Source: Siphonodentalium dalli
Taxonomy: Eukaryota > Mollusca > Scaphopoda > Gadilida > Siphonodentaliidae
Length of the DNA: 64,000 nucleotides
Direction of reading: 5' to 3'
NCBI GenBank assembly: GCA_032622095.1
Contig: CP136063.1
Location: 219,931,982 to 219,995,981, forward strand
Numbering within the stretch: position 1 is the first letter of the stretch; each line of letters begins with the position of its first letter. Shown here in pieces: positions 1-64,000 of this stretch. A model generated the notes under the pieces. That model saw only the letters and a program-made list of their open reading frames with translations, did not search any database and had not been told where the DNA came from. Made by a program: the position numbers and the translations under genes.

Positions 1-3000
1 ATACGATACTAAAACATTTGGTAACTACATGCACGCTGGTGAATATACGATACTGAAACATTTGGTAACTACATGCACGCTGGTGAATATACGATACTGA
101 AACATTTGGTAACTACATGCACGCTGGTGAATATACGATACTGAAACATTTGGTAACTACATGCACGCTGGTGAATATACGATACTGAAACATTTGGTAA
201 CTACATGCACGCTGGTGAATATACGATACTGAAACATTTGGTAACTACATGCACGCTGGTGAATATACGATACTGAAACATTTGGTAACTACATGCACGC
301 TGGTGAATATACGATACTGAAACATTTGGTAACTACATGCACGCTGGTGAATATACGATACTAAAACATTTGGTAACTACATGTACATGCACGCTGGTGA
401 ATATACGATACTGAAACATTTGGTAACTACATGCACGCTGGTGAATATACGATACTAAAACATTTGGTAACTACATGCACGCTGGTGAATATACGATACT
501 AAAACATTTGGTAACTACATGTACATGCACGCTGGTGAATATACGATACTGAAACATTTGGTAACTACATGCACGCTGGTGAATATACGATACTGAAACA
601 TTTGGTAACTACATGCACGCTGGTGAATATACGATACTGAAACATTTGGTAACTACATGTACATGCACGCTGGTGAATATACGATACTGAAACATTTGGT
701 AACTACATGCACGCTGGTGAATATACGATACTAAAACATTTGGAAACTACATGTACATGCACGCTGGTGAATATACGATACTGAAACATTTGGTAACTAC
801 ATGCACGCTGGTGAATATACGATACTGAAACATTTGGTAACTACATGCACGCTGGTGAATATACGATACTGAAACATTTGGTAACTACATGCACGCTGGT
901 GAATATACGATACTAAAACATTTGGAAACTACATGTACATGCACGCTGGTGAATATACGATACTGAAACATTTGGTAACTACATGCACGCTGGTGAATAT
1001 ACGATACTAAAACATTTGGAAACTACATGTACATGCACGCTGGTGAATATACGATACTGAAACATTTGGTAACTACATGCACGCTGGTGAATATACGATA
1101 CTGAAACATTTGGTAACTACATGCACGCTGGTGAATATACGATACTGAAACATTTGGTAACTACATGCACGCTGGTGAATATACGATACTGAAACATTTG
1201 GTAACTACATGCACGCTGGTGAATATACGATACTAAAACATTTGGAAACTACATGTACATGCACGCTGGTGAATATACGATACTGAAACATTTGGTAACT
1301 ACATGCACGCTGGTGAATATACGATACTAAAACATTTGGAAACTACATGTACATGCACGCTGGTGAATATACGATACTGAAACATTTGGTAACTACATGC
1401 ACGCTGGTGAATATACGATACTGAAACATTTGGTAACTACATGCACGCTGGTGAATATACGATACTGAAACATTTGGTAACTACATGCACGCTGGTGAAT
1501 ATACGATACTAAAACATTTGGAAACTACATGTACATGCACGCTGGTGAATATACGATACTGAAACATTTGGTAACTACATGCACGCTGGTGAATATACGA
1601 TACTGAAACATTTGGTAACTACATGCACGCTGGTGAATATACGATACTAAAACATTTGGAAACTACATGTACATGCACGCTGGTGAATATACGATACTGA
1701 AACATTTGGTAACTACATGCACGCTGGTGAATATACGATACTAAAACATTTGGAAACTACATGTACATGCACGCTGGTGAATATACGATACTAAAACATT
1801 TGGTAACTACATGCACGCTGGTGAATATACGATACTGAAACATTTGGTAACTACATGCACGCTGGTGAATATACGATACTAAAACATTTGGTAACTACAT
1901 GCACGCTGGTGAATATACGATACTGAAACATTTGGTAACTACATGCACGCTGGTGAATATACGATACTAAAACATTTGGAAACTACATGTACATGCACGC
2001 TGGTGAATATACGATACTAAAACATTTGGTAACTACATGCACGCTGGTGAATATACGATACTGAAACATTTGGTAACTACATGCACGCTGGTGAATATAC
2101 GATACTGAAACATTTGGTAACTACATGCACGCTGGTGAATATACGATACTAAAACATTTGGAAACTACATGTACATGCACGCTGGTGAATATACGATACT
2201 AAAACATTTGGTAACTACATGCACGCTGGTGAATATACGATACTAAAACATTTGGAAACTACATGTACATGCACGCTGGTGAATATACGATACTGAAACA
2301 TTTGGTAACTACATGCACGCTGGTGAATATACGATACTAAAACATTTGGAAACTACATGTACATGCACGCTGGTGAATATACGATACTAAAACATTTGGT
2401 AACTACATGCACGCTGGTGAATATACGATACTAAAACATTTGGAAACTACATGTACATGCACGCTGGTGAATATACGATACTGAAACATTTGGTAACTAC
2501 ATGCACGCTGGTGAATATACGATACTGAAACATTTGGTAACTACATGCACGCTGGTGAATATACGATACTAAAACATTTGGAAACTACATGTACATGCAC
2601 GCTGGTGAATATACGATACTGAAACATTTGGTAACTACATGCACGCTGGTGAATATACGATACTAAAACATTTGGTAACTACATGTACATGCACGCTGGT
2701 GAATATACGATACTGAAACATTTGGTAACTACATGTACATGCACGCTGGTGAATATACGATACTGAAACATTTGGTAACTACATGCACGCTGGTGAATAT
2801 ACGATACTAAAACATTTGGTAACTACATGTACATGCACGCTGGTGAATATACGATACTGAAACATTTGGTAACTACATGTACATGCATGCTGGTGAATAT
2901 ACGATACTGAAACATTTGGTAACTACATGCACGCTGGTGAATATACGATACTAAAACATTTGGTAACTACATGCACGCTGGTGAATATACGATACTAAAA

Positions 3001-6000
3001 CATTTGGTAACTACATGTACATGCACGCTGGTGAATATACGATACTGAAACATTTGGTAACTACATGTACATGCATGCTGGTGAATATACGATACTGAAA
3101 CATTTGGTAACTACATGCACGCTGGTGAATATACGATACTGAAACATTTGGTAACTACATGCACGCTGGTGAATATACGATACTAAAACATTTGGTAACT
3201 ACATGTACATGCACGCTGGTGAATATACGATACTGAAACATTTGGTAACTACATGCACGCTGGTGAATATACGATACTAAAACATTTGGTAACTACATGT
3301 ACATGCACGCTGGTGAATATACGATACTGAAACATTTGGTAACTACATGTACATGCACGCTGGTGAATATACGATACTGAAACATTTGGTAACTACATGT
3401 ACATGCACGCTGGTGAATATACGATACTGAAACATTTGGTAACTACATGCACGCTGGTGAATATACGATACTAAAACATTTGGTAACTACATGTACATGC
3501 ACGCTGGTGAATATACGATACTGAAACATTTGGTAACTACATGCACGCTGGTGAATATACGATACTGAAACATTTGGTAACTACATGCACGCTGGTGAAT
3601 ATACGATACTAAAACATTTGGTAACTACATGTACATGCACGCTGGTGAATATACGATACTAAAACATTTGGTAACTACATGTACATGCACGCTGGTGAAT
3701 ATACGATACTAAAACATTTGGAAACTACATGTACATGCACGCTGGTGAATATACGATACTAAAACATTTGGTAACTACATGTACATGCACGCTGGTGAAT
3801 ATACGATACTGAAACATTTGGTAACTACATGTACATGCACGCTGGTGAATATACGATACTGAAACATTTGGTAACTACATGCACGCTGGTGAATATACGA
3901 TACTAAAACATTTGGTAACTACATGTACATGCACGCTGGTGAATATACGATACTGAAACATTTGGAAACTACATGTACATGCACGCTGGTGAATATACGA
4001 TACTAAAACATTTGGTAACTACATGTACATGCACGCTGGTGAATATACGATACTGAAACATTTGGTAACTACATGTACATGCACGCTGGTGAATATACGA
4101 TACTGAAACATTTGGTAACTACATGCACGCTGGTGAATATACGATACTAAAACATTTGGTAACTACATGTACATGCACGCTGGTGAATATACGATACTGA
4201 AACATTTGGTAACTACATGTACATGCACGCTGGTGAATATACGATACTGAAACATTTGGTAACTACATGCACGCTGGTGAATATACGATACTAAAACATT
4301 TGGTAACTACATGTACATGCACGCTGGTGAATATACGATACTGAAACATTTGGAAACTACATGTACATGCACGCTGGTGAATATACGATACTAAAACATT
4401 TGGTAACTACATGTACATGCACGCTGGTGAATATACGATACTGAAACATTTGGTAACTACATGTACATGCACGCTGGTGAATATACGATACTGAAACATT
4501 TGGTAACTACATGCACGCTGGTGAATATACGATACTAAAACATTTGGTAACTACATGTACATGCACGCTGGTGAATATACGATACTGAAACATTTGGTAA
4601 CTACATGCACGCTGGTGAATATACGATACTGAAACATTTGGTAACTACATGCACGCTGGTGAATATACGATACTGAAACATTTGGTAACTACATGCACGC
4701 TGGTGAATATACGATACTGAAACATTTGGTAACTACATGCACGCTGGTGAATATACGATACTGAAACATTTGGTAACTACATGTACATGCACGCTGGTGA
4801 ATATACGATACTAAAACATTTGGTAACTACATGCACGCTGGTGAATATACGATACTGAAACATTTGGTAACTACATGCACGCTGGTGAATATACGATACT
4901 AAAACATTTGGTAACTACATGCACGCTGGTGAATATACGATACTAAAACATTTGGTAACTACATGCACGCTGGTGAATATACGATACTAAAACATTTGGT
5001 AACTACATGCACGCTGGTGAATATACGATACTAAAACATTTGGTAACTACATGCACGCTGGTGAATATACGATACTAAAACATTTGGTAACTACATGTAC
5101 ATGCACGCTGGTGAATATACGATACTGAAACATTTGGTAACTACATGCACGCTGGTGAATATACGATACTGAAACATTTGGTAACTACATGCACGCTGGT
5201 GAATATACGATACTGAAACATTTGGTAACTACATGCACGCTGGTGAATATACGATACTGAAACATTTGGTAACTACATGCACGCTGGTGAATATACGATA
5301 CTGAAACATTTGGTAACTACATGCACGCTGGTGAATATACGATACTGAAACATTTGGTAACTACATGTACATGCACGCTGGTGAATATACGATACTGAAA
5401 CATTTGGTAACTACATGTACATGCACGCTGGTGAATATACGATACTGAAACATTTGGTAACTACATGCACGCTGGTGAATATACGATACTAAAACATTTG
5501 GAAACTACATGTACATGCACGCTGGTGAATATACGATACTGAAACATTTGGTAACTACATGCACGCTGGTGAATATACGATACTAAAACATTTGGAAACT
5601 ACATGTACATGCACGCTGGTGAATATACGATACTGAAACATTTGGTAACTACATGCACGCTGGTGAATATACGATACTAAAACATTTGGAAACTACATGT
5701 ACATGCACGCTGGTGAATATACGATACTGAAACATTTGGTAACTACATGCATGCTGGTGAATATACGATACTAAAACATTTGGAAACTACATGTACATGC
5801 ACGCTGGTGAATATACGATACTGAAACATTTGGTAACTACATGCACGCTGGTGAATATACGATACTAAAACATTTGGAAACTACATGTACATGCACGCTG
5901 GTGAATATACGATACTAAAACATTTGGAAACTACATGTACATGCACGCTGGTGAATATACGATACTGAAACATTTGGTAACTACATGCACGCTGGTGAAT

Positions 6001-9000
6001 ATACGATACTAAAACATTTGGAAACTACATGTACATGCACGCTGGTGAATATACGATACTAAAACATTTTGAAACTACATGTACATGCACGCTGGTGAAT
6101 ATACGATACTGAAACATTTGGTAACTACATGCACGCTGGTGAATATACGATACTAAAACATTTGGAAACTACATGTACATGCACGCTGGTGAATATACGA
6201 TACTGAAACATTTGGTAACTACATGCACGCTGGTGAATATACGATACTAAAACATTTGGAAACTACATGTACATGCACGCTGGTGAATATACGATACTGA
6301 AACATTTGGTAACTACATGCACGCTGGTGAATATACGATACTAAAACATTTGGAAACTACATGTACATGCACGCTGGTGAATATACGATACTGAAACATT
6401 TGGTAACTACATGCACGCTGGTGAATATACGATACTAAAACATTTGGAAACTACATGTACATGCACGCTGGTGAATATACGATACTGAAACATTTGGTAA
6501 CTACATGCACGCTGGTGAATATACGATACTGAAACATTTGGTAACTACATGCACGCTGGTGAATATACGATACTAAAACATTTGGTAACTACATGCACGC
6601 TGGTGAATATACGATACTGAAACATTTGGTAACTACATGCACGCTGGTGAATATACGATACTGAAACATTTGGTAACTACATGCACGCTGGTGAATATAC
6701 GATACTAAAACATTTGGAAACTACATGTACATGCACGCTGGTGAATATACGATACTAAAACATTTGGTAACTACATGTACATGCACGCTGGTGAATATAC
6801 GATACTGAAACATTTGGTAACTACATGCACGCTGGTGAATATACGATACTGAAACATTTGGAAACTACATGTACATGCACGCTGGTGAATATACGATACT
6901 GAAACATTTGGTAACTACATGCACGCTGGTGAATATACGATACTGAAACATTTGGTAACTACATGCACGCTGGTGAATATACGATACTGAAACATTTGGT
7001 AACTACATGCACGCTGGTGAATATACGATACTGAAACATTTGGTAACTACATGCACGCTGGTGAATATACGATACTAAAACATTTGGAAACTACATGTAC
7101 ATGCACGCTGGTGAATATACGATACTGAAACATTTGGTAACTACATGCACGCTGGTGAATATACGATACTAAAACATTTGGAAACTACATGTACATGCAC
7201 GCTGGTGAATATACGATACTAAAACATTTGGTAACTACATGTACATGCACGCTGGTGAATATACGATACTGAAACATTTGGTAACTACATGCACGCTGGT
7301 GAATATACGATACTGAAACATTTGGTAACTACATGTACATGCACGCTGGTGAATATACGATACTGAAACATTTGGTAACTACATGCACGCTGGTGAATAT
7401 ACGATACTGAAACATTTGGAAACTACATGTACATGCACGCTGGTGAATATACGATACTGAAACATTTGGTAACTACATGCACGCTGGTGAATATACGATA
7501 CTAAAACATTTGGTAACTACATGTACATGCACGCTGGTGAATATACGATACTGAAACATTTGGAAACTACATGTACATGCACGCTGGTGAATATACGATA
7601 CTGAAACATTTGGAAACTACATGTACATGCACGCTGGTGAATATACGATACTGAAACATTTGGTAACTACATGCACGCTGGTGAATATACGATACTGAAA
7701 CATTTGGTAACTACATGCACGCTGGTGAATATACGATACTGAAACATTTGGTAACTACATGCACGCTGGTGAATATACGATACTAAAACATTTGGTAACT
7801 ACATGTACATGCACGCTGGTGAATATACGATACTGAAACATTTGGTAACTACATGTACATGCACGCTGGTGAATATACGATACTGAAACATTTGGTAACT
7901 ACATGTACATGCACGCTGGTGAATATACGATACTGAAACATTTGGTAACTACATGTACATGCACGCTGGTGAATATACGATACTAAAACATTTGGTAACT
8001 ACATGTACATGCACGCTGGTGAATATACGATACTGAAACATTTGGTAACTACATGTACATGCACGCTGGTGAATATACGATACTAAAACATTTGGTAACT
8101 ACATGTACATGCACGCTGGTGAATATACGATACTGAAACATTTGGTAACTACATGCACGCTGGTGAATATACGATACTGAAACATTTGGTAACTACATGT
8201 ACATGCACGCTGGTGAATATACGATACTAAAACATTTGGTAACTACATGTACATGCACGCTGGTGAATATACGATACTGAAACATTTGGTAACTACATGC
8301 ACGCTGGTGAATATACGATACTAAAACATTTGGTAACTACATGTACATGCACGCTGGTGAATATACGATACTAAAACATTTGGTAACTACATGTACATGC
8401 ACGCTGGTGAATATACGATACTGAAACATTTGGTAACTACATGTACATGCACGCTGGTGAATATACGATACTAAAACATTTGGTAACTACATGTACATGC
8501 ACGCTGGTGAATATACGATACTGAAACATTTGGTAACTACATGTACATGCACGCTGGTGAATATACGATACTGAAACATTTGGTAACTACATGCACGCTG
8601 GTGAATATACGATACTAAAACATTTGGTAACTACATGTACATGCACGCTGGTGAATATACGATACTGAAACATTTGGTAACTACATGCACGCTGGTGAAT
8701 ATACGATACTAAAACATTTGGTAACTACATGCACGCTGGTGAATATACGATACTGAAACATTTGGTAACTACATGCACGCTGGTGAATATACGATACTAA
8801 AACATTTGGTAACTACATGCACGCTGGTGAATATACGATACTAAAACATTTGGTAACTACATGCACGCTGGTGAATATACGATACTAAAACATTTGGTAA
8901 CTACATGTACATGCACGCTGGTGAATATACGATACTGAAACATTTGGTAACTACATGCACGCTGGTGAATATACGATACTAAAACATTTGGTAACTACAT

Positions 9001-12000
9001 GCACGCTGGTGAATATACGATACTAAAACATTTGGTAACTACATGCACGCTGGTGAATATACAATACTGAAACATTTGGTAACTACATGCACGCTGGTGA
9101 ATATACGATACTGAAACATTTGGTAACTACATGTACATGCACGCTGGTGAATATACGATACTAAAACATTTGGTAACTACATGCACGCTGGTGAATATAC
9201 GATACTAAAACATTTGGTAACTACATGCACGCTGGTGAATATACGATACTAAAACATTTGGTAACTACATGCACGCTGGTGAATATACGATACTGAAACA
9301 TTTGGTAACTACATGCACGCTGGTGAATATACGATACTGAAACATTTGGTAACTACATGCACGCTGGTGAATATACAATACTGAAACATTTGGTAACTAC
9401 ATGCACGCTGGTGAATATACGATACTGAAACATTTGGTAACTACATGTACATGCACGCTGGTGAATATACGATACTGAAACATTTGGTAACTACATGTAC
9501 ATGCACGCTGGTGAATATACGATACTGAAACATTTGGTAACTACATGCACGCTGGTGAATATACGATACTGAAACATTTGGTAACTACATGTACATGCAC
9601 GCTGGTGAATATACGATACTGAAACATTTGGTAACTACATGTACATGCACGCTGGTGAATATACGATACTGAAACATTTGGTAACTACATGTACATGCAC
9701 GCTGGTGAATATACGATACTGAAACATTTGGTAACTACATGCACGCTGGTGAATATACGATACTGAAACATTTGGTAACTACATGTACATGCACGCTGGT
9801 GAATATACGATACTGAAACATTTGGTAACTACATGTACATGCACGCTGGTGAATATACGATACTGAAACATTTGGTAACTACATGCACGCTGGTGAATAT
9901 ACGATACTGAAACATTTGGTAACTACATGTACATGCACGCTGGTGAATATACGATACTGAAACATTTGGTAACTACATGTACATGCACGCTGGTGAATAT
10001 ACGATACTGAAACATTTGGTAACTACATGCACGCTGGTGAATATACGATACTGAAACATTTGGTAACTACATGTACATGCACGCTGGTGAATATACGATA
10101 CTGAAACATTTGGTAACTACATGCACGCTGGTGAATATACGATACTGAAACATTTGGTAACTACATGTACATGCACGCTGGTGAATATACGATACTGAAA
10201 CATTTGGTAACTACATGTACATGCACGCTGGTGAATATACGATACTAAAACATTTGGTAACTACATGTACATGCACGCTGGTGAATATACGATACTGAAA
10301 CATTTGGTAACTACATGCATGCTGGTGAATATACGATACTGAAACATTTGGTAACTACATGCACGCTGGTGAATATACGATACTGAAACATTTGGTAACT
10401 ACATGCACGCTGGTGAATATACGATACTGAAACATTTGGTAACTACATGTACATGCACGCTGGTGAATATACGATACTGAAACATTTGGTAACTACATGC
10501 ATGCTGGTGAATATACGATACTAAAACATTTGGTAACTACATGTACATGCACGCTGGTGAATATACGATACTGAAACATTTGGTAACTACATGCATGCTG
10601 GTGAATATACGATACTAAAACATTTGGTAACTACATGTACATGCACGCTGGTGAATATACGATACTGAAACATTTGGTAACTACATGCATGCTGGTGAAT
10701 ATACGATACTAAAACATTTGGTAACTACATGTACATGCACGCTGGTGAATATACGATACTGAAACATTTGGTAACTACATGTACATGCACGCTGGTGAAT
10801 ATACGATACTGAAACATTTGGTAACTACATGTACATGCATGCTGGTGAATATACGATACTGAAACATTTGGTAACTACATGCACGCTGGTGAATATACGA
10901 TACTAAAACATTTGGTAACTACATGTACATGCACGCTGGTGAATATACGATACTGAAACATTTGGTAACTACATGTACATGCACGCTGGTGAATATACGA
11001 TACTGAAACATTTGGTAACTACATGCACGCTGGTGAATATACGATACTAAAACATTTGGTAACTACATGTACATGCACGCTGGTGAATATACGATACTGA
11101 AACATTTGGTAACTACATGCACGCTGGTGAATATACGATACTAAAACATTTGGTAACTACATGTACATGCACGCTGGTGAATATACGATACTGAAACATT
11201 TGGTAACTACATGTACATGCACGCTGGTGAATATACGATACTGAAACATTTGGTAACTACATGCACGCTGGTGAATATACGATACTAAAACATTTGGTAA
11301 CTACATGTACATGCACGCTGGTGAATATACGATACTGAAACATTTGGTAACTACATGTACATGCACGCTGGTGAATATACGATACTGAAACATTTGGTAA
11401 CTACATGCACGCTGGTGAATATACGATACTAAAACATTTGGTAACTACATGTACATGCACGCTGGTGAATATACGATACTGAAACATTTGGTAACTACAT
11501 GTACATGCACGCTGGTGAATATACGATACTGAAACATTTGGTAACTACATGCACGCTGGTGAATATACGATACTGAAACATTTGGTAACTACATGCACGC
11601 TGGTGAATATACGATACTGAAACATTTGGTAACTACATGTACATGCACGCTGGTGAATATACGATACTGAAACATTTGGTAACTACATGCACGCTGGTGA
11701 ATATACGATACTGAAACATTTGGTAACTACATGCATGCTGGTGAATATACGATACTGAAACATTTGGTAACTACATGCACGCTGGTGAATATACGATACT
11801 AAAACATTTGGTAACTACATGCACGCTGGTGAATATACGATACTGAAACATTTGGTAACTACATGCACGCTGGTGAATATACGATACTGAAACATTTGGT
11901 AACTACATGCACGCTGGTGAATATACGATACTGAAACATTTGGTAACTACATGCACGCTGGTGAATATACGATACTAAAACATTTGGTAACTACATGCAC

Positions 12001-15000
12001 GCTGGTGAATATACGATACTGAAACATTTGGTAACTACATGCACGCTGGTGAATATACGATACTGAAACATTTGGTAACTACATGCACGCTGGTGAATAT
12101 ACGATACTGAAACATTTGGTAACTACATGCACGCTGGTGAATATACGATACTAAAACATTTGGTAACTACATGCACGCTGGTGAATATACGATACTAAAA
12201 CATTTGGTAACTACATGCACGCTGGTGAATATACGATACTGAAACATTTGGTAACTACATGCACGCTGGTGAATATACGATACTAAAACATTTGGTAACT
12301 ACATGCACGCTGGTGAATATACGATACTAAAACATTTGGTAACTACATGCACGCTGGTGAATATACGATACTGAAACATTTGGTAACTACATGCACGCTG
12401 GTGAATATACGATACTAAAACATTTGGTAACTACATGCACGCTGGTGAATATACGATACTGAAACATTTGGTAACTACATGCACGCTGGTGAATATACGA
12501 TACTGAAACATTTGGTAACTACATGCACGCTGGTGAATATACGATACTGAAACATTTGGTAACTACATGCACGCTGGTGAATATACGATACTGAAACATT
12601 TGGTAACTACATGCACGCTGGTGAATATACGATACTAAAACATTTGGTAACTACATGTACATGCACGCTGGTGAATATACGATACTGAAACATTTGGTAA
12701 CTACATGTACATGCACGCTGGTGAATATACGATACTGAAACATTTGGTAACTACATGCACGCTGGTGAATATACGATACTAAAACATTTGGTAACTACAT
12801 GTACATGCACGCTGGTGAATATACGATACTGAAACATTTGGTAACTACATGTACATGCACGCTGGTGAATATACGATACTGAAACATTTGGTAACTACAT
12901 GCACGCTGGTGAATATACGATACTAAAACATTTGGTAACTACATGTACATGCACGCTGGTGAATATACGATACTGAAACATTTGGTAACTACATGTACAT
13001 GCACGCTGGTGAATATACGATACTGAAACATTTGGTAACTACATGCACGCTGGTGAATATACGATACTAAAACATTTGGTAACTACATGTACATGCACGC
13101 TGGTGAATATACGATACTGAAACATTTGGTAACTACATGTACATGCACGCTGGTGAATATACGATACTGAAACATTTGGTAACTACATGCACGCTGGTGA
13201 ATATACGATACTGAAACATTTGGTAACTACATGCACGCTGGTGAATATACGATACTGAAACATTTGGTAACTACATGTACATGCACGCTGGTGAATATAC
13301 GATACTGAAACATTTGGTAACTACATGTACATGCACGCTGGTGAATATACGATACTGAAACATTTGGTAACTACATGCACGCTGGTGAATATACGATACT
13401 GAAACATTTGGTAACTACATGTACATGCACGCTGGTGAATATACGATACTAAAACATTTGGTAACTACATGTACATGCACGCTGGTGAATATACGATACT
13501 GAAACATTTGGTAACTACATGTACATGCACGCTGGTGAATATACGATACTGAAACATTTGGTAACTACATGCACGCTGGTGAATATACGATACTGAAACA
13601 TTTGGTAACTACATGCACGCTGGTGAATATACGATACTGAAACATTTGGTAACTACATGTACATGCACGCTGGTGAATATACGATACTAAAACATTTGGT
13701 AACTACATGCACGCTGGTGAATATACGATACTGAAACATTTGGTAACTACATGTACATGCACGCTGGTGAATATACGATACTGAAACATTTGGTAACTAC
13801 ATGCACGCTGGTGAATATACGATACTGAAACATTTGGTAACTACATGCACGCTGGTGAATATACGATACTGAAACATTTGGTAACTACATGCACGCTGGT
13901 GAATATACGATACTGAAACATTTGGTAACTACATGCACGCTGGTGAATATACGATACTGAAACATTTGGTAACTACATGCACGCTGGTGAATATACGATA
14001 CTGAAACATTTGGTAACTACATGTACATGCACGCTGGTGAATATACGATACTGAAACATTTGGTAACTACATGCACGCTGGTGAATATACGATACTGAAA
14101 CATTTGGTAACTACATGCACGCTGGTGAATATACGATACTAAAACATTTGGTAACTACATGTACATGCACGCTGGTGAATATACGATACTGAAACATTTG
14201 GTAACTACATGTACATGCACGCTGGTGAATATACGATACTGAAACATTTGGTAACTACATGCACGCTGGTGAATATACGATACTGAAACATTTGGTAACT
14301 ACATGCACGCTGGTGAATATACGATACTAAAACATTTGGTAACTACATGTACATGCACGCTGGTGAATATACGATACTGAAACATTTGGTAACTACATGT
14401 ACATGCACGCTGGTGAATATACGATACTGAAACATTTGGTAACTACATGCACGCTGGTGAATATACGATACTAAAACATTTGGTAACTACATGTACATGC
14501 ACGCTGGTGAATATACGATACTGAAACATTTGGTAACTACATGTACATGCACGCTGGTGAATATACGATACTGAAACATTTGGTAACTACATGTACATGC
14601 ATGCTGGTGAATATACGATACTGAAACATTTGGTAACTACATGTACATGCACGCTGGTGAATATACGATACTGAAACATTTGGTAACTACATGCACGCTG
14701 GTGAATATACGATACTAAAACATTTGGTAACTACATGTACATGCACGCTGGTGAATATACGATACTGAAACATTTGGTAACTACATGTACATGCACGCTG
14801 GTGAATATACGATACTGAAACATTTGGTAACTACATGCACGCTGGTGAATATACGATACTAAAACATTTGGTAACTACATGTACATGCACGCTGGTGAAT
14901 ATACGATACTGAAACATTTGGTAACTACATGTACATGCACGCTGGTGAATATACGATACTGAAACATTTGGTAACTACATGCACGCTGGTGAATATACGA

Positions 15001-15350
15001 TACTAAAACATTTGGTAACTACATGTACATGCACGCTGGTGAATATACGATACTGAAACATTTGGTAACTACATGCACGCTGGTGAATATACGATACTGA
15101 AACATTTGGTAACTACATGTACATGCACGCTGGTGAATATACGATACTGAAACATTTGGTAACTACATGCACGCTGGTGAATATACGATACTGAAACATT
15201 TGGTAACTACATGCACGCTGGTGAATATACGATACTGAAACATTTGGTAACTACATGCACGCTGGTGAATATACGATACTAAAACATTTGGTAACTACAT
15301 GTACATGCACGCTGGTGAATATACGATACTGAAACATTTGGTAACTACAT
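1..15350. repeat. 44/50-bp satellite array, about 330 units
   Basis: A head-to-tail array fills the first 15.35 kb without interruption and runs off the left edge. The basic unit is 44 bp (starts ATACGATACTGAAACATTTG). A 50-bp form carries an extra GTACAT that makes the palindrome CATGTACATG. Three more variable sites are seen: A or G after GATACT, T or A in CATTTGG(T/A)AAC, and C or T in GCACGC/GCATGC. Neither unit length is a multiple of three and all frames are closed, so it is not coding. The last canonical unit ends near 15350, 268 bp before exon 1 of the flippase gene. Because exon 1 begins with a splice acceptor, the array is inferred to lie inside an upstream intron. Confidence 0.97.
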
Positions 15351-15424
15351 TCATGCTCATGAATAATTATTTGATTCCCATGGATTCATTTATTTTGAAG
15401 AGATAAGTTCAACAAACAGCCTTA

Positions 15425-15555
15425 CTCTCCAGAGGGTGAATTTGGTGATGTTCGCCCGCTATGCGGGAGTCCCGCTATGCGGGATAGCGTCACTAAATTC
15501 ACCCCCTGGGAACTCATTCTGCAAATGACGGGCACATAAAACTCAGACTTGGGGA
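15425..15555. repeat. FB5 fold-back element, fragment
   Basis: Inverted copies of the AGAGGGTGAATTTGGTGA block surround a CCCGCTATGCGGG core. The right end reads CTCATTCTGCAAATGACGGG then AACTCAGACTTGG, the usual FB5 terminus. The left terminus is missing. Confidence 0.7.
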
Positions 15556-15617
15556 GAATCCATTAAAGAACGGGTTAATGTCTGCATGAGTTTGACACTT
15601 TTATCTCTTCTTTACAG

Positions 15618-15676
15618 AGATCGAACGGAGGATACATGCTGGTGACCATCAATATAACGCACAGTTCCTTTATGCA
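15618..15676 (+). CDS. ATP8B: P4-ATPase exon 1 of window: N-terminal cytosolic tail
   Basis: Acceptor cttctttacag precedes it and donor GTAAGT follows it. The exon has 59 bp; its first two bases complete a codon begun in an upstream exon outside the window. It then reads IERRIHAGDHQYNAQFLYA, which fits the conserved stretch just before M1 of ATP8B proteins (pattern ER..ANDREYN..F.YA). It joins in phase 0 to the next exon, giving the family-typical YA-NNYIKT. No start methionine is visible, so at least one more 5' exon must exist beyond the satellite. The 3' part of this exon and its donor are duplicated just downstream. It is too short for ORF finders and rests on splice sites and family pattern. 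Confidence 0.8.
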
Positions 15677-15741
15677 GTAAGTACTATTATGCTGGTGACC
15701 ATCAATATAACGCACAGTTCCTTTATGAAGTAAGTGCATTA
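15636..15741 (+). repeat. 53-bp tandem duplication across exon 1 donor
   Basis: The sequence from ATGCTGGTGACC through the donor occurs at 15636 and again at 15689, a period of 53 bp. The second copy keeps GTAAGT, but the base before the last exonic A is changed (TATGCA to TATGAA). Use of the second donor would add 53 bp and shift the frame, so the first donor is the productive one. Confidence 0.9.
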
Positions 15742-16628
15742 AAGGATTTAGGTTGTCAGGCCCCACAGTATTGAATAAAAAGGGCATCGTTTTTATTTTG
15801 TTGACTGATGTTATGACAAAAAAAACTTGGATCTGGATTTTTTGTTTTGAAATTTTTTTGAATTTGGATAGTAACTGTGTTGCCTTGTGGCGGTTATTGC
15901 TCTCCACCTTCATGACAAATTTGTTTTGGTTGTGTTTATATTAATATACGGCCCATTGAATATGAACTAGTGTTTAGTTGTCAATGAACAAGCTTATCCT
16001 CTGAGTGCCCCTCATTTCCCAATACATAGGGTTAATTAGATTCTGAAGAACACAAATGTTTTTACCAACATTTCCATAGATATGTATTGGAGATTAGCAT
16101 GCAAAATATTGAGCTTTAACATATACGTGTTCTATGAAGTAGGTGACTACATTTAAGAAAATGATTAGCTGATCCTCTTGTTCTTGTTGCAATTAGAAAT
16201 TGTGTACTAAATTATTAATTGTAACTCCTGACAATTGAAAGGCACTGGCTAAAATTCAGGATCACATATTAGTATGGAGAGGTATCAATTTATCGACAAC
16301 AATAACAATAGTGAATAGTCAGGGGCATTAGATAATGTTTGGTAATCCTTGTCATATACTGGTAGTAAAAATGTCATTTTTATTTAAGACTAGCTGAACA
16401 GGCTCCCTTCGGCTCCCTTTACACCCTACAGGCCACATTCCTCATTCGATCATCTCCAAACTTCATATGGATCTTCGGAGATGGAAGCTATACAAATTTT
16501 TTGAACTTCATTTAAATTTATGGCCACCTGCAGCCATATTGAATTTCACATTTATATAAATCCATTGGCACATCAGAAGTCCACATTTATCAAAGAAACT
16601 TTTTGAAAATAGGCAGGCATGTTTAGGA
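15742..16628. other. Intron 1 left part, no gene seen
   Basis: AT-rich intronic DNA between exon 1 and the next fold-back element. I see no exon with P4-ATPase content, no tandem array and no terminal inverted repeat I can define. The short ORFs on both strands have no recognisable content. Confidence 0.6.
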
Positions 16629-16890
16629 TCACCTCTAGATAGGAGCTATCAAATTTTAAGAAATAGACAATCTTTAATGGTTAGATGCAAGGTTTCAAAT
16701 ATTGTGTCTGACATTTGCAGAATGTGGTTCCCAGAGGGAGAATTTGGTGGTGCTAACCCGCTGTGTGGGGTAGCAATAAATGCACCCTCTGGCGACCTCA
16801 TTCTGCAAATGACAGGCACACTAAACTCAGGCTTGCCTCTAGATGGGAGCTATCATATTTTAAGAAATAGACAATCTTTAATGGTTAGAA
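16629..16890. repeat. FB5 element flanked by a 60-bp direct duplication
   Basis: An FB5 hairpin (TGTCTGACATTTGCAGAATG to its inverted copy ending ACTCAGGCTTG) occupies about 16704-16835. On both sides lies the same block of about 60 bp (CCTCTAGAT(A/G)GGAGCTATCA to CTTTAATGGTTAGA, at about 16630 and 16836), so a host segment is duplicated around the element. Confidence 0.7.
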
Positions 16891-16938
16891 GAAATACAAT
16901 ACTCTTAATTATATCAATACAATTGTATCTTTTTTCAG

Positions 16939-17052
16939 AATAACTACATCAAGACCTCCAAATACAATGTTTTCACATTTCTTCCAAAGAACTTGTTTGA
17001 GCAGTTTCAGAGGCTCGCTAACTTCTATTTCCTCTGTCTTCTAATTCTCCAG
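16939..17052 (+). CDS. ATP8B: P4-ATPase exon 2: approach to M1 and M1 helix
   Basis: 114 bp, 38 codons, phase 0 at both ends, with acceptor tcttttttcag and donor GTATGT. Reads [20 protein letters not shown], then [18 protein letters not shown]. The segment T.KYN..TFLP.NLFEQF is a strong P4-ATPase signature before M1, and [13 protein letters not shown] is the first membrane helix. In yeast Drs2 and Dnf1 the two residues at the M1 end (QQ or GA) form the entry gate for the lipid headgroup. Here the exon ends exactly on what aligns as the first of these (Q), and the second comes from exon 3a or 3b. The alignment is mine, made by eye. Confidence 0.96.
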
Positions 17053-17081
17053 GTATGTACTATTAATGGCCATATTACACA

Positions 17082-17298
17082 TACAGTAATGTCCTAAATA
17101 ATCGACTCCTTAACCATAGCAGAATTATGAGTAACTTTTCAGGATTTAGTAGGAAATATGGCTTGTTGCCATTAATCGGAAAGCTCTCACTGAGAGCTTT
17201 CCGATGAATGGCAACAAGCCATAATTCCCACTAAATCCTGAAAAGTTACTCATAATTCTGCTATGGTTAAGGAGTCGATTATTTAGGGCATTACTGTA
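17082..17298. repeat. TA1 palindromic MITE (pogo/Tc1-like)
   Basis: A near-perfect palindrome starts TA-CAGTAATGTCCTAAATAAT and ends with its inverted copy ATTACTG-TA. The two arms meet in the middle at GAAAGCTCTCACTGAGAGCTTTC. TA target duplication and CAGT ends fit the Tc1/mariner-pogo group. It has no coding capacity. It sits 30 bp after the exon 2 donor. Confidence 0.85.
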
Positions 17299-17398
17299 AC
17301 AGATATTCTAAGGATGTTGGCTTCATACGAAAAATACACCTACTGGGAGATGAATTAACGATAGACACCTTTCGCATAATGAACTACTACTAAAAGAA

Positions 17399-17955
17399 TT
17401 AACCATTTCATGATGGGAGCTGCGCTGGTGCAGCATTGAATACCTGTGCCAGTGCATTCTCTTATATATGTGAGTCTCCCTTAACCCTTTACCCAACAGA
17501 AGGGCCCTGTGCCAATGCATTCTCTCATATATGCGAGTCGACCATAGGTCGCCTCGCATATATAAGAGAATGCATTGGCTTAACACATTAAAAATTATAA
17601 AATTGTTAAAGAATGGTAGAAAAAATGGTAAAAAGTGTTAAAAAAAGTTTTTTTTTTTAGGCCAATGCATTCTCTTATATATGCGAGGCGACCTATGGTT
17701 GACTCGCATATATAAGAGAATGCATTGGCACAGGGCATAACTGTAACTATCACAATGTGGTCAAGGAGCCGGTTCCAATGATATCCATATTTGTATGGTT
17801 CTATTGAGACAGACCGAAGATATTTAGGCTGTTGAAGCTTTATTTGGCCGGTTTTGGCCGTTTTGTTGGGTAAAGGGTTAAGGAACCTTACATATATAAG
17901 AGAATACATTGGATAACAATATTTTATAACTAATTTTATGCCATGAAACTTTTAA
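17399..17955. repeat. PB2 fold-back MITE split by a PB1 insertion
   Basis: The left end TTAACCATTTCATGATGGGA and the right end CCATGAAACTTTTAA belong to one TTAA-flanked element. It is interrupted at 17481-17881 by a complete PB1 element. Removing that insert with one TTAA rejoins the arms of a PB2 hairpin (TGAGTCTCCC / GGAACCTTACATATATAAG). Confidence 0.75.
17481..17881. repeat. PB1 dual-hairpin MITE (piggyBac-like ends)
   Basis: About 400 bp bounded by TTAACCCTTTACCCAACA and its inverted copy, with TTAA at both ends as in piggyBac elements. Inside are two strong hairpins with arms GCCAATGCATTCTCT-TATATATGCGAG, separated by an A-rich linker. The right arm holds a unique block with GGTCAAGGAGCCGGTTCC. 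No transposase is present. Confidence 0.85.
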
Positions 17956-18213
17956 CCCTTTCATGATGGGAGCTGCGCTGGTGCAGCATTAATACCTGTG
18001 CCAGTGCATTCTCTCATATATGCGAGTCTCCCATAGGGAGCCTTGCATATATAAGAGAATGCACTGGCTTACAAGATCAAGGTAAATACTGTTAGGCCAA
18101 TGCATTCTCTTATATATGTGAGGTGCCCTATGGGCGACTCACATATATAAGAGAATGCAATGGCAAAGGGTTTTCACAACAATTTCAGGAAGCTCCAGTC
18201 ATGAAAGGGTTGA
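17952..18213. repeat. PB2 dual-hairpin MITE
   Basis: Runs from TTAACCCTTTCATGATGGGA to CCAGTCATGAAAGGGTTGA (one base off TTAA). It holds two TATATATGCGAG-type hairpins separated by a short linker (AAGATCAAGGTAAATACTG). It shares its left TTAA with the preceding PB2 copy. Confidence 0.85.
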
Positions 18214-18822
18214 GATTAGCTAATAGTAGCCAGACGGTCCAATAATGTTTTCGCATAATTGAAGACTCAGTCCATTTGTAAGAAAATATTGCCGTTTAAC
18301 TTCTTGTCACTCACAGTAATGTGATATAGTTCTGTTTGCTGTGATTATTTTGTACTTATTTATATTGTTAATAGTTCGTAGTCGGTGGCAGGCTCGATCA
18401 TCGCATGCGAAGCTCGCGTCCCCATGCTTGGTTTAACCGTAATTGTAACTACGGTTATGATGAAACGACAACTGATATTCTAGTGACGTAGTACCCTATT
18501 CATAATTTCTATCAGTACTAATTCATTATGTAAAATGTGTCTATTATTGCCTGCCATACTCAAATTTTATTTTATGAACATAATAATTATTGTGATGGAA
18601 TATTCACGAAAATTAATTCTGTGTTACTAATTGGTAATCTTTACTCTTTTTCAAATACCGGTAAAGTCGTTAGGGAACTTATATATTCTTCAATTAGCAG
18701 AATAGGCTTGTTTGAAAAAAATTATTAATTAATTTCCTAAATCTTCAGTTGATTCTTTTACTACTTGTTTGCTAGCAGAGTCTTCTCATGCTAAAAGGTC
18801 TATCATAGCCTAATATTCTAAC

Positions 18823-19281
18823 TTAAAGGTACTCAATCCGATCATATGTTCCACATATCATCAAGATACAACAACAACAAAATTTCTTCAAAATATGCTT
18901 TAGTTATCAGAATCGATTTATTGCAACAAAATAATGCTAACCACTGTCAACTATGGTATCAAATTTCCCAAAACATGTTATTTATCAAAACATTTTGTTC
19001 AACAAAATATGGCCGTATTATCACTTAAGTATATCAAAATTTGGACGTATTACCACTTGATTTTAGAGTTATCCATCTTCATTCGCAATTTTTACCGAGA
19101 CCGTCCGTTTGATGGCTTGTTTCTCTGCCACAAACATTTGAAATAACAAGCTTCAAAAATTTATATCTAATAAATCTGAGCTTTGTTACCACCTATGACT
19201 TGACTCAAATCAAATATTTTTTACCCCTGAAGCCAAAGAAATAGTAATTTAGGAGCGTTAAATCGTATTGTGTACCTTTAA
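18823..19281. repeat. PB4 TTAA-flanked element
   Basis: Terminal inverted repeats TTAAAGGTACTCAATCCGAT and, inverted at the right end, TTAAAGGTACACAATACGAT, about 459 bp. Contains ACCGAGACCGTCCGTTTGAT and related blocks also found in the copy at 44539-45563. The short ORFs inside show no transposase features. Confidence 0.8.
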
Positions 19282-19333
19282 ACATGGCTACTGGCAGTGT
19301 TTCTCAAAATACATAGAGATATGTATGATGTCT

Positions 19334-19558
19334 TTAACCCTTTCAGTGCCAAGTTCGATTTTTGTATCAACCCATAATTCCTTGATCATTTTTCAAATTT
19401 ATTGATTATAATAATGTGATACATTGATGGAAAGAGCTCTTAGAGCCATTCTGCAAATGTCCAGCGCAATATTTTGAGACCTGCATAACAGCTCATTCAT
19501 TATTCAGTCCATGATAAATCTCACCCAAATGGGTTCAAATTTCTACAAAGTCTTTTAA
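19334..19558. repeat. PB3 MITE, half copy
   Basis: Begins TTAACCCTTTCAGTGCCAAG and follows the PB3 left arm (GATTATAATAATGTGATACA), then continues into unrelated sequence up to the TTAA that starts the next copy. The right arm is missing. Confidence 0.65.
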
Positions 19559-19777
19559 CCCTTTCAGTGCCAAGTCTGCTTTTTGTATCAACCCATATTT
19601 CCTTGATTCATTTTCAAATATATTGATTATAATAATGTGATACATTGATGGAAAGAGCTTGATCATTTTTCAAATTTATTGATTATAATAATGTGATATA
19701 TTGATGGAAAGAGCTCTAAAAATGATCAAGGAAATATGGGTTGATACAAAAAGCAGACTTGGCACTGAAAGGGTTAA
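19555..19777. repeat. PB3 palindromic MITE
   Basis: 223 bp, TTAACCCTTTCAGTGCCAAG to the exact inverted end. The left arm holds an internal repeat of the ATTGATTATAATAATGTGAT block. Shares its right TTAA with the PB2 element that follows. Confidence 0.85.
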
Positions 19778-20011
19778 CCCTTCCATGACTGGAGCTTCCT
19801 GAAATTTTCCATAACCCTGTGCCAATGCATTAACTTATATATTCGAGTCTTCCATATGTAGCCTTGCATATACAAGAGCAGAGACTAACAATATTTAGCT
19901 TTACCTATATATAAATGCGAGGCTCCCTATGTGAGACTTGCATATAAGAGAAAGCACTGGCACATGATTTTTAATACTGCACCAGCACAGCTCCCATCAT
20001 GAAAAAGTTAA
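19774..20011. repeat. PB2 MITE, reverse orientation
   Basis: Left end TTAACCCTTCCATGACTGGA, right end CCCATCATGAAAAAGTTAA. Contains diverged TATATATGCGAG hairpins. It abuts the PB3 copy with a single shared TTAA. Confidence 0.8.
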
Positions 20012-20236
20012 TGATCCATTGACACTTGACATTACATAACAGGTAAAAATATGAATTGATAATTGATTGTTGCCACATTACTTATTGTCACAGCACTGAT
20101 TTCCGAACCTGTTCTTTTAAAAATAGTGATGCATCTACCTGCGTCATCAATCAATTAATGCCATTACCGTATAATCGACCTGGCTTATTAATGACAGCCA
20201 ATTGTATTTTCTAAATTGTAGCTAAGGCCAAACATT

Positions 20237-20694
20237 CAAGTCTGAATTTAGTGAGTGTGTGACATTTGCAGAATTAGTCCCCAGAGGGTGAATTTAGTGA
20301 CGCTATCCCACACAGTGGGCTAGCATCGCCAAATTCAACCTCTGGGGAACCTCATTCTGCTTAGGTCTCATCTTCTTAGGTTTCAATTACTATGGGAGAT
20401 CTAGGATTAGATTGCAGTTCCCCAGTAGAAGTTGCTGATGTTCACCCATTAGTCACCTCAATTATGCAATTTATCTTCTGCAAATTATGGGATATAGAAA
20501 CTGAACAGAAGGGAAAAAGTGAAAAACAATGTTAACTTGAGATTATAGATACTTCCCGAAAGATGAGGCCTAAGCAGAATGAGGTCCCCAGATGGTGAGT
20601 TTGGTATGCTAACCTGCTGTGTGGGGCAACATCTCTAAATTCACCCTCTGGGGACCTCATTCTGCAAATGCCAGACAAACTAAATTCAGGCTTG
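20237..20694. repeat. FB5 fold-back element, full length
   Basis: Ends CAAGTCTGAATTTAGTGAG and, inverted, CTAAATTCAGGCTTG. Two hairpins built on CAGAGGGTGAATTTAGTGA and its inverse lie near the two ends, with a linker holding the ATTATGCAATTTATCTTCTGC block between them. Confidence 0.8.
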
Positions 20695-20751
20695 TTTCAT
20701 TTATTTTTTAGGGCCCCCATCGAACCATTTTATTGGAAAACATGAGTAACT

Positions 20752-21731
20752 ATCACCCCTGGTTAAATGGTCCTGCTAATTTGCTATGATGCTGGTTGAT
20801 CCTTCTGAATTGTTATGATGTTGATGGGTCCTGCTGTATTTCTAGGCTATGATGCTGGTAGGGCAAACCCATGCTGTTAAGAAAATGTTCTGTTATTTTT
20901 TCTAAAGTTTCTATTTTTGCAGTGTTTGGTCTGATAAAATAAAAGAAAAGCCACTACTGTATACACCCGTCAGTAGGGCCATCCCTGGGTATAAGACCAG
21001 TCTTAAGTTTTTTGCTCCCAATTAAATCATGGGGTAGTCCTCAAAGATAATCCCACCCCCATTTTTAGATCTTAGTGGGCGAGTTTACATTGATGTCAGG
21101 TTACCGGGAATCAAAATGACAAAATTCAGCACATATCCACATACACATCAAAGGAATATGCTCCATTTATCTAAAATATTATATTGAAATTTGACACAAT
21201 AAAATGAAAAGAGTACAAAACAAAGATATATTTGTTGTTTTGTCCAAATAAATTATTTTCATAAATAAAATAATATATCATGATTCATATATAAACACAA
21301 CATTATATTAGCGCTATAAATGCAAGCTGAATTTTTACATGAGGGGGTCATCGAAGGTAAGTCCAGTCTCAAGTTTTGTGTCAAAAAATTCAGAGGTCAC
21401 CAGGCTTACTGATGGGTGCATACAGTATGTGTTTAAAACATTCAAAAACATGTATATTGTCAAAATAAAATGGGTGTGTTGGTTGTTGCAAACTGGCCAT
21501 ATTAAATAGAGATGGCAAGCTAATCCTGTCGTTTTGCAAACACCAGCGCAACCATTATTAAAAAAATATTAAAAAATATATATGTTCTTGAATGTTTTAT
21601 GCAGACCCTGGCTTTTGCTCAAATTGCTCAGATTCGCCAAACACCACCAAATTGACAACTTTAGAAAAAATAGTTTAACAGCATCACTTTTCCCTACCAG
21701 CATCATAGCAAATTAGCAAACCAGGGGTGAT
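20752..21731. mobile_element. TIR element of about 980 bp with a nested TA element
   Basis: The left end (ATCACCCCTGGTTAAATGGT, then TGCTAATTTGCTATGATGCT) is the inverse of the right end (AGCATCATAGCAAATTAGCA, CCAGGGGTGAT). No coding capacity is evident. A second element (20955-21427) is nested inside. Confidence 0.65.
20955..21427. mobile_element. Nested TA-flanked MITE
   Basis: Inverted ends TACTGTATACACCCGTCAGT and TACTGTATGCACCCATCAGT (right end read on the - strand), followed by related internal blocks (AAGTCCAGTCTCAAGTTTT). TA at both ends suggests the Tc1/mariner group. Confidence 0.65.
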
Positions 21732-22019
21732 TGTGCTGTGTGTTTCAAGTTTTTGTTGTTGCCAACAGTCTGTTCTTTCCTGTAACGTGGCACTACCCAA
21801 AAAATTTTCATTTATATACATCGTAATATTTTTAACCTTCCTATTCAAAATTGAAGAATACTGATGCTGTCGTTATGAACAAAAATACAACCCTCTCTCC
21901 CTCAATGATTTTCAAAGTATAGTGGCTATGAAACAGAACATGAATTTTTAGCCTAATAATGAAATTATTTCCAAAGATTTCTTCAATATATATTCCCAGG
22001 ATGTTATAAAATGTTGAAT

Positions 22020-22674
22020 GGTTACACCTTCCATGACTGGAGCTACATGCACCTGAAATTTTACACAAAAAAAACCCTGTGCCAATGCATTCTCATATAT
22101 GCGAGTCTCCCATAGAGTCCCCCCTTGTATATATAAGAGAATACATTGGCCTAACAATATTTACCTTGACCTTGTAAGCCAGTGCATTCTATTATATATG
22201 CGAGATTCCCTATGGGAGTCTAGATATATAAGAGAATGCACTGGTACAGTATCTTCAAGCAGGGGCGCCGGAAGCATCCAAGGGCAGGGGGGGGCAGAGC
22301 CTACAAAAAGTGCACTTTTCCGCAAAAAAGGGCATTTTCTCCGCAAACTCGGGGAAAATAACCATAAATTCATTGTGGCAAAAATCCCTATTTTAATGGC
22401 ATTTGTCGGTTTTTATGGCCTTTTGTGATCAAATTGACAAAAAAATAATATTCCTTGTGAAATTGGTGGTATTTGGACCAAAAAAGTCACATTTTGCTAT
22501 AAAAACACGAGATTAAACACACAAAAAGCATTTTCTGTCTCCAGAAAAAAGGTAAGTCCTGCCCCCCACTCGCACCCCTTGGTCAAGGACAGGGGGGTCA
22601 GCTGCCCCCTCTGCCCCCCTCTTCCGGCGCCCCTGTCTTCAAGCACCAGAGCAGCTCCTGTCATGAAAGGGTAA
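22020..22674. repeat. PB2 MITE interrupted by a hAT-like element
   Basis: The left arm CACCTTCCATGACTGGAGCT and the right arm GCAGCTCCTGTCATGAAAGG enclose diverged TATATATGCGAG hairpins. The terminal TTAA has decayed. The element is split by the insertion at 22260-22635. Confidence 0.75.
22260..22635. mobile_element. hAT-like MITE with 8-bp target duplication
   Basis: Terminal inverted repeat CAGGGGCGCCGGAAG at the left is matched exactly at the right (CTTCCGGCGCCCCTG). It is flanked on both sides by the 8-bp direct repeat TCTTCAAG, the duplication length of hAT transposons. 376 bp, non-coding, with a G-rich sub-terminal stretch. Confidence 0.92.
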
Positions 22675-23955
22675 ATATAACTGTGATATCTTGTCCTATT
22701 TAATTAAAATTGATAATTTACTCTGCTAGATTCTTTTGCTAGAATATCCATGCTAGAATATCCAACCAGAAGTTTTAAAATGCATGTTCAAGCATGAGTC
22801 CTTGTCCAGTTCCTTTTGAATCATGACACTGCATGAATTAGGCTGGGCTGGCAAGCATTATTACTCGTTCCCTTGATTCAGAGCATTCATTGCATGCATT
22901 AGACTAGGCTTGCAAGGAATTATTTACTACAATTTGTCAAATTATTCAAAATAAGTTGTACAGTCCTCAACTACGAACAAATCATCGGATTTAAAAAACA
23001 TTTTTATGAGATATAGGTCATGTAATAAACACAAAACCACACATGTGTTACTGCTTTATAATTATATAGATAACATGGCCTCTCATGCTATCTACAAACA
23101 TGTTATTGTGGGCTTCTAAAATGTCATATTTGACAAGAAAGCACTTTTTTACATATTTAGAATATACGGGTTCGATTGCATAAGTCCCTGAAATACATGT
23201 AACTTGTTAATTTTTCAAATATAAATGTGAATTGTTTGAAAAAAAATCATGTTCTAAAAATGTCATATCAGGGTTTTTCGCGATATTTTATCATTAATTC
23301 TAAAATGTTGTATTTCTAATTTCGAAATGATTCCTGGTAGGGTAATTCTGATTGAATTGTTTTGAAGAGGAAAGGCCGGAGGGTATCTGCTCTTTATCAT
23401 GAGTGACACAGACTAATCGAATTGAATCTTAAATGTCGATGAAACCTTTATTGATATAAATATAATCCAGACTTTGATATCTTCATGTGTACAACTTATT
23501 TTGAATCAGCAAATATAGCATGCTTCGCTCTTGGGCATTCTAACACGAATCTAAAAAAGCACCTTATCTGCCTTATATATAAAGGTCATTATTCAAACCA
23601 GCTGTGCTCAGCTAAGGAGCACATCATCCACCTTTATATAAAGGTCATTATTCAAACTGGCTGTGAGGTAGGCGTTTAGGGAGACTAGCATTTCTTAAGT
23701 TGTAATAACTTGTGCTCCAATACCAGGATTCTCTATTTTTCATTAATTATTCCCTGTTCGTTAATCGAGTGTTCTATTATGTATGTGCAATGTTAAAGAA
23801 TATATGTTCAATGTATTCCAAATACTCATAGCATCAAGTCACTTATGATGCTCAGATAGCATGATTGAAAAAGATATGGCCCTCTCTGTTGTGTTAAAGT
23901 CTCCATTTGCACTTGCGTCAGTATCCAGGAAAATAAGTCTGTTAAGCACAATAAG
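22675..23955. other. Intron 2 segment with a short local duplication
   Basis: Mostly unstructured AT-rich intron. The block TTATATAAAGGTCATTATTC is repeated near 23575 and 23635 (about 60 bp apart). No exon or complete transposon recognised. Confidence 0.55.
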
Positions 23956-24179
23956 TACAGTAATGCTCTAAATAATCGACTCCTTAACCACAACAGAATT
24001 ATGGGTAACTTTTCAGGATTTAGTCGGAAATATGGCTTGTTGCCATTCATCGGAAAGCTCTCAGTGAGAAGAGAGAACTTTCCGGTGAATAGCAACAAGC
24101 CATATTTCCGACTAAATCCTGAAAAGTTACCCATAATTCTGCTGTGGTTAAGGAGTCGATTAATTAGGGCATTACTGTA
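23956..24179. repeat. TA1 palindromic MITE
   Basis: TA-CAGTAATGCTCTAAATAA to the inverted ATTACTG-TA, about 224 bp. Arms contain TTTCAGGATTTAGTCGGAAA and are almost perfectly complementary. Confidence 0.87.
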
Positions 24180-24440
24180 ATCAAAATAATATCCATATTT
24201 CCTTTTAGGTCCATATTATTTCCAAATTATTTTAAAAAATAAATAAATTTTGAAAGATTTTGGACTACTTTTTGTACATTCTCAGTTATCGGTAATTTGT
24301 TCGGGACTACTGACGGACTGTTTGATTACATTTTTGCATTTTCGTTCTTCTGTGCACTATAATAATTAGCAAACATGGTTTTCAAAAGCGTTTCTAGGGC
24401 TTCTATTTAAGAAATGGATCTTGGTTTGCTTGCATTCCAT

Positions 24441-24530
24441 AGAGTATGGATGCAAGTTGGTCTGACATTTTGTGTGGAACGCGAAAGTGTTCCACACATA
24501 AAATGTCAGACCAACTTGCATCCATACTCT
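24441..24530. repeat. 40-bp-arm perfect-type hairpin
   Basis: AGAGTATGGATGCAAGTTGG with TCTGACATTTTGTGTGGAAC forms the left arm. The right arm is its reverse complement with a two-base bulge, and the loop is about 8 bases. It is not related to the MITE families around it and occurs once in the window. Confidence 0.85.
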
Positions 24531-24630
24531 TATTGAACGCAACAAAATCAACATCCATTACTTATATTTACACTCAACCGAGTCAACTGGCAGATTAAAA
24601 GAGCATTAAGCACCCATTTCCAACATTATT

Positions 24631-25224
24631 GAGGCCCCCACCCCCCTTTTCGTACGTCGTATTCCATGCCCTAGTATGAGGTATGCCGTATTCCGGCCCC
24701 TCTGTTAACCCTTTACCCAACAGAAGGGCCCTGTGCCAATGCATTCTCTTATATATGCGAGTCGACCATAGGTCGCCTCGCATATATAAGAGAATGCATT
24801 GGCTTAACACATTAAAAATTATAAAATTGTTAAAAAAAGTAAGAAAAAAAGATTTTTTTTAGGCCAATGCATTCTCTTATATATGCGAGGCGACCTATGG
24901 CCGACTCGCATATATACGAGAATGCATTGGTACTGGGCATAACTGTAACTATCACAATGTGGTCAAGGAGCCGGTTCCAATGATATCCATATTTGTATGG
25001 TTCTATTGAGACAGACCGAAGATATTTTAGGCTGTTGAAGCTTTATTTGGCCGGTTTTGGCCGGTTTGTTGGGTAAAGGGTTAAGAGGTATTCCAAAAAT
25101 ACCGGTATTCGTACGCCGACCTTCCAAAAAATGAAGTTTTCATCTATTTTTATGTATTCCATATGGCTGTATTCCACCCTCTGTGTTAAGTGGTATTCCG
25201 TATTCCATGGGGGTGGGGGGTCTC
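24631..25224. mobile_element. Element with G/C-rich inverted ends, split by PB1
   Basis: Left end GAGGCCCCCACCCCCC and right end GGGGGTGGGGGGTCTC are inverted. Repeated CGTATTCC motifs lie inside both halves. A complete PB1 (24705-25084) interrupts it. Confidence 0.6.
24705..25084. repeat. PB1 dual-hairpin MITE
   Basis: TTAACCCTTTACCCAACA to its inverse, TTAA at both ends, two TATATATGCGAG hairpins and an A-rich linker. Close match to the copies at 17481, 31037 and 36035. Confidence 0.88.
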
Positions 25225-25483
25225 ATTATTCTCATAGCTCATTGCCAGTTGCGTCTACACAAAAATGTAAGCAAGTAGGGGTCAGCGCACGACGTCATGT
25301 GACATAATTTCAACTAACCAAAGTCCGGCATTCATGTTCCGCAACGTGTATGCATGTGGGAGTGTAAATATTGATAAATAAAAATTAAAATAATTGATTC
25401 TCAAATCCACCAGAAACGGAGGTTTTCATATTAGAAAGTTGTTTTGCATGTTATTATAAATAGTTCATTTGTATTTACCACAG

Positions 25484-25582
25484 TCGATTCCTCAAATCAC
25501 CCCATACGCCTGGTACTTTACCCTCCTGCCATTGGTGGTCGTACTCGGATTAACGGCCATCAAAGATGCAGTCGACGACATC
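25484..25582 (+). CDS. ATP8B: P4-ATPase exon 3a: M2 helix, alternative version A
   Basis: 99 bp, 33 codons, phase 0 on both sides, acceptor tatttaccacag, donor GTAAGT. Reads [20 protein letters not shown], then [13 protein letters not shown]. This is the M1-M2 turn plus M2 helix and the conserved KDAVDD that leads into the actuator domain; it resembles vertebrate ATP8B1 in this region. The first codon (S) aligns with the second entry-gate residue of Drs2/Dnf1. A homologous exon of the same length and phase lies 2.7 kb downstream (28270-28368). Skipping both would delete M2, and including both would add a second M2 helix, so I infer a mutually exclusive choice. Confidence 0.95.
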
Positions 25583-28269
25583 GTAAGTCAGAACCACTGG
25601 TGACTTTCACCTCTTCACCGAGCACACCCTAACTGCTTTTATTTTTCTCCTGATAATCTTAGTTCTTTTTATATCTGACACGGCCGGGAATCTACGTCAT
25701 AATTTTCTCAAAACTGGCAGCAAGATATCACGCTTGGCAATTTCAAGATTCAGTTTTTTCAATATTTTCCAAAGATGTGAGCAAACTAATAGACTAATGA
25801 GCTATTCCAACTACTCATCTCGATTACTACAAAAACCTGAATAGAGTTGCAACGATACAATTGGTCACGATATGATACTAATCACGATACATTATTAATG
25901 ATACAATACATATCACGATACACTAAATTAGTGTTTTCAAATGAATACCACCTGAAAAATCAGAAACTAGTTTATAACTGGAGGTAGAGTTCATCTTTAA
26001 CCCACAATGGAGTTTAATTGTTGGTTGATAGCTCATTCGCTATCTTTTTTGGTTGAGTTATTTATATATGTGAAGAAAATGATGAGTATTCACGTCAATG
26101 TAAGATATCTTGCCTCCTTTTTCGAGTAAATTATGACAGAGTTTCCCGGCCATGTATATGTTATCCTTGCATAGCTAACATGGACACCATGAACCTTCAT
26201 TTTATCGACAAGAAATTTAAAAAAATTAAATTATTTTTTCTTTATAGCTGTTCTTCCATTTTGATTGTTTTTTGTATAATATATATACCGATTTTTTGGG
26301 CGTTATTCCACATGATCACTGGTGAATGCAAATGTGTTCACTTGAAATAATTTTTCGCAAATACAAATAAATAAAATTTACACATTAATATCTCAATTAT
26401 TCTCATATTATGACTAATAGAATGGAATGGTTTGGGAAAAGCCTTATACAAACTGAACACTGTGAGAAAAAAAACCAGTTTAAAATAAAAAAAAATTTGG
26501 TAAAAATGTTATTGACAGATTCATAAACCAACTGATAGTTTAATAAATTAATTGAAGAACCGAATATATTAATGTTTAGAACATAGAACTAAAAAAATGA
26601 AGGTAATTGGTGGTATGAATATTGGTTGTGTCACATAGCTTATTACAGATTTTCAGTATGCTTTTTGTTCTCTGCTTTCCGTTCTTTGCTTTGCAACTAA
26701 ATGTGCGGAAATAGTTTGGAAGCTTATTTTGAGTTTTGCAGTTAATTTTCTTTTAGTTTTTCAGTCTCTTGAACTAGCCTGGGGATATTATGGAGCTGCT
26801 CGAGAAATGTTGAAATGCATTTTTGTTTTTAACAATTTTAATATGGATATATACTCAAAAACATTTTTTTCTTCTCTTTTGATATATTGTTGACACTTGT
26901 TCATTTCGTATATGTGCGGCATCCCTACTAAAGATCTGTGCACACTATACAGAGCAACATTCACTCTGACTTGTTGCCTATGAAAGTTGATATAAACCTT
27001 GGTGTAGAATTCAACACTAAATATAAAATCTAATCACATAATCGTATAGTTATTGATTCTTGCCAGTGTGGGGTGGGGCCCATCAATAGAATAAGAAAAA
27101 TAAAGTAATCTCAAATTATGGATATGATAAAATATTCTGCACTATCTATTTTTACTGAATAACCCAAATTGTTTTAATAGTTTGTTTATATTAAAGCACG
27201 TTTAATAGTTTGTTTATAAGCACATTTAATAGCTTGTTTCTAATAAGCATAGCCTGTTTATAAGCACGTTTTATTCTAATAATATTCAGCAGCTTTCACG
27301 ATTTTTAGTTTTATTAATTTACCATTTAGCAGCTTGTATAATGTGTTGCTATGCATGTGTATTCCTCTCTCACATGGGTGTGTCTCCCTCCTCCTCCCTA
27401 GAGGTGCTTGGATGAGGTTGTTAATGATTCTCTCTCCCTTCTCACCTACTTTCCTCCCTTCAGCATAAACCTATAACATTATTTGTAGCATCAAGACAGT
27501 CTCCCAGTATCCATGCTGGTACTAGTAGGTATTCTTCTAATACAATTTGAAGTTGACTAATTAAAGACCGGATAAATATCTTTTGTGCCACTTCACATTA
27601 TTTGCTATTGAATACAGCAAAGACAAGTACAATTCTACATCATAGCCGTTCTACTAAATCTCTTATTTATAAAAAAAAAAAAAAAAATAGTGTGCAAAAA
27701 TATATTTCAAAACTTTTATACGAGTTTTGTTTGTGTTACTTCAAAATAAAAATTAGATTGTGCATGTTTGATATATATATTAAGTGACAAGCTCCAGGGC
27801 TGAATGATTCATCATGATTTAAAATCATCGTGATTATTTCTATGTATCACATTTAGAATGTTTGATGTGATGCGTTATAGATTAATTTAGTCTCATATAA
27901 ATTGCAGGAATCAGGTTGTGAAGTTGCCATGCATGCAGTGAGCAACTTCATTTCTGCAACGAAGGCTGAATTAATTCATAGCGGCAACTATAGAAATTCT
28001 GTTTTGTGATGCATATCGCATCATCACAAAAACATCGCGATGCGCATTACATTGTGAAATTCCTCGTCATTGCAGCCCTAACAAGTTCATGTCTAAAATG
28101 TACTTCTCTGTAATTTAATAAAATCTTGCGTATGGATATTTAAGTCCTGTCTTTTCGATGGTCATCTTCAAATTTTTGTGAAGCAAATCATCATCAATCC
28201 AGGGTAGATCAGGGAGTGAGTCAGTAGCCCGTCTATTAAAGACGTCGAATCATTCTGTCTTTTTCATAG
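25583..28269. other. Intron between the two M2 exons
   Basis: AT-rich, with few of the palindromic elements common elsewhere. It holds a small minisatellite at about 27174-27285 (TTTAATAGTTTGTTTATAAG-like units of 25-30 bp) and a run of A near 27669-27687. I see no third copy of the M2 exon in it. Confidence 0.6.
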
Positions 28270-28368
28270 TTCATTCCTGAGGTTTCGTCTCTGACGCCCC
28301 TGACCACCTTGATTCCTCTCGTCGCTGTGTTGGCCGTCTCCTCAGCTAAGGATGCTGTCGATGATTTT
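28270..28368 (+). CDS. ATP8B: P4-ATPase exon 3b: M2 helix, alternative version B
   Basis: 99 bp, phase 0 on both sides, acceptor tctttttcatag, donor GTGAGT. Reads FIPEVSSLTPLTTLIPLVAV, then LAVSSAKDAVDDF. It aligns with exon 3a without gaps, 15 of 33 residues identical, including IP, T-L-x-P-L-V-x-V-L and KDAVDD. The differences fall at the gate residue (F for S), in the M1-M2 turn (AWYF replaced by TPLT) and on the helix (GLTAI replaced by AVSSA). It is open, has good splice sites and keeps the conserved C-terminal motif, so a recent pseudo-exon is unlikely. It resembles vertebrate ATP8B2 in the turn (IP..SSL). Transcript support is not available here. Confidence 0.9.
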
Positions 28369-28488
28369 GTGAGTTACATGTTGTGTTTGAAAATATGATC
28401 AGAAAAAAAAAATGAGAATGTTTTATAGTCCTAACATTGTCCATGCTTATAACTGCATGTTTTCTTAAAAGCTATGTTATTAATATCA

Positions 28489-28972
28489 TTAACCCTTTCA
28501 GTGCCAGGGGCCGATCTCATCTGCCCTAATTTACGGTCTGTAGAGCCCTAAAAAAAAAAAATATATATATATACCGGTATATATATATATATTTTTTTTT
28601 TTTGGTTGAATTTTTTTGGGTATGCTTAAGCATGCTATGGCGAATTTAAAAACAAACTGGATAAAACCTTAGGGGCATGTTATAACTTAAAACTATCACC
28701 AAGTATTCATAGTAATAAGTTTGATGCCCATGAAAAACGTAAGATTCCCTGGCACTAAACCTACAAAATAAGTCTGTAAAAGAATATAAGAAAAAATTAT
28801 TAAAATTGTAAAAAATTGTAAAAAATAATAACAAATGATGAAAAATTGTTAGGCCAATGCATTCTCTTATATATGCGAGGCGACCTATGGTCGACTCGCA
28901 TATATAAGAGAATGCATTGGCACAGGGTATATGGGTTGATACAAAAATCGGACCTGGCACTCAAAGGGTTAA
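28489..28972. repeat. PB3 element carrying a PB1-type hairpin
   Basis: Ends TTAACCCTTTCAGTGCCAGG and, inverted, TTAACCCTTTGAGTGCCAGG. Near the right end it holds the TATATATGCGAG hairpin (about 28853-28925) otherwise typical of PB1/PB2. Near the left, 28550-28607, is a palindrome of poly-A, (TA)n and poly-T centred on ACCGGT. Confidence 0.8.
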
Positions 28973-29069
28973 TGGCCACTTATAATATAAGTTCTCAGCT
29001 TGTAAAAACAACTCTGAAATTTTATTATTTTAGTTAAGCCAGAAAGAACCCAAATCTTTTTTATAGTTA

Positions 29070-30010
29070 TAACCCTTTCAATATTAAATGGATTATTCCA
29101 CTCAGTTATAACATTATTTATTAGAATGGTCTATTATTCATCTGGAAGGGTTTTCAGGAAAAATAAGCAGACAACAGATAATATAAGTACAGAAGGAGTC
29201 CTATTTATTGGAGGGAAATGTTCAGATAATAAATGGTCATTTGTTGAACTTATTATCGGAACATTTCTTAAAGCGCGCTGCACACGATGCGATATTTGTT
29301 GCACGATATTTGTCGCAGACCCTTGCGATGTAAGATCTGTGTGCACACACGGTACGATTTAAGTCGTTACAGTTTTTATCACTTACGGTAGACCACCGCG
29401 CACGATACGATCGTATCGTACGATCTGGTTGTTTACTTTCTCGTGAATGCAATGGGTTGCCGTATTATTAACGTGGTATATAGGCTATAGGTATAGGTCT
29501 ATATTTGTATTTATCACAGATATGAAATACGAATTTCCAATAAAAAATATTAATATTACAATACAAGTGTTTGTAGTTCTATAGACTAGTAGGCCATATA
29601 CCTGATTTAATTCCCCACACAAATTCACAATCAGATATTATTTTGACACCAATTTGTTGGTGTCCAGTCCACCTGTTTCAATTGTAGTTGTATTGTAGAG
29701 GCATGGATGTATTCCGCTGTCCAAAATATCCTGCTACTCTGACACTGCATGGACGCCGTGTTGTTGTGAAAGAAAACATGTGATCGCCGCATGATCATAT
29801 TAATAGTTGAATCTGATTGGCTACTTCGAATAAATCGTACGACTCAATCGTAGAAAATCAAAATTATTTGATTCCTTGCGGGGCCGATCGTGCGACAAAA
29901 TGTTCTGCGATTTTCCACCGCACACGCTACTATTTGACCCGTAACCGGTGCCCGATATTTGTTGTACGATATATATCGCATCGTGTGCGGCGCGCTTAAG
30001 GTATTAACTA
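29070..30010. repeat. Intronic repeat 'CAGAAGGAGTCC' family, with nested element
   Basis: Homologous to 51115-51290 and 59098-59497 (shared blocks TAGAATGGTCTATTATT, CAGAAGGAGTCCTATTTATT, TTGTTGAACTTATTATC). A 722-bp element is inserted close to its right end. Confidence 0.65.
29278..29999. mobile_element. TTAA-flanked element with CpG-rich inverted ends
   Basis: Left end CTTAAAGCGCGCTGCACACG, right end (inverted) CTTAAGCGCGCCGCACACGA. Sub-terminal CGATATTTGTTG-type blocks occur on both sides, and a palindrome ACGATACGATCGTATCGT lies near 29403. Small ORFs only; no transposase seen. Confidence 0.75.
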
Positions 30011-30063
30011 TATTGATTTGTGTAATTAATTATAATTGCTATTAAAAATCCAGAGCAAGGAAT

Positions 30064-30523
30064 CAGGTCTGGGAATAAGGTGTCTGTCATTTGCAGAATG
30101 AGGTCCCCAGAGGGTGAATTTAATGATGCTATCCCGTATAGCAGGCTAGGATCACTAAATTCACCCTCTGTGGACCTCATTCTGCTTAGGCCTCATCTTC
30201 TCTGGAAAGTATCTTTAGTGTCAAATTTCTATAGAAACTTCTTCACATAGATTCTATTTCTTTTTTTGTTTAGTTTCTCCTAATCGCCAAATTGGCAGAC
30301 GACACATTGCATAATTGAGGTTCCCAATGGGTCTACAGCAAAATATTCACCATTTGGGAACTTCAATCTGAGTCTCTGTCTTCCATAAAAGATGAGGCCA
30401 TGCAGAATGAGGTCCAAAGAGGGTGAATTTGGTGATGCTAACACGCTGTGCAGGATAGCGTCACTAAATTCACCCTCTGGGGACCTCATTCTACAATCGA
30501 CAGGCACCTTATTCTCAGGCCTG
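30064..30523. repeat. FB5 fold-back element, full length
   Basis: Two hairpins on CAGAGGGTGAATTTAATGAT / GCTAACACGCTGTGCAGGAT cores, with terminal GGAATAAGGTGTCTGTCATT and its inverse. The linker has the GTTTAGTTTCTCCTAATCGC block. Confidence 0.8.
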
Positions 30524-30601
30524 GCAAGGAATCAATATTTTCGGTCAAATAATTTTCTATTTTTGTAGCATGCTTGTCATTATTTTCTGTTAGTTCAAGT
30601 T

Positions 30602-30816
30602 TTAACCCTTTCAGTGCCAAGTCCGATTTTTGTATCAACCTATATTTCCTTGATAATTTTTCAAATTTATTGATTATAATAATGTGATACATTGATGGAA
30701 AGAGCTCTAAGAGCTCTTTCCATCAATGTATCACATTATTATAATCAATCAATTTGAAAAATGATCAAGGAAATATGTGTTGATACAAACATCGGACTTG
30801 GCACTGAAAGGGTTAA
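30602..30816. repeat. PB3 palindromic MITE
   Basis: 215 bp from TTAACCCTTTCAGTGCCAAG to its inverse. The two arms meet at GAGCTCTAAGAGCTC, so it folds along its full length. Confidence 0.88.
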
Positions 30817-31036
30817 CTTGATTAAATCCAAATATAGAACTATTCCCATGATACAATATACATGTACTTGTTTTTCGACTTTGTATATTTTTCCTCGGTA
30901 CTTAACAACATTCTGATTGTGTGGGTTTATATATTTTTTCCCTGGGTTCTTACCAGCATAGAGGATTTAGGATGAGAAAATTCACTTCTCCCTCTTCATG
31001 ATTGGGATGAATTAACTTTTATCATGAAGAAGTCAA

Positions 31037-31425
31037 TTAACCCTTTACCCAACAAACCGACCAAAACCGGCCAAATAAAGCTTCAACAGCCTAAAATATC
31101 CTCGGTCTGTCTCAATAGAACCATACAAATATGGATATCATTGGAACCGGCTCCTTGACCACATTGTGATAGTTACAGTTATGCCCTGTGCCAATGCATT
31201 CTCTTATATATGCGAGTCGACCATAGGTCGCCTCGCATATATAAGAGAATGCATTGGCCTTTTTTAAACACTTTTTACCATTTTTTCTTACATTCTTTAA
31301 CAATTTTATAATTTTTAATGTGTTAAGCCAATGCATTCTCTTATATATGCGAGGCGACCTATGGTCGACTCGCATATATAAGAGAATGCATTGGCACAGG
31401 GCCCTTCTGTTGGGTAAAGGGTTAA
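31037..31425. repeat. PB1 dual-hairpin MITE, reverse orientation
   Basis: TTAACCCTTTACCCAACA ends with TTAA duplication. Both TATATATGCGAG hairpins are intact, and the GGAACCGGCTCCTTGACC block now lies at the left, so this copy is inverted relative to those at 17481, 24705 and 36035. Confidence 0.88.
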
Positions 31426-31440
31426 CACCTAAACATGATC

Positions 31441-31635
31441 TACAGTAATGCCATAAATAATCCACTCCTTAACCACAGCAGAATTTTGGGTAATTTTTCA
31501 GGATTTAGTCGGAAATATGGCTCTCAGTGAGAGCTTTCCGATGAATGGCAACAAGCCATATTTCCGACTAAATCCTGAAAAATTACCCATAATTCTGCTG
31601 TGGTTAAGGAGTTGATTATTTAGGGCATTACTGTA
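31441..31635. repeat. TA1 palindromic MITE
   Basis: TA-CAGTAATGCCATAAATAA to the inverted end ATTACTG-TA. The left arm has lost part of the GTTGCCATTCATCGG segment, so the palindrome is asymmetric. Confidence 0.85.
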
Positions 31636-32046
31636 TGATGTGAACATGCTGGTCATCCTATAATCCCCGCTATGGCCAAATACTCAGTAAAAACCACTGC
31701 AGGCAAGTTACGCCCTGACCAGTAAGCTTGTTTAGCACGCTATTGTGCTTTTAATTTTTTAATTCCAAATTCACAGTGTGTTTGATGGACCCAATATCTA
31801 ACAATTGTTAAGAATACAGCTCATTTGGACACAAAATGGCCGATGGATGGTGGAATGAACATTCCATATTTCAATATTGTGTGATTTTGAAAATTATGTT
31901 TCAAATTGAAGCAAATTTGAATAATGTTGAAAATTTTCCATTGATATAGATATCTTAGGAAGATAAATCTTCATTTCCAGCAATATCTGGTGAATTTATG
32001 TAAGAACAAACCGAATAATTATGATGCACTCCCAATTGTTTGAGTA

Positions 32047-33880
32047 AAACCAGGTTCTTGGATAACTGTAAGGTAACACATTTCCGTATTTTCTTATCAG
32101 AGACCAGCACACCATGTGATATATGTATTTTTTCATTTGTAGTAGGTATGTCATTAATTAATGAATATCATCACATCATGACCCCTGTGTTTTCTGCTAG
32201 ACTGGTTCTTGGGTCACTGTAAGGTAACACATTTCTGTATTTTCTTATCAGAGACCACCAGCACACCATGTGATATGTATTTCTTCATCTGTGGTTACTG
32301 TATGTTATTACTTGTGAATATTATCACATCGAGTCGACCCCCGTCCTTGTCTTCCTAGACTGGTTCTTGGGTCACCGTAAGGTAACACAATTCCATATTT
32401 TCTTATCAGAGACCAGCACACCATGTGATATGTATTTCTTCATCTGTGGTTACTGTATGTTATTACTTGTGAATATTATCACATCGAGTCGACCCCCCCG
32501 TCCTTGTCTTCCGTTAGACTGGTTCTTGGGTCACCGTAAGGGAACACATTTCCGTATTTTCTTATCAGAGACCAGCACACCATGTGATATGTATTTCTTC
32601 ATCTGTGGTTACTGTATGTTATTACTTGTGAATATTATCACATCGAGTCGACCCCCTGTCCTTGTCTTCCTAGACTGGTTCTTGGGTCACCGTAAGGGAA
32701 CACATTTCTATATTTTCTTATCAGAGACCTGCGCACCATGTGATATGTATTTCTTCATCTGTGGTTACTGTATGTTATTACTTGTGAATATTATCACATC
32801 GAGTCGACCCCCCGTCCTTGTCTTCCGTTAGACTGGTTCTTGGGTCACCGTAAGGGAACACATTTCCGTATTTTCTTATCAGAGACCAGCACACCATGTG
32901 ATATGTATTTCTTCATCTGTGGTTACTGTATGTTATTACTTGTGAATATTATCACATCGAGTCGACCCCCTGTCCTTGTCTTCCTAGACTGGTTCTTGGG
33001 TCACCGTAAGGGAACACATTTCTATATTTTCTTATCAGAGACCTGCGCACCATGTGATATGTATTTCTTCAACTGTGGTTACTGTATGTTATTACTTGTG
33101 AATATTATCACATCGAGTCGACCCCCGTCCTTGTCTTCCTAGACTGGTTCTTGGGTCACCGTAAGGTAACACAATTCAATATTTTCTTATCAGAGACCAG
33201 CACACCATGTGATATGTATTTCTTCATCTGTGGTTACTGTATGTTATTACTTGTGAATATTATCACATCGAGTCGACCCCCCGTCCTTGTCTTCCTAGAC
33301 TGGTTCTTGGGTCACCGTAAGGGAACACATTTCCGTATTTTCTTATCAGAGACCAGCACACCATGTGATGTTTTTCTTCATCTGTGGTTACTGTATGTTA
33401 TTACTTGTAAATATTATTACATCGAGTCGACCCCCGCCCTTGTCTTCCGTTAGACTGGTTCTTGGGTCACCGTAAGGTAACACATTTCCGTATTTTCTTA
33501 TCAGAGACCAGCACACCATGTGATATGTATTTCTTCATCTGTGGTTACTGTATGTTATTACTTGTGAATATTATCACATCGAGTCGACCCCCGTCCTTGT
33601 CTTCCGTTAGACTGGTTCTTGGGTCACCGTAAGGGAACACATTTCTATATTTTCTTATCAGAGACCAGCACACCATGTGATATGTATTTCTTCAACTGTG
33701 TTTACTGTATGTTATTACTTGTGAATATTATCACTTCGAGTCGACCCCCGTCCTTGTCTTCCGTTAGACTGGTTCTTGGATCACCTTGAGGTAACACATT
33801 TCCGTATTTTCTTATCAGAGACCTGCACACCATGCAATATGTATTTTTCGTCAGTGGTTCGACATTGATTTTGTCTTACC
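32047..33880. repeat. 156-bp tandem array, about 12 units
   Basis: Units start AGACTGGTTCTTGGGTCACC at 32199, 32357, 32516, 32672, 32830, 32986, 33141, 33297, 33452, 33609 and 33766 (spacing 155-159 bp), with a diverged unit at each end. Each unit contains GTAAGG after the start and a TTTTCTTATCAG tract. One frame stays open over short runs (up to 154 codons), but length changes of 1-3 bp break it. I treat it as a minisatellite, not a gene. Confidence 0.92.
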
Positions 33881-35135
33881 CTGTTCGGGATATTACCACA
33901 TTTCGACGGCTTACTGCCACAATTTCTCTTCTGTTCCAAATGAAACCATAAGTAATCAATTAAAAACCAATACAAGATATGAGTAATTATTGATCTATCC
34001 TGGCCAAAGCTTCTCATCTGGAAAGTACCTGGACGATTGACTGCTAAGGCTCTAAGCTTCTTAAAACGGCAGGTAGTTTCTATAACACATGCTTCCTATG
34101 CGTTCATTGTTCATCATTGTTCGTCATTGATCAGTTTCGTTGTTTCGTAAGATATTATGAAAGCATCCGTCGGCAGCGTGTTGTTTCATAACCTTTTAAT
34201 AACAGTGGTGGCCTTTGTTAATACCACATGCATTCCCAACTCACTTCGCCATTCCCAATAGTTCTCACAATTATTAAAAGTACACATGTAGGAACAGGCA
34301 GTTTGGAAATGAACACTTTTTGCATAATGAACTACTTTTGATAAGAATCATGAATAGCTAATAGTAGTCGCATAATGAACTGTTATAGATAAGAATTATG
34401 AATAGCTAATTGTAGTCATATAATGAACTACAGCATATAAGAATTACGATTAGCTAATTGTAGTTGTAAATATTTCGGATAGTTCAAAAGCCTTTTCACA
34501 GAATTGACAACTATGACAAACTATTAAATACATTGGATAGCAATGATTGGACACTTGTCGTTAAAATTAACCAATAAGTCTAATGATACAAGTAACGTAC
34601 AAGAGATAGTTTCAGATTGGCTGTGTCTTCAGGTGTCAATCCGAAATTCTAATATGGGGGGAATGGGGTTGTTTCAAATGGAATTTCCCAGAGTTTGAAA
34701 CTTGGTCTCTGCCTTTGGGGTGGGGGAGGGGGGTGGTTGCAGTTGTAAGTTTGAAATTGGACACCCCTGAATGAAGGACATGCACCTGTAGCCATGCCCC
34801 TGATTACCAGAATACAGATATACAAAAATCAGATGCTATACATTTTTCAAAATCAACAATCACAAAGCCAAGAGTGGAATATGCCACCAATATATCAAAC
34901 GAAAAAGAAAAAAATCATGTTTCTGCAACATGGTTTCATTTCACCAACCACCACCCTTGATCATCGTACAATTGTGTTTCAGCATATATCAGTTACAAAC
35001 AACTTTAAATAGAACATATATGACATTTATGTGGTACCCAGGTGGCACATAATGTAGGCTATTTTTTTATGATAACATAAAACGATCATGTAATTAAGCC
35101 AGATGACACGCAGATTGTAGTTCTCTATCTATTAT
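33881..35135. other. Intron segment with a 54-bp triple repeat
   Basis: At 34330-34465 the block GCATAATGAACT...AATAGCTAATAGTAGT is repeated three times with a period near 54 bp. The rest is unstructured; G-rich runs occur near 34715. No exon recognised. Confidence 0.6.
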
Positions 35136-35430
35136 TCTGACATTTGCAGAATGAGGTCCCCAGAGGCCGAGGATGAATTTAGTGACAGTGCCCTGCACAT
35201 CAGGCTATCATCACTAAATTCACCATCCGAGGACCTCATTCTTCTTAGGCTTCATTCATCTTCTCTGGAAAATATCTTTATTATCAAATTAACAAGTTCT
35301 TAGTTTCTTTTTCTTTTTAGTTTAGTTTCTTAAAAAAGTTTCTTTTTCTTTTTTAGTTTAGTTTCTCAATATCCCCAAATTGCTTAATCGAGGTGCCAAT
35401 GGGTGCACATCACCATTGTCACTTTAGTCC
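35136..35430. repeat. FB5 element, partial
   Basis: Left hairpin complete (CTGACATTTGCAGAATGAGG and inverse CCTCATTCTTCTTAGGC), followed by the TTTTAGTTTAGTTTCTC linker. The right hairpin is missing. Confidence 0.65.
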
Positions 35431-35682
35431 AACTCGAAATCTTTCAGTTATTTTGATATGTGTTTCTATATATTTTTGTTTTAGTTTAGTTTTCTCGATG
35501 ATCCCATATTTTTGTTGTTTCTATTTGGAAAAAAATTCTGAAAAATGGCCAAAATAATTCAGAAAGGGGTAAAAAATTATTTTCAAATTTGGCCAAAAGA
35601 ATTTTACGGCCAGTGTGAACCCTGCAAAACAGTCATCCGGCAAAACAGTCATCTGGTATTGTTCACATGCACACAACTTCGC

Positions 35683-35800
35683 AATACAGTAACGCTCGAA
35701 GTACTAGTATATAACCCTTTAACCACACAGAATTATGGGAAATTTTTCAGGATTTAGTCAGAAATATGGCTTGTTGCTATTCATGGGATAGCTCTCTTCT
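35683..35800. repeat. TA1 element, left-arm fragment
   Basis: TACAGTAACGCTCGAAGTAC, then AACCACACAGAATTATGGG and TTTCAGGATTTAGTCAGAAA match the TA1 left arm with gaps. There is no right arm. Confidence 0.55.
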
Positions 35801-36034
35801 AAATACCTCCAAAAAAGTAAGCCCCCCCCACCCCTAATATTCTCAATGATATCTTCAGATGTGGTAGTCAGAATGCAATGAAACATTCTAAATATTATCT
35901 CTTATACATGTATGTTAATAACATATCTTATTACTAATGATATGATGAGTGGCTACATGCCACTGGGTTTGCTAAGAGGGAATATGTTCACTTCTGCTTG
36001 ATATTTGGTCATGTTAAAATGTCAGAATTCTCGG

Positions 36035-36434
36035 TTAACCCTTTACCCAACAGAAGGGCCCTGTGCCAATGCATTCTCTTATATATGCGAGTCGACCATA
36101 GGTCGCCTCGCATATATAAGAGAATGCATTGGCTTAACACATTAAAAATTATAAAATTGTTAAAGAATGTAAGAAAAAATGGTAAAAAGTGTTAAAAAAA
36201 AGATTTTTTTAGGCCAATGCATTCTCTTATATATGCGAGGCGACCTATGGTCGACTCGCATATATAAGAGAATGCATTGGCACAGGGTATAACTGTAACC
36301 ATCACAATGTGGTCAAGGAGCCGGTTCCAATGATATCCATATTTGTATGGTTCTATTGAGACAGACCGAAGATATTTTAGGCTGTTGAAGCTTTATTTGG
36401 CCGGTTTTGGCCGGTTTGTTGGGTAAAGGGTTAA
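36035..36434. repeat. PB1 dual-hairpin MITE
   Basis: TTAACCCTTTACCCAACA ends, TTAA duplication, two intact TATATATGCGAG hairpins and an A-rich linker. Nearly identical to the 31037 copy when inverted. Confidence 0.88.
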
Positions 36435-36553
36435 CAAACAGTTGACCTCTTCTTGGTGACTTGGCACCTTATTACACCATAAGGAGTGAGCAGTCTACAA
36501 AGGATTGGATAATGACACTATAATAAATAATAATAATGACCAGTTTTATACAG

Positions 36554-36655
36554 TAATGCCCTAATTAATCGACTCCTTAAACACAGCAGAATTATGGGTA
36601 ACTTTTCAGGATTTAGTGTGAAATATGGCTTGTCGCCATTCATCGGAAAGCTTTT
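36554..36655. repeat. TA1 element, left-arm fragment
   Basis: TA-CAGTAATGCCCTAATTAA through CATTCATCGGAAAGCTTT. The right arm is absent, and FB5 begins 20 bp later. Confidence 0.65.
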
Positions 36656-36676
36656 TTTGCGATATGGGGTTACATG

Positions 36677-37126
36677 CAAGCCTGATTATAAGGTGCCTGT
36701 CATTTGCAGAATGAGGTCCCCAGAGGGTGAATATAGTGATGCTATCCCAAACAGTGGGCTAGCATTACCAAATTAATTTTCTTGGGACATCATTCTGCAT
36801 GTATGGGAGACATAGACTCAGATTGAAGTTCCCAAACGGTGAATATGGTGATGTACACCCATTGGGGAACCTCAATTATGCTACCAATCATCTGCCAATT
36901 TGGGGATATAGAGAAACTAAACTAAAAAAGAAATAGAATCTATGTGAAGATCTTTCTATTGAAATTTTATAATAAAGAAACTTTCCAGAGAAGATGAGGC
37001 CTAAGCAGAATGAGGTCCCCAGAGGATGAATTTAATGAGGCTAGCCAACTATGCAGGATAGCGTCACTAAATTCACCCTCTGCGGACCTCATTCTGCAAA
37101 TGACAGGCACACTAAACTCAGGCTTG
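36677..37126. repeat. FB5 fold-back element, full length
   Basis: CAAGCCTGATTATAAGGTGC at the left and CACACTAAACTCAGGCTTG at the right. Two hairpins on CCAGAGGGTGAATATAGTGA-type arms and the GAAACTAAACTAAAAAAG linker. Confidence 0.82.
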
Positions 37127-37431
37127 GTTACGTGCAGAACTAAGCTGTTATTAACATGAGTCTTCAATGAGTTTTCTGCCCTCATTACCATTATAACTCA
37201 TTATGGTTTTATGACGTTTGAATTAAACATTACCTCTGCACAAGCGGTGCTCACACTCAGCACTCAGCCGGTCGCCAACAGCTCACTTCAACAGTCGGTG
37301 CTCACACAAGCATGCAAGCACTCAGCCAGTCGACAATAGCTCATTTCATCAGTTATGAATATCCACAATTGACTTCAGAATTTTTTAGATCAAGCCTGAG
37401 TTTAATTTGTTTTCAGTTCATTTTAATTTTT

Positions 37432-37800
37432 ATTGGAACCCTGTGCCAATGCATTCTCCTATATATGCGAGTCGACCATAGGTCGCCTCGCATATATAAG
37501 AGAATGCATTGGCCTAACAATTTTTTTTAATCTTAATAATTTTTTCTTGTATTCTTTAACAATTTTATAATTTCACCCATACAGAGCCCCAGACAAACAT
37601 GAGCAGACAACACTCTTCTATATATGTGTGGGGCTCCCTGCAGGGTAATGGATGTTTTGTATTTTATGTCCTAAAAATCGTAAGAAACATTTATTTAAAA
37701 AAAAATGATAAAAAATTGTTAGGCCAATGCATTCTCTTATATATGCGAGGCGACCTATGGTCGACTCGCATATATAAGAGAATGCATTGGCACAGGGTAA
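37432..37800. repeat. Two TATATATGCGAG hairpins with a foreign linker
   Basis: Hairpins at about 37443-37512 and 37722-37795 match PB1 cores. The linker contains CAGAGCCCCAGACAAACATG...GTGTGGGGCTCCCTGCAGGG, a segment also present at 45860-46010. The TTAACCC ends are missing. Confidence 0.75.
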
Positions 37801-38067
37801 AAAAATCCCGACTTACCACTGGATTTGATATGGCGGGTCACAATTATTCTCTAACATACATCATGGCGGATGCGAAAACTAAACGTCATTTAAAATGATA
37901 TTTCAAAACCTGTGGCCCTTCAGAACTTTTTTGGTGAGAACCTGACCTCATTAACGTTCCTGATTTGCTGATGAATGTAGGTTAATTCAGTCTTACACAT
38001 ATGAACAAGACGCAGTCCAGAATTATATTTGGCATCTATCAATGTTTTTTATTTCTGTCTCATCTAG

Positions 38068-38202
38068 CAACGGCATCGGAGCGATGCATCAGTTAACAAT
38101 CGTAAGACGATTGTTCTGCGGGGCGGAAAACTCGTCGAGGAACACTGGCATAAGGTGACAATAGGAGACATAATCAAAATGGACAACAACCAATTTGTTG
38201 CG
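38068..38202 (+). CDS. ATP8B: P4-ATPase exon 4: after M2, start of actuator domain
   Basis: 135 bp, phase 0 at both ends, acceptor ttctgtctcatctag, donor GTGAGT. Reads QRHRSDASVNNRKTIVLRGG, then KLVEEHWHKVTIGDIIKMDN, NQFVA. The pattern RH.SD..VNNR followed by W..V.VGDII and N..FVAAD is typical of the segment that links M2 to the actuator domain in ATP8B proteins. It accepts either exon 3a or 3b upstream without a frame change. Confidence 0.96.
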
Positions 38203-38434
38203 GTGAGTAGATGCAATATAACCCATTTAATCACAGTACAATTGGCCGCATATAATTTCCGTTTAATTAGAGTACAATTGGCCGTGTATAATGTCCATTT
38301 TGTGTAGAAATTTGTCCTAGATATGGCTTTCTAGGACTTTCAATTAGGAATTAATGAGTTTTTTTTTACTGTGTTTTTGATTCAGTATATAATTTACAGG
38401 GGCTTTATATGTTTTATGCTTGGATACCCTTTCA

Positions 38435-38620
38435 TTAACCCTTTAATACCCTGTGCCAGTGCATTCTCTTATATATGCAAGTCCCCCATAGAGAGCCTCG
38501 TGTATATAAGAGAATGCACTGGTTTACAAGGTCTTTATAAGAGAATGCACTGGTTTACAAGGTTAAGGTAAATATTGTTAGGCCAATGTATTCTCTTATA
38601 TATGCGAGGCTTCCTTGGCT
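38435..38620. repeat. PB2 element, truncated
   Basis: Starts TTAACCCTTTAATACCCTGTG with TATATATGCAAG hairpin arms. A short internal duplication (AGAGAATGCACTGGTTTACA) is present and the right end is missing. Confidence 0.65.
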
Positions 38621-38715
38621 TCCTAAAGTTTTGCAACTATTTTGACTTGATAATAGGCGATCGTGGGAGAAAATATATATAAAAAACTAGTTGGTTGGTT
38701 ATGTTCGATGCTTTG

Positions 38716-38890
38716 TTAACCCTTTCAGTGCCAAGTCCGATTTTTGTATCAAACCATATACCCTTTGCCAATGCATTCTCTTATATAGGTCGCCTTGCAT
38801 ATATAAGAGAATGCATTGGCCTAACAATTTTTCATCATTTGTTATTATTTTTTTACAATTTTAATAATTTTTTCTTATATTCTTTAAGAG
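38716..38890. repeat. PB3/PB1 hybrid element, left part
   Basis: Starts TTAACCCTTTCAGTGCCAAG, carries a shortened TATATATGCGAG hairpin and ends at TTCTTTAA 48 bp before the exon 5 acceptor. Matches the inverted right half of the 28489-28972 element. Confidence 0.7.
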
Positions 38891-38938
38891 TGAGGTGGTA
38901 TGTTGCCCTTGTTAATTCTTGTTGGTTTGTTTTTGTAG

Positions 38939-39009
38939 GCTGATCTGTTTCTGCTGTCCACGAGTGAACCCAACAGCTTGTGTTACATCGAGACTGCAGA
39001 GCTGGATGG
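38939..39009 (+). CDS. ATP8B: P4-ATPase exon 5: actuator domain, ELDG of DGET
   Basis: 71 bp, acceptor ttgtttttgtag, donor GTAAGT. Reads ADLFLLSTSEPNSLCYIETA, then ELDG with the last codon split. AD..LLS.SEP..LCY.ETAELDG is one of the best P4-ATPase signatures. The DGET loop that dephosphorylates the phospho-intermediate is divided between this exon and the next. Confidence 0.97.
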
Positions 39010-39033
39010 GTAAGTAGCATAAACAATTAGGCA

Positions 39034-39287
39034 CAAGCCTTGAAATAGTGTGTCTGTCATTTGCAGAATGAGGTCCCCAGAGGGTTAATTTAGTGATGCT
39101 ACCCCACATAGCGGGCTAGCATCACCAAATTCACCCTCTGGGAACCTCATTCTGCTGAGGTGTAAGCAGAATGAGGTCCCCAGAGGGTGAACTTGGTGAT
39201 GCTAGCCCACTATGTGAGGTAGTATCACTAAATTCACCCTCTGGGGACCTCATTCTGCAAATGACAGACACACTATTTCAAGGCTTG
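39034..39287. repeat. FB5 fold-back element, perfect ends
   Basis: 254 bp. CAAGCCTTGAAATAGTGTGT at the left is exactly inverted at the right, and two hairpins built on the CCAGAGGGTGAA arm stand back to back. It begins 24 bp after the exon 5 donor. Confidence 0.9.
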
Positions 39288-39354
39288 ATCAGGCAATATT
39301 ATTACTAATATTAAATCATTTAATCATAAGCTGTCAATGCACGGAATACTGTAA

Positions 39355-39720
39355 AACATACCATAGTATGGTACGCATAGTGTCAATGTCTGCATTGACC
39401 ACTCGTCATCCGTCCATCCGTCTGTAGACACTTTAAGCATGGTGTGATAACTCAAAAAATTTCAATTCCTATCGGAACCAAATTTTGTAAATGAGCTTCT
39501 CAGTTCAAGTTCGATTATGGGTTTGATCTGAGTTATTTTTATGGAGTTATGGTCCTTTTTCGACTTAGAATTAATGCATACTGTGATAACTAAAAAAAAA
39601 TTATCTGATCGAAACCAAATTTGGTATGTGAGTTTCTCAGTCCAATATATAGATCGCATTCGAATATGGGTTTGATCAAATTTTTTTCAATTGAGTTATG
39701 GCCCTTTTATGAAAAAAAAA
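39355..39720. repeat. 'GAGTTATGGCCC' dispersed repeat
   Basis: Begins CATACCATAGTATGGTACGC, then GTCAATGTCTGCATTGACCA and CGTCCATCCGTCTGTAGACA. Two blocks with ACCAAATTT, CGAATATGGGTTTGAT and GAGTTATGG follow. Related copies lie at 40311, 49090, 50185 and 51400. Confidence 0.75.
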
Positions 39721-40310
39721 CAGTTTTTTTGTATAGATTGAACTCCTTGCTCAATTTAACCAATAACAAAAAAATAAATAAAAGATTTGTTTTTTTTTAC
39801 TTTTGTAATAAAAAAAAGATTTAAATTAAAAAAAAAAATTATTGACACTTTCGTTTATTTTCATCTAGATATCCAGTTCTTACATCTGCTATCTTTATAA
39901 TTGTCTGAGTGATCCCAACAATTCTGTGTGCACTGGACTTTTATAACATAACCTACCCAGGACTAATGTAAAATTCCTAAAAATCCACATGTTAAAAGAG
40001 CAATGACTCCCAGGGGGCTAGTAAAATATTTGTTTATCAGATACCACCTGTTAAACTCTCCCATGTATTATGGTGCTCATTTATCAACTATGACAGGTTA
40101 AGGCTAGCATACATTATTAGCCCAACAGTATTTTAAATATATGCATTGTGCTCCTATGTACATGTATCTGATTCCATCATATAACCACCCCTTGTCAAGT
40201 TTTCTTGCTAATTTACTATTATGTTTTTGGGGCTGCTGAATTGCTGTTGGCAGTGCAAACTGATGCTGTTGAGAAAAATTTATGCTACTTTTATGTGTAC
40301 TCTACATTAG

Positions 40311-40500
40311 TGTTGACATCCGGATTGACCACTCGTTGATCGTCAATGTACGTCTGTAGACATTTTACACATGGTGCGATAACTCAAACTATCTGATCAG
40401 TACCAAATGTTGTATATAAGGTTCTCAACTCAAAATATAGATTGAGTTAAAATATGGGTTTGATCTGATTATTTTTATGGAGTTATGGTCCAGGTTTATG
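40311..40500. repeat. 'GAGTTATGGCCC' dispersed repeat, short copy
   Basis: Contains GTTGACATCCGGATTGACCA, GTCTGTAGACATTTTACACA, ATATGGGTTTGATCTGATTA and GAGTTATGG in family order. Confidence 0.7.
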
Positions 40501-40877
40501 ATAAAGCACCTCTCACCCCCTATTGTTTTTGCTATTGATCAGTTGATCTATTTGTAAATATTAACCTCTTTTACCCATTCCATGTCATTTAACCTTTTCC
40601 ATTATTATGTAACTATATTATTTTGATATCTCACATGGCAAATTGCAACAACAAAAATAGACTCTTAGACCCAATGGGAAGGTCCCACCTCTAGTTGCAA
40701 ATGTTCTATAATTGTGCAGTGAAAATTCTTGTAATTTATTATTTATTATTATACAAGATTTGATAATGTGTAATAAATCACACACTTCACACTAATAATA
40801 AAATTGATACTGTATAATAAATTATAATCTTCACACTGAATAATAAGATTTGATACTGAATTATGTTCTCTTCATAG

Positions 40878-40960
40878 GGAAACGAACTTGAAGGTTCGCC
40901 AAGCCATTCCAGACACAGCAAAAATGGAATCAGACTTACAACAGTTTGCCAGTTTTGATG
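40878..40960 (+). CDS. ATP8B: P4-ATPase exon 6: actuator domain, ETN of DGETN
   Basis: 83 bp, acceptor gttctcttcatag, donor GTAAGC. It completes the split glycine and reads ETNLKVRQAIPDTAKMESDL, then QQFASFDG (last codon split). ETN.K.R.A.. and L..F.G fit the actuator domain of ATP8B. The intron just upstream contains a local repeat, with CTTCACAC units about 44 bp apart from 40785 on and the acceptor itself reading CTTCATAG. Confidence 0.96.
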
Positions 40961-41179
40961 GTAAGCATTATTCATTATTCATTAGGCCAAATAGAAAATA
41001 TTATTTGAGCTTCAGACACCGCCGCATTGAAATAAATGGCTCGTATTGGATGTTTTATTTAGATTTTTGATATTATGACCAAAACAAAGTTTAAATATTT
41101 TTTTATTTTTTTTTCATTATTTTGTTATGTATTTACCAGCATGTCCATATGTATTGAGCATTAATTATACCCCATTTAA

Positions 41180-42015
41180 AAAAAAAAAAGGGGGGTATAC
41201 TGTTTTGCACCTGTCCGTCCGTCCGTACGTCCGTCCGTTCGTCCGATGTCTGTTCATGTCATAACTTGAACAATTGTGCTCGGATCTCAATGAAATCAGG
41301 TATGGATGTTCACTACTATGAGGACATTAAATAGAGGGTTCCATCGTTTTGTTCGGATTTTTCATTCTAGAGTTATTCATCTTTGTTTATCTGGAAATGT
41401 TGAATTTTTGGTACATCTGGTGTCTGTTCATGTCGTAACTTCAACAGTTGTGCTGGGATCTCAATGAAATTTGGTATGGATGTTCACTACTATGAGGACA
41501 TTAAAAAGAGGGTTCCATCGTTTTGTTCGGATTTTCCATTCTAGAGTTATACATCTTTGTTTATCTGGAAATGTTGGCTTTTTGGTCCGTCTGGTGTCTG
41601 TTCATGTCGTAACTTCAACAGTTGTGCTGGGATCTCAATGAAATTTGGTATGGATGTTCACCACTGTGAGGACATTCAATAGAGGGTTCCATTGTTCTGT
41701 TTGGCTTTTCCATTCTAGAGTTATTCAAGTTTGTTTATCTGGACATGTTGGCTGTTTGGTCCATCCGATGTCTGTTCAGGTCATAACTTGAACAGTAATG
41801 CTCGGATCTCAATGAAATTTTTTATGGATGTTCACCACTATGAGGACATTTAATGGCACATTCAATTGTTTTGTTTTGTTTTTTTGTGCTATAGTTATTC
41901 ATCTTCGTTTATATGAAAATGCTGATTTTTGGGTCCATCTGTCTGAGTATAGCAGTCATAAGTTATAGATATGCCCACACTGGGGGGTATGTACCGGACG
42001 ACAGTCCATCTCTTG
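41180..42015. repeat. 160-bp-unit dispersed element with TCCG/CGTC start
   Basis: Starts GGGGGGTATACTGTTTTGCA, then (CGTC)n-like bases, then about five units of roughly 160 bp with TGTCTGTTCATGTCGTAACT, GATCTCAATGAAATTTGGTA and ATTCTAGAGTTATTCATC. Ends GGGGGGTATGTACCGGACGA. The form is like repeats common in marine invertebrates; no ORF. Confidence 0.8.
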
Positions 42016-42389
42016 TTGCAACATACATACATGAACTCTTTAACATATCTCTGTGACTGATAGATTGATAGATGTATACACATAGTGACATAGAACTACA
42101 TTGAAGAAATTAATAATGAGTAATAATGAGTAAGGTCTAGTAATAGTCAGAATGTAGAGGGAACTTTGTTTTGCATATATACTCATTTAATCTGATATAA
42201 AAATTACATTGTGCTACTAGTATATGACATAGAGATTACCAATAATGTTGTAATGCTTCTGACTATTCACAATTGTTATTGTTGTCTATAAATTGACACC
42301 TCTCCATTATAACATGTGATCCTAAATTTCCTCCAGTGCCTACCAATTGTTCTTGAGTTACAATAAGTACACCAGACTATGATGATCAG

Positions 42390-42502
42390 CCTAAGCAGAA
42401 TGAGGTCCCCAGAGGGTGAATTTAGTGATGCAGCCCACTGTGCGGGGTAGCATCACTAAATTCATCCTCAAGGGAACCTCATTCTGAAAATGTCAAGGCT
42501 TG
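42390..42502. repeat. FB5 element, single hairpin
   Basis: CCTAAGCAGAATGAGGTCCC and its inverse around AGTGATGCAGCCCACTGTGC, ending TGTCAAGGCTTG. Only the right hairpin of the family is present. Confidence 0.75.
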
Positions 42503-42735
42503 TTCGATTTCATAACAAATTTTCTTTTAAAAAACAGCAACAAAGATATCTATCATTGCATTTTATCTACTTAATTTTTTGAGCTTTTTATGACAATTGA
42601 CTTTTCAAACAATTTATGTAATCGAAATATATAGGAGATGAAATTTAAAGTGATTTTACCAGTTCATCTTTTTAGTCATTTGAAAAATGATTACAATTTT
42701 GGTGGCATATCATTTCATTTTGCCTTAATTTTTAG

Positions 42736-42983
42736 CTGAAATCATTGCCGAAAAGCCAAACAACAGACTCAGCAAATTCGAAGGAACAATGAAATGGAAC
42801 AACAAGACATACTCTATAGATAACGAGAAGATTCTATTACGTGGTTGCGTGCTCAGAAACACCCAATGGTGTTATGGCGTTGTTATCTTCGCTGGAAGAG
42901 ATACCAAATTAATGATGAACAGTGGCCAAACAAAATTCAAGAGAACGCATATAGATCGACTTCTTAACGTACTGGTGATTGGT
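42736..42983 (+). CDS. ATP8B: P4-ATPase exon 7: rest of actuator domain to M3 border
   Basis: 248 bp, acceptor ccttaatttttag, donor GTAAGT. Reads (G/A)EIIAEKPNNRLSKFEGTM, then KWNNKTYSIDNEKILLRGCV, LRNTQWCYGVVIFAGRDTKL, MMNSGQTKFKRTHIDRLLNV, LVIG. PNN.L.KF.GT, LLRGC.LRNT.W, VIFAG.DTKLM.NSG and KRT.IDRL.N are diagnostic of P4-ATPases. Its end and donor are repeated in tandem downstream. Reading past the first donor meets a stop at about 43020, so the first donor is the productive one. Confidence 0.97.
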
Positions 42984-43115
42984 GTAAGTATAAACTCGAT
43001 GACATGTAGATCGACTTCTTAACGTACTGGTGATTGGTGTAAGTATAAACTCGATGACATATAGATCGACTTCTTAACGTACTGGTGATTGGTGTAAGTA
43101 TAAACTCGATGACAT
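42948..43115 (+). repeat. 55-bp tandem triplication of exon 7 donor border
   Basis: The block ATAGATCGACTTCTTAACGT...GGT-GTAAGTATAAACTCGATG occurs with TTCTTAACGT at 42961, 43016 and 43071, exactly 55 bp apart. A fourth partial copy lies at 44246-44287, beyond the inserted element. The copies are almost identical, so the event is recent. Each copy preserves the GTAAGT donor. Confidence 0.95.
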
Positions 43116-44240
43116 GCCTCAGCTCACAAGGCGACTCGGGCGTGATTGTCGCCTTACTGTCGCTGACTTCGCCCTATCGTCGCTCTAAGGCGAAATCGAA
43201 GTCGCCTTCAATTTTAGGGGGATTTTTTTTTTTTTTTTTTTCCTTAATTTTTTTTCTAGTTTTTTTTCCGGACATGTCTGGACATGTCCGTATATAGATG
43301 AATTGTGGCGGCCATCCCAAAAAGAAACAGACGATGCAGAGCCAAAGACCCAAGTGTTTAAAATAAAAAAATAAAATATGACCTATTGTTTTGTGTTGTT
43401 ATTCCGTCGCCTTTGTTCCCTTTGCGGTAATGAATGTTAATCACGAATGTTTTGACAAGCTGAAAACACGATGAGATGTTCCCATCTGTGTTGTTACTGA
43501 CCATCGTGAGTGTCACAAATAAATGTTTTAATTAACTTAAAAGACCGCCGTCCCGCTTTTCAGATATAAAACAATTACGACATTATCTATGGTATGTACC
43601 AGGCGCTTCGGAAGTTCGTTTCGGTAACGCGTCGGACTTTTTGAAGAGACCGCGTCGGACTTTTTGAAGAGACCGACTTCCGTAAATAACATAATGTCAA
43701 GTTTATTGCTTTAATCGGATTATACCAGTGATGTTGGCATTAATTAAGGGAGGCCATTAATTCATAAAAGCTTTTGCAACTCCTTTGTTAGTTAGTCCTT
43801 ATTGTTTATTTTAGCGGACACCCACATTACAGCCCTGACCAAATTAAACTTAAAAAGTTACATGCATCATGATTAAGAGTCAGACTGTACAAACGTATCT
43901 TCCAAGCTGCAGTCTAGGAAATAATACTACTTTCATTTAGTTAAAAAAGTAACTATTACTGTAACTTGATAATTGTCTTGCTTAAATGATAGCTACACAA
44001 AACATTTCCAAAAATTTTAAATGTATAATAACAATTAATTAAACTAATTTCAGATAAAGTCAATTTTTTTTAGTTTTATTGTTATTTTATCTTTTGAATT
44101 TTTTTATTGTCAGATGTTATAAAATAAAGCGATATTTGAAAATTGTCAATTTTTGGTAGTCTCCCCACCCTGAAGTCTCCCTAAATTTCCTGGAGGGAGA
44201 CTTCAAGTCTCCCTGTTCTGGACCCCTAGGCTGAGGCCTG
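43116..44240. mobile_element. 1.1-kb insertion in the exon 7 border repeat
   Basis: Lies between two units of the 55-bp repeat. TGACAT flanks both sides (43110-43115 and 44241-44246). The ends share the short inverted repeat GCCTCAGC / GCTGAGGC. Contains a T-rich stretch at 43220-43265, GTCGGACTTTTTGAAGAGAC twice in tandem near 43632-43670, and repeated GAGACTTCAAGTCTCC near the right end. No transposase ORF. Superfamily uncertain; possibly hAT-like from the CAGG(C/G) right end. Confidence 0.7.
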
Positions 44241-44286
44241 TGACATATAGATCGACTTCTTAACGTACTGGTGATTGGTGTAAGTA

Positions 44287-44542
44287 TTGCATGATGGGAG
44301 CTGCACTGGCGCAACATTAAAGACCCTGTGCCAATGCATTCTCTTCTATATACGAGTCAACCATTGGGAGCCTTGCATATTTAAGAGAATGCACTGGCTT
44401 ACAAGATCAAGGTAGATACTGTTAGGCCAATGCATTCTGTTATATGTGTGATGTGCCCTATGGGAGACTCGCATATATAAGAGAATTCATTGGCACAGGT
44501 TTTTTGCAAAAATTCAGGAAGCTTCAGTCATCAAAGGGTTAA
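44287..44542. repeat. PB2 dual-hairpin MITE
   Basis: GCATGATGGGAGCTGCACTG at the left, CTTCAGTCATCAAAGGGTTAA at the right, with diverged TATATATGCGAG hairpins. Lies directly after the fourth exon 7 border copy and shares its right TTAA with the next element. Confidence 0.75.
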
Positions 44543-45563
44543 AGGTACTCAATCTGATTAAACACCTCTAAATTACTATTTCTTTGGTTTTGGGGTAAAA
44601 AATATTTGAATCGAGTCGAGGAACCACCCATCAAAGCTCAAAGTAATCAGATATTGATTTATGAAGTTTGTTATTTCAATTGTTTGTGGCCCAGAAACAC
44701 TGTCAAATGGATGGTCTCGGTCAAAATTACGGATGAAGATGGATAACTCTAAAAACAAGTGGTAATACGGCTAAATTTTGTAAATACTCAAGTGATAATA
44801 CGGCCATATTTCATTGAGCACAGGGTCCGCGCTGGACTGAAATTTACTTTTGCCAAATAATTTGCCAAATGAAAATATTTTTTGCCAAATTATTTTAGCA
44901 TTTGCCAAATGCTATCCCTGATAGTACCATTTTCTGCAACCTTAAGTCTTTTGTTTCGACACTCGCGGTTTGTAGGACTTTTGATATCCATAGAAAAGCA
45001 GTTAGTTAATAATTAATTATACTCGCATCTCTATTGTGGTTTATCAAAAAACAATAAGCCGATCATCAAACAATACACTGCTAGAAGGGTTGCTTCAACA
45101 GAAGGGCACATCACAGGAGGATTAGCTATGTAAACACCACCACATTAAATACTAGTAATCACGCCAGCCATCCGTAATAATGCTATGAGATTAGCTGCAT
45201 CTTAATAGAGGTGTAAACTTTTCATAAACCTTATAAAACACCCACTAATATAATTATGTTGTAACAGTTTCCTAAAACGAATGGTATTGATTGACCAATA
45301 TTGTTCAACTTTCTTGAGGAATTAAAAAGTGACTTGCCAAAACTTTTGCCAAATGAAAATATTTTTTGCCAAATGTGAATTATTTTTGCCATTGGCAAAT
45401 TTGGCAAGTGGCAGCGCGAACCCTGATTGAGCATAATGCTGATAAATAACACGTTTTGTGAAATCTGATACCATAGTTGACAGTGGTTAGCATTATTTTG
45501 TTGCAATTAATCGATTGTCTCTTGATGATATGGGGACCCTCTGATCGGATTGAGTACCTTTAA
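44539..45563. repeat. PB4 TTAA-flanked element with a nested hAT-like insertion
   Basis: TTAAAGGTACTCAATCTGAT at the left and GATCGGATTGAGTACCTTTAA at the right. Internal blocks match the 18823-19281 copy in reverse. Interrupted at 44821-45425. Confidence 0.85.
44821..45425. mobile_element. hAT-like element with 8-bp target duplication
   Basis: Ends CAGGGTCCGCGCTGG and (inverted) CAGGGTTCGCGCTGC, flanked by direct repeats ATTGAGCA on both sides. Sub-terminal TTTGCCAAAT repeats occur at both ends. 605 bp, non-coding. Confidence 0.9.
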
Positions 45564-45852
45564 ACTAATAGCTTTCTCCTAGGGTCCTGCTAAAATTCAA
45601 TGTTTGATTCGTTATTCGATTCGGTCTCAATATTGGATTCGAAATCGTTCGAATATTTCAAAGATGGCTGCTAGCTATTGTAACTGATGTTCCTCAATTC
45701 TCAGTTCATATTTCAGACACATTTCACCCAATTCAGAAAATGATTACAGGTACAGTCTGGTCGGGAATTGTGAAATAATTTCCTTAAACGCTAAAGAACA
45801 TCTTAATTATAAAGTACACAATAAACAGTGCAACAATTCCAGAAATGAACCA

Positions 45853-46088
45853 CCACCATACAGAGCCCCAGACAAACATGAGCAGACGACAACCTTCTAT
45901 ATGCTTCTATATATGTGTGGGGCTCCCTGCAGGGTAATGGATGTTTTTTATTTTATGTCCTAAAAATTGTAAGAAACATTTATTTTAAAAAAATGATAAA
46001 AAATTGTTAGGCCAATGCATTCTCTTATATATGCGAGGCGACCTATGGTCGACTCGCATATATAAGAGAATGCATTGGCACAGGGTTA
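45853..46088. repeat. TATATATGCGAG hairpin plus shared foreign segment
   Basis: CAGAGCCCCAGACAAACATG, the GTGTGGGGCTCCCTGCAGGG block and one PB1-type hairpin. Nearly the same 215 bp as 37582-37799. Confidence 0.8.
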
Positions 46089-46630
46089 AAAAGTTATAGG
46101 CTTCCAATGGCGAACTGGAATAATTCATTCAGTTGGACAAGTGCGATTCACAACCACTTACTCCACCTATACTGCATTGATATAACGACAAATTATCGTG
46201 GTCTCATTGGGACGTTATGACCTACATATGGATGCGATATGTATTTACACACAAAATGACAGCCATGTCCTATTCTTTAATTTGCAAACTACTTGATCTA
46301 AAAATAAAGTTGTTCGGAGTTCCGTGACATAGATTATGTTTTCCGAGGGCATTATTTCCCCATTCGACAAACCTTGTCGGTCTCTGTACTGTTTACTGTC
46401 ATACTTTGCCATTAGGTCAAGGTCGAGGAGTTCAAGCACACATCTGTTGGCACAAGAGTGTTCGAAAGCTTATATAGTGAGAAAGCCATCAAGCATCGTT
46501 TGACTACAAGAATGAGGCTATATTTTTTTTAAATCATGGTTGCAAGCATGCGGTCACTATTTCCATGAATTGTGCTCACTAAAACCAAATATTCCCAATT
46601 AGAAACTACCCTTAATTATATAATTTCTTG

Positions 46631-46807
46631 CAAGCCTTGAAATAGTGTGTCTGTCATTTACAGAATGAGGTTCCCAGAGGGTGAATTTAGTGATGCTACC
46701 CCGCATGGCGGGCTAGAATCACCAAATTCACCCTCTGGGAACCTCATTCTGCTGAGGTGTAAGCAGACCTCATTCTGCAAATGACAGGCACACTATTTCA
46801 AGGCTTG
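46631..46807. repeat. FB5 fold-back element, internally deleted
   Basis: Perfect CAAGCCTTGAAATAGTGTGT ends as in 39034-39287, but only the left hairpin is complete; most of the right one is deleted. Confidence 0.85.
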
Positions 46808-46995
46808 ATTATGTTTGATTCGATATTCGATTTGATTCACCTGAACAGTGTGAGTCACTTTAAAGTAAGGTCATATGCTGATGTAATTACAATATATAAA
46901 TACAACAGTGCTCAATCACCAACTATTCAGCATTGTTGTATATATTTAAAAATTGTAATCACATCAGTAAATGACTCTACTTTGAAGCGACTTTC

Positions 46996-47226
46996 ACATA
47001 GGTCGTCTCACATATATATGAGTTTGCATTGGCCTAACAAATTTTATATCATTTTCTATAATTGTTAAAAAATGTAAGAAAAAAATGAAAAGAATTATAA
47101 AAAATGATAATCTTTTTTAAAGAATATAAGAAAAATTGATAAAAACATTTTGTTAGGCCAATGCATTCTCTTGTATAGGCGACCTATGGTCGTCTCGCAT
47201 ATATAAGAGAATGAATTGGCACAGGG
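46996..47226. repeat. PB1/PB2-type hairpin pair, truncated
   Basis: A diverged left hairpin arm (CACATAGGTCGTCTCACATA), an A-rich linker and a right hairpin ending GCACAGGGT. Ends 77 bp before the exon 8 acceptor. Confidence 0.7.
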
Positions 47227-47303
47227 TCTTGGTGAACGGAAACAAAATGTTCACAGGACCCCACTTTCTGAAGTTTATAGACTTTCTCCGCTTTCTATTA
47301 CAG

Positions 47304-47515
47304 ATTTTCATCTTCCTGGCGAGCATGTGTTTGATCTGTACGGTAGCATGCGGTGTCTGGGAGACCCTCACCGGCTACGACTTCCAGAGTTACCTCCCAT
47401 GGGCATATTTCATCTCTGATTCGAAATCGATGGGTTCGACGCAGATAGCCTCCATGGTGTTTCTGTCGTATATTATCATACTCAATACAGTCGTTCCAAT
47501 ATCTCTCTATGTGAG
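47304..47515 (+). CDS. ATP8B: P4-ATPase exon 8: M3, luminal loop and M4 with PISL
   Basis: 212 bp, acceptor cgctttctattacag, donor GTAAGT. Reads IFIFLASMCLICTVACGVWE (M3), TLTGYDFQSYLPWAYFISDS (luminal loop), then KSMGSTQIASMVFLSYIIIL (start of M4), NTVVPISLYV and a split codon. The PISL motif in M4 replaces the ion-site acidic residue of other P-type ATPases and is the hallmark of lipid flippases. The 3' splice border lies in the codon after V. Confidence 0.98.
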
Positions 47516-47520
47516 GTAAG

Positions 47521-47885
47521 TTAACCCTTTGGCCTGGGGCCCAGCCTAGAGGGTGACTTGGGAGACAGGGCCCAGCCCAGAGGGCGACTTGTGAGACAGG
47601 GCCCAGCCTATAGGGCGACAGGGACCCGCCAAGAGAACGACTTTGGAGACAGGGACCAGCCTAGAGGGCGACTTGGGAGACAGGGCCCAGCCCAGAGGGC
47701 GACTTGTGAGACAGGGCCCAGCCGATAGGGCGACAGGGACCCGCCAAGAGAACGACTTTGGAGACAGGGACCAGCCTAGAGGGCGACTTGGGAGACAGGG
47801 CCCAGCCTAGAGGGTGACTTGTGAGACAGGGCCCATTCTAGAGGGCGACTTGGGAGACAGGGACCAGTCTAGAGGGTGACTTGGT
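47521..47885. repeat. GC-rich minisatellite directly after exon 8 donor
   Basis: Units of about 30 bp (CAGCCTAGAGGGCGACTTGG, GAGACAGGGCC) organised in a higher unit of 115 bp (GGGCCCAGCCCAGAGG at 47568 and 47683). Starts only a few bases downstream of the donor GTAAGT. Much richer in G+C than its surroundings. Confidence 0.88.
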
Positions 47886-48892
47886 TTTATGCATAAAACG
47901 AGAGTCGCACAGCAACAGCATTTATCCCATCATGTCATTAAGACCTAACAGCTATAAGAGACATGTGTGGGAGATTTTTGATAAAGCTAAGAATAGAACC
48001 AATACAAGATCATGTGCCTGATTGTGTCGCTAAATTTACATCCAATGGAACACGCGGATCAATATACAAATTCCATTGGTAGGATTAGCTGGCAGTATTA
48101 TATGACCATTAATAATATTTAATCTTGCAACATCTGCCCAATAACTTATTTACAATGTTACCATGAAACCACAGTAGTATCAAGGTGATATATAACCATG
48201 ATGCTTATCATATTCAGCAAGTCGAGAGAGGGGAACTATATTGTCAAAGGGACTTAACCAAGTTGTTACAGGGCCAAGGTCTTTTCGCAAGATTCAAAAT
48301 TCGAGAAAGTAGGTTTTGTTTGAATCCCAACCCCCTATTCCCCTTTCTTTTCCTTTTTTTAAAATTATGTTTGGAATTCGCATGCCCCTGATATGGAAGA
48401 CATCACTAACCAGGTGGTCTAGTGTCTCATTTCAGATCCTCTTAAGGACAGCAGTTCCCAAAGTATATTTACTGATTATAATGTTGTTTTTACTCACTCT
48501 AATTTTGTTATAAATGGGCTCTTGTGTTGCATAATACTTATTGGATCATAGAAGGGTGATGTCGCATTGTAAACTGAACGTCATCCATTGTTACTTCTCC
48601 CTAATAACAGTCCACTTCTCCCAAATATCCAAACATGGAGAAGTGACTTCTCACAATTTGAAACCTCCAGGCTGCTCCCTGCAAGTTTGGCCATTGGAAT
48701 AAAATATGTGTTCACCAGCAACTAGAGTTACTTCCCCTCACAGGCAGTTAGATCTCAATTTTGAGATGAGGGAGGGAGACAATTTATTATTTAATCAAAA
48801 TCTGTAATACATACTCCAGCAACAAACAAAATTCATTTATGAATATGCACTGTGGTCGTTATTGTTATTCCTGTGTTTCTTTATTTCTTCAG

Positions 48893-49055
48893 TGTTGAGA
48901 TGATTCGTCTGATAAATAGTTATTGGATTAATTGGGACACAAATATGTACTACAGTGTAAATGACACCCCAGCCAAGGCTCGCACCACAACGCTGAATGA
49001 AGAACTCGGTCAGATTGAGTACATTTTCTCAGACAAGACAGGAACGTTAACTCAG
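48893..49055 (+). CDS. ATP8B: P4-ATPase exon 9: end of M4 and phosphorylation site
   Basis: 163 bp, acceptor tctttatttcttcag, donor GTATGT. Reads (S)[18 protein letters not shown], then [36 protein letters not shown]. The aspartate of DKTGT is the residue phosphorylated by ATP in all P-type ATPases, and [12 protein letters not shown]...[10 protein letters not shown] is an almost invariant P4 block. Strong identification. Confidence 0.99.
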
Positions 49056-49083
49056 GTATGTCAAAGCATGAAATGTTTTTATG

Positions 49084-49152
49084 TTTACCCATACCATAGT
49101 ATGGTAAACATAGTGTCGTTGCCCGGATTGACCACTCGTCGTTAGTCCGTCC

Positions 49153-49206
<54 letters not shown>

Positions 49207-49640
49207 AGACCCTTTACGCATGGTGCGATAACTGAAATATTTTCTATCTGATCGGAACCAAATTTTGTATATGAATTTCTCAGCACCAAATACAGATCGA
49301 GTTCGAATATGGGTTTGATCCGAGTTTTTTTTACGGAGTTATGGCTCTTTTTCAACTTAGAATTTATGCATGCTGCCATAACTCAAAAAGAAATTATCTT
49401 ACCATAACCAAATATGTGAGTTGCTCAACCCAAAATACATATCGAGTTTGAATATGGGTTTGATTAGATATTTATTAATGGAGTTATGGCCCTTTGACAT
49501 AGAATTCATGAATGCTTCGATAAATCAACAATTTTTCAACTGATAGGAACCAAATTTTGTATGTGAGTTTCTCAACTCAAAATACAGATCGAGTTCGAAT
49601 ATGGGTTTGATCCGGTACTTTTTACTGGAGTTATGGCCCT
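49084..49640. repeat. 'GAGTTATGGCCC' dispersed repeat with (TCTG)n
   Basis: CATACCATAGTATGGTAAAC, GTTGCCCGGATTGACCACTC, then about 14 units of TCTG (49150-49206), then three blocks with ACCAAATTTTGTATATGA, CGAATATGGGTTTGATCC and GAGTTATGG. Confidence 0.82.
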
Positions 49641-50179
49641 TTGATTATTTTATTCATCGCTAAAATATATCAAAGATACACAGGTGGCACTGTCTATATA
49701 GTATCTAATAAATCAGGTTCAGGATGCTATGAAGTTGTCTTCTCACACAGAGATAGTATTCAGTTACAATACCATGAAGTTGGTTCTCTCTTGTATTGAG
49801 TTAATTAACTGCTAGGAGATGTGTTGGCTGTATCAGATATACTTTATACTCTATAAGTATCTCTGGCCATATCATAGATGGAATGTTTATACTATTATAT
49901 TTTATATGCATGGTTATTTAAATTTCATCTTAAAGGCATAATCTGGTTTCATTGTTTAATAGCATTACCATTGCAATTTTGTTGGTTTTCATGGGAAGAC
50001 AACTTTGGTTTTCAAAGTTTTAAAAACTTGAGAGCTCTGTATCAGTCTATGGGAACAAAATAATTGTTCATAACACTTTTAGTACTGTAGGTCTAGTTTG
50101 TCTAGATGAAAAATTAAAGGGGCACACCAGGTTTGATGTATTTTTCCTGTACTCTGCATGAGATAAAACTTTTTATGTG

Positions 50180-50400
50180 TACCTATACCATAGTATGGTA
50201 CACATAGCGTCAATGTCCGGATTAACCACTCGTCTGTCCGTCCATCTATATCTGTCTGTCTGTCAGACACTTTAGGTATAATGCGATAACTCTAACATTT
50301 TCTATTTGATCGGAACCAAATTTTGTATATAGGTTTCTCATCCCAAAATACAGTTCGAGTTTGAATATGGGTATTTATATTAAAGGAGTTATGACCCTTC
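50180..50400. repeat. 'GAGTTATGGCCC' dispersed repeat, one block
   Basis: TACCATAGTATGGTACACAT, GTCAATGTCCGGATTAACCA, a short (TCTG)n and one ACCAAATTTTGTATATAG / GGAGTTATGACCC block. Confidence 0.75.
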
Positions 50401-51114
50401 TTATTTTTTTTTATATTTGAAATTTGGATTTTTCATATTTTTTTAGATTGAATTTCCTCGCTCAATTTAACATAAACAAATATTAAAAAACTTTTATAAT
50501 AATAAAAAAATTATTTAATTCAAAAAGAAAATTTGTCATTGACACTAATTTGTCTTAGTTGTATTCCATTAATAAGGTGTGATGTCCTGTATTGAAAATG
50601 TGAAGATTTTATTGCAATAGTTGCATGTAATATAATGATATAAAAAAATTGCCATGTGAACATCCAATATCCAGAGTATGAGAATACCTTTAATAGATGT
50701 CATTCCAAGCAAAATCTGTTATTAATTGAGTGATGACATATGTTACATAGCTCTAGGGGGGGTGGTTGTATGAAGGTAAAGATGAACAACCTGCTGGCTG
50801 GATAATTGTTTATCATATCTGTCAAATTTATTAATGGCTAAACAATTGGATCTCACAGTGAGAAGTCCTTGTGTGAATAGGGACAGAGTTATGAGATTTA
50901 AAACGACTCCTCCCCCACCCCAATTACTTTAACCCCTTCTTAAGACAAATTATTTGACCTTTTGATTTTAAGTTAGGTACTGATATATGTATTACTGTGA
51001 TCATATCTTTGACCAATTATCAGTTATAGCTAATCGCTATCGCCAAGGTATGGGTTAAACATCTGCCGATCGTGATCGGCCTCTCGTTTTATATCTTTAT
51101 TAAACCTATTGACT

Positions 51115-51290
51115 GAATAGATTCTCCTATCAGTTATAATATTATACATTGGAATGCTTTATTATAAATTTTGACTGGTGTTAACATAATGAAATGCAGA
51201 CAACAAACAGATGAAAAGATAATAAAAGTGCAGAAGGATTCATATTCTTTGGAGGGAAATGTTCAGATAATAAGTTCTACATATATGTTG
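51115..51290. repeat. 'CAGAAGGAGTCC' family, diverged copy
   Basis: GCAGAAGGATTCATATTCTT and TGGAGGGAAATGTTCAGATA match 29175-29228 and 59411-59455. Confidence 0.6.
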
Positions 51291-52082
51291 TATACACCGG
51301 GACTAAGAGTCATTTTTATATGCCTGTTTTAAAAAAACGGATGTGTTATGTTATGGTCTGCCTGTCCACCTGTTCGCTTTTTTCATTTCCGGATGTTAAC
51401 TTTAGTAAGTCGGAACTGAATGGAATGACATTTGTTTTGTGGATTTACTAGCACAAAATACAGGCCAAGCTTGAATTAGGGTTCCGCCTGCCAATTTTCA
51501 CCAGAGAGGGAAAGACTGCTTCTCTACAATTTTATTTATACTATTTTAATTTTTGGACTGGCAAAAACTGCTCTGACGGCAGAGTATCTGTTCATCATTA
51601 GCATAATACAATCTTCCGGTGAGCAAGGCAGGATACTTTGTTTGCGGGCTCAGGACACTGTGGCATTCCCATTGCTCATTCTGATGTGGATACCATAAAA
51701 ATATATTATTTCCACTATTTCACTGTTTTATTTTCACTATTTCCATGAATTGTGGTCAATTTTCATTCCGACCTATAACTCTAGTTTGGATCTGAACCAA
51801 AGTTGGTATGTGTATTTCCGAGCTAAAAATACAGGCCGAGTTCGAATATGGGTTCAGTCCAATTATTTTTACATGAGTTATAGCCCTTTTCCCATTTAAA
51901 ATTTTGGCATTGAAATTAGAGGTTTATCAGATATTCTTTGTGAGCTCAAATTGTTATTGTATTTTGCGGTAGTACAATTTTAAATGTCTAGTGGGCGTAT
52001 TTTGCCATGCCCTAGTGATGCTCTTGTTATATTATGATTATGAATGTTCAGCTTGTATGATAATTCTTATTCTTGTTTACAG

Positions 52083-52172
52083 AACATCATGACATTCAAT
52101 AAATGTTCTATTAACGGCAAATCTTATGGCGACCCTGTTGATCAGGAAGGAAACCGAATTGAACTGACTGAG
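52083..52172 (+). CDS. ATP8B: P4-ATPase exon 10: after DKTGT, start of N domain
   Basis: 90 bp, phase 0 at both ends, acceptor ttcttgtttacag, donor GTGAGT. Reads NIMTFNKCSINGKSYGDPVD, then QEGNRIELTE. NIM.F.KCSING..YGD directly follows the DKTGTLTQ loop in ATP8B. The tail QEGNRIELTE is the variable linker into the nucleotide-binding domain. Confidence 0.97.
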
Positions 52173-52202
52173 GTGAGTTTAAGACACACACAACATGTCA
52201 TC

Positions 52203-52418
52203 TACAATAATGCCCTAAATAATCGACTCCTTAACCACAGCAGAATTATGGGTAATTTTTCAGGATTTAGTCGGAAATATGGCTTGTTGACATTCATCGG
52301 AAAGCTATCACTGAGAGCTTTCCTATGAATGGCAACAAGCTATATTTGTGACTAAATCCTGAAAATTACCCATAATTCTGCTGTGGTTAAGGAGTCGATT
52401 ATTTAAGGAATTACTCTA
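52203..52418. repeat. TA1 palindromic MITE
   Basis: TACAATAATGCCCTAAATAA to AAGGAATTACTCTA, with the arms meeting at GCTATCACTGAGAGC. Lies 30 bp after the exon 10 donor, about as close as the TA1 copy is to exon 2. Confidence 0.82.
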
Positions 52419-52454
52419 CACGTTATTCTTAATGTATCTTCACTTCACTCTCAC

Positions 52455-52643
52455 TTAACCCTTCCATGACTGGAGCTTCCTGAAATTTTGCGAAAATAGA
52501 ATACATTGGCCTAACAATATTTACCATGATCTTGTAAGCCAATGCATTCTCTTATAGGGAGACTCACATATATAAGAGAATGCACTGGCACAGGATCTTT
52601 AATGCTGCACCAGCGCAGCTCCCGTCATGATACTCAGGGTTAA
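52455..52643. repeat. PB2 MITE, shortened
   Basis: TTAACCCTTCCATGACTGGA at the left, GCTCCCGTCATGATACTCAG before the right TTAA. One hairpin arm is deleted. Confidence 0.75.
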
Positions 52644-53162
52644 AGGGACCCATCAACAAATGCATGAACAAATATATTGACTTCATTCTTAAGTTCTTTA
52701 TTAATAATTCTCCAATAATGAGATTTCACATGTTAAAACCATTGTTATGTAAACATTCCAGTGGAATTACCAATAAAAGTTTAATCAAAAGTTGACGGAA
52801 ACTTGAAAAAGGTCAAAGCATTGAAAAATATTCTGAAATCATATTCCAATTAAAATATTTCAAATTATTATGCAATTAGCAATGTTTGTTTACAATTAAA
52901 TGTAACGGTTTTGTTTACTTAATAAAGGTTTCAACAAGTGAAATTTTGTTCTTGGAGAACTATCAATAATGAATATAAGTTTTTATAATTCTCCATGTTC
53001 TTAGAGATGATGTTTTTACAGACTTATATATTTTTTCCACATTTACCCACTGTGAGTGCATTGGGTCCCTTTAATAGCTTTTTTACCATGATTTGAATAC
53101 AGACTCTTTGTGAACATTTTAACCTTCTCTGTTGCTGCCATGATATCCATAATTATAACGAA

Positions 53163-54262
53163 CTAAAGAGTTATATGGTCCACAATAGTTACCAGTGGGT
53201 TTATAACAAACTAAAGTGTTATATGGTCCACAATAGTTACCAGTGGGTTTATAACAAACTAAAGTGTTATATGGTCCACAATAGTTACCAGTGGGTTTAT
53301 AACAAACTAAAGTGTTATATGGTCCATAATAGTTACCAGTGGGTTTATAACAAACTAAAGTGTTATATGGTCCACAATAGTTACCAGTGGGTTTATAACA
53401 AACTAAAGAGTTATATGGTCCACAATAGTTACCAGTGGGTTTATAACAAACTAAAGAGTTATATGGTCCACAATAGTTACCAGTGGGTTTATAACAAACT
53501 AAAGAGTTATATGGTCCACAATAGTTACCAGTGGGTTTATAACAAACTAAAGAGTTATATGGTCCACAATAGTTACCAGGGTTTATAACAGACTAAAGAG
53601 TTATATGGTCCACAATAGTTACCAGTGGGTTTATAACAAACTAAAGAGTTATATGGTCCACAATAGTTACCAGTGGGTTTATAATAAACTAAAGAGTTAT
53701 ATGGTCCACAATAGTTACCAGTGGGTTTATAACAAACTAAAGAGTTATATGGTCCACAATAGTTACCAGTGGGTTTATAACAAACTAAAGAGTTATATGG
53801 TCCACAATAGTTACCAGTGGGTTTATAACAAACTAAAGAGTTATATGGTCCACAATAGTTACCAGTGGGTTTATAACAAACTAAAGAGTTATATGGTCCA
53901 CAATAGTTACCAGTGGGTTTATAATAAACTAAAGAGTTATATGGTCCACAATAGTTACCAGTGGGTTTATAATAAACTAAAGAGTTATATGGTCCACAAT
54001 AGTTACCAGTGGGTTTATAACAAACTAAAGAGTTATATGGTCCACAATAGTTACCAGTGGGTTTATAACAAACTAAAGAGTTATATGGTCCACAATAGTT
54101 ACCAGTGGGTTTATAACAAACTAAAGAGTTATATGGTCCACAATAGTTACCAGTGGGTTTATAACAAACTAAAGAGTTATATGGTCCACAATAGTTACCA
54201 GTGGGTTTATAACAAACTAAAGTGTTATATGGTCCACAATAGTTTCCAGGGTTTTTCTTATG
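53163..54262. repeat. 48-bp minisatellite, about 23 units
   Basis: Unit AGAGTTATATGGTCCACAAT, then AGTTACCAGTGGGTTTATAA, CAAACTAA. 48 bp is 16 codons, so one + frame reads MVHNSYQWVYNKLK(S/C)Y again and again (137 and 224 residues, interrupted by a 2-bp loss near 53580). GAGT/GTGT variants cluster at the two ends. It lies in the intron after exon 10, with no splice borders that would make it part of the flippase. I treat the ORFs as by-products. Confidence 0.95.
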
Positions 54263-54353
54263 TTAGTGTGATATTATAAGATGCAGATATCTGTTTATTT
54301 ATATATCCTCAATTTGTATCTTTAAGTAGATTGGATTACACTTCCCATTTGGT

Positions 54354-54623
54354 GACATTTATGTCTTCGTATGGTTGGCATGTAGAATGACATTTATGTC
54401 TTCGTATGGTTGGCATGTAGAATGACATCTATGTTGCAGTATGGTTGGCATGTAGAATGACATTTATGTCGCCGTATGGTTGGCATGTAGAATGACATTC
54501 ATGTCGCTGTATGGTTGGCATGTAGAATGACATCTATGTTGCAGTATGGTTGGCATGTAGAATGACATTTATGTCGCCGTATGGTTGGCATGTAGAATGA
54601 CATTTATGTCGCCGTATGGTTGG
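54354..54623. repeat. 35-bp minisatellite, about 7-8 units
   Basis: Unit GACATTTATGTCTTCGTATG plus GTTGGCATGTAGAAT, period 35 bp. Variants TTCG, GCAG, GCCG and GCTG appear before TATGG. Confidence 0.92.
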
Positions 54624-54739
54624 CCACTCAAAATCACTAGCATGCTTATTGGAATCACTCACTTCTTCATTCTGAATATCTTCATTTGTTTTATACCGAG
54701 ACAAATATATGTATAAGAAATTAATATAGAGCCAGCAAC

Positions 54740-55103
54740 CAAGCCTTGAAATTGTGTGTCTGTCATTTGCGGAATGAGGTTCACCAGAGGGTGAATTTAG
54801 TGAAACTACATCGCACAGTGGCTAGCATCACTAAATTCAACCTCTGGGGACCTCATTCTGCTTATGCCTCATATTTTGATAGCTATCTATAATTTCAAAT
54901 TCACATTGTTTTTAGTTACTTTTACCCTTTGTTCAGTTTCTATATCCCCTAATTTGCAGAAGATTAAATGCAGTTGAACCTCAGCAGAATGAGGTTCCCA
55001 GAGGGTCAATTTGGTGATGCTAACCTGCCATGTGGGATAGAGTCACTAAATTCACCCTTTTAGTACCTCATTCTGCAAATGACTGACACAATTTCCAAGT
55101 TTG
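54740..55103. repeat. FB5 fold-back element
   Basis: CAAGCCTTGAAATTGTGTGT at the left, ACACAATTTCCAAGTTTG at the right. Two hairpins and a TTCAGTTTCTATATCCCC linker. Confidence 0.8.
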
Positions 55104-55106
55104 ATC

Positions 55107-55215
55107 TACAGCAATGCTCAATGAATGGCAACAAGCCATATTTCCGACTAAATCCTGAAAAGTTACCCATAATTCTGCTGTGGTTAAGAAGTCGATTACT
55201 TAGAGCATTACTGTA
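55107..55215. repeat. TA1 element, left arm deleted
   Basis: TA-CAGCAATGCTC runs directly into the right arm ATGAATGGCAACAAGCCATA and ends GCATTACTG-TA. Confidence 0.8.
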
Positions 55216-55367
55216 GCAACAAAAACTTAACAGGGAATTATGTTTTTTACACAGGGACAGAGATGATTTTCTAATTTTGACTGATTTGTTCAGTTTCATT
55301 CAGAATTAATATTTGCATAATTATTGAGATCATGACATATATTATAACCAATAACTCATCTCTACAG

Positions 55368-55385
55368 GTCAATGAGTCTGATTGG
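55368..55385 (+). CDS. ATP8B: Candidate 18-bp microexon of the P4-ATPase
   Basis: An 18-bp segment encoding VNESDW is framed by a good acceptor (ctcatctctacag) and a donor-like GTAGGT. It keeps phase 0 between exon 10 (ends LTE) and exon 11 (starts KVPKVDF). The site falls in the variable linker between the phosphorylation loop and the N domain, where length differences are tolerated. Exons 10 and 11 also join cleanly without it. The donor is weak, so it may be optional or chance. Confidence 0.35.
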
Positions 55386-55540
55386 GTAGGTTACTCTGTT
55401 GTTTCGACTCAGTAATTTGGTATCTTTGTTGTCTGGACTCAGGCACCATTCATAGAACCTTAATAGTTAGCTGGTGTTGTAACCAGTTTATCCTGAGACA
55501 AGTCCGTTGTGTGGATGTCAATCATTGTCTAGAGTGTGCT

Positions 55541-55975
55541 CAAGCCTCAATTTAGTGTGTCTGACATTTGCAGAATGAGGTCCCCAAAGAGTGCATTTAG
55601 TGATTTAGTATCACTAAATCATCCTCTGGGGACCTCATTCTGCTTAGGCCTCATCTTCTCTGGAAAGTTTCTTTATTATCAAATTTCTATTGAAACTTCT
55701 TCACATAGATTCTATTTCTTTTTTAGTTTAGTTTCTCTATATCCCCTAATTGGCAGATGACACATTGCATAATCGAGGTTCCCAATATTAACCATTTGGG
55801 AACTTCAAATCTGATTCTATGTCTGATTGTCTCCCATAGCAGATGAGGCCATGCAGAATGAGGTCCGAAGAGGGTGAATTTGATTATGCTAGCATGCTAT
55901 GCAGGATAGCGTCACTAAAATTCACCCTCTGGGGACCTCATTCTGAAAATGAAAGGCACACTAAACTCAGGCTTG
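55541..55975. repeat. FB5 fold-back element, full length
   Basis: CAAGCCTCAATTTAGTGTGT at the left, ACACTAAACTCAGGCTTG at the right. The left hairpin is shortened. The linker contains TTTTAGTTTAGTTTCTCTAT and CATTGCATAATCGAGGTTCC. Confidence 0.82.
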
Positions 55976-56027
55976 AGTGTGCTGCTTTTTTCAACACTTA
56001 TTTTGGAAGCACAATAATTACCCTTTA

Positions 56028-56095
56028 TACAGTAATGCTCTAATTAATCGACTTCTGCTGTGTTTAAGGAGTCGATTAATCTAGAGCATTACTAT
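56028..56095. repeat. TA1 element reduced to 68 bp
   Basis: TA-CAGTAATGCTCTAATTAA, a short centre and the inverse ending GAGCATTACTA-TA: the smallest copy, essentially two terminal repeats. Confidence 0.85.
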
Positions 56096-56099
56096 AGTT

Positions 56100-57448
56100 G
56101 AATTAAAGATACGGGCGGCCTTGCATAGTATAGGTTTTTAAATAGTCACATCCACTAAAACCGCCATAAACAGAAAGAATATTATATAATAGACAGATAT
56201 TGTTCTTATACAAATCATAAATATCACGTACATTGCATGTTATTGTCACGTTTGTACCCTTGGTTATGTAACCAAACATCAAAAACGTTACCCTACGATT
56301 CTTTATAGACAAACACTTGGAACTACTGTAATGTGCAATGAAAATGTTCTGTTGCGCTGTGGAATGCATAGATCAAATTATTGGCGTAATCAACAATCTC
56401 ATTCAATTTACACTAAATTTTATTTTAATCGACCCATTCTACCTGCTGTCAGTTCAAAAACAAGCTAATATACATTACTACATGATTGGGAAATGATCTG
56501 ACAGAAAACGTGTACATAATATAATCGTACTTGCGAAGAGATGAATATTTTTCAATCTAGTCAGTATTTTCTCCTGACCTTTATATGGTCATACATACCA
56601 AATAAGGAATATTACTATGAGTCGTATTATGAGATGTAAGTTGTAGGTGGACCAAATTAGGGGCTTTACATGACATATAAAGCGTGCGAATATAAATAAG
56701 GAAATGGCGCAATATCGTGATTATGCTTATAAACAATCTACTGCACTTTTTGCGAGAAACTAAACAACAGTCTCAGACACAAAGAGTGTTTTGGAATAAT
56801 ATTGCATTGATATCATCATTATGCTATACTATTAGTATATTCTTGAGGAAATTATCATAATTTGATAATGTTATTTCTAAATTATAACCTACAATGAAGG
56901 CCGCGCGTCCCTTTAATATCTCATCCCAGTGTTACGGTCCTTGTGACATTGAGAGCTCTCATAAATTTCCTCCTCCATCTTTTAACTTAAGGAATGTTCA
57001 GACGAGTACGTTGCGTTGACACGATCCATAGTCTGTGTTAAGCCGTTCACACGAGCACGTACATTGTGTTATAACGGGGAGCTTCTGATTAATAATTGGA
57101 CCTGATGAGTTCGAAATTGGAATAAATGCAATATTGAAAATCAATCTTATCTGTAATAAATTAATTCTACGATAATCTCAAACCTGTCAAATCCAAATAA
57201 CTAACACTGTATATTGATATAAATACAAGTCGATTTCCTTCTCTTCGCTTGGAATCTTTTATCGATTGAAAAAAAATGTTATGTTGCACACTGTATAAGG
57301 TATGGTGTTATTGAAAATAGAATATCTCTGTTGTGTGCGTTAACGGATATGATGTAATGGACGCATTGCAGCCATCTGAATGCATTGGTGTTATTGTCTG
57401 TAATCCAATTTCAACTCAATGTACATAATGGACTCGTGTGAATACTAC
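56100..57448. other. Intron segment, one weak inverted-repeat pair
   Basis: Mostly unstructured. GTTCACACGAGCACGTACAT (near 57044) and, inverted, ATTCACACGAGTCCATTATG (near 57440) may bound a 400-bp element. No exon or known family recognised. Confidence 0.45.
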
Positions 57449-58117
57449 TTAACGTAGCTTCCTTTGATGACTGAAGCTTCCTGAATTTTTGTGAAAACCC
57501 TGTGCCAATGCATTGTCTTATATATATGAGTCACCCATAGGGCACCTCGCATATATAAGAGAATGTATTGGCCTAACAAATTTGATATTATTTTTTATAA
57601 TTGTTAAAGAATGTAATTAAAAAATTTAAAAATGGAAAAAAATTGTTAACAAGTGTAAGAAAAAATGATAAAAAATGATAAAAAATGATAAAGAATGTAA
57701 GAAAAAATTATCAAATATTGTTAAAGAATGTAAGAAAAAAATGATAAAAAAATGATAAAAAAATGATAAAATTGTTAAAGAATATAAGTAATAAAAATTA
57801 TAAAAATTGTTATAGAATGTAATAAAAAAAATATAAAAAATTATAACTATTGTTAAGGAATGTAAGAAAAAATGATGAAAATTGTTAAAGACTGTAAGAA
57901 AAATTGATAAAAATATTTATAGAATGTAAGAAAAAATGATAAAAAATGATAAAAATTGTTAAAAATGTAAGAAAAATTGATAAAAAAAATTGTTAGACCA
58001 CATGCATTCTCTTATATATGTGAGGTGCCCTATGGTCAACTCGCATATAATAAGAGAATGCATTGGCACAGGGTCTTTAATGGTGAGCCAGCACAGCTCT
58101 CGTCATGAAAGGGTTAA
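57449..58117. repeat. PB2 element with expanded A-rich linker
   Basis: Diverged left end (TTAACGTAGCTTCCTTTGAT), right end CGTCATGAAAGGGTTAA, with one hairpin at each side. The linker, usually 30-60 bp in this family, has grown to about 420 bp of GTAAGAAAAAATGATAAA-like units. Confidence 0.8.
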
Positions 58118-59095
58118 TAAGCTCTCAATATTTCCATCACTCTTTACTTGATGTTTTGATGTTTTGATGTTTAGAAGAGAGAACATAAAGCACATCTTTA
58201 ATGAACATGGTTTGATACAGTGTGTCTGTTATTTGCACCGAATACACCCTCTTCGGGTTAATGTTGTTAATATTTTCATTTGCTTGCATGAGTGTTTGAT
58301 GTTGGTTTGTTTTCCTGAGTGTAATCAAATTCATTCATTTGTTGCATATATTCTGTTGAGTATAAATAGAGATGGTCCGAAAAATGGTTTGATTTAGTGT
58401 ATAGTACCCCTTTAAGGGCGATATTAGCCTAGTTCGATAACATGCTATTCGGGACAAAAATGTCATATTTAATTAATAGAGGATCTATAATGAGTCGCAA
58501 TTCTATACAAAATTTATTAACCGAGTGCACTAAATTTAGTGGACGAGGTTAATCAATTTTGTGTTAAATTGCGACGGAATTTGAGATCCATGTTCTCACA
58601 TAATCACATTTCAGCAAGGAAAAACGATATCGAAACGGCTGGGGTTAAAACAATTAATATTGATTTTCCTTATCACAACCAAAGAGGAAGTAAAGACACC
58701 TTCAAGAAATGATACATTTCCATTTTAAATGTGTCTTTTCATGTAAACAAAATTGTTCAACCGCCCTTATCACCCATATTTGTCTCACATTCAAAACTAA
58801 ATAACCCGACACAAATTGAATATCATTATTATATTCTAATTAACATCATAATAAATTTCCGGCATTGACATCAATACCATTGCGATAAGCTCTTACATCA
58901 CTACGCGTGCCGATAATACACTTGTGATATACAAATACAAATATGAGGCCGGATTTAGGGGATAATTGTGTGATAACATGCACCGCAGGACGTGGTCCAA
59001 ATTTCAGATTAAAGCAAACATATGGGTGAAATGTTATAAAAGCACGAAAAATTATGAGCAAGTTACAGACACATTAAGTTTGCTATTTATAGATT
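58118..59095. other. Intron segment, nothing recognised
   Basis: No exon, tandem array or bounded transposon found. Overlapping short ORFs on both strands (58137-58397) have no recognisable content. Confidence 0.5.
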
Positions 59096-59097
59096 AA

Positions 59098-59497
59098 CCC
59101 TTACCATACCAAATGGACTTTACCACCATTAGAATGGTCTATTATTGAATTGGATGGATGTTCAGACAATATAAGTAGACGGCAGATAATACAAGTACAG
59201 TAATGCCATAAATAATCAACTCCTTAACCACAGCAGAATTATGGGTAACTTTTCAGGATTTAGTCGGAAATATGGCTTGTTGCCATTCATCGGAAAGCTC
59301 TCGGGGAGAGCTTTCCAATGAATGGCAACAAGCCATATTTCCGACTAAATCCTAAAAAGTTACCCATAATTCTGCTATGGATAAAGGAGTCGATTAATTA
59401 GGGCATTACTGTACAGAAGGAGTCCTGTTTATTGGAGGAAATGTTCAAATGATAAGTTCACTATGGTCATTTGTTGAACTTATTATCAGAACAATGA
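59098..59497. repeat. 'CAGAAGGAGTCC' family copy with a TA1 insertion
   Basis: Blocks TAGAATGGTCTATTATTGAA, AGACGGCAGATAATACAAG and CAGAAGGAGTCCTGTTTATT match 29128-29228, where the sequence is continuous. In this copy a TA1 element separates them. Confidence 0.78.
59196..59413. repeat. TA1 palindromic MITE with known empty site
   Basis: CAGTAATGCCATAAATAATC to GGGCATTACTG with TA on both sides. The related uninserted sequence AAGTACAGAAGGAGTCC at about 29185 shows that the target was a single TA. Confidence 0.92.
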
Positions 59498-59750
59498 TTA
59501 ACCCTTTCATGAAGGGAGCTGCGCTGGTGCAGCATTAAAGATCATGTGCTAGTGCATTCTCTTATATATGCGAGTTTCCCATAGGGGATTAAGAATGCAT
59601 TGGCTTACAAGGTCAAGGTTATTATTGTTAGGCCAATGTATTCTCTTATATATATGTGTGGCTCCCTATGGGAGACTCGCATATATAAGAGAATGCATTG
59701 GCACAGGCTTTTCGCAAAATTTCAGGAAGCTCCAATAATGGAAGGGTTAA
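59498..59750. repeat. PB2 dual-hairpin MITE
   Basis: TTAACCCTTTCATGAAGGGA to CCAATAATGGAAGGGTTAA. The left hairpin is shortened, the right one intact. Confidence 0.85.
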
Positions 59751-59885
59751 GGTAACTACTCATCAATGAGTATTTATTATAGAATGGGTTAATTAGGTAA
59801 CTACTCATCAATGAGTGTTTAGTATAGAATGGGTTAATAAGGTAACTACTCATCAATGAGTATTTATTGTAGAATGTGATAATTG
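59750..59885. repeat. Triple repeat of about 48 bp before exon 11
   Basis: AAGGTAACTACTCATCAATG with AGTATTTATTATAGAATGGG is repeated three times, ending about 55 bp before the exon 11 acceptor. Confidence 0.88.
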
Positions 59886-59939
59886 ATTCAGTAGCCTTCT
59901 TTGATGTTGATATAAAGTGTATTAATTTGGTATTTTCAG

Positions 59940-60102
59940 AAAGTCCCCAAAGTTGATTTCTCAGACAACAAGTATGCTGAGAAGAAATTTGACTTCTATG
60001 ACAAAACCCTGTTGGACGGATGTAGGAAGGGGGATGGACACAGCAGCCAGTTCTTCTCTCTACTCGCTCTCTGTCACACCGTCATGCCAGAGTATACAGA
60101 TG
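59940..60102 (+). CDS. ATP8B: P4-ATPase exon 11: N domain
   Basis: 163 bp, acceptor ttggtattttcag, donor GTAAGC. Reads KVPKVDFSDNKYAEKKFDFY, then DKTLLDGCRKGDGHSSQFFS, LLALCHTVMPEYTD and a split codon. VDFS.N.YA..KF.FYD..L and FF.LLALCHTVM are conserved in the ATP8B nucleotide-binding domain. The 3' end with its donor is duplicated downstream (56 bp) and that copy is split by a hAT-like element. Confidence 0.97.
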
Positions 60103-60720
60103 GTAAGCTTTATATACACCCGCTCTCTGCCACACCGTCAGGGACCAGCTTAGGGCTGATTTTCAGGGCGAAGTGACTTCTCCCTGTCACAAAAATCGGG
60201 TGAAGTGGGAGATTTCCAGGACGAAATTCGTTGGCAAAATTTAAATCCGCCCGCACTGTAGTCGCCTATAAAAGGCTATATAAAGAAAATAGGAGATATG
60301 TAATATTTAAATTAAAATGATGAAACAATGGTTGAAATGTGGAAGCTTTATGTTCAAATCATGGCAATCTCATACGACATCCCCGTCAAGAACATTTTGG
60401 GCTGAAGTTTGTTAGACAGTACCTCCTGAATGTGCTTCCAAATCGGATTAATACAGCTGTTAATAGTAAATATGGTGTTATCTATGACAGTGGCAATGGA
60501 TAACTTGGTTCAATCAATGTTGGCAGTAAATAGTGGGTGAATATTTTGCCGATTTTCTAGGTCAAATTCGGAAATTTCAGGGCGACTTAAACTTCGCCCG
60601 GCTGCAAAATTAGGGCGAAGTGAGCAAGAATAGGGAGACTTCTTCCCCCACGTCGCCCTCTCGGCTGTTCCCTGCACACCGTCATGCCAGAGTATACAGA
60701 TGGTGAGCTTTCGATTTTAA
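60065..60720 (+). repeat. 56-bp duplication of exon 11 donor border, split by an insertion
   Basis: CGCTCTCTGTCACACCGTCA starts at 60065 and recurs as CGCTCTCTGCCACACCGT at 60121 (56 bp). The second copy continues after the inserted element as CACACCGTCATGCCAGAGTA, TACAGATG-GTGAGC, so it once held a complete, usable donor. Confidence 0.93.
60139..60674. mobile_element. hAT-like element in the duplicated exon 11 border
   Basis: Ends CAGGGACCAGC and (inverted) CAGGGAACAGCC, flanked by the 8-bp duplication CACACCGT (60131-60138 and 60675-60682). 536 bp, non-coding, with GGGCGAAGTGA-type motifs at both sides. Confidence 0.92.
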
Positions 60721-60781
60721 ATTTCGCCATTGACATTCATGAAAGACTTATCAGCATTACAACCATCCAGCACTGTCATGA

Positions 60782-61033
60782 GTAACCCTCCCAGATGGGA
60801 GATGCGCTAGTGCAGCATTAAAGATCCTGTGCCAATGCATTCTCATATATATGCGAGTCTCCCACAGGGAGCATCGCATAAATAAGAGAATGCACTGGCT
60901 TACAAGGTGAAGGTAAATATTGTTAGACAAATGCATTCTCTTATACATGCGAGGCTCCCTGGCATATATAAGAGAATGCATTGGCACAGGGTTTCTTCAA
61001 AATTTCAGAATGCTCCAGTCATAGAATCGTTAA
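60782..61033. repeat. PB2 dual-hairpin MITE
   Basis: AACCCTCCCAGATGGGAGAT at the left, GCTCCAGTCATAGAATCGTTAA at the right, with two hairpins, the second shortened. Ends 10 bp before the exon 12 border repeat. Confidence 0.8.
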
Positions 61034-61042
61034 CCCTTCCTG

Positions 61043-61207
61043 CTTGAGTATCAAGCCCAGTCACCTAATGGTCGCTTGTTGTCTTATTCTAGACGTGCTT
61101 GAGTATCAAACCCCGTCACCTGATGACCACTTGTTTTCTTATTGTAGATGTGCTTGAGTATCAAGCCCAGTCACCTGATGAAGAAGCCCTGGTGTCTGCC
61201 GCCAGAA
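61043..61207 (+). repeat. 55-bp tandem triplication of exon 12 acceptor border
   Basis: CTTGAGTATCAA(G/A)CCC(A/C)GTCACCT(A/G)ATG occurs at 61043, 61098 and 61153, exactly 55 bp apart. The third copy is the exon. Copy 2 has its own acceptor (GTCTTATTCTAG). Splicing there would add 55 bp and reach a TGA. Confidence 0.95.
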
Positions 61208-61227
61208 ACTTCGGTTTTGTGTTCAAG
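61148..61227 (+). CDS. ATP8B: P4-ATPase exon 12: N domain, SPDE motif
   Basis: 80 bp, acceptor gttttcttattgtag, donor GTAAGT. Completes a split codon, then reads VLEYQAQSPDEEALVSAARN, FGFVFK, phase 0 at the end. Y.A.SPDE.ALV.AARNFGFVF is diagnostic of the P4 nucleotide-binding domain. The usual G after SPDE (SPDEGAL) is E here. Upstream acceptor copies are out of frame. Confidence 0.98.
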
Positions 61228-62190
61228 GTAAGTAAAATATTGGAAAGAGTTTTCACCACATTAAATTTAATATAGTTAAGAGGTTTCACCACTTTAAATT
61301 TGTCAGGCTACTGATCGTCATGTATTTTTTTTTTTTCAGATTTAAATAGATTTCTAATAAAATATATTCTTTGTCTCAAAGGCCCACTTAATATTTGAAC
61401 CCCCAGATCATTTTATATAAAATATATGCCATATTATATAACATTTGAAAGAGGAAGCTCCAAAAAATTGTATTATCAACTTATTTGTTGTAATAAACTG
61501 TGAACATGTTGTTTTTGTTTAGATACCGAATTGTGTTTTCTGCTCTCAAGTTTCATTATTTCCAATGGAAGTGGAATAACTCTATATCTTAAGATATAGA
61601 GTTATTCCCATTCTATTGAAAATACATTTTTAGTTTGAATTCTATTGCATTCTGGGAGCCATAACGGGGGAAATCTTTCTATGATTTCAGCTTTTTTCTA
61701 TTACTCTTCGGGCTTCTTCTGAGACACAAAGGTTTCAAATGGTGATGAATTATAGTATTTTAATCATATTTTATAGCATAGAATGCTATTAATACCGTAT
61801 ATCAAGGTGGCATAAAAAAATAATCAGCGACTCTAAAATAAAATGGCCTTAAAAATTTATTGCTCTCTATAACTGTAAAAATGGTGACCTGTCAGTGTTA
61901 ATGCTGGTCCTAAAAAATATTTTGGTCAATTCGAATTTTTTTTTTTGGCCAAATTAAATCCTCATTTTGTGGGCTCACATTAATGACTAAAATATTTGTT
62001 TTAAATCTAACGTTCTATATTACTATAATAACATAAATCTGCTTAACCAAGTGAAATCACTCGCCGACATCATGTTCGCCCAATAATGAGCTGTGTTAGT
62101 TGTCACCACTATTTTCGGCCAGATAAAAACTGTTGCTTATTATAGTGAGGTGATAACTGTTCATATCGATTGTTGGATTAAAACCTTTAC
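61228..62190. other. Intron segment with one perfect palindrome
   Basis: GGAATAACTCTATATCTT and its exact inverse form a 36-bp palindrome at 61573-61608. The rest is unstructured and AT-rich. Confidence 0.7.
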
Positions 62191-62214
62191 GATGTTAAGC
62201 CCGGTTGTTGTTAT

Positions 62215-63335
62215 AATGCTGTGCAATAACATTCACCACATTCACATGATGTGCGATAACATTCACCATATTCACATGATGTGCGATAACATTCACACGC
62301 TGTGCAATAACATTCACCATATTCACATGATGTGCGATAACATTCACCATATTCACATGATGTGCGATAACATTCACACGCTGTGCAATAACATTCACCA
62401 TATTCACATGATGTGCGATAACATTCACCATATTCACATGATGTGCGATAACATTCACACGCTGTGCAATAACATTCACCATATTCACATGATGTGCGAT
62501 AACATTCACCATATTCACATGATGTGCGATAACATTCACACGCTGTGCAATAACATTCACCATATTCACATGATGTGCGATAACATTCACACGCTGTGCA
62601 ATAACATTCACCACATTCACATGATGTGCGATAACATTCACACGCTGTGCAATAACATTCACCACATTCACATGATGTGCGATAACATTCACACGCTGTG
62701 CAATAACATTCACCACATTCACATGATGTGCGATAACATTCACCATGTGCTATGCGATAATATTCACCACATTCACATGCTGTGTGATAACATTCACCAT
62801 ATTCACATGCTATGCGATAACATTCACCATATTCACATGCTGTGCGATAACATTCACCACATGCTATGCGATAACATTCACCACATGCTATGCGATAACA
62901 TTCACCACATTCACCACATGCTATGCGATAACATTCACCACATTCACACGCTGTGTGATAACATTCACCACATCCACATGATGTGTGATAACATTCACCA
63001 TATTCACATGCTGTGCAATAACATTCACCATATTCACATGCTGTGCGATAACATTCACCATATTCACATGCTGTGTGATAACATCACCATATTCACATGC
63101 TGTGTGATAACATTCACCATGTGCTGTGCGATAACTTTCATCACATTCACACACTGTGTAATAACATTCACCATATTCACATGCTGTGCGATAACATTCA
63201 CCATATTCTCAGGCTGTGCGATAACATTCACCACATGCTGAGCATTAACATTCACCACATTCACATGATGTGCGATAACATTCACCATATACACACGCTG
63301 TGCAATAATGTTCACCACATTTAGATGCTGTGCGT
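62215..63335. repeat. 30/21-bp minisatellite upstream of exon 13
   Basis: Mixed units of 30 bp (ATTCACCATATTCACATGAT, GTGCGATAAC) and 21 bp (ATTCACACGCTGTGCAATAAC), arranged 30-30-21 at first, then more irregular with 15-bp pieces. Because the units are multiples of three, both strands hold long open frames (382 codons on +, 183 on -) that encode only repeats such as CDNIHHIHMM. No splice sites tie it to the gene. It ends about 40 bp before exon 13. Confidence 0.95.
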
Positions 63336-63376
63336 TCTGGCTATTTATTGGAGTTTTTTTCTTCTCTATTTTCCAG

Positions 63377-63598
63377 TCAAGAACTCCGACAACCATTACC
63401 ATAGAAGTTAATGGGCGGACAGATGTTTATGATTTGTTGTGTATTCTTGATTTTGATAATGTTCGAAAGCGTATGTCTGTGATAGTCAGGAAAGATGGGA
63501 AGATTCAGCTGCTGTGTAAGGGAGCTGACTCTGTCGTGTATGAGCGACTCAACGACAGCTCTGCTGATCTGAAGGAGCTCACCACTCATCATCTAAAT
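63377..63598 (+). CDS. ATP8B: P4-ATPase exon 13: N domain with KGAD motif
   Basis: 222 bp, phase 0, acceptor ctctattttccag, donor GTAAGT. Reads SRTPTTITIEVNGRTDVYDL, LCILDFDNVRKRMSVIVRKD, GKIQLLCKGADSVVYERLND, SSADLKELTTHHLN. RKRMSVIVR and CKGAD line the ATP-binding pocket of P-type ATPases. It is the last exon visible. The hinge, GDGxNDV motif and M5-M10 must lie beyond 64000. Confidence 0.98.
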
Positions 63599-63609
63599 GT
63601 AAGTAGATT

Positions 63610-64000
63610 CAAGCCTACAAATAGTGTGTGTGTGTCATTTGTAAAATGAGGTTCCCAGAGGGTGAATTTAGTGACGCTACCCCACACAGCGGGCTAGCAT
63701 CACTAACTTCACCCTCTGGTGACCTCATTCTGCTCAGGCCTCATCCTCTCAAATTAACATTGTTTTATTTACTTTTTCCCTTCTGTTTAGTTTCCATACC
63801 CCCATAATTTGCAGATGATAAAATGCATAATCGAGGTGTCTGATGGGTGAACATCACCAACTTCAACTGGGTGGGGAACTTCAATCTGATCCTAGATTTC
63901 CCATAGCAGTTGAGGTCTCGATAGAATGAGGTTCCCAGAGGGTGAATTTGGTGATGTTAGCCCTGCCATGTGGCATTGGGGGAATGGTATCCCTATGGCC
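63610..64000. repeat. FB5 fold-back element, cut by window end
   Basis: CAAGCCTACAAATAGTGTGT starts 12 bp after the exon 13 donor. The left hairpin, the TTTAGTTTCCATACCCCCAT linker and the start of the right hairpin are present. Confidence 0.82.

Follow-up and report, generated by a model that had tools for sequence, protein, structure and literature searches.

The ATP8B-type flippase gene in the window (the 64,000-nucleotide stretch analysed here, positions 219931982–219995981 of contig C3, + strand, in a genome of 2.23 Gb in 9 contigs) contains a tandem-duplicated pair of exons for the second membrane helix, M2, which we take to be used alternatively in the sole gene of this type found in the genome; we put the probability of this reading at roughly 0.7. 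The two exons, referred to as 3a and 3b (Table 1), were first noticed in a preliminary description of this DNA, and its account of an ATP8B gene with two homologous M2 exons is confirmed at the same coordinates: both are 99 bp long, in phase 0, with GT-AG splice sites (3a, ...ccacag/TCG...ATC/gtaagt; 3b, ...tcatag/TTC...TTT/gtgagt), and they align without gaps at 15 of 33 identical residues. Neither 33-residue translation contains a stop (that of 3b reads FIPEVSSLTPLTTLIPLVAVLAVSSAKDAVDDF). With 3a as the query, 3b was the second match in the window (E = 1.6e-6) and the next match scored 0.21, so the likeness of the two is not due to chance. No third M2-like exon was found in the window, the next best E being 0.21 for the 3a and 3b queries and 0.53 for the ATP8A exon query. 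Among PDB sequences, the top match of both exons is the M1-M2 region of human ATP8B1 (E about 6e-8 for 3a and 0.002–0.009 for 3b), and both are hydrophobic and M2-like, with a mean hydropathy of 1.87 (3a) and 1.82 (3b) compared to 1.98 for the human ATP8B1 M2 segment. The DNA directly shows the pair with its splice sites, how old and constrained it is and which residues are exchanged, and on this sequence evidence 3a and 3b are real, old and constrained candidates for alternative M2 exons of a flippase gene.

The gene is assigned to the ATP8B type of P4-ATPases. Fourteen exons were placed in the window, including 3a and 3b and all with GT-AG borders, which makes 13 per isoform and an open frame that spans 579 residues whether 3a or 3b is used and 612 residues when both are included. 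Exon 2 closes with ...LLILQ/gt at 17052, exon 4 opens at 38068, and the frame is preserved alike by 3a and 3b. The model carries the DKTGT, LDGET and M4 PISL motifs, the PhoLip_ATPase_N domain (PF16209) is matched over its cut-off at C3:219948911, and the M6 context FYNVFYTSLPV, which holds the equivalent of ATP8B1 N989, is present downstream of the window. The gene extends to at least C3:220033493; a 5' exon with a start codon was not found for it. A PVFL sequence that seemed to replace PISL ahead of exon 9 proved to be a misread intron, the true M4 with PISL being located in exon 8. Over its 579 residues isoform A is best matched by human ATP8B1 (8ox4–8oxc, 7py4, 7vgh–7vgj), scoring 652 bits against 485 for ATP8A1, 449–450 for Drs2, 367 for Dnf1 and 327–328 for ATP11C, among 20 distinct sequences listed with no entry named ATP10. 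Human ATP8B1 and this gene have in common the M1 Gln, M2 T144, the M4 Asn and PISL; they differ at T143, replaced by Phe in 3a, and at W390, replaced by Leu here. Across the genome, the TIGR01652 profile gave at least 44 exon-level matches at no fewer than five loci (two of them on C5 and one each on C2, C3 and C4), and the C3 gene is the only ATP8B-type P4-ATPase found. The locus at C5:112.4 Mb is ATP8A by its M2 exon, in which 26 of 33 residues are as in human ATP8A1, while the loci at C5:4.4 Mb, on C4 and on C2 are ones that we take, by familiar M2 family features, to be ATP10, ATP11 and ATP9, respectively. Neither the mollusc haemocyanin domain PF14830 nor the cuticle domain PF00379 was matched in this genome, a result of little weight because both were also without a match in 14 control genomes, and no plain telomere repeat was present in the 240 of 400 bases viewed at each of 6 ends of 3 contigs.

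Table 1. Exons of the ATP8B-type gene in the window (window coordinates).
Feature	Start	End	Strand	Remarks
E1, ATP8B coding exon	15618	15676	+	ends ..IERRIHAGDHQYNAQFLYA; tblastn with an approximate ATP8B2 sequence (weak, E 0.11), junctions, frame
Exon 2, M1 helix	16939	17052	+	PF16209 match over cut-off; final codon encodes the conserved gate glutamine
Exon 3a	25484	25582	+	M1-M2 turn and M2 helix; S1, Q4, W10, F12, T13
Exon 3b	28270	28368	+	M1-M2 turn and M2 helix; F1, E4, P10, T12, T13
Exon 4	38068	38202	+	starts QRHRSDASVNNR; first constant exon after 3a/3b
Exon 5	38939	39009	+	tblastn with approximate ATP8B2 sequence; junctions
Exon 6	40878	40960	+	starts ETNLKVRQAIPDTAK
Exon 7	42736	42983	+	P4-ATPase profile match; junctions
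Exon 8, M3 to M4	47304	47515	+	intact NTVVPISL, equivalent to ATP8B1 N397 and PISL
Exon 9	48893	49055	+	phosphorylation motif DKTGT
Exon 10	52083	52172	+	tblastn with approximate ATP8B2 sequence; junctions
Exon 11	59940	60102	+	tblastn with approximate ATP8B2 sequence; junctions
Exon 12	61148	61227	+	tblastn with approximate ATP8B2 sequence; junctions
Exon 13	63377	63598	+	P4-ATPase profile match; gene runs on past window end

In searches of the whole genome (E up to 10), 3a and 3b each occur at a single place, and beyond each other they matched no M2 exon except that of ATP8A. This bears on one alternative explanation for the pair, namely that the assembly or the annotation has fused two ATP8B genes or alleles in one locus. 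The region is indeed repeat-rich, with a 15-kb satellite upstream; yet just one of the 4 genome matches of exon 2 is a full ATP8B copy, 3a and 3b have one each, and no other window exon recurs in the window except as partial fragments, leaving an artefact of this kind with very little credibility.

The two copies differ at 54 of 99 sites. Synonymous differences amount to 25.7 of 26.3 sites (pS 0.97, which is saturated), pN is 0.39, and the same codon is used for only five of the 15 residues common to both exons; with synonymous sites saturated, the idea of a recent tandem copy was set aside. The dN value is 0.55 between 3a and 3b, 0.56 between 3a and the ATP8A exon, and 0.69 between 3b and the ATP8A exon. 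In simple neutral simulations that started from 3a (20,000 runs at each level of divergence), 15 identities without a stop were retained in 3.6% of runs at 40% site divergence, in 19 of 20,000 at 50%, and in none of 20,000 at either 60% or 70%. The saturated synonymous sites and the outcome of the simulation together argue that both copies have long been under selection, and the purifying selection that the preliminary description wished to see tested in relatives is evident in pS and pN measured between the copies themselves. Such constraint would span much of the history of both copies and is compatible with a recent loss of one of them.

Exon copies were also sought elsewhere in the gene, by searching the 13 window exons and 3b against the window and eight downstream segments against the next 40 kb. 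Across all of these, exon 3 alone has a full-length intact second copy. Partial copies in the window derive from the last parts of E1, exon 7 (three copies) and exon 11 and from the first part of exon 12 (two), and two of the three exon 7 copies have a stop within the aligned stretch. These exon-end and exon-start copies, some of which contain stops, lie at 15688–15726, 42997–43093, 44244–44279, 60675–60701 and 61040–61127, and at two places the exon-border copies sit in tandem repeats of about 55 bp (42948–43115 and 61041–61181). Downstream, 22 residues of the M6 exon recur at 73% identity just upstream of the full exon (L016:3571-3636), and the start of the M6-M7 exon is copied over 25 residues at 84% identity, with an in-frame stop (L016:4637-4711). 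Duplication of fragments at exon borders seems to be frequent in this ATP8B gene. A general tendency of the gene to duplicate exons was considered as the cause of the 3a/3b pair and set aside, the other copies being partial or broken.

The partial copies probably show the appearance of a useless copy in this gene, and 3b looks unlike them. This matters for a second alternative, according to which one exon alone is used and the other is a lingering copy that has recently lost its role and is rarely or never spliced in. Two observations lean towards it, the weakness of both donors (see below) and the presence of several junk-like partial exon copies in the gene. The junk copies are nevertheless partial and some have a stop, unlike 3b, and both 3a and 3b are stop-free, flanked by GT-AG and constrained in amino acid sequence against saturated synonymous change, making single-exon use unlikely in our judgement.

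The organisation of the paralogues places the exon itself still further back. In the ATP8A gene (C5:112.42–112.49 Mb), the M2 exon is likewise exactly 99 bp, in phase 0, and begins and ends at the same codons, and the exon 2 match in both ATP8A and ATP11 likewise ends at the same glutamine. Judging by these shared boundaries, the 99-bp M2 exon is probably older than the ATP8A/ATP8B split. ATP8A has a single M2 exon in the interval examined as opposed to the two of the ATP8B gene, and no second M2 exon was found in any of the 4 other P4 genes when the M1-to-A-domain intervals examined were searched with their own M2 peptides (E up to 1). Pattern searches for relatives yielded 13 matches to exon 9 and 50 to exons 2 and 3b in viral contigs, and 102 to exons 2 and 3a in bacterial and archaeal genomes, none of which was confirmed. 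In the history that we favour, an ancient 99-bp, phase-0 exon with ATP8A-like boundaries would have been duplicated long ago in the ATP8B gene, with both copies retained since.

One copy per mRNA would be expected. Use of both exons in mRNA, their exclusivity and a functional effect of the choice are what we infer from the features of the pair, with membrane topology as the basis for mutual exclusion: inclusion of both exons would give an extra hydrophobic segment and skipping of both would leave the protein with M2 gone. The locus has no steric block, U12 sites or frameshift to force a choice, as there are 2,687 bp between the exons, every border is GT-AG with a U2-like donor, and the lengths, 99 and 99 bp, are divisible by three. 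In human clusters, a steric block, a U2/U12 clash and a frameshift are present in 9%, 0.79% and 60%, respectively, according to the available part of PMC5740500, and because they are seen in only part of those clusters such forcing features are not required of a member. The donors of 3a and 3b are the two weakest of the 14 (5.0 and 4.4 bits, the other 12 ranging from 6.2 to 12.0, on a simple approximate matrix), and they rank in the top 16% and 26% among the 3,491 GT dinucleotides of the window. Weak donors fit with regulated use; the exon-end codons at 3a and 3b would, however, weaken any such donor, and the donor of the ATP8A M2 exon is alike (TTT/gtaagt).

A third alternative is that 3a and 3b are independent cassette exons, so that transcripts contain one, both or none of them, the double and zero forms being non-functional or regulatory. 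The 2.7 kb spacing, the GT-AG sites and the 99-bp lengths all permit joint in-frame inclusion (612 residues), and the pair lies between two oppositely oriented copies of an interspersed repeat. On the other hand, with both exons included a largely hydrophobic stretch of 33 residues would be added after M1 and ahead of the A domain, and with both skipped M2 would be lost; each outcome should break the ten-helix topology, and we consider independent use improbable for this reason, and an exclusive choice between 3a and 3b is the reading that we carry forward.

The flanking repeat copies (24703–25084 and 31037–31427) are 90–99% complementary and lie about 6 kb apart. A search for inverted repeats that might let the introns pair competitively as RNA gave 202 pairs of at least 30 nt; among the 25 of 202 listed, the longest are interspersed repeat copies that are 90–99% alike. 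Flanking inverted repeats favour exon skipping or circular RNA elsewhere, and could do so for the 3a/3b pair. They were rejected as a switch between the two exons, since the interspersed copies, at 90–99% alike, are probably younger than the pair.

Residues were numbered from the PDB matches, such that position k of exon 3 corresponds to ATP8B1 131+k and Drs2 237+k (anchored by position 2 = Drs2 239 and position 12 = 143 in 8ox7_A) and, by gapless carry-back from position 14 = Dnf1 244, to Dnf1 230+k. Exon 2 accordingly ends in the equivalent of ATP8B1 Q131, Drs2 Q237 and Dnf1 G230. The exon 2/3 junction consequently splits the yeast entry-gate pair, Drs2 Q237/Q238 and Dnf1 G230/A231 (the latter by gapless carry-back), as the preliminary description had proposed. 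Its wider claim that the exons swap the entry gate is not upheld, because the M1 glutamine, the strongest PS-transport residue, is fixed in the constant exon 2. This glutamine (Drs2 Q237, ATP8A1 Q88) had the strongest effect on PS transport among thousands of membrane-segment mutations, as stated in the accessible text of PMC12424579, while simulations of Drs2 put specificity deeper than the entry gate, as summarised in a section of the review PMC11460456.

The preliminary description overlooked the exchange at the position of ATP8B1 T143. In the E2P state, the lipid headgroup is anchored by the M4 Asn and an M2 Thr (ATP8B1 T143), and on closure it meets the M1 Gln (Q131 in ATP8B1) and the adjacent threonine T144; cargo specificity may rest more on the triggering of occlusion than on the binding mode (PMC11225554). 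The rotamer of T144 differs between PC- and PS-occluded ATP8B1, as given in the available portion of a 2025 structure paper (PMC12723151). In bovine ATP8A2, D99A reduces Vmax with PE 2.9-fold and leaves PS wild-type-like, and R105A reduces Vmax 2-fold with both PE and PS; counted from the pair I91/L127 given in the available text of that study (PMC5585164), D99 is position 4 and R105 is position 10. Position 1 (Drs2 Q238, Dnf1 A231) is S in 3a and F in 3b, position 4 is Q in 3a and E in 3b, and position 10 is W in 3a and P in 3b. At position 12 (T143), 3a has Phe where 3b, the ATP8A of this genome, human ATP8A1 and ATP8B1 all have Thr, and at position 13 (T144) all five sequences have Thr. The two exons therefore differ at four of the five positions for which a published role was found, which carries no statistical signal because 18 of 33 residues differ overall; identity is 4/15 in the outer half and 11/18 in the inner half, a difference that is not significant (Fisher p = 0.08).

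Exon choice would leave unaffected the M1 glutamine, M2 T144, the M4 PISL motif and the M6 asparagine, and would exchange the exoplasmic start of M2, comprising the residue after the gate Gln, two loop positions and T143 (Phe in 3a, Thr in 3b). The isoforms would most likely differ in the first hold on the lipid and in the ease of passing to occlusion, and hence headgroup preference or rate may differ, by cell type or stage. Our tentative proposal, to which we give slightly less than an even chance, is that the choice rewrites the lipid-binding site: 3b would provide the canonical M2 Thr-Thr relay and 3a a Phe at T143 together with an altered gate neighbour and loop, such that selectivity or occlusion kinetics differ. 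Since specificity may depend mainly on the trigger for occlusion (PMC11225554), losing T143 might change affinity or rate and not selectivity; this view and the deeper site of the Drs2 simulations (PMC11460456) both speak against a simple selectivity switch. What lends itself to a pointed test is the replacement of Thr by Phe where the headgroup first makes contact, and not the entry-gate pair that the preliminary description emphasised.

The preliminary description also likened the first version to vertebrate ATP8B1 and the second to ATP8B2. The former comparison is sound, with 22 of 33 residues of 3a and 16 of 33 of 3b identical to human ATP8B1; for the latter, 3a (54% over 37 positions) and 3b (53% over 32) are alike in their match to an approximate ATP8B2 sequence other than a database entry. 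That the pair substitutes for the paralogue diversity of vertebrates is speculation.

Neighbouring homologous exons that match in length and phase, and that belong to a membrane transporter gene, are likewise known from tandem duplicated exon substitution and mutually exclusive exons (PMC9741552, PMC5740500). Human exon-swap regions tend to avoid small-ligand binding sites, according to the available part of PMC9741552, whereas here a headgroup-contact residue is exchanged. The terms 'ATP8', 'ATP11' and 'flippase' are absent from the main text of both PMC9741552 and PMC5740500. Several isoforms per P4-ATPase gene occur alike in C. elegans tat-1 and tat-2, Drosophila dATP8B and bovine ATPase II (ATP8A1). 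Ding et al. reportedly dealt in 2000 with ATPase II isoforms and phospholipid specificity. In tat-1 and tat-2 it is the termini that vary, as far as the available text of PMC2572054 describes them, in contrast to the M2 exon pair here, and among the seven predicted isoforms of dATP8B only differences in N-terminal length are evident in the available text of PMC3961175. An earlier description of such a pair in a P4-ATPase was not found among the papers listed from the literature searched, most subscription papers lying outside it, and the pair may already be annotated in some gene-model database. The mechanism is of a known kind, in a gene family for which those papers gave no earlier description of it.

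The basis of lipid choice by P4-ATPases is debated, with the entry gate, a deeper M2/M4/M6 site and the triggering of occlusion all under discussion (PMC11225554 and the available parts of PMC12424579 and PMC11460456). If both pumps are made, they would form a natural matched pair, 18 residues apart around the lipid entry and one of them without the M2 anchor Thr, which would allow the question of lipid choice to be tested directly. Lipid pumps would then also join the transporters that are tuned by exon swapping.

The gene lies in a repeat-rich setting. A 15.4-kb tandem array of about 329 copies of a 44-bp unit occupies positions 1–15365 of the window, stopping some 250 bp short of the first ATP8B exon found. 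Two further arrays are located in introns, one at 32053–33859 with a 156-bp unit (11.6 copies, 93% matches) and the other at 53153–54249 with a 48-bp unit (22.9 copies, 98% matches).
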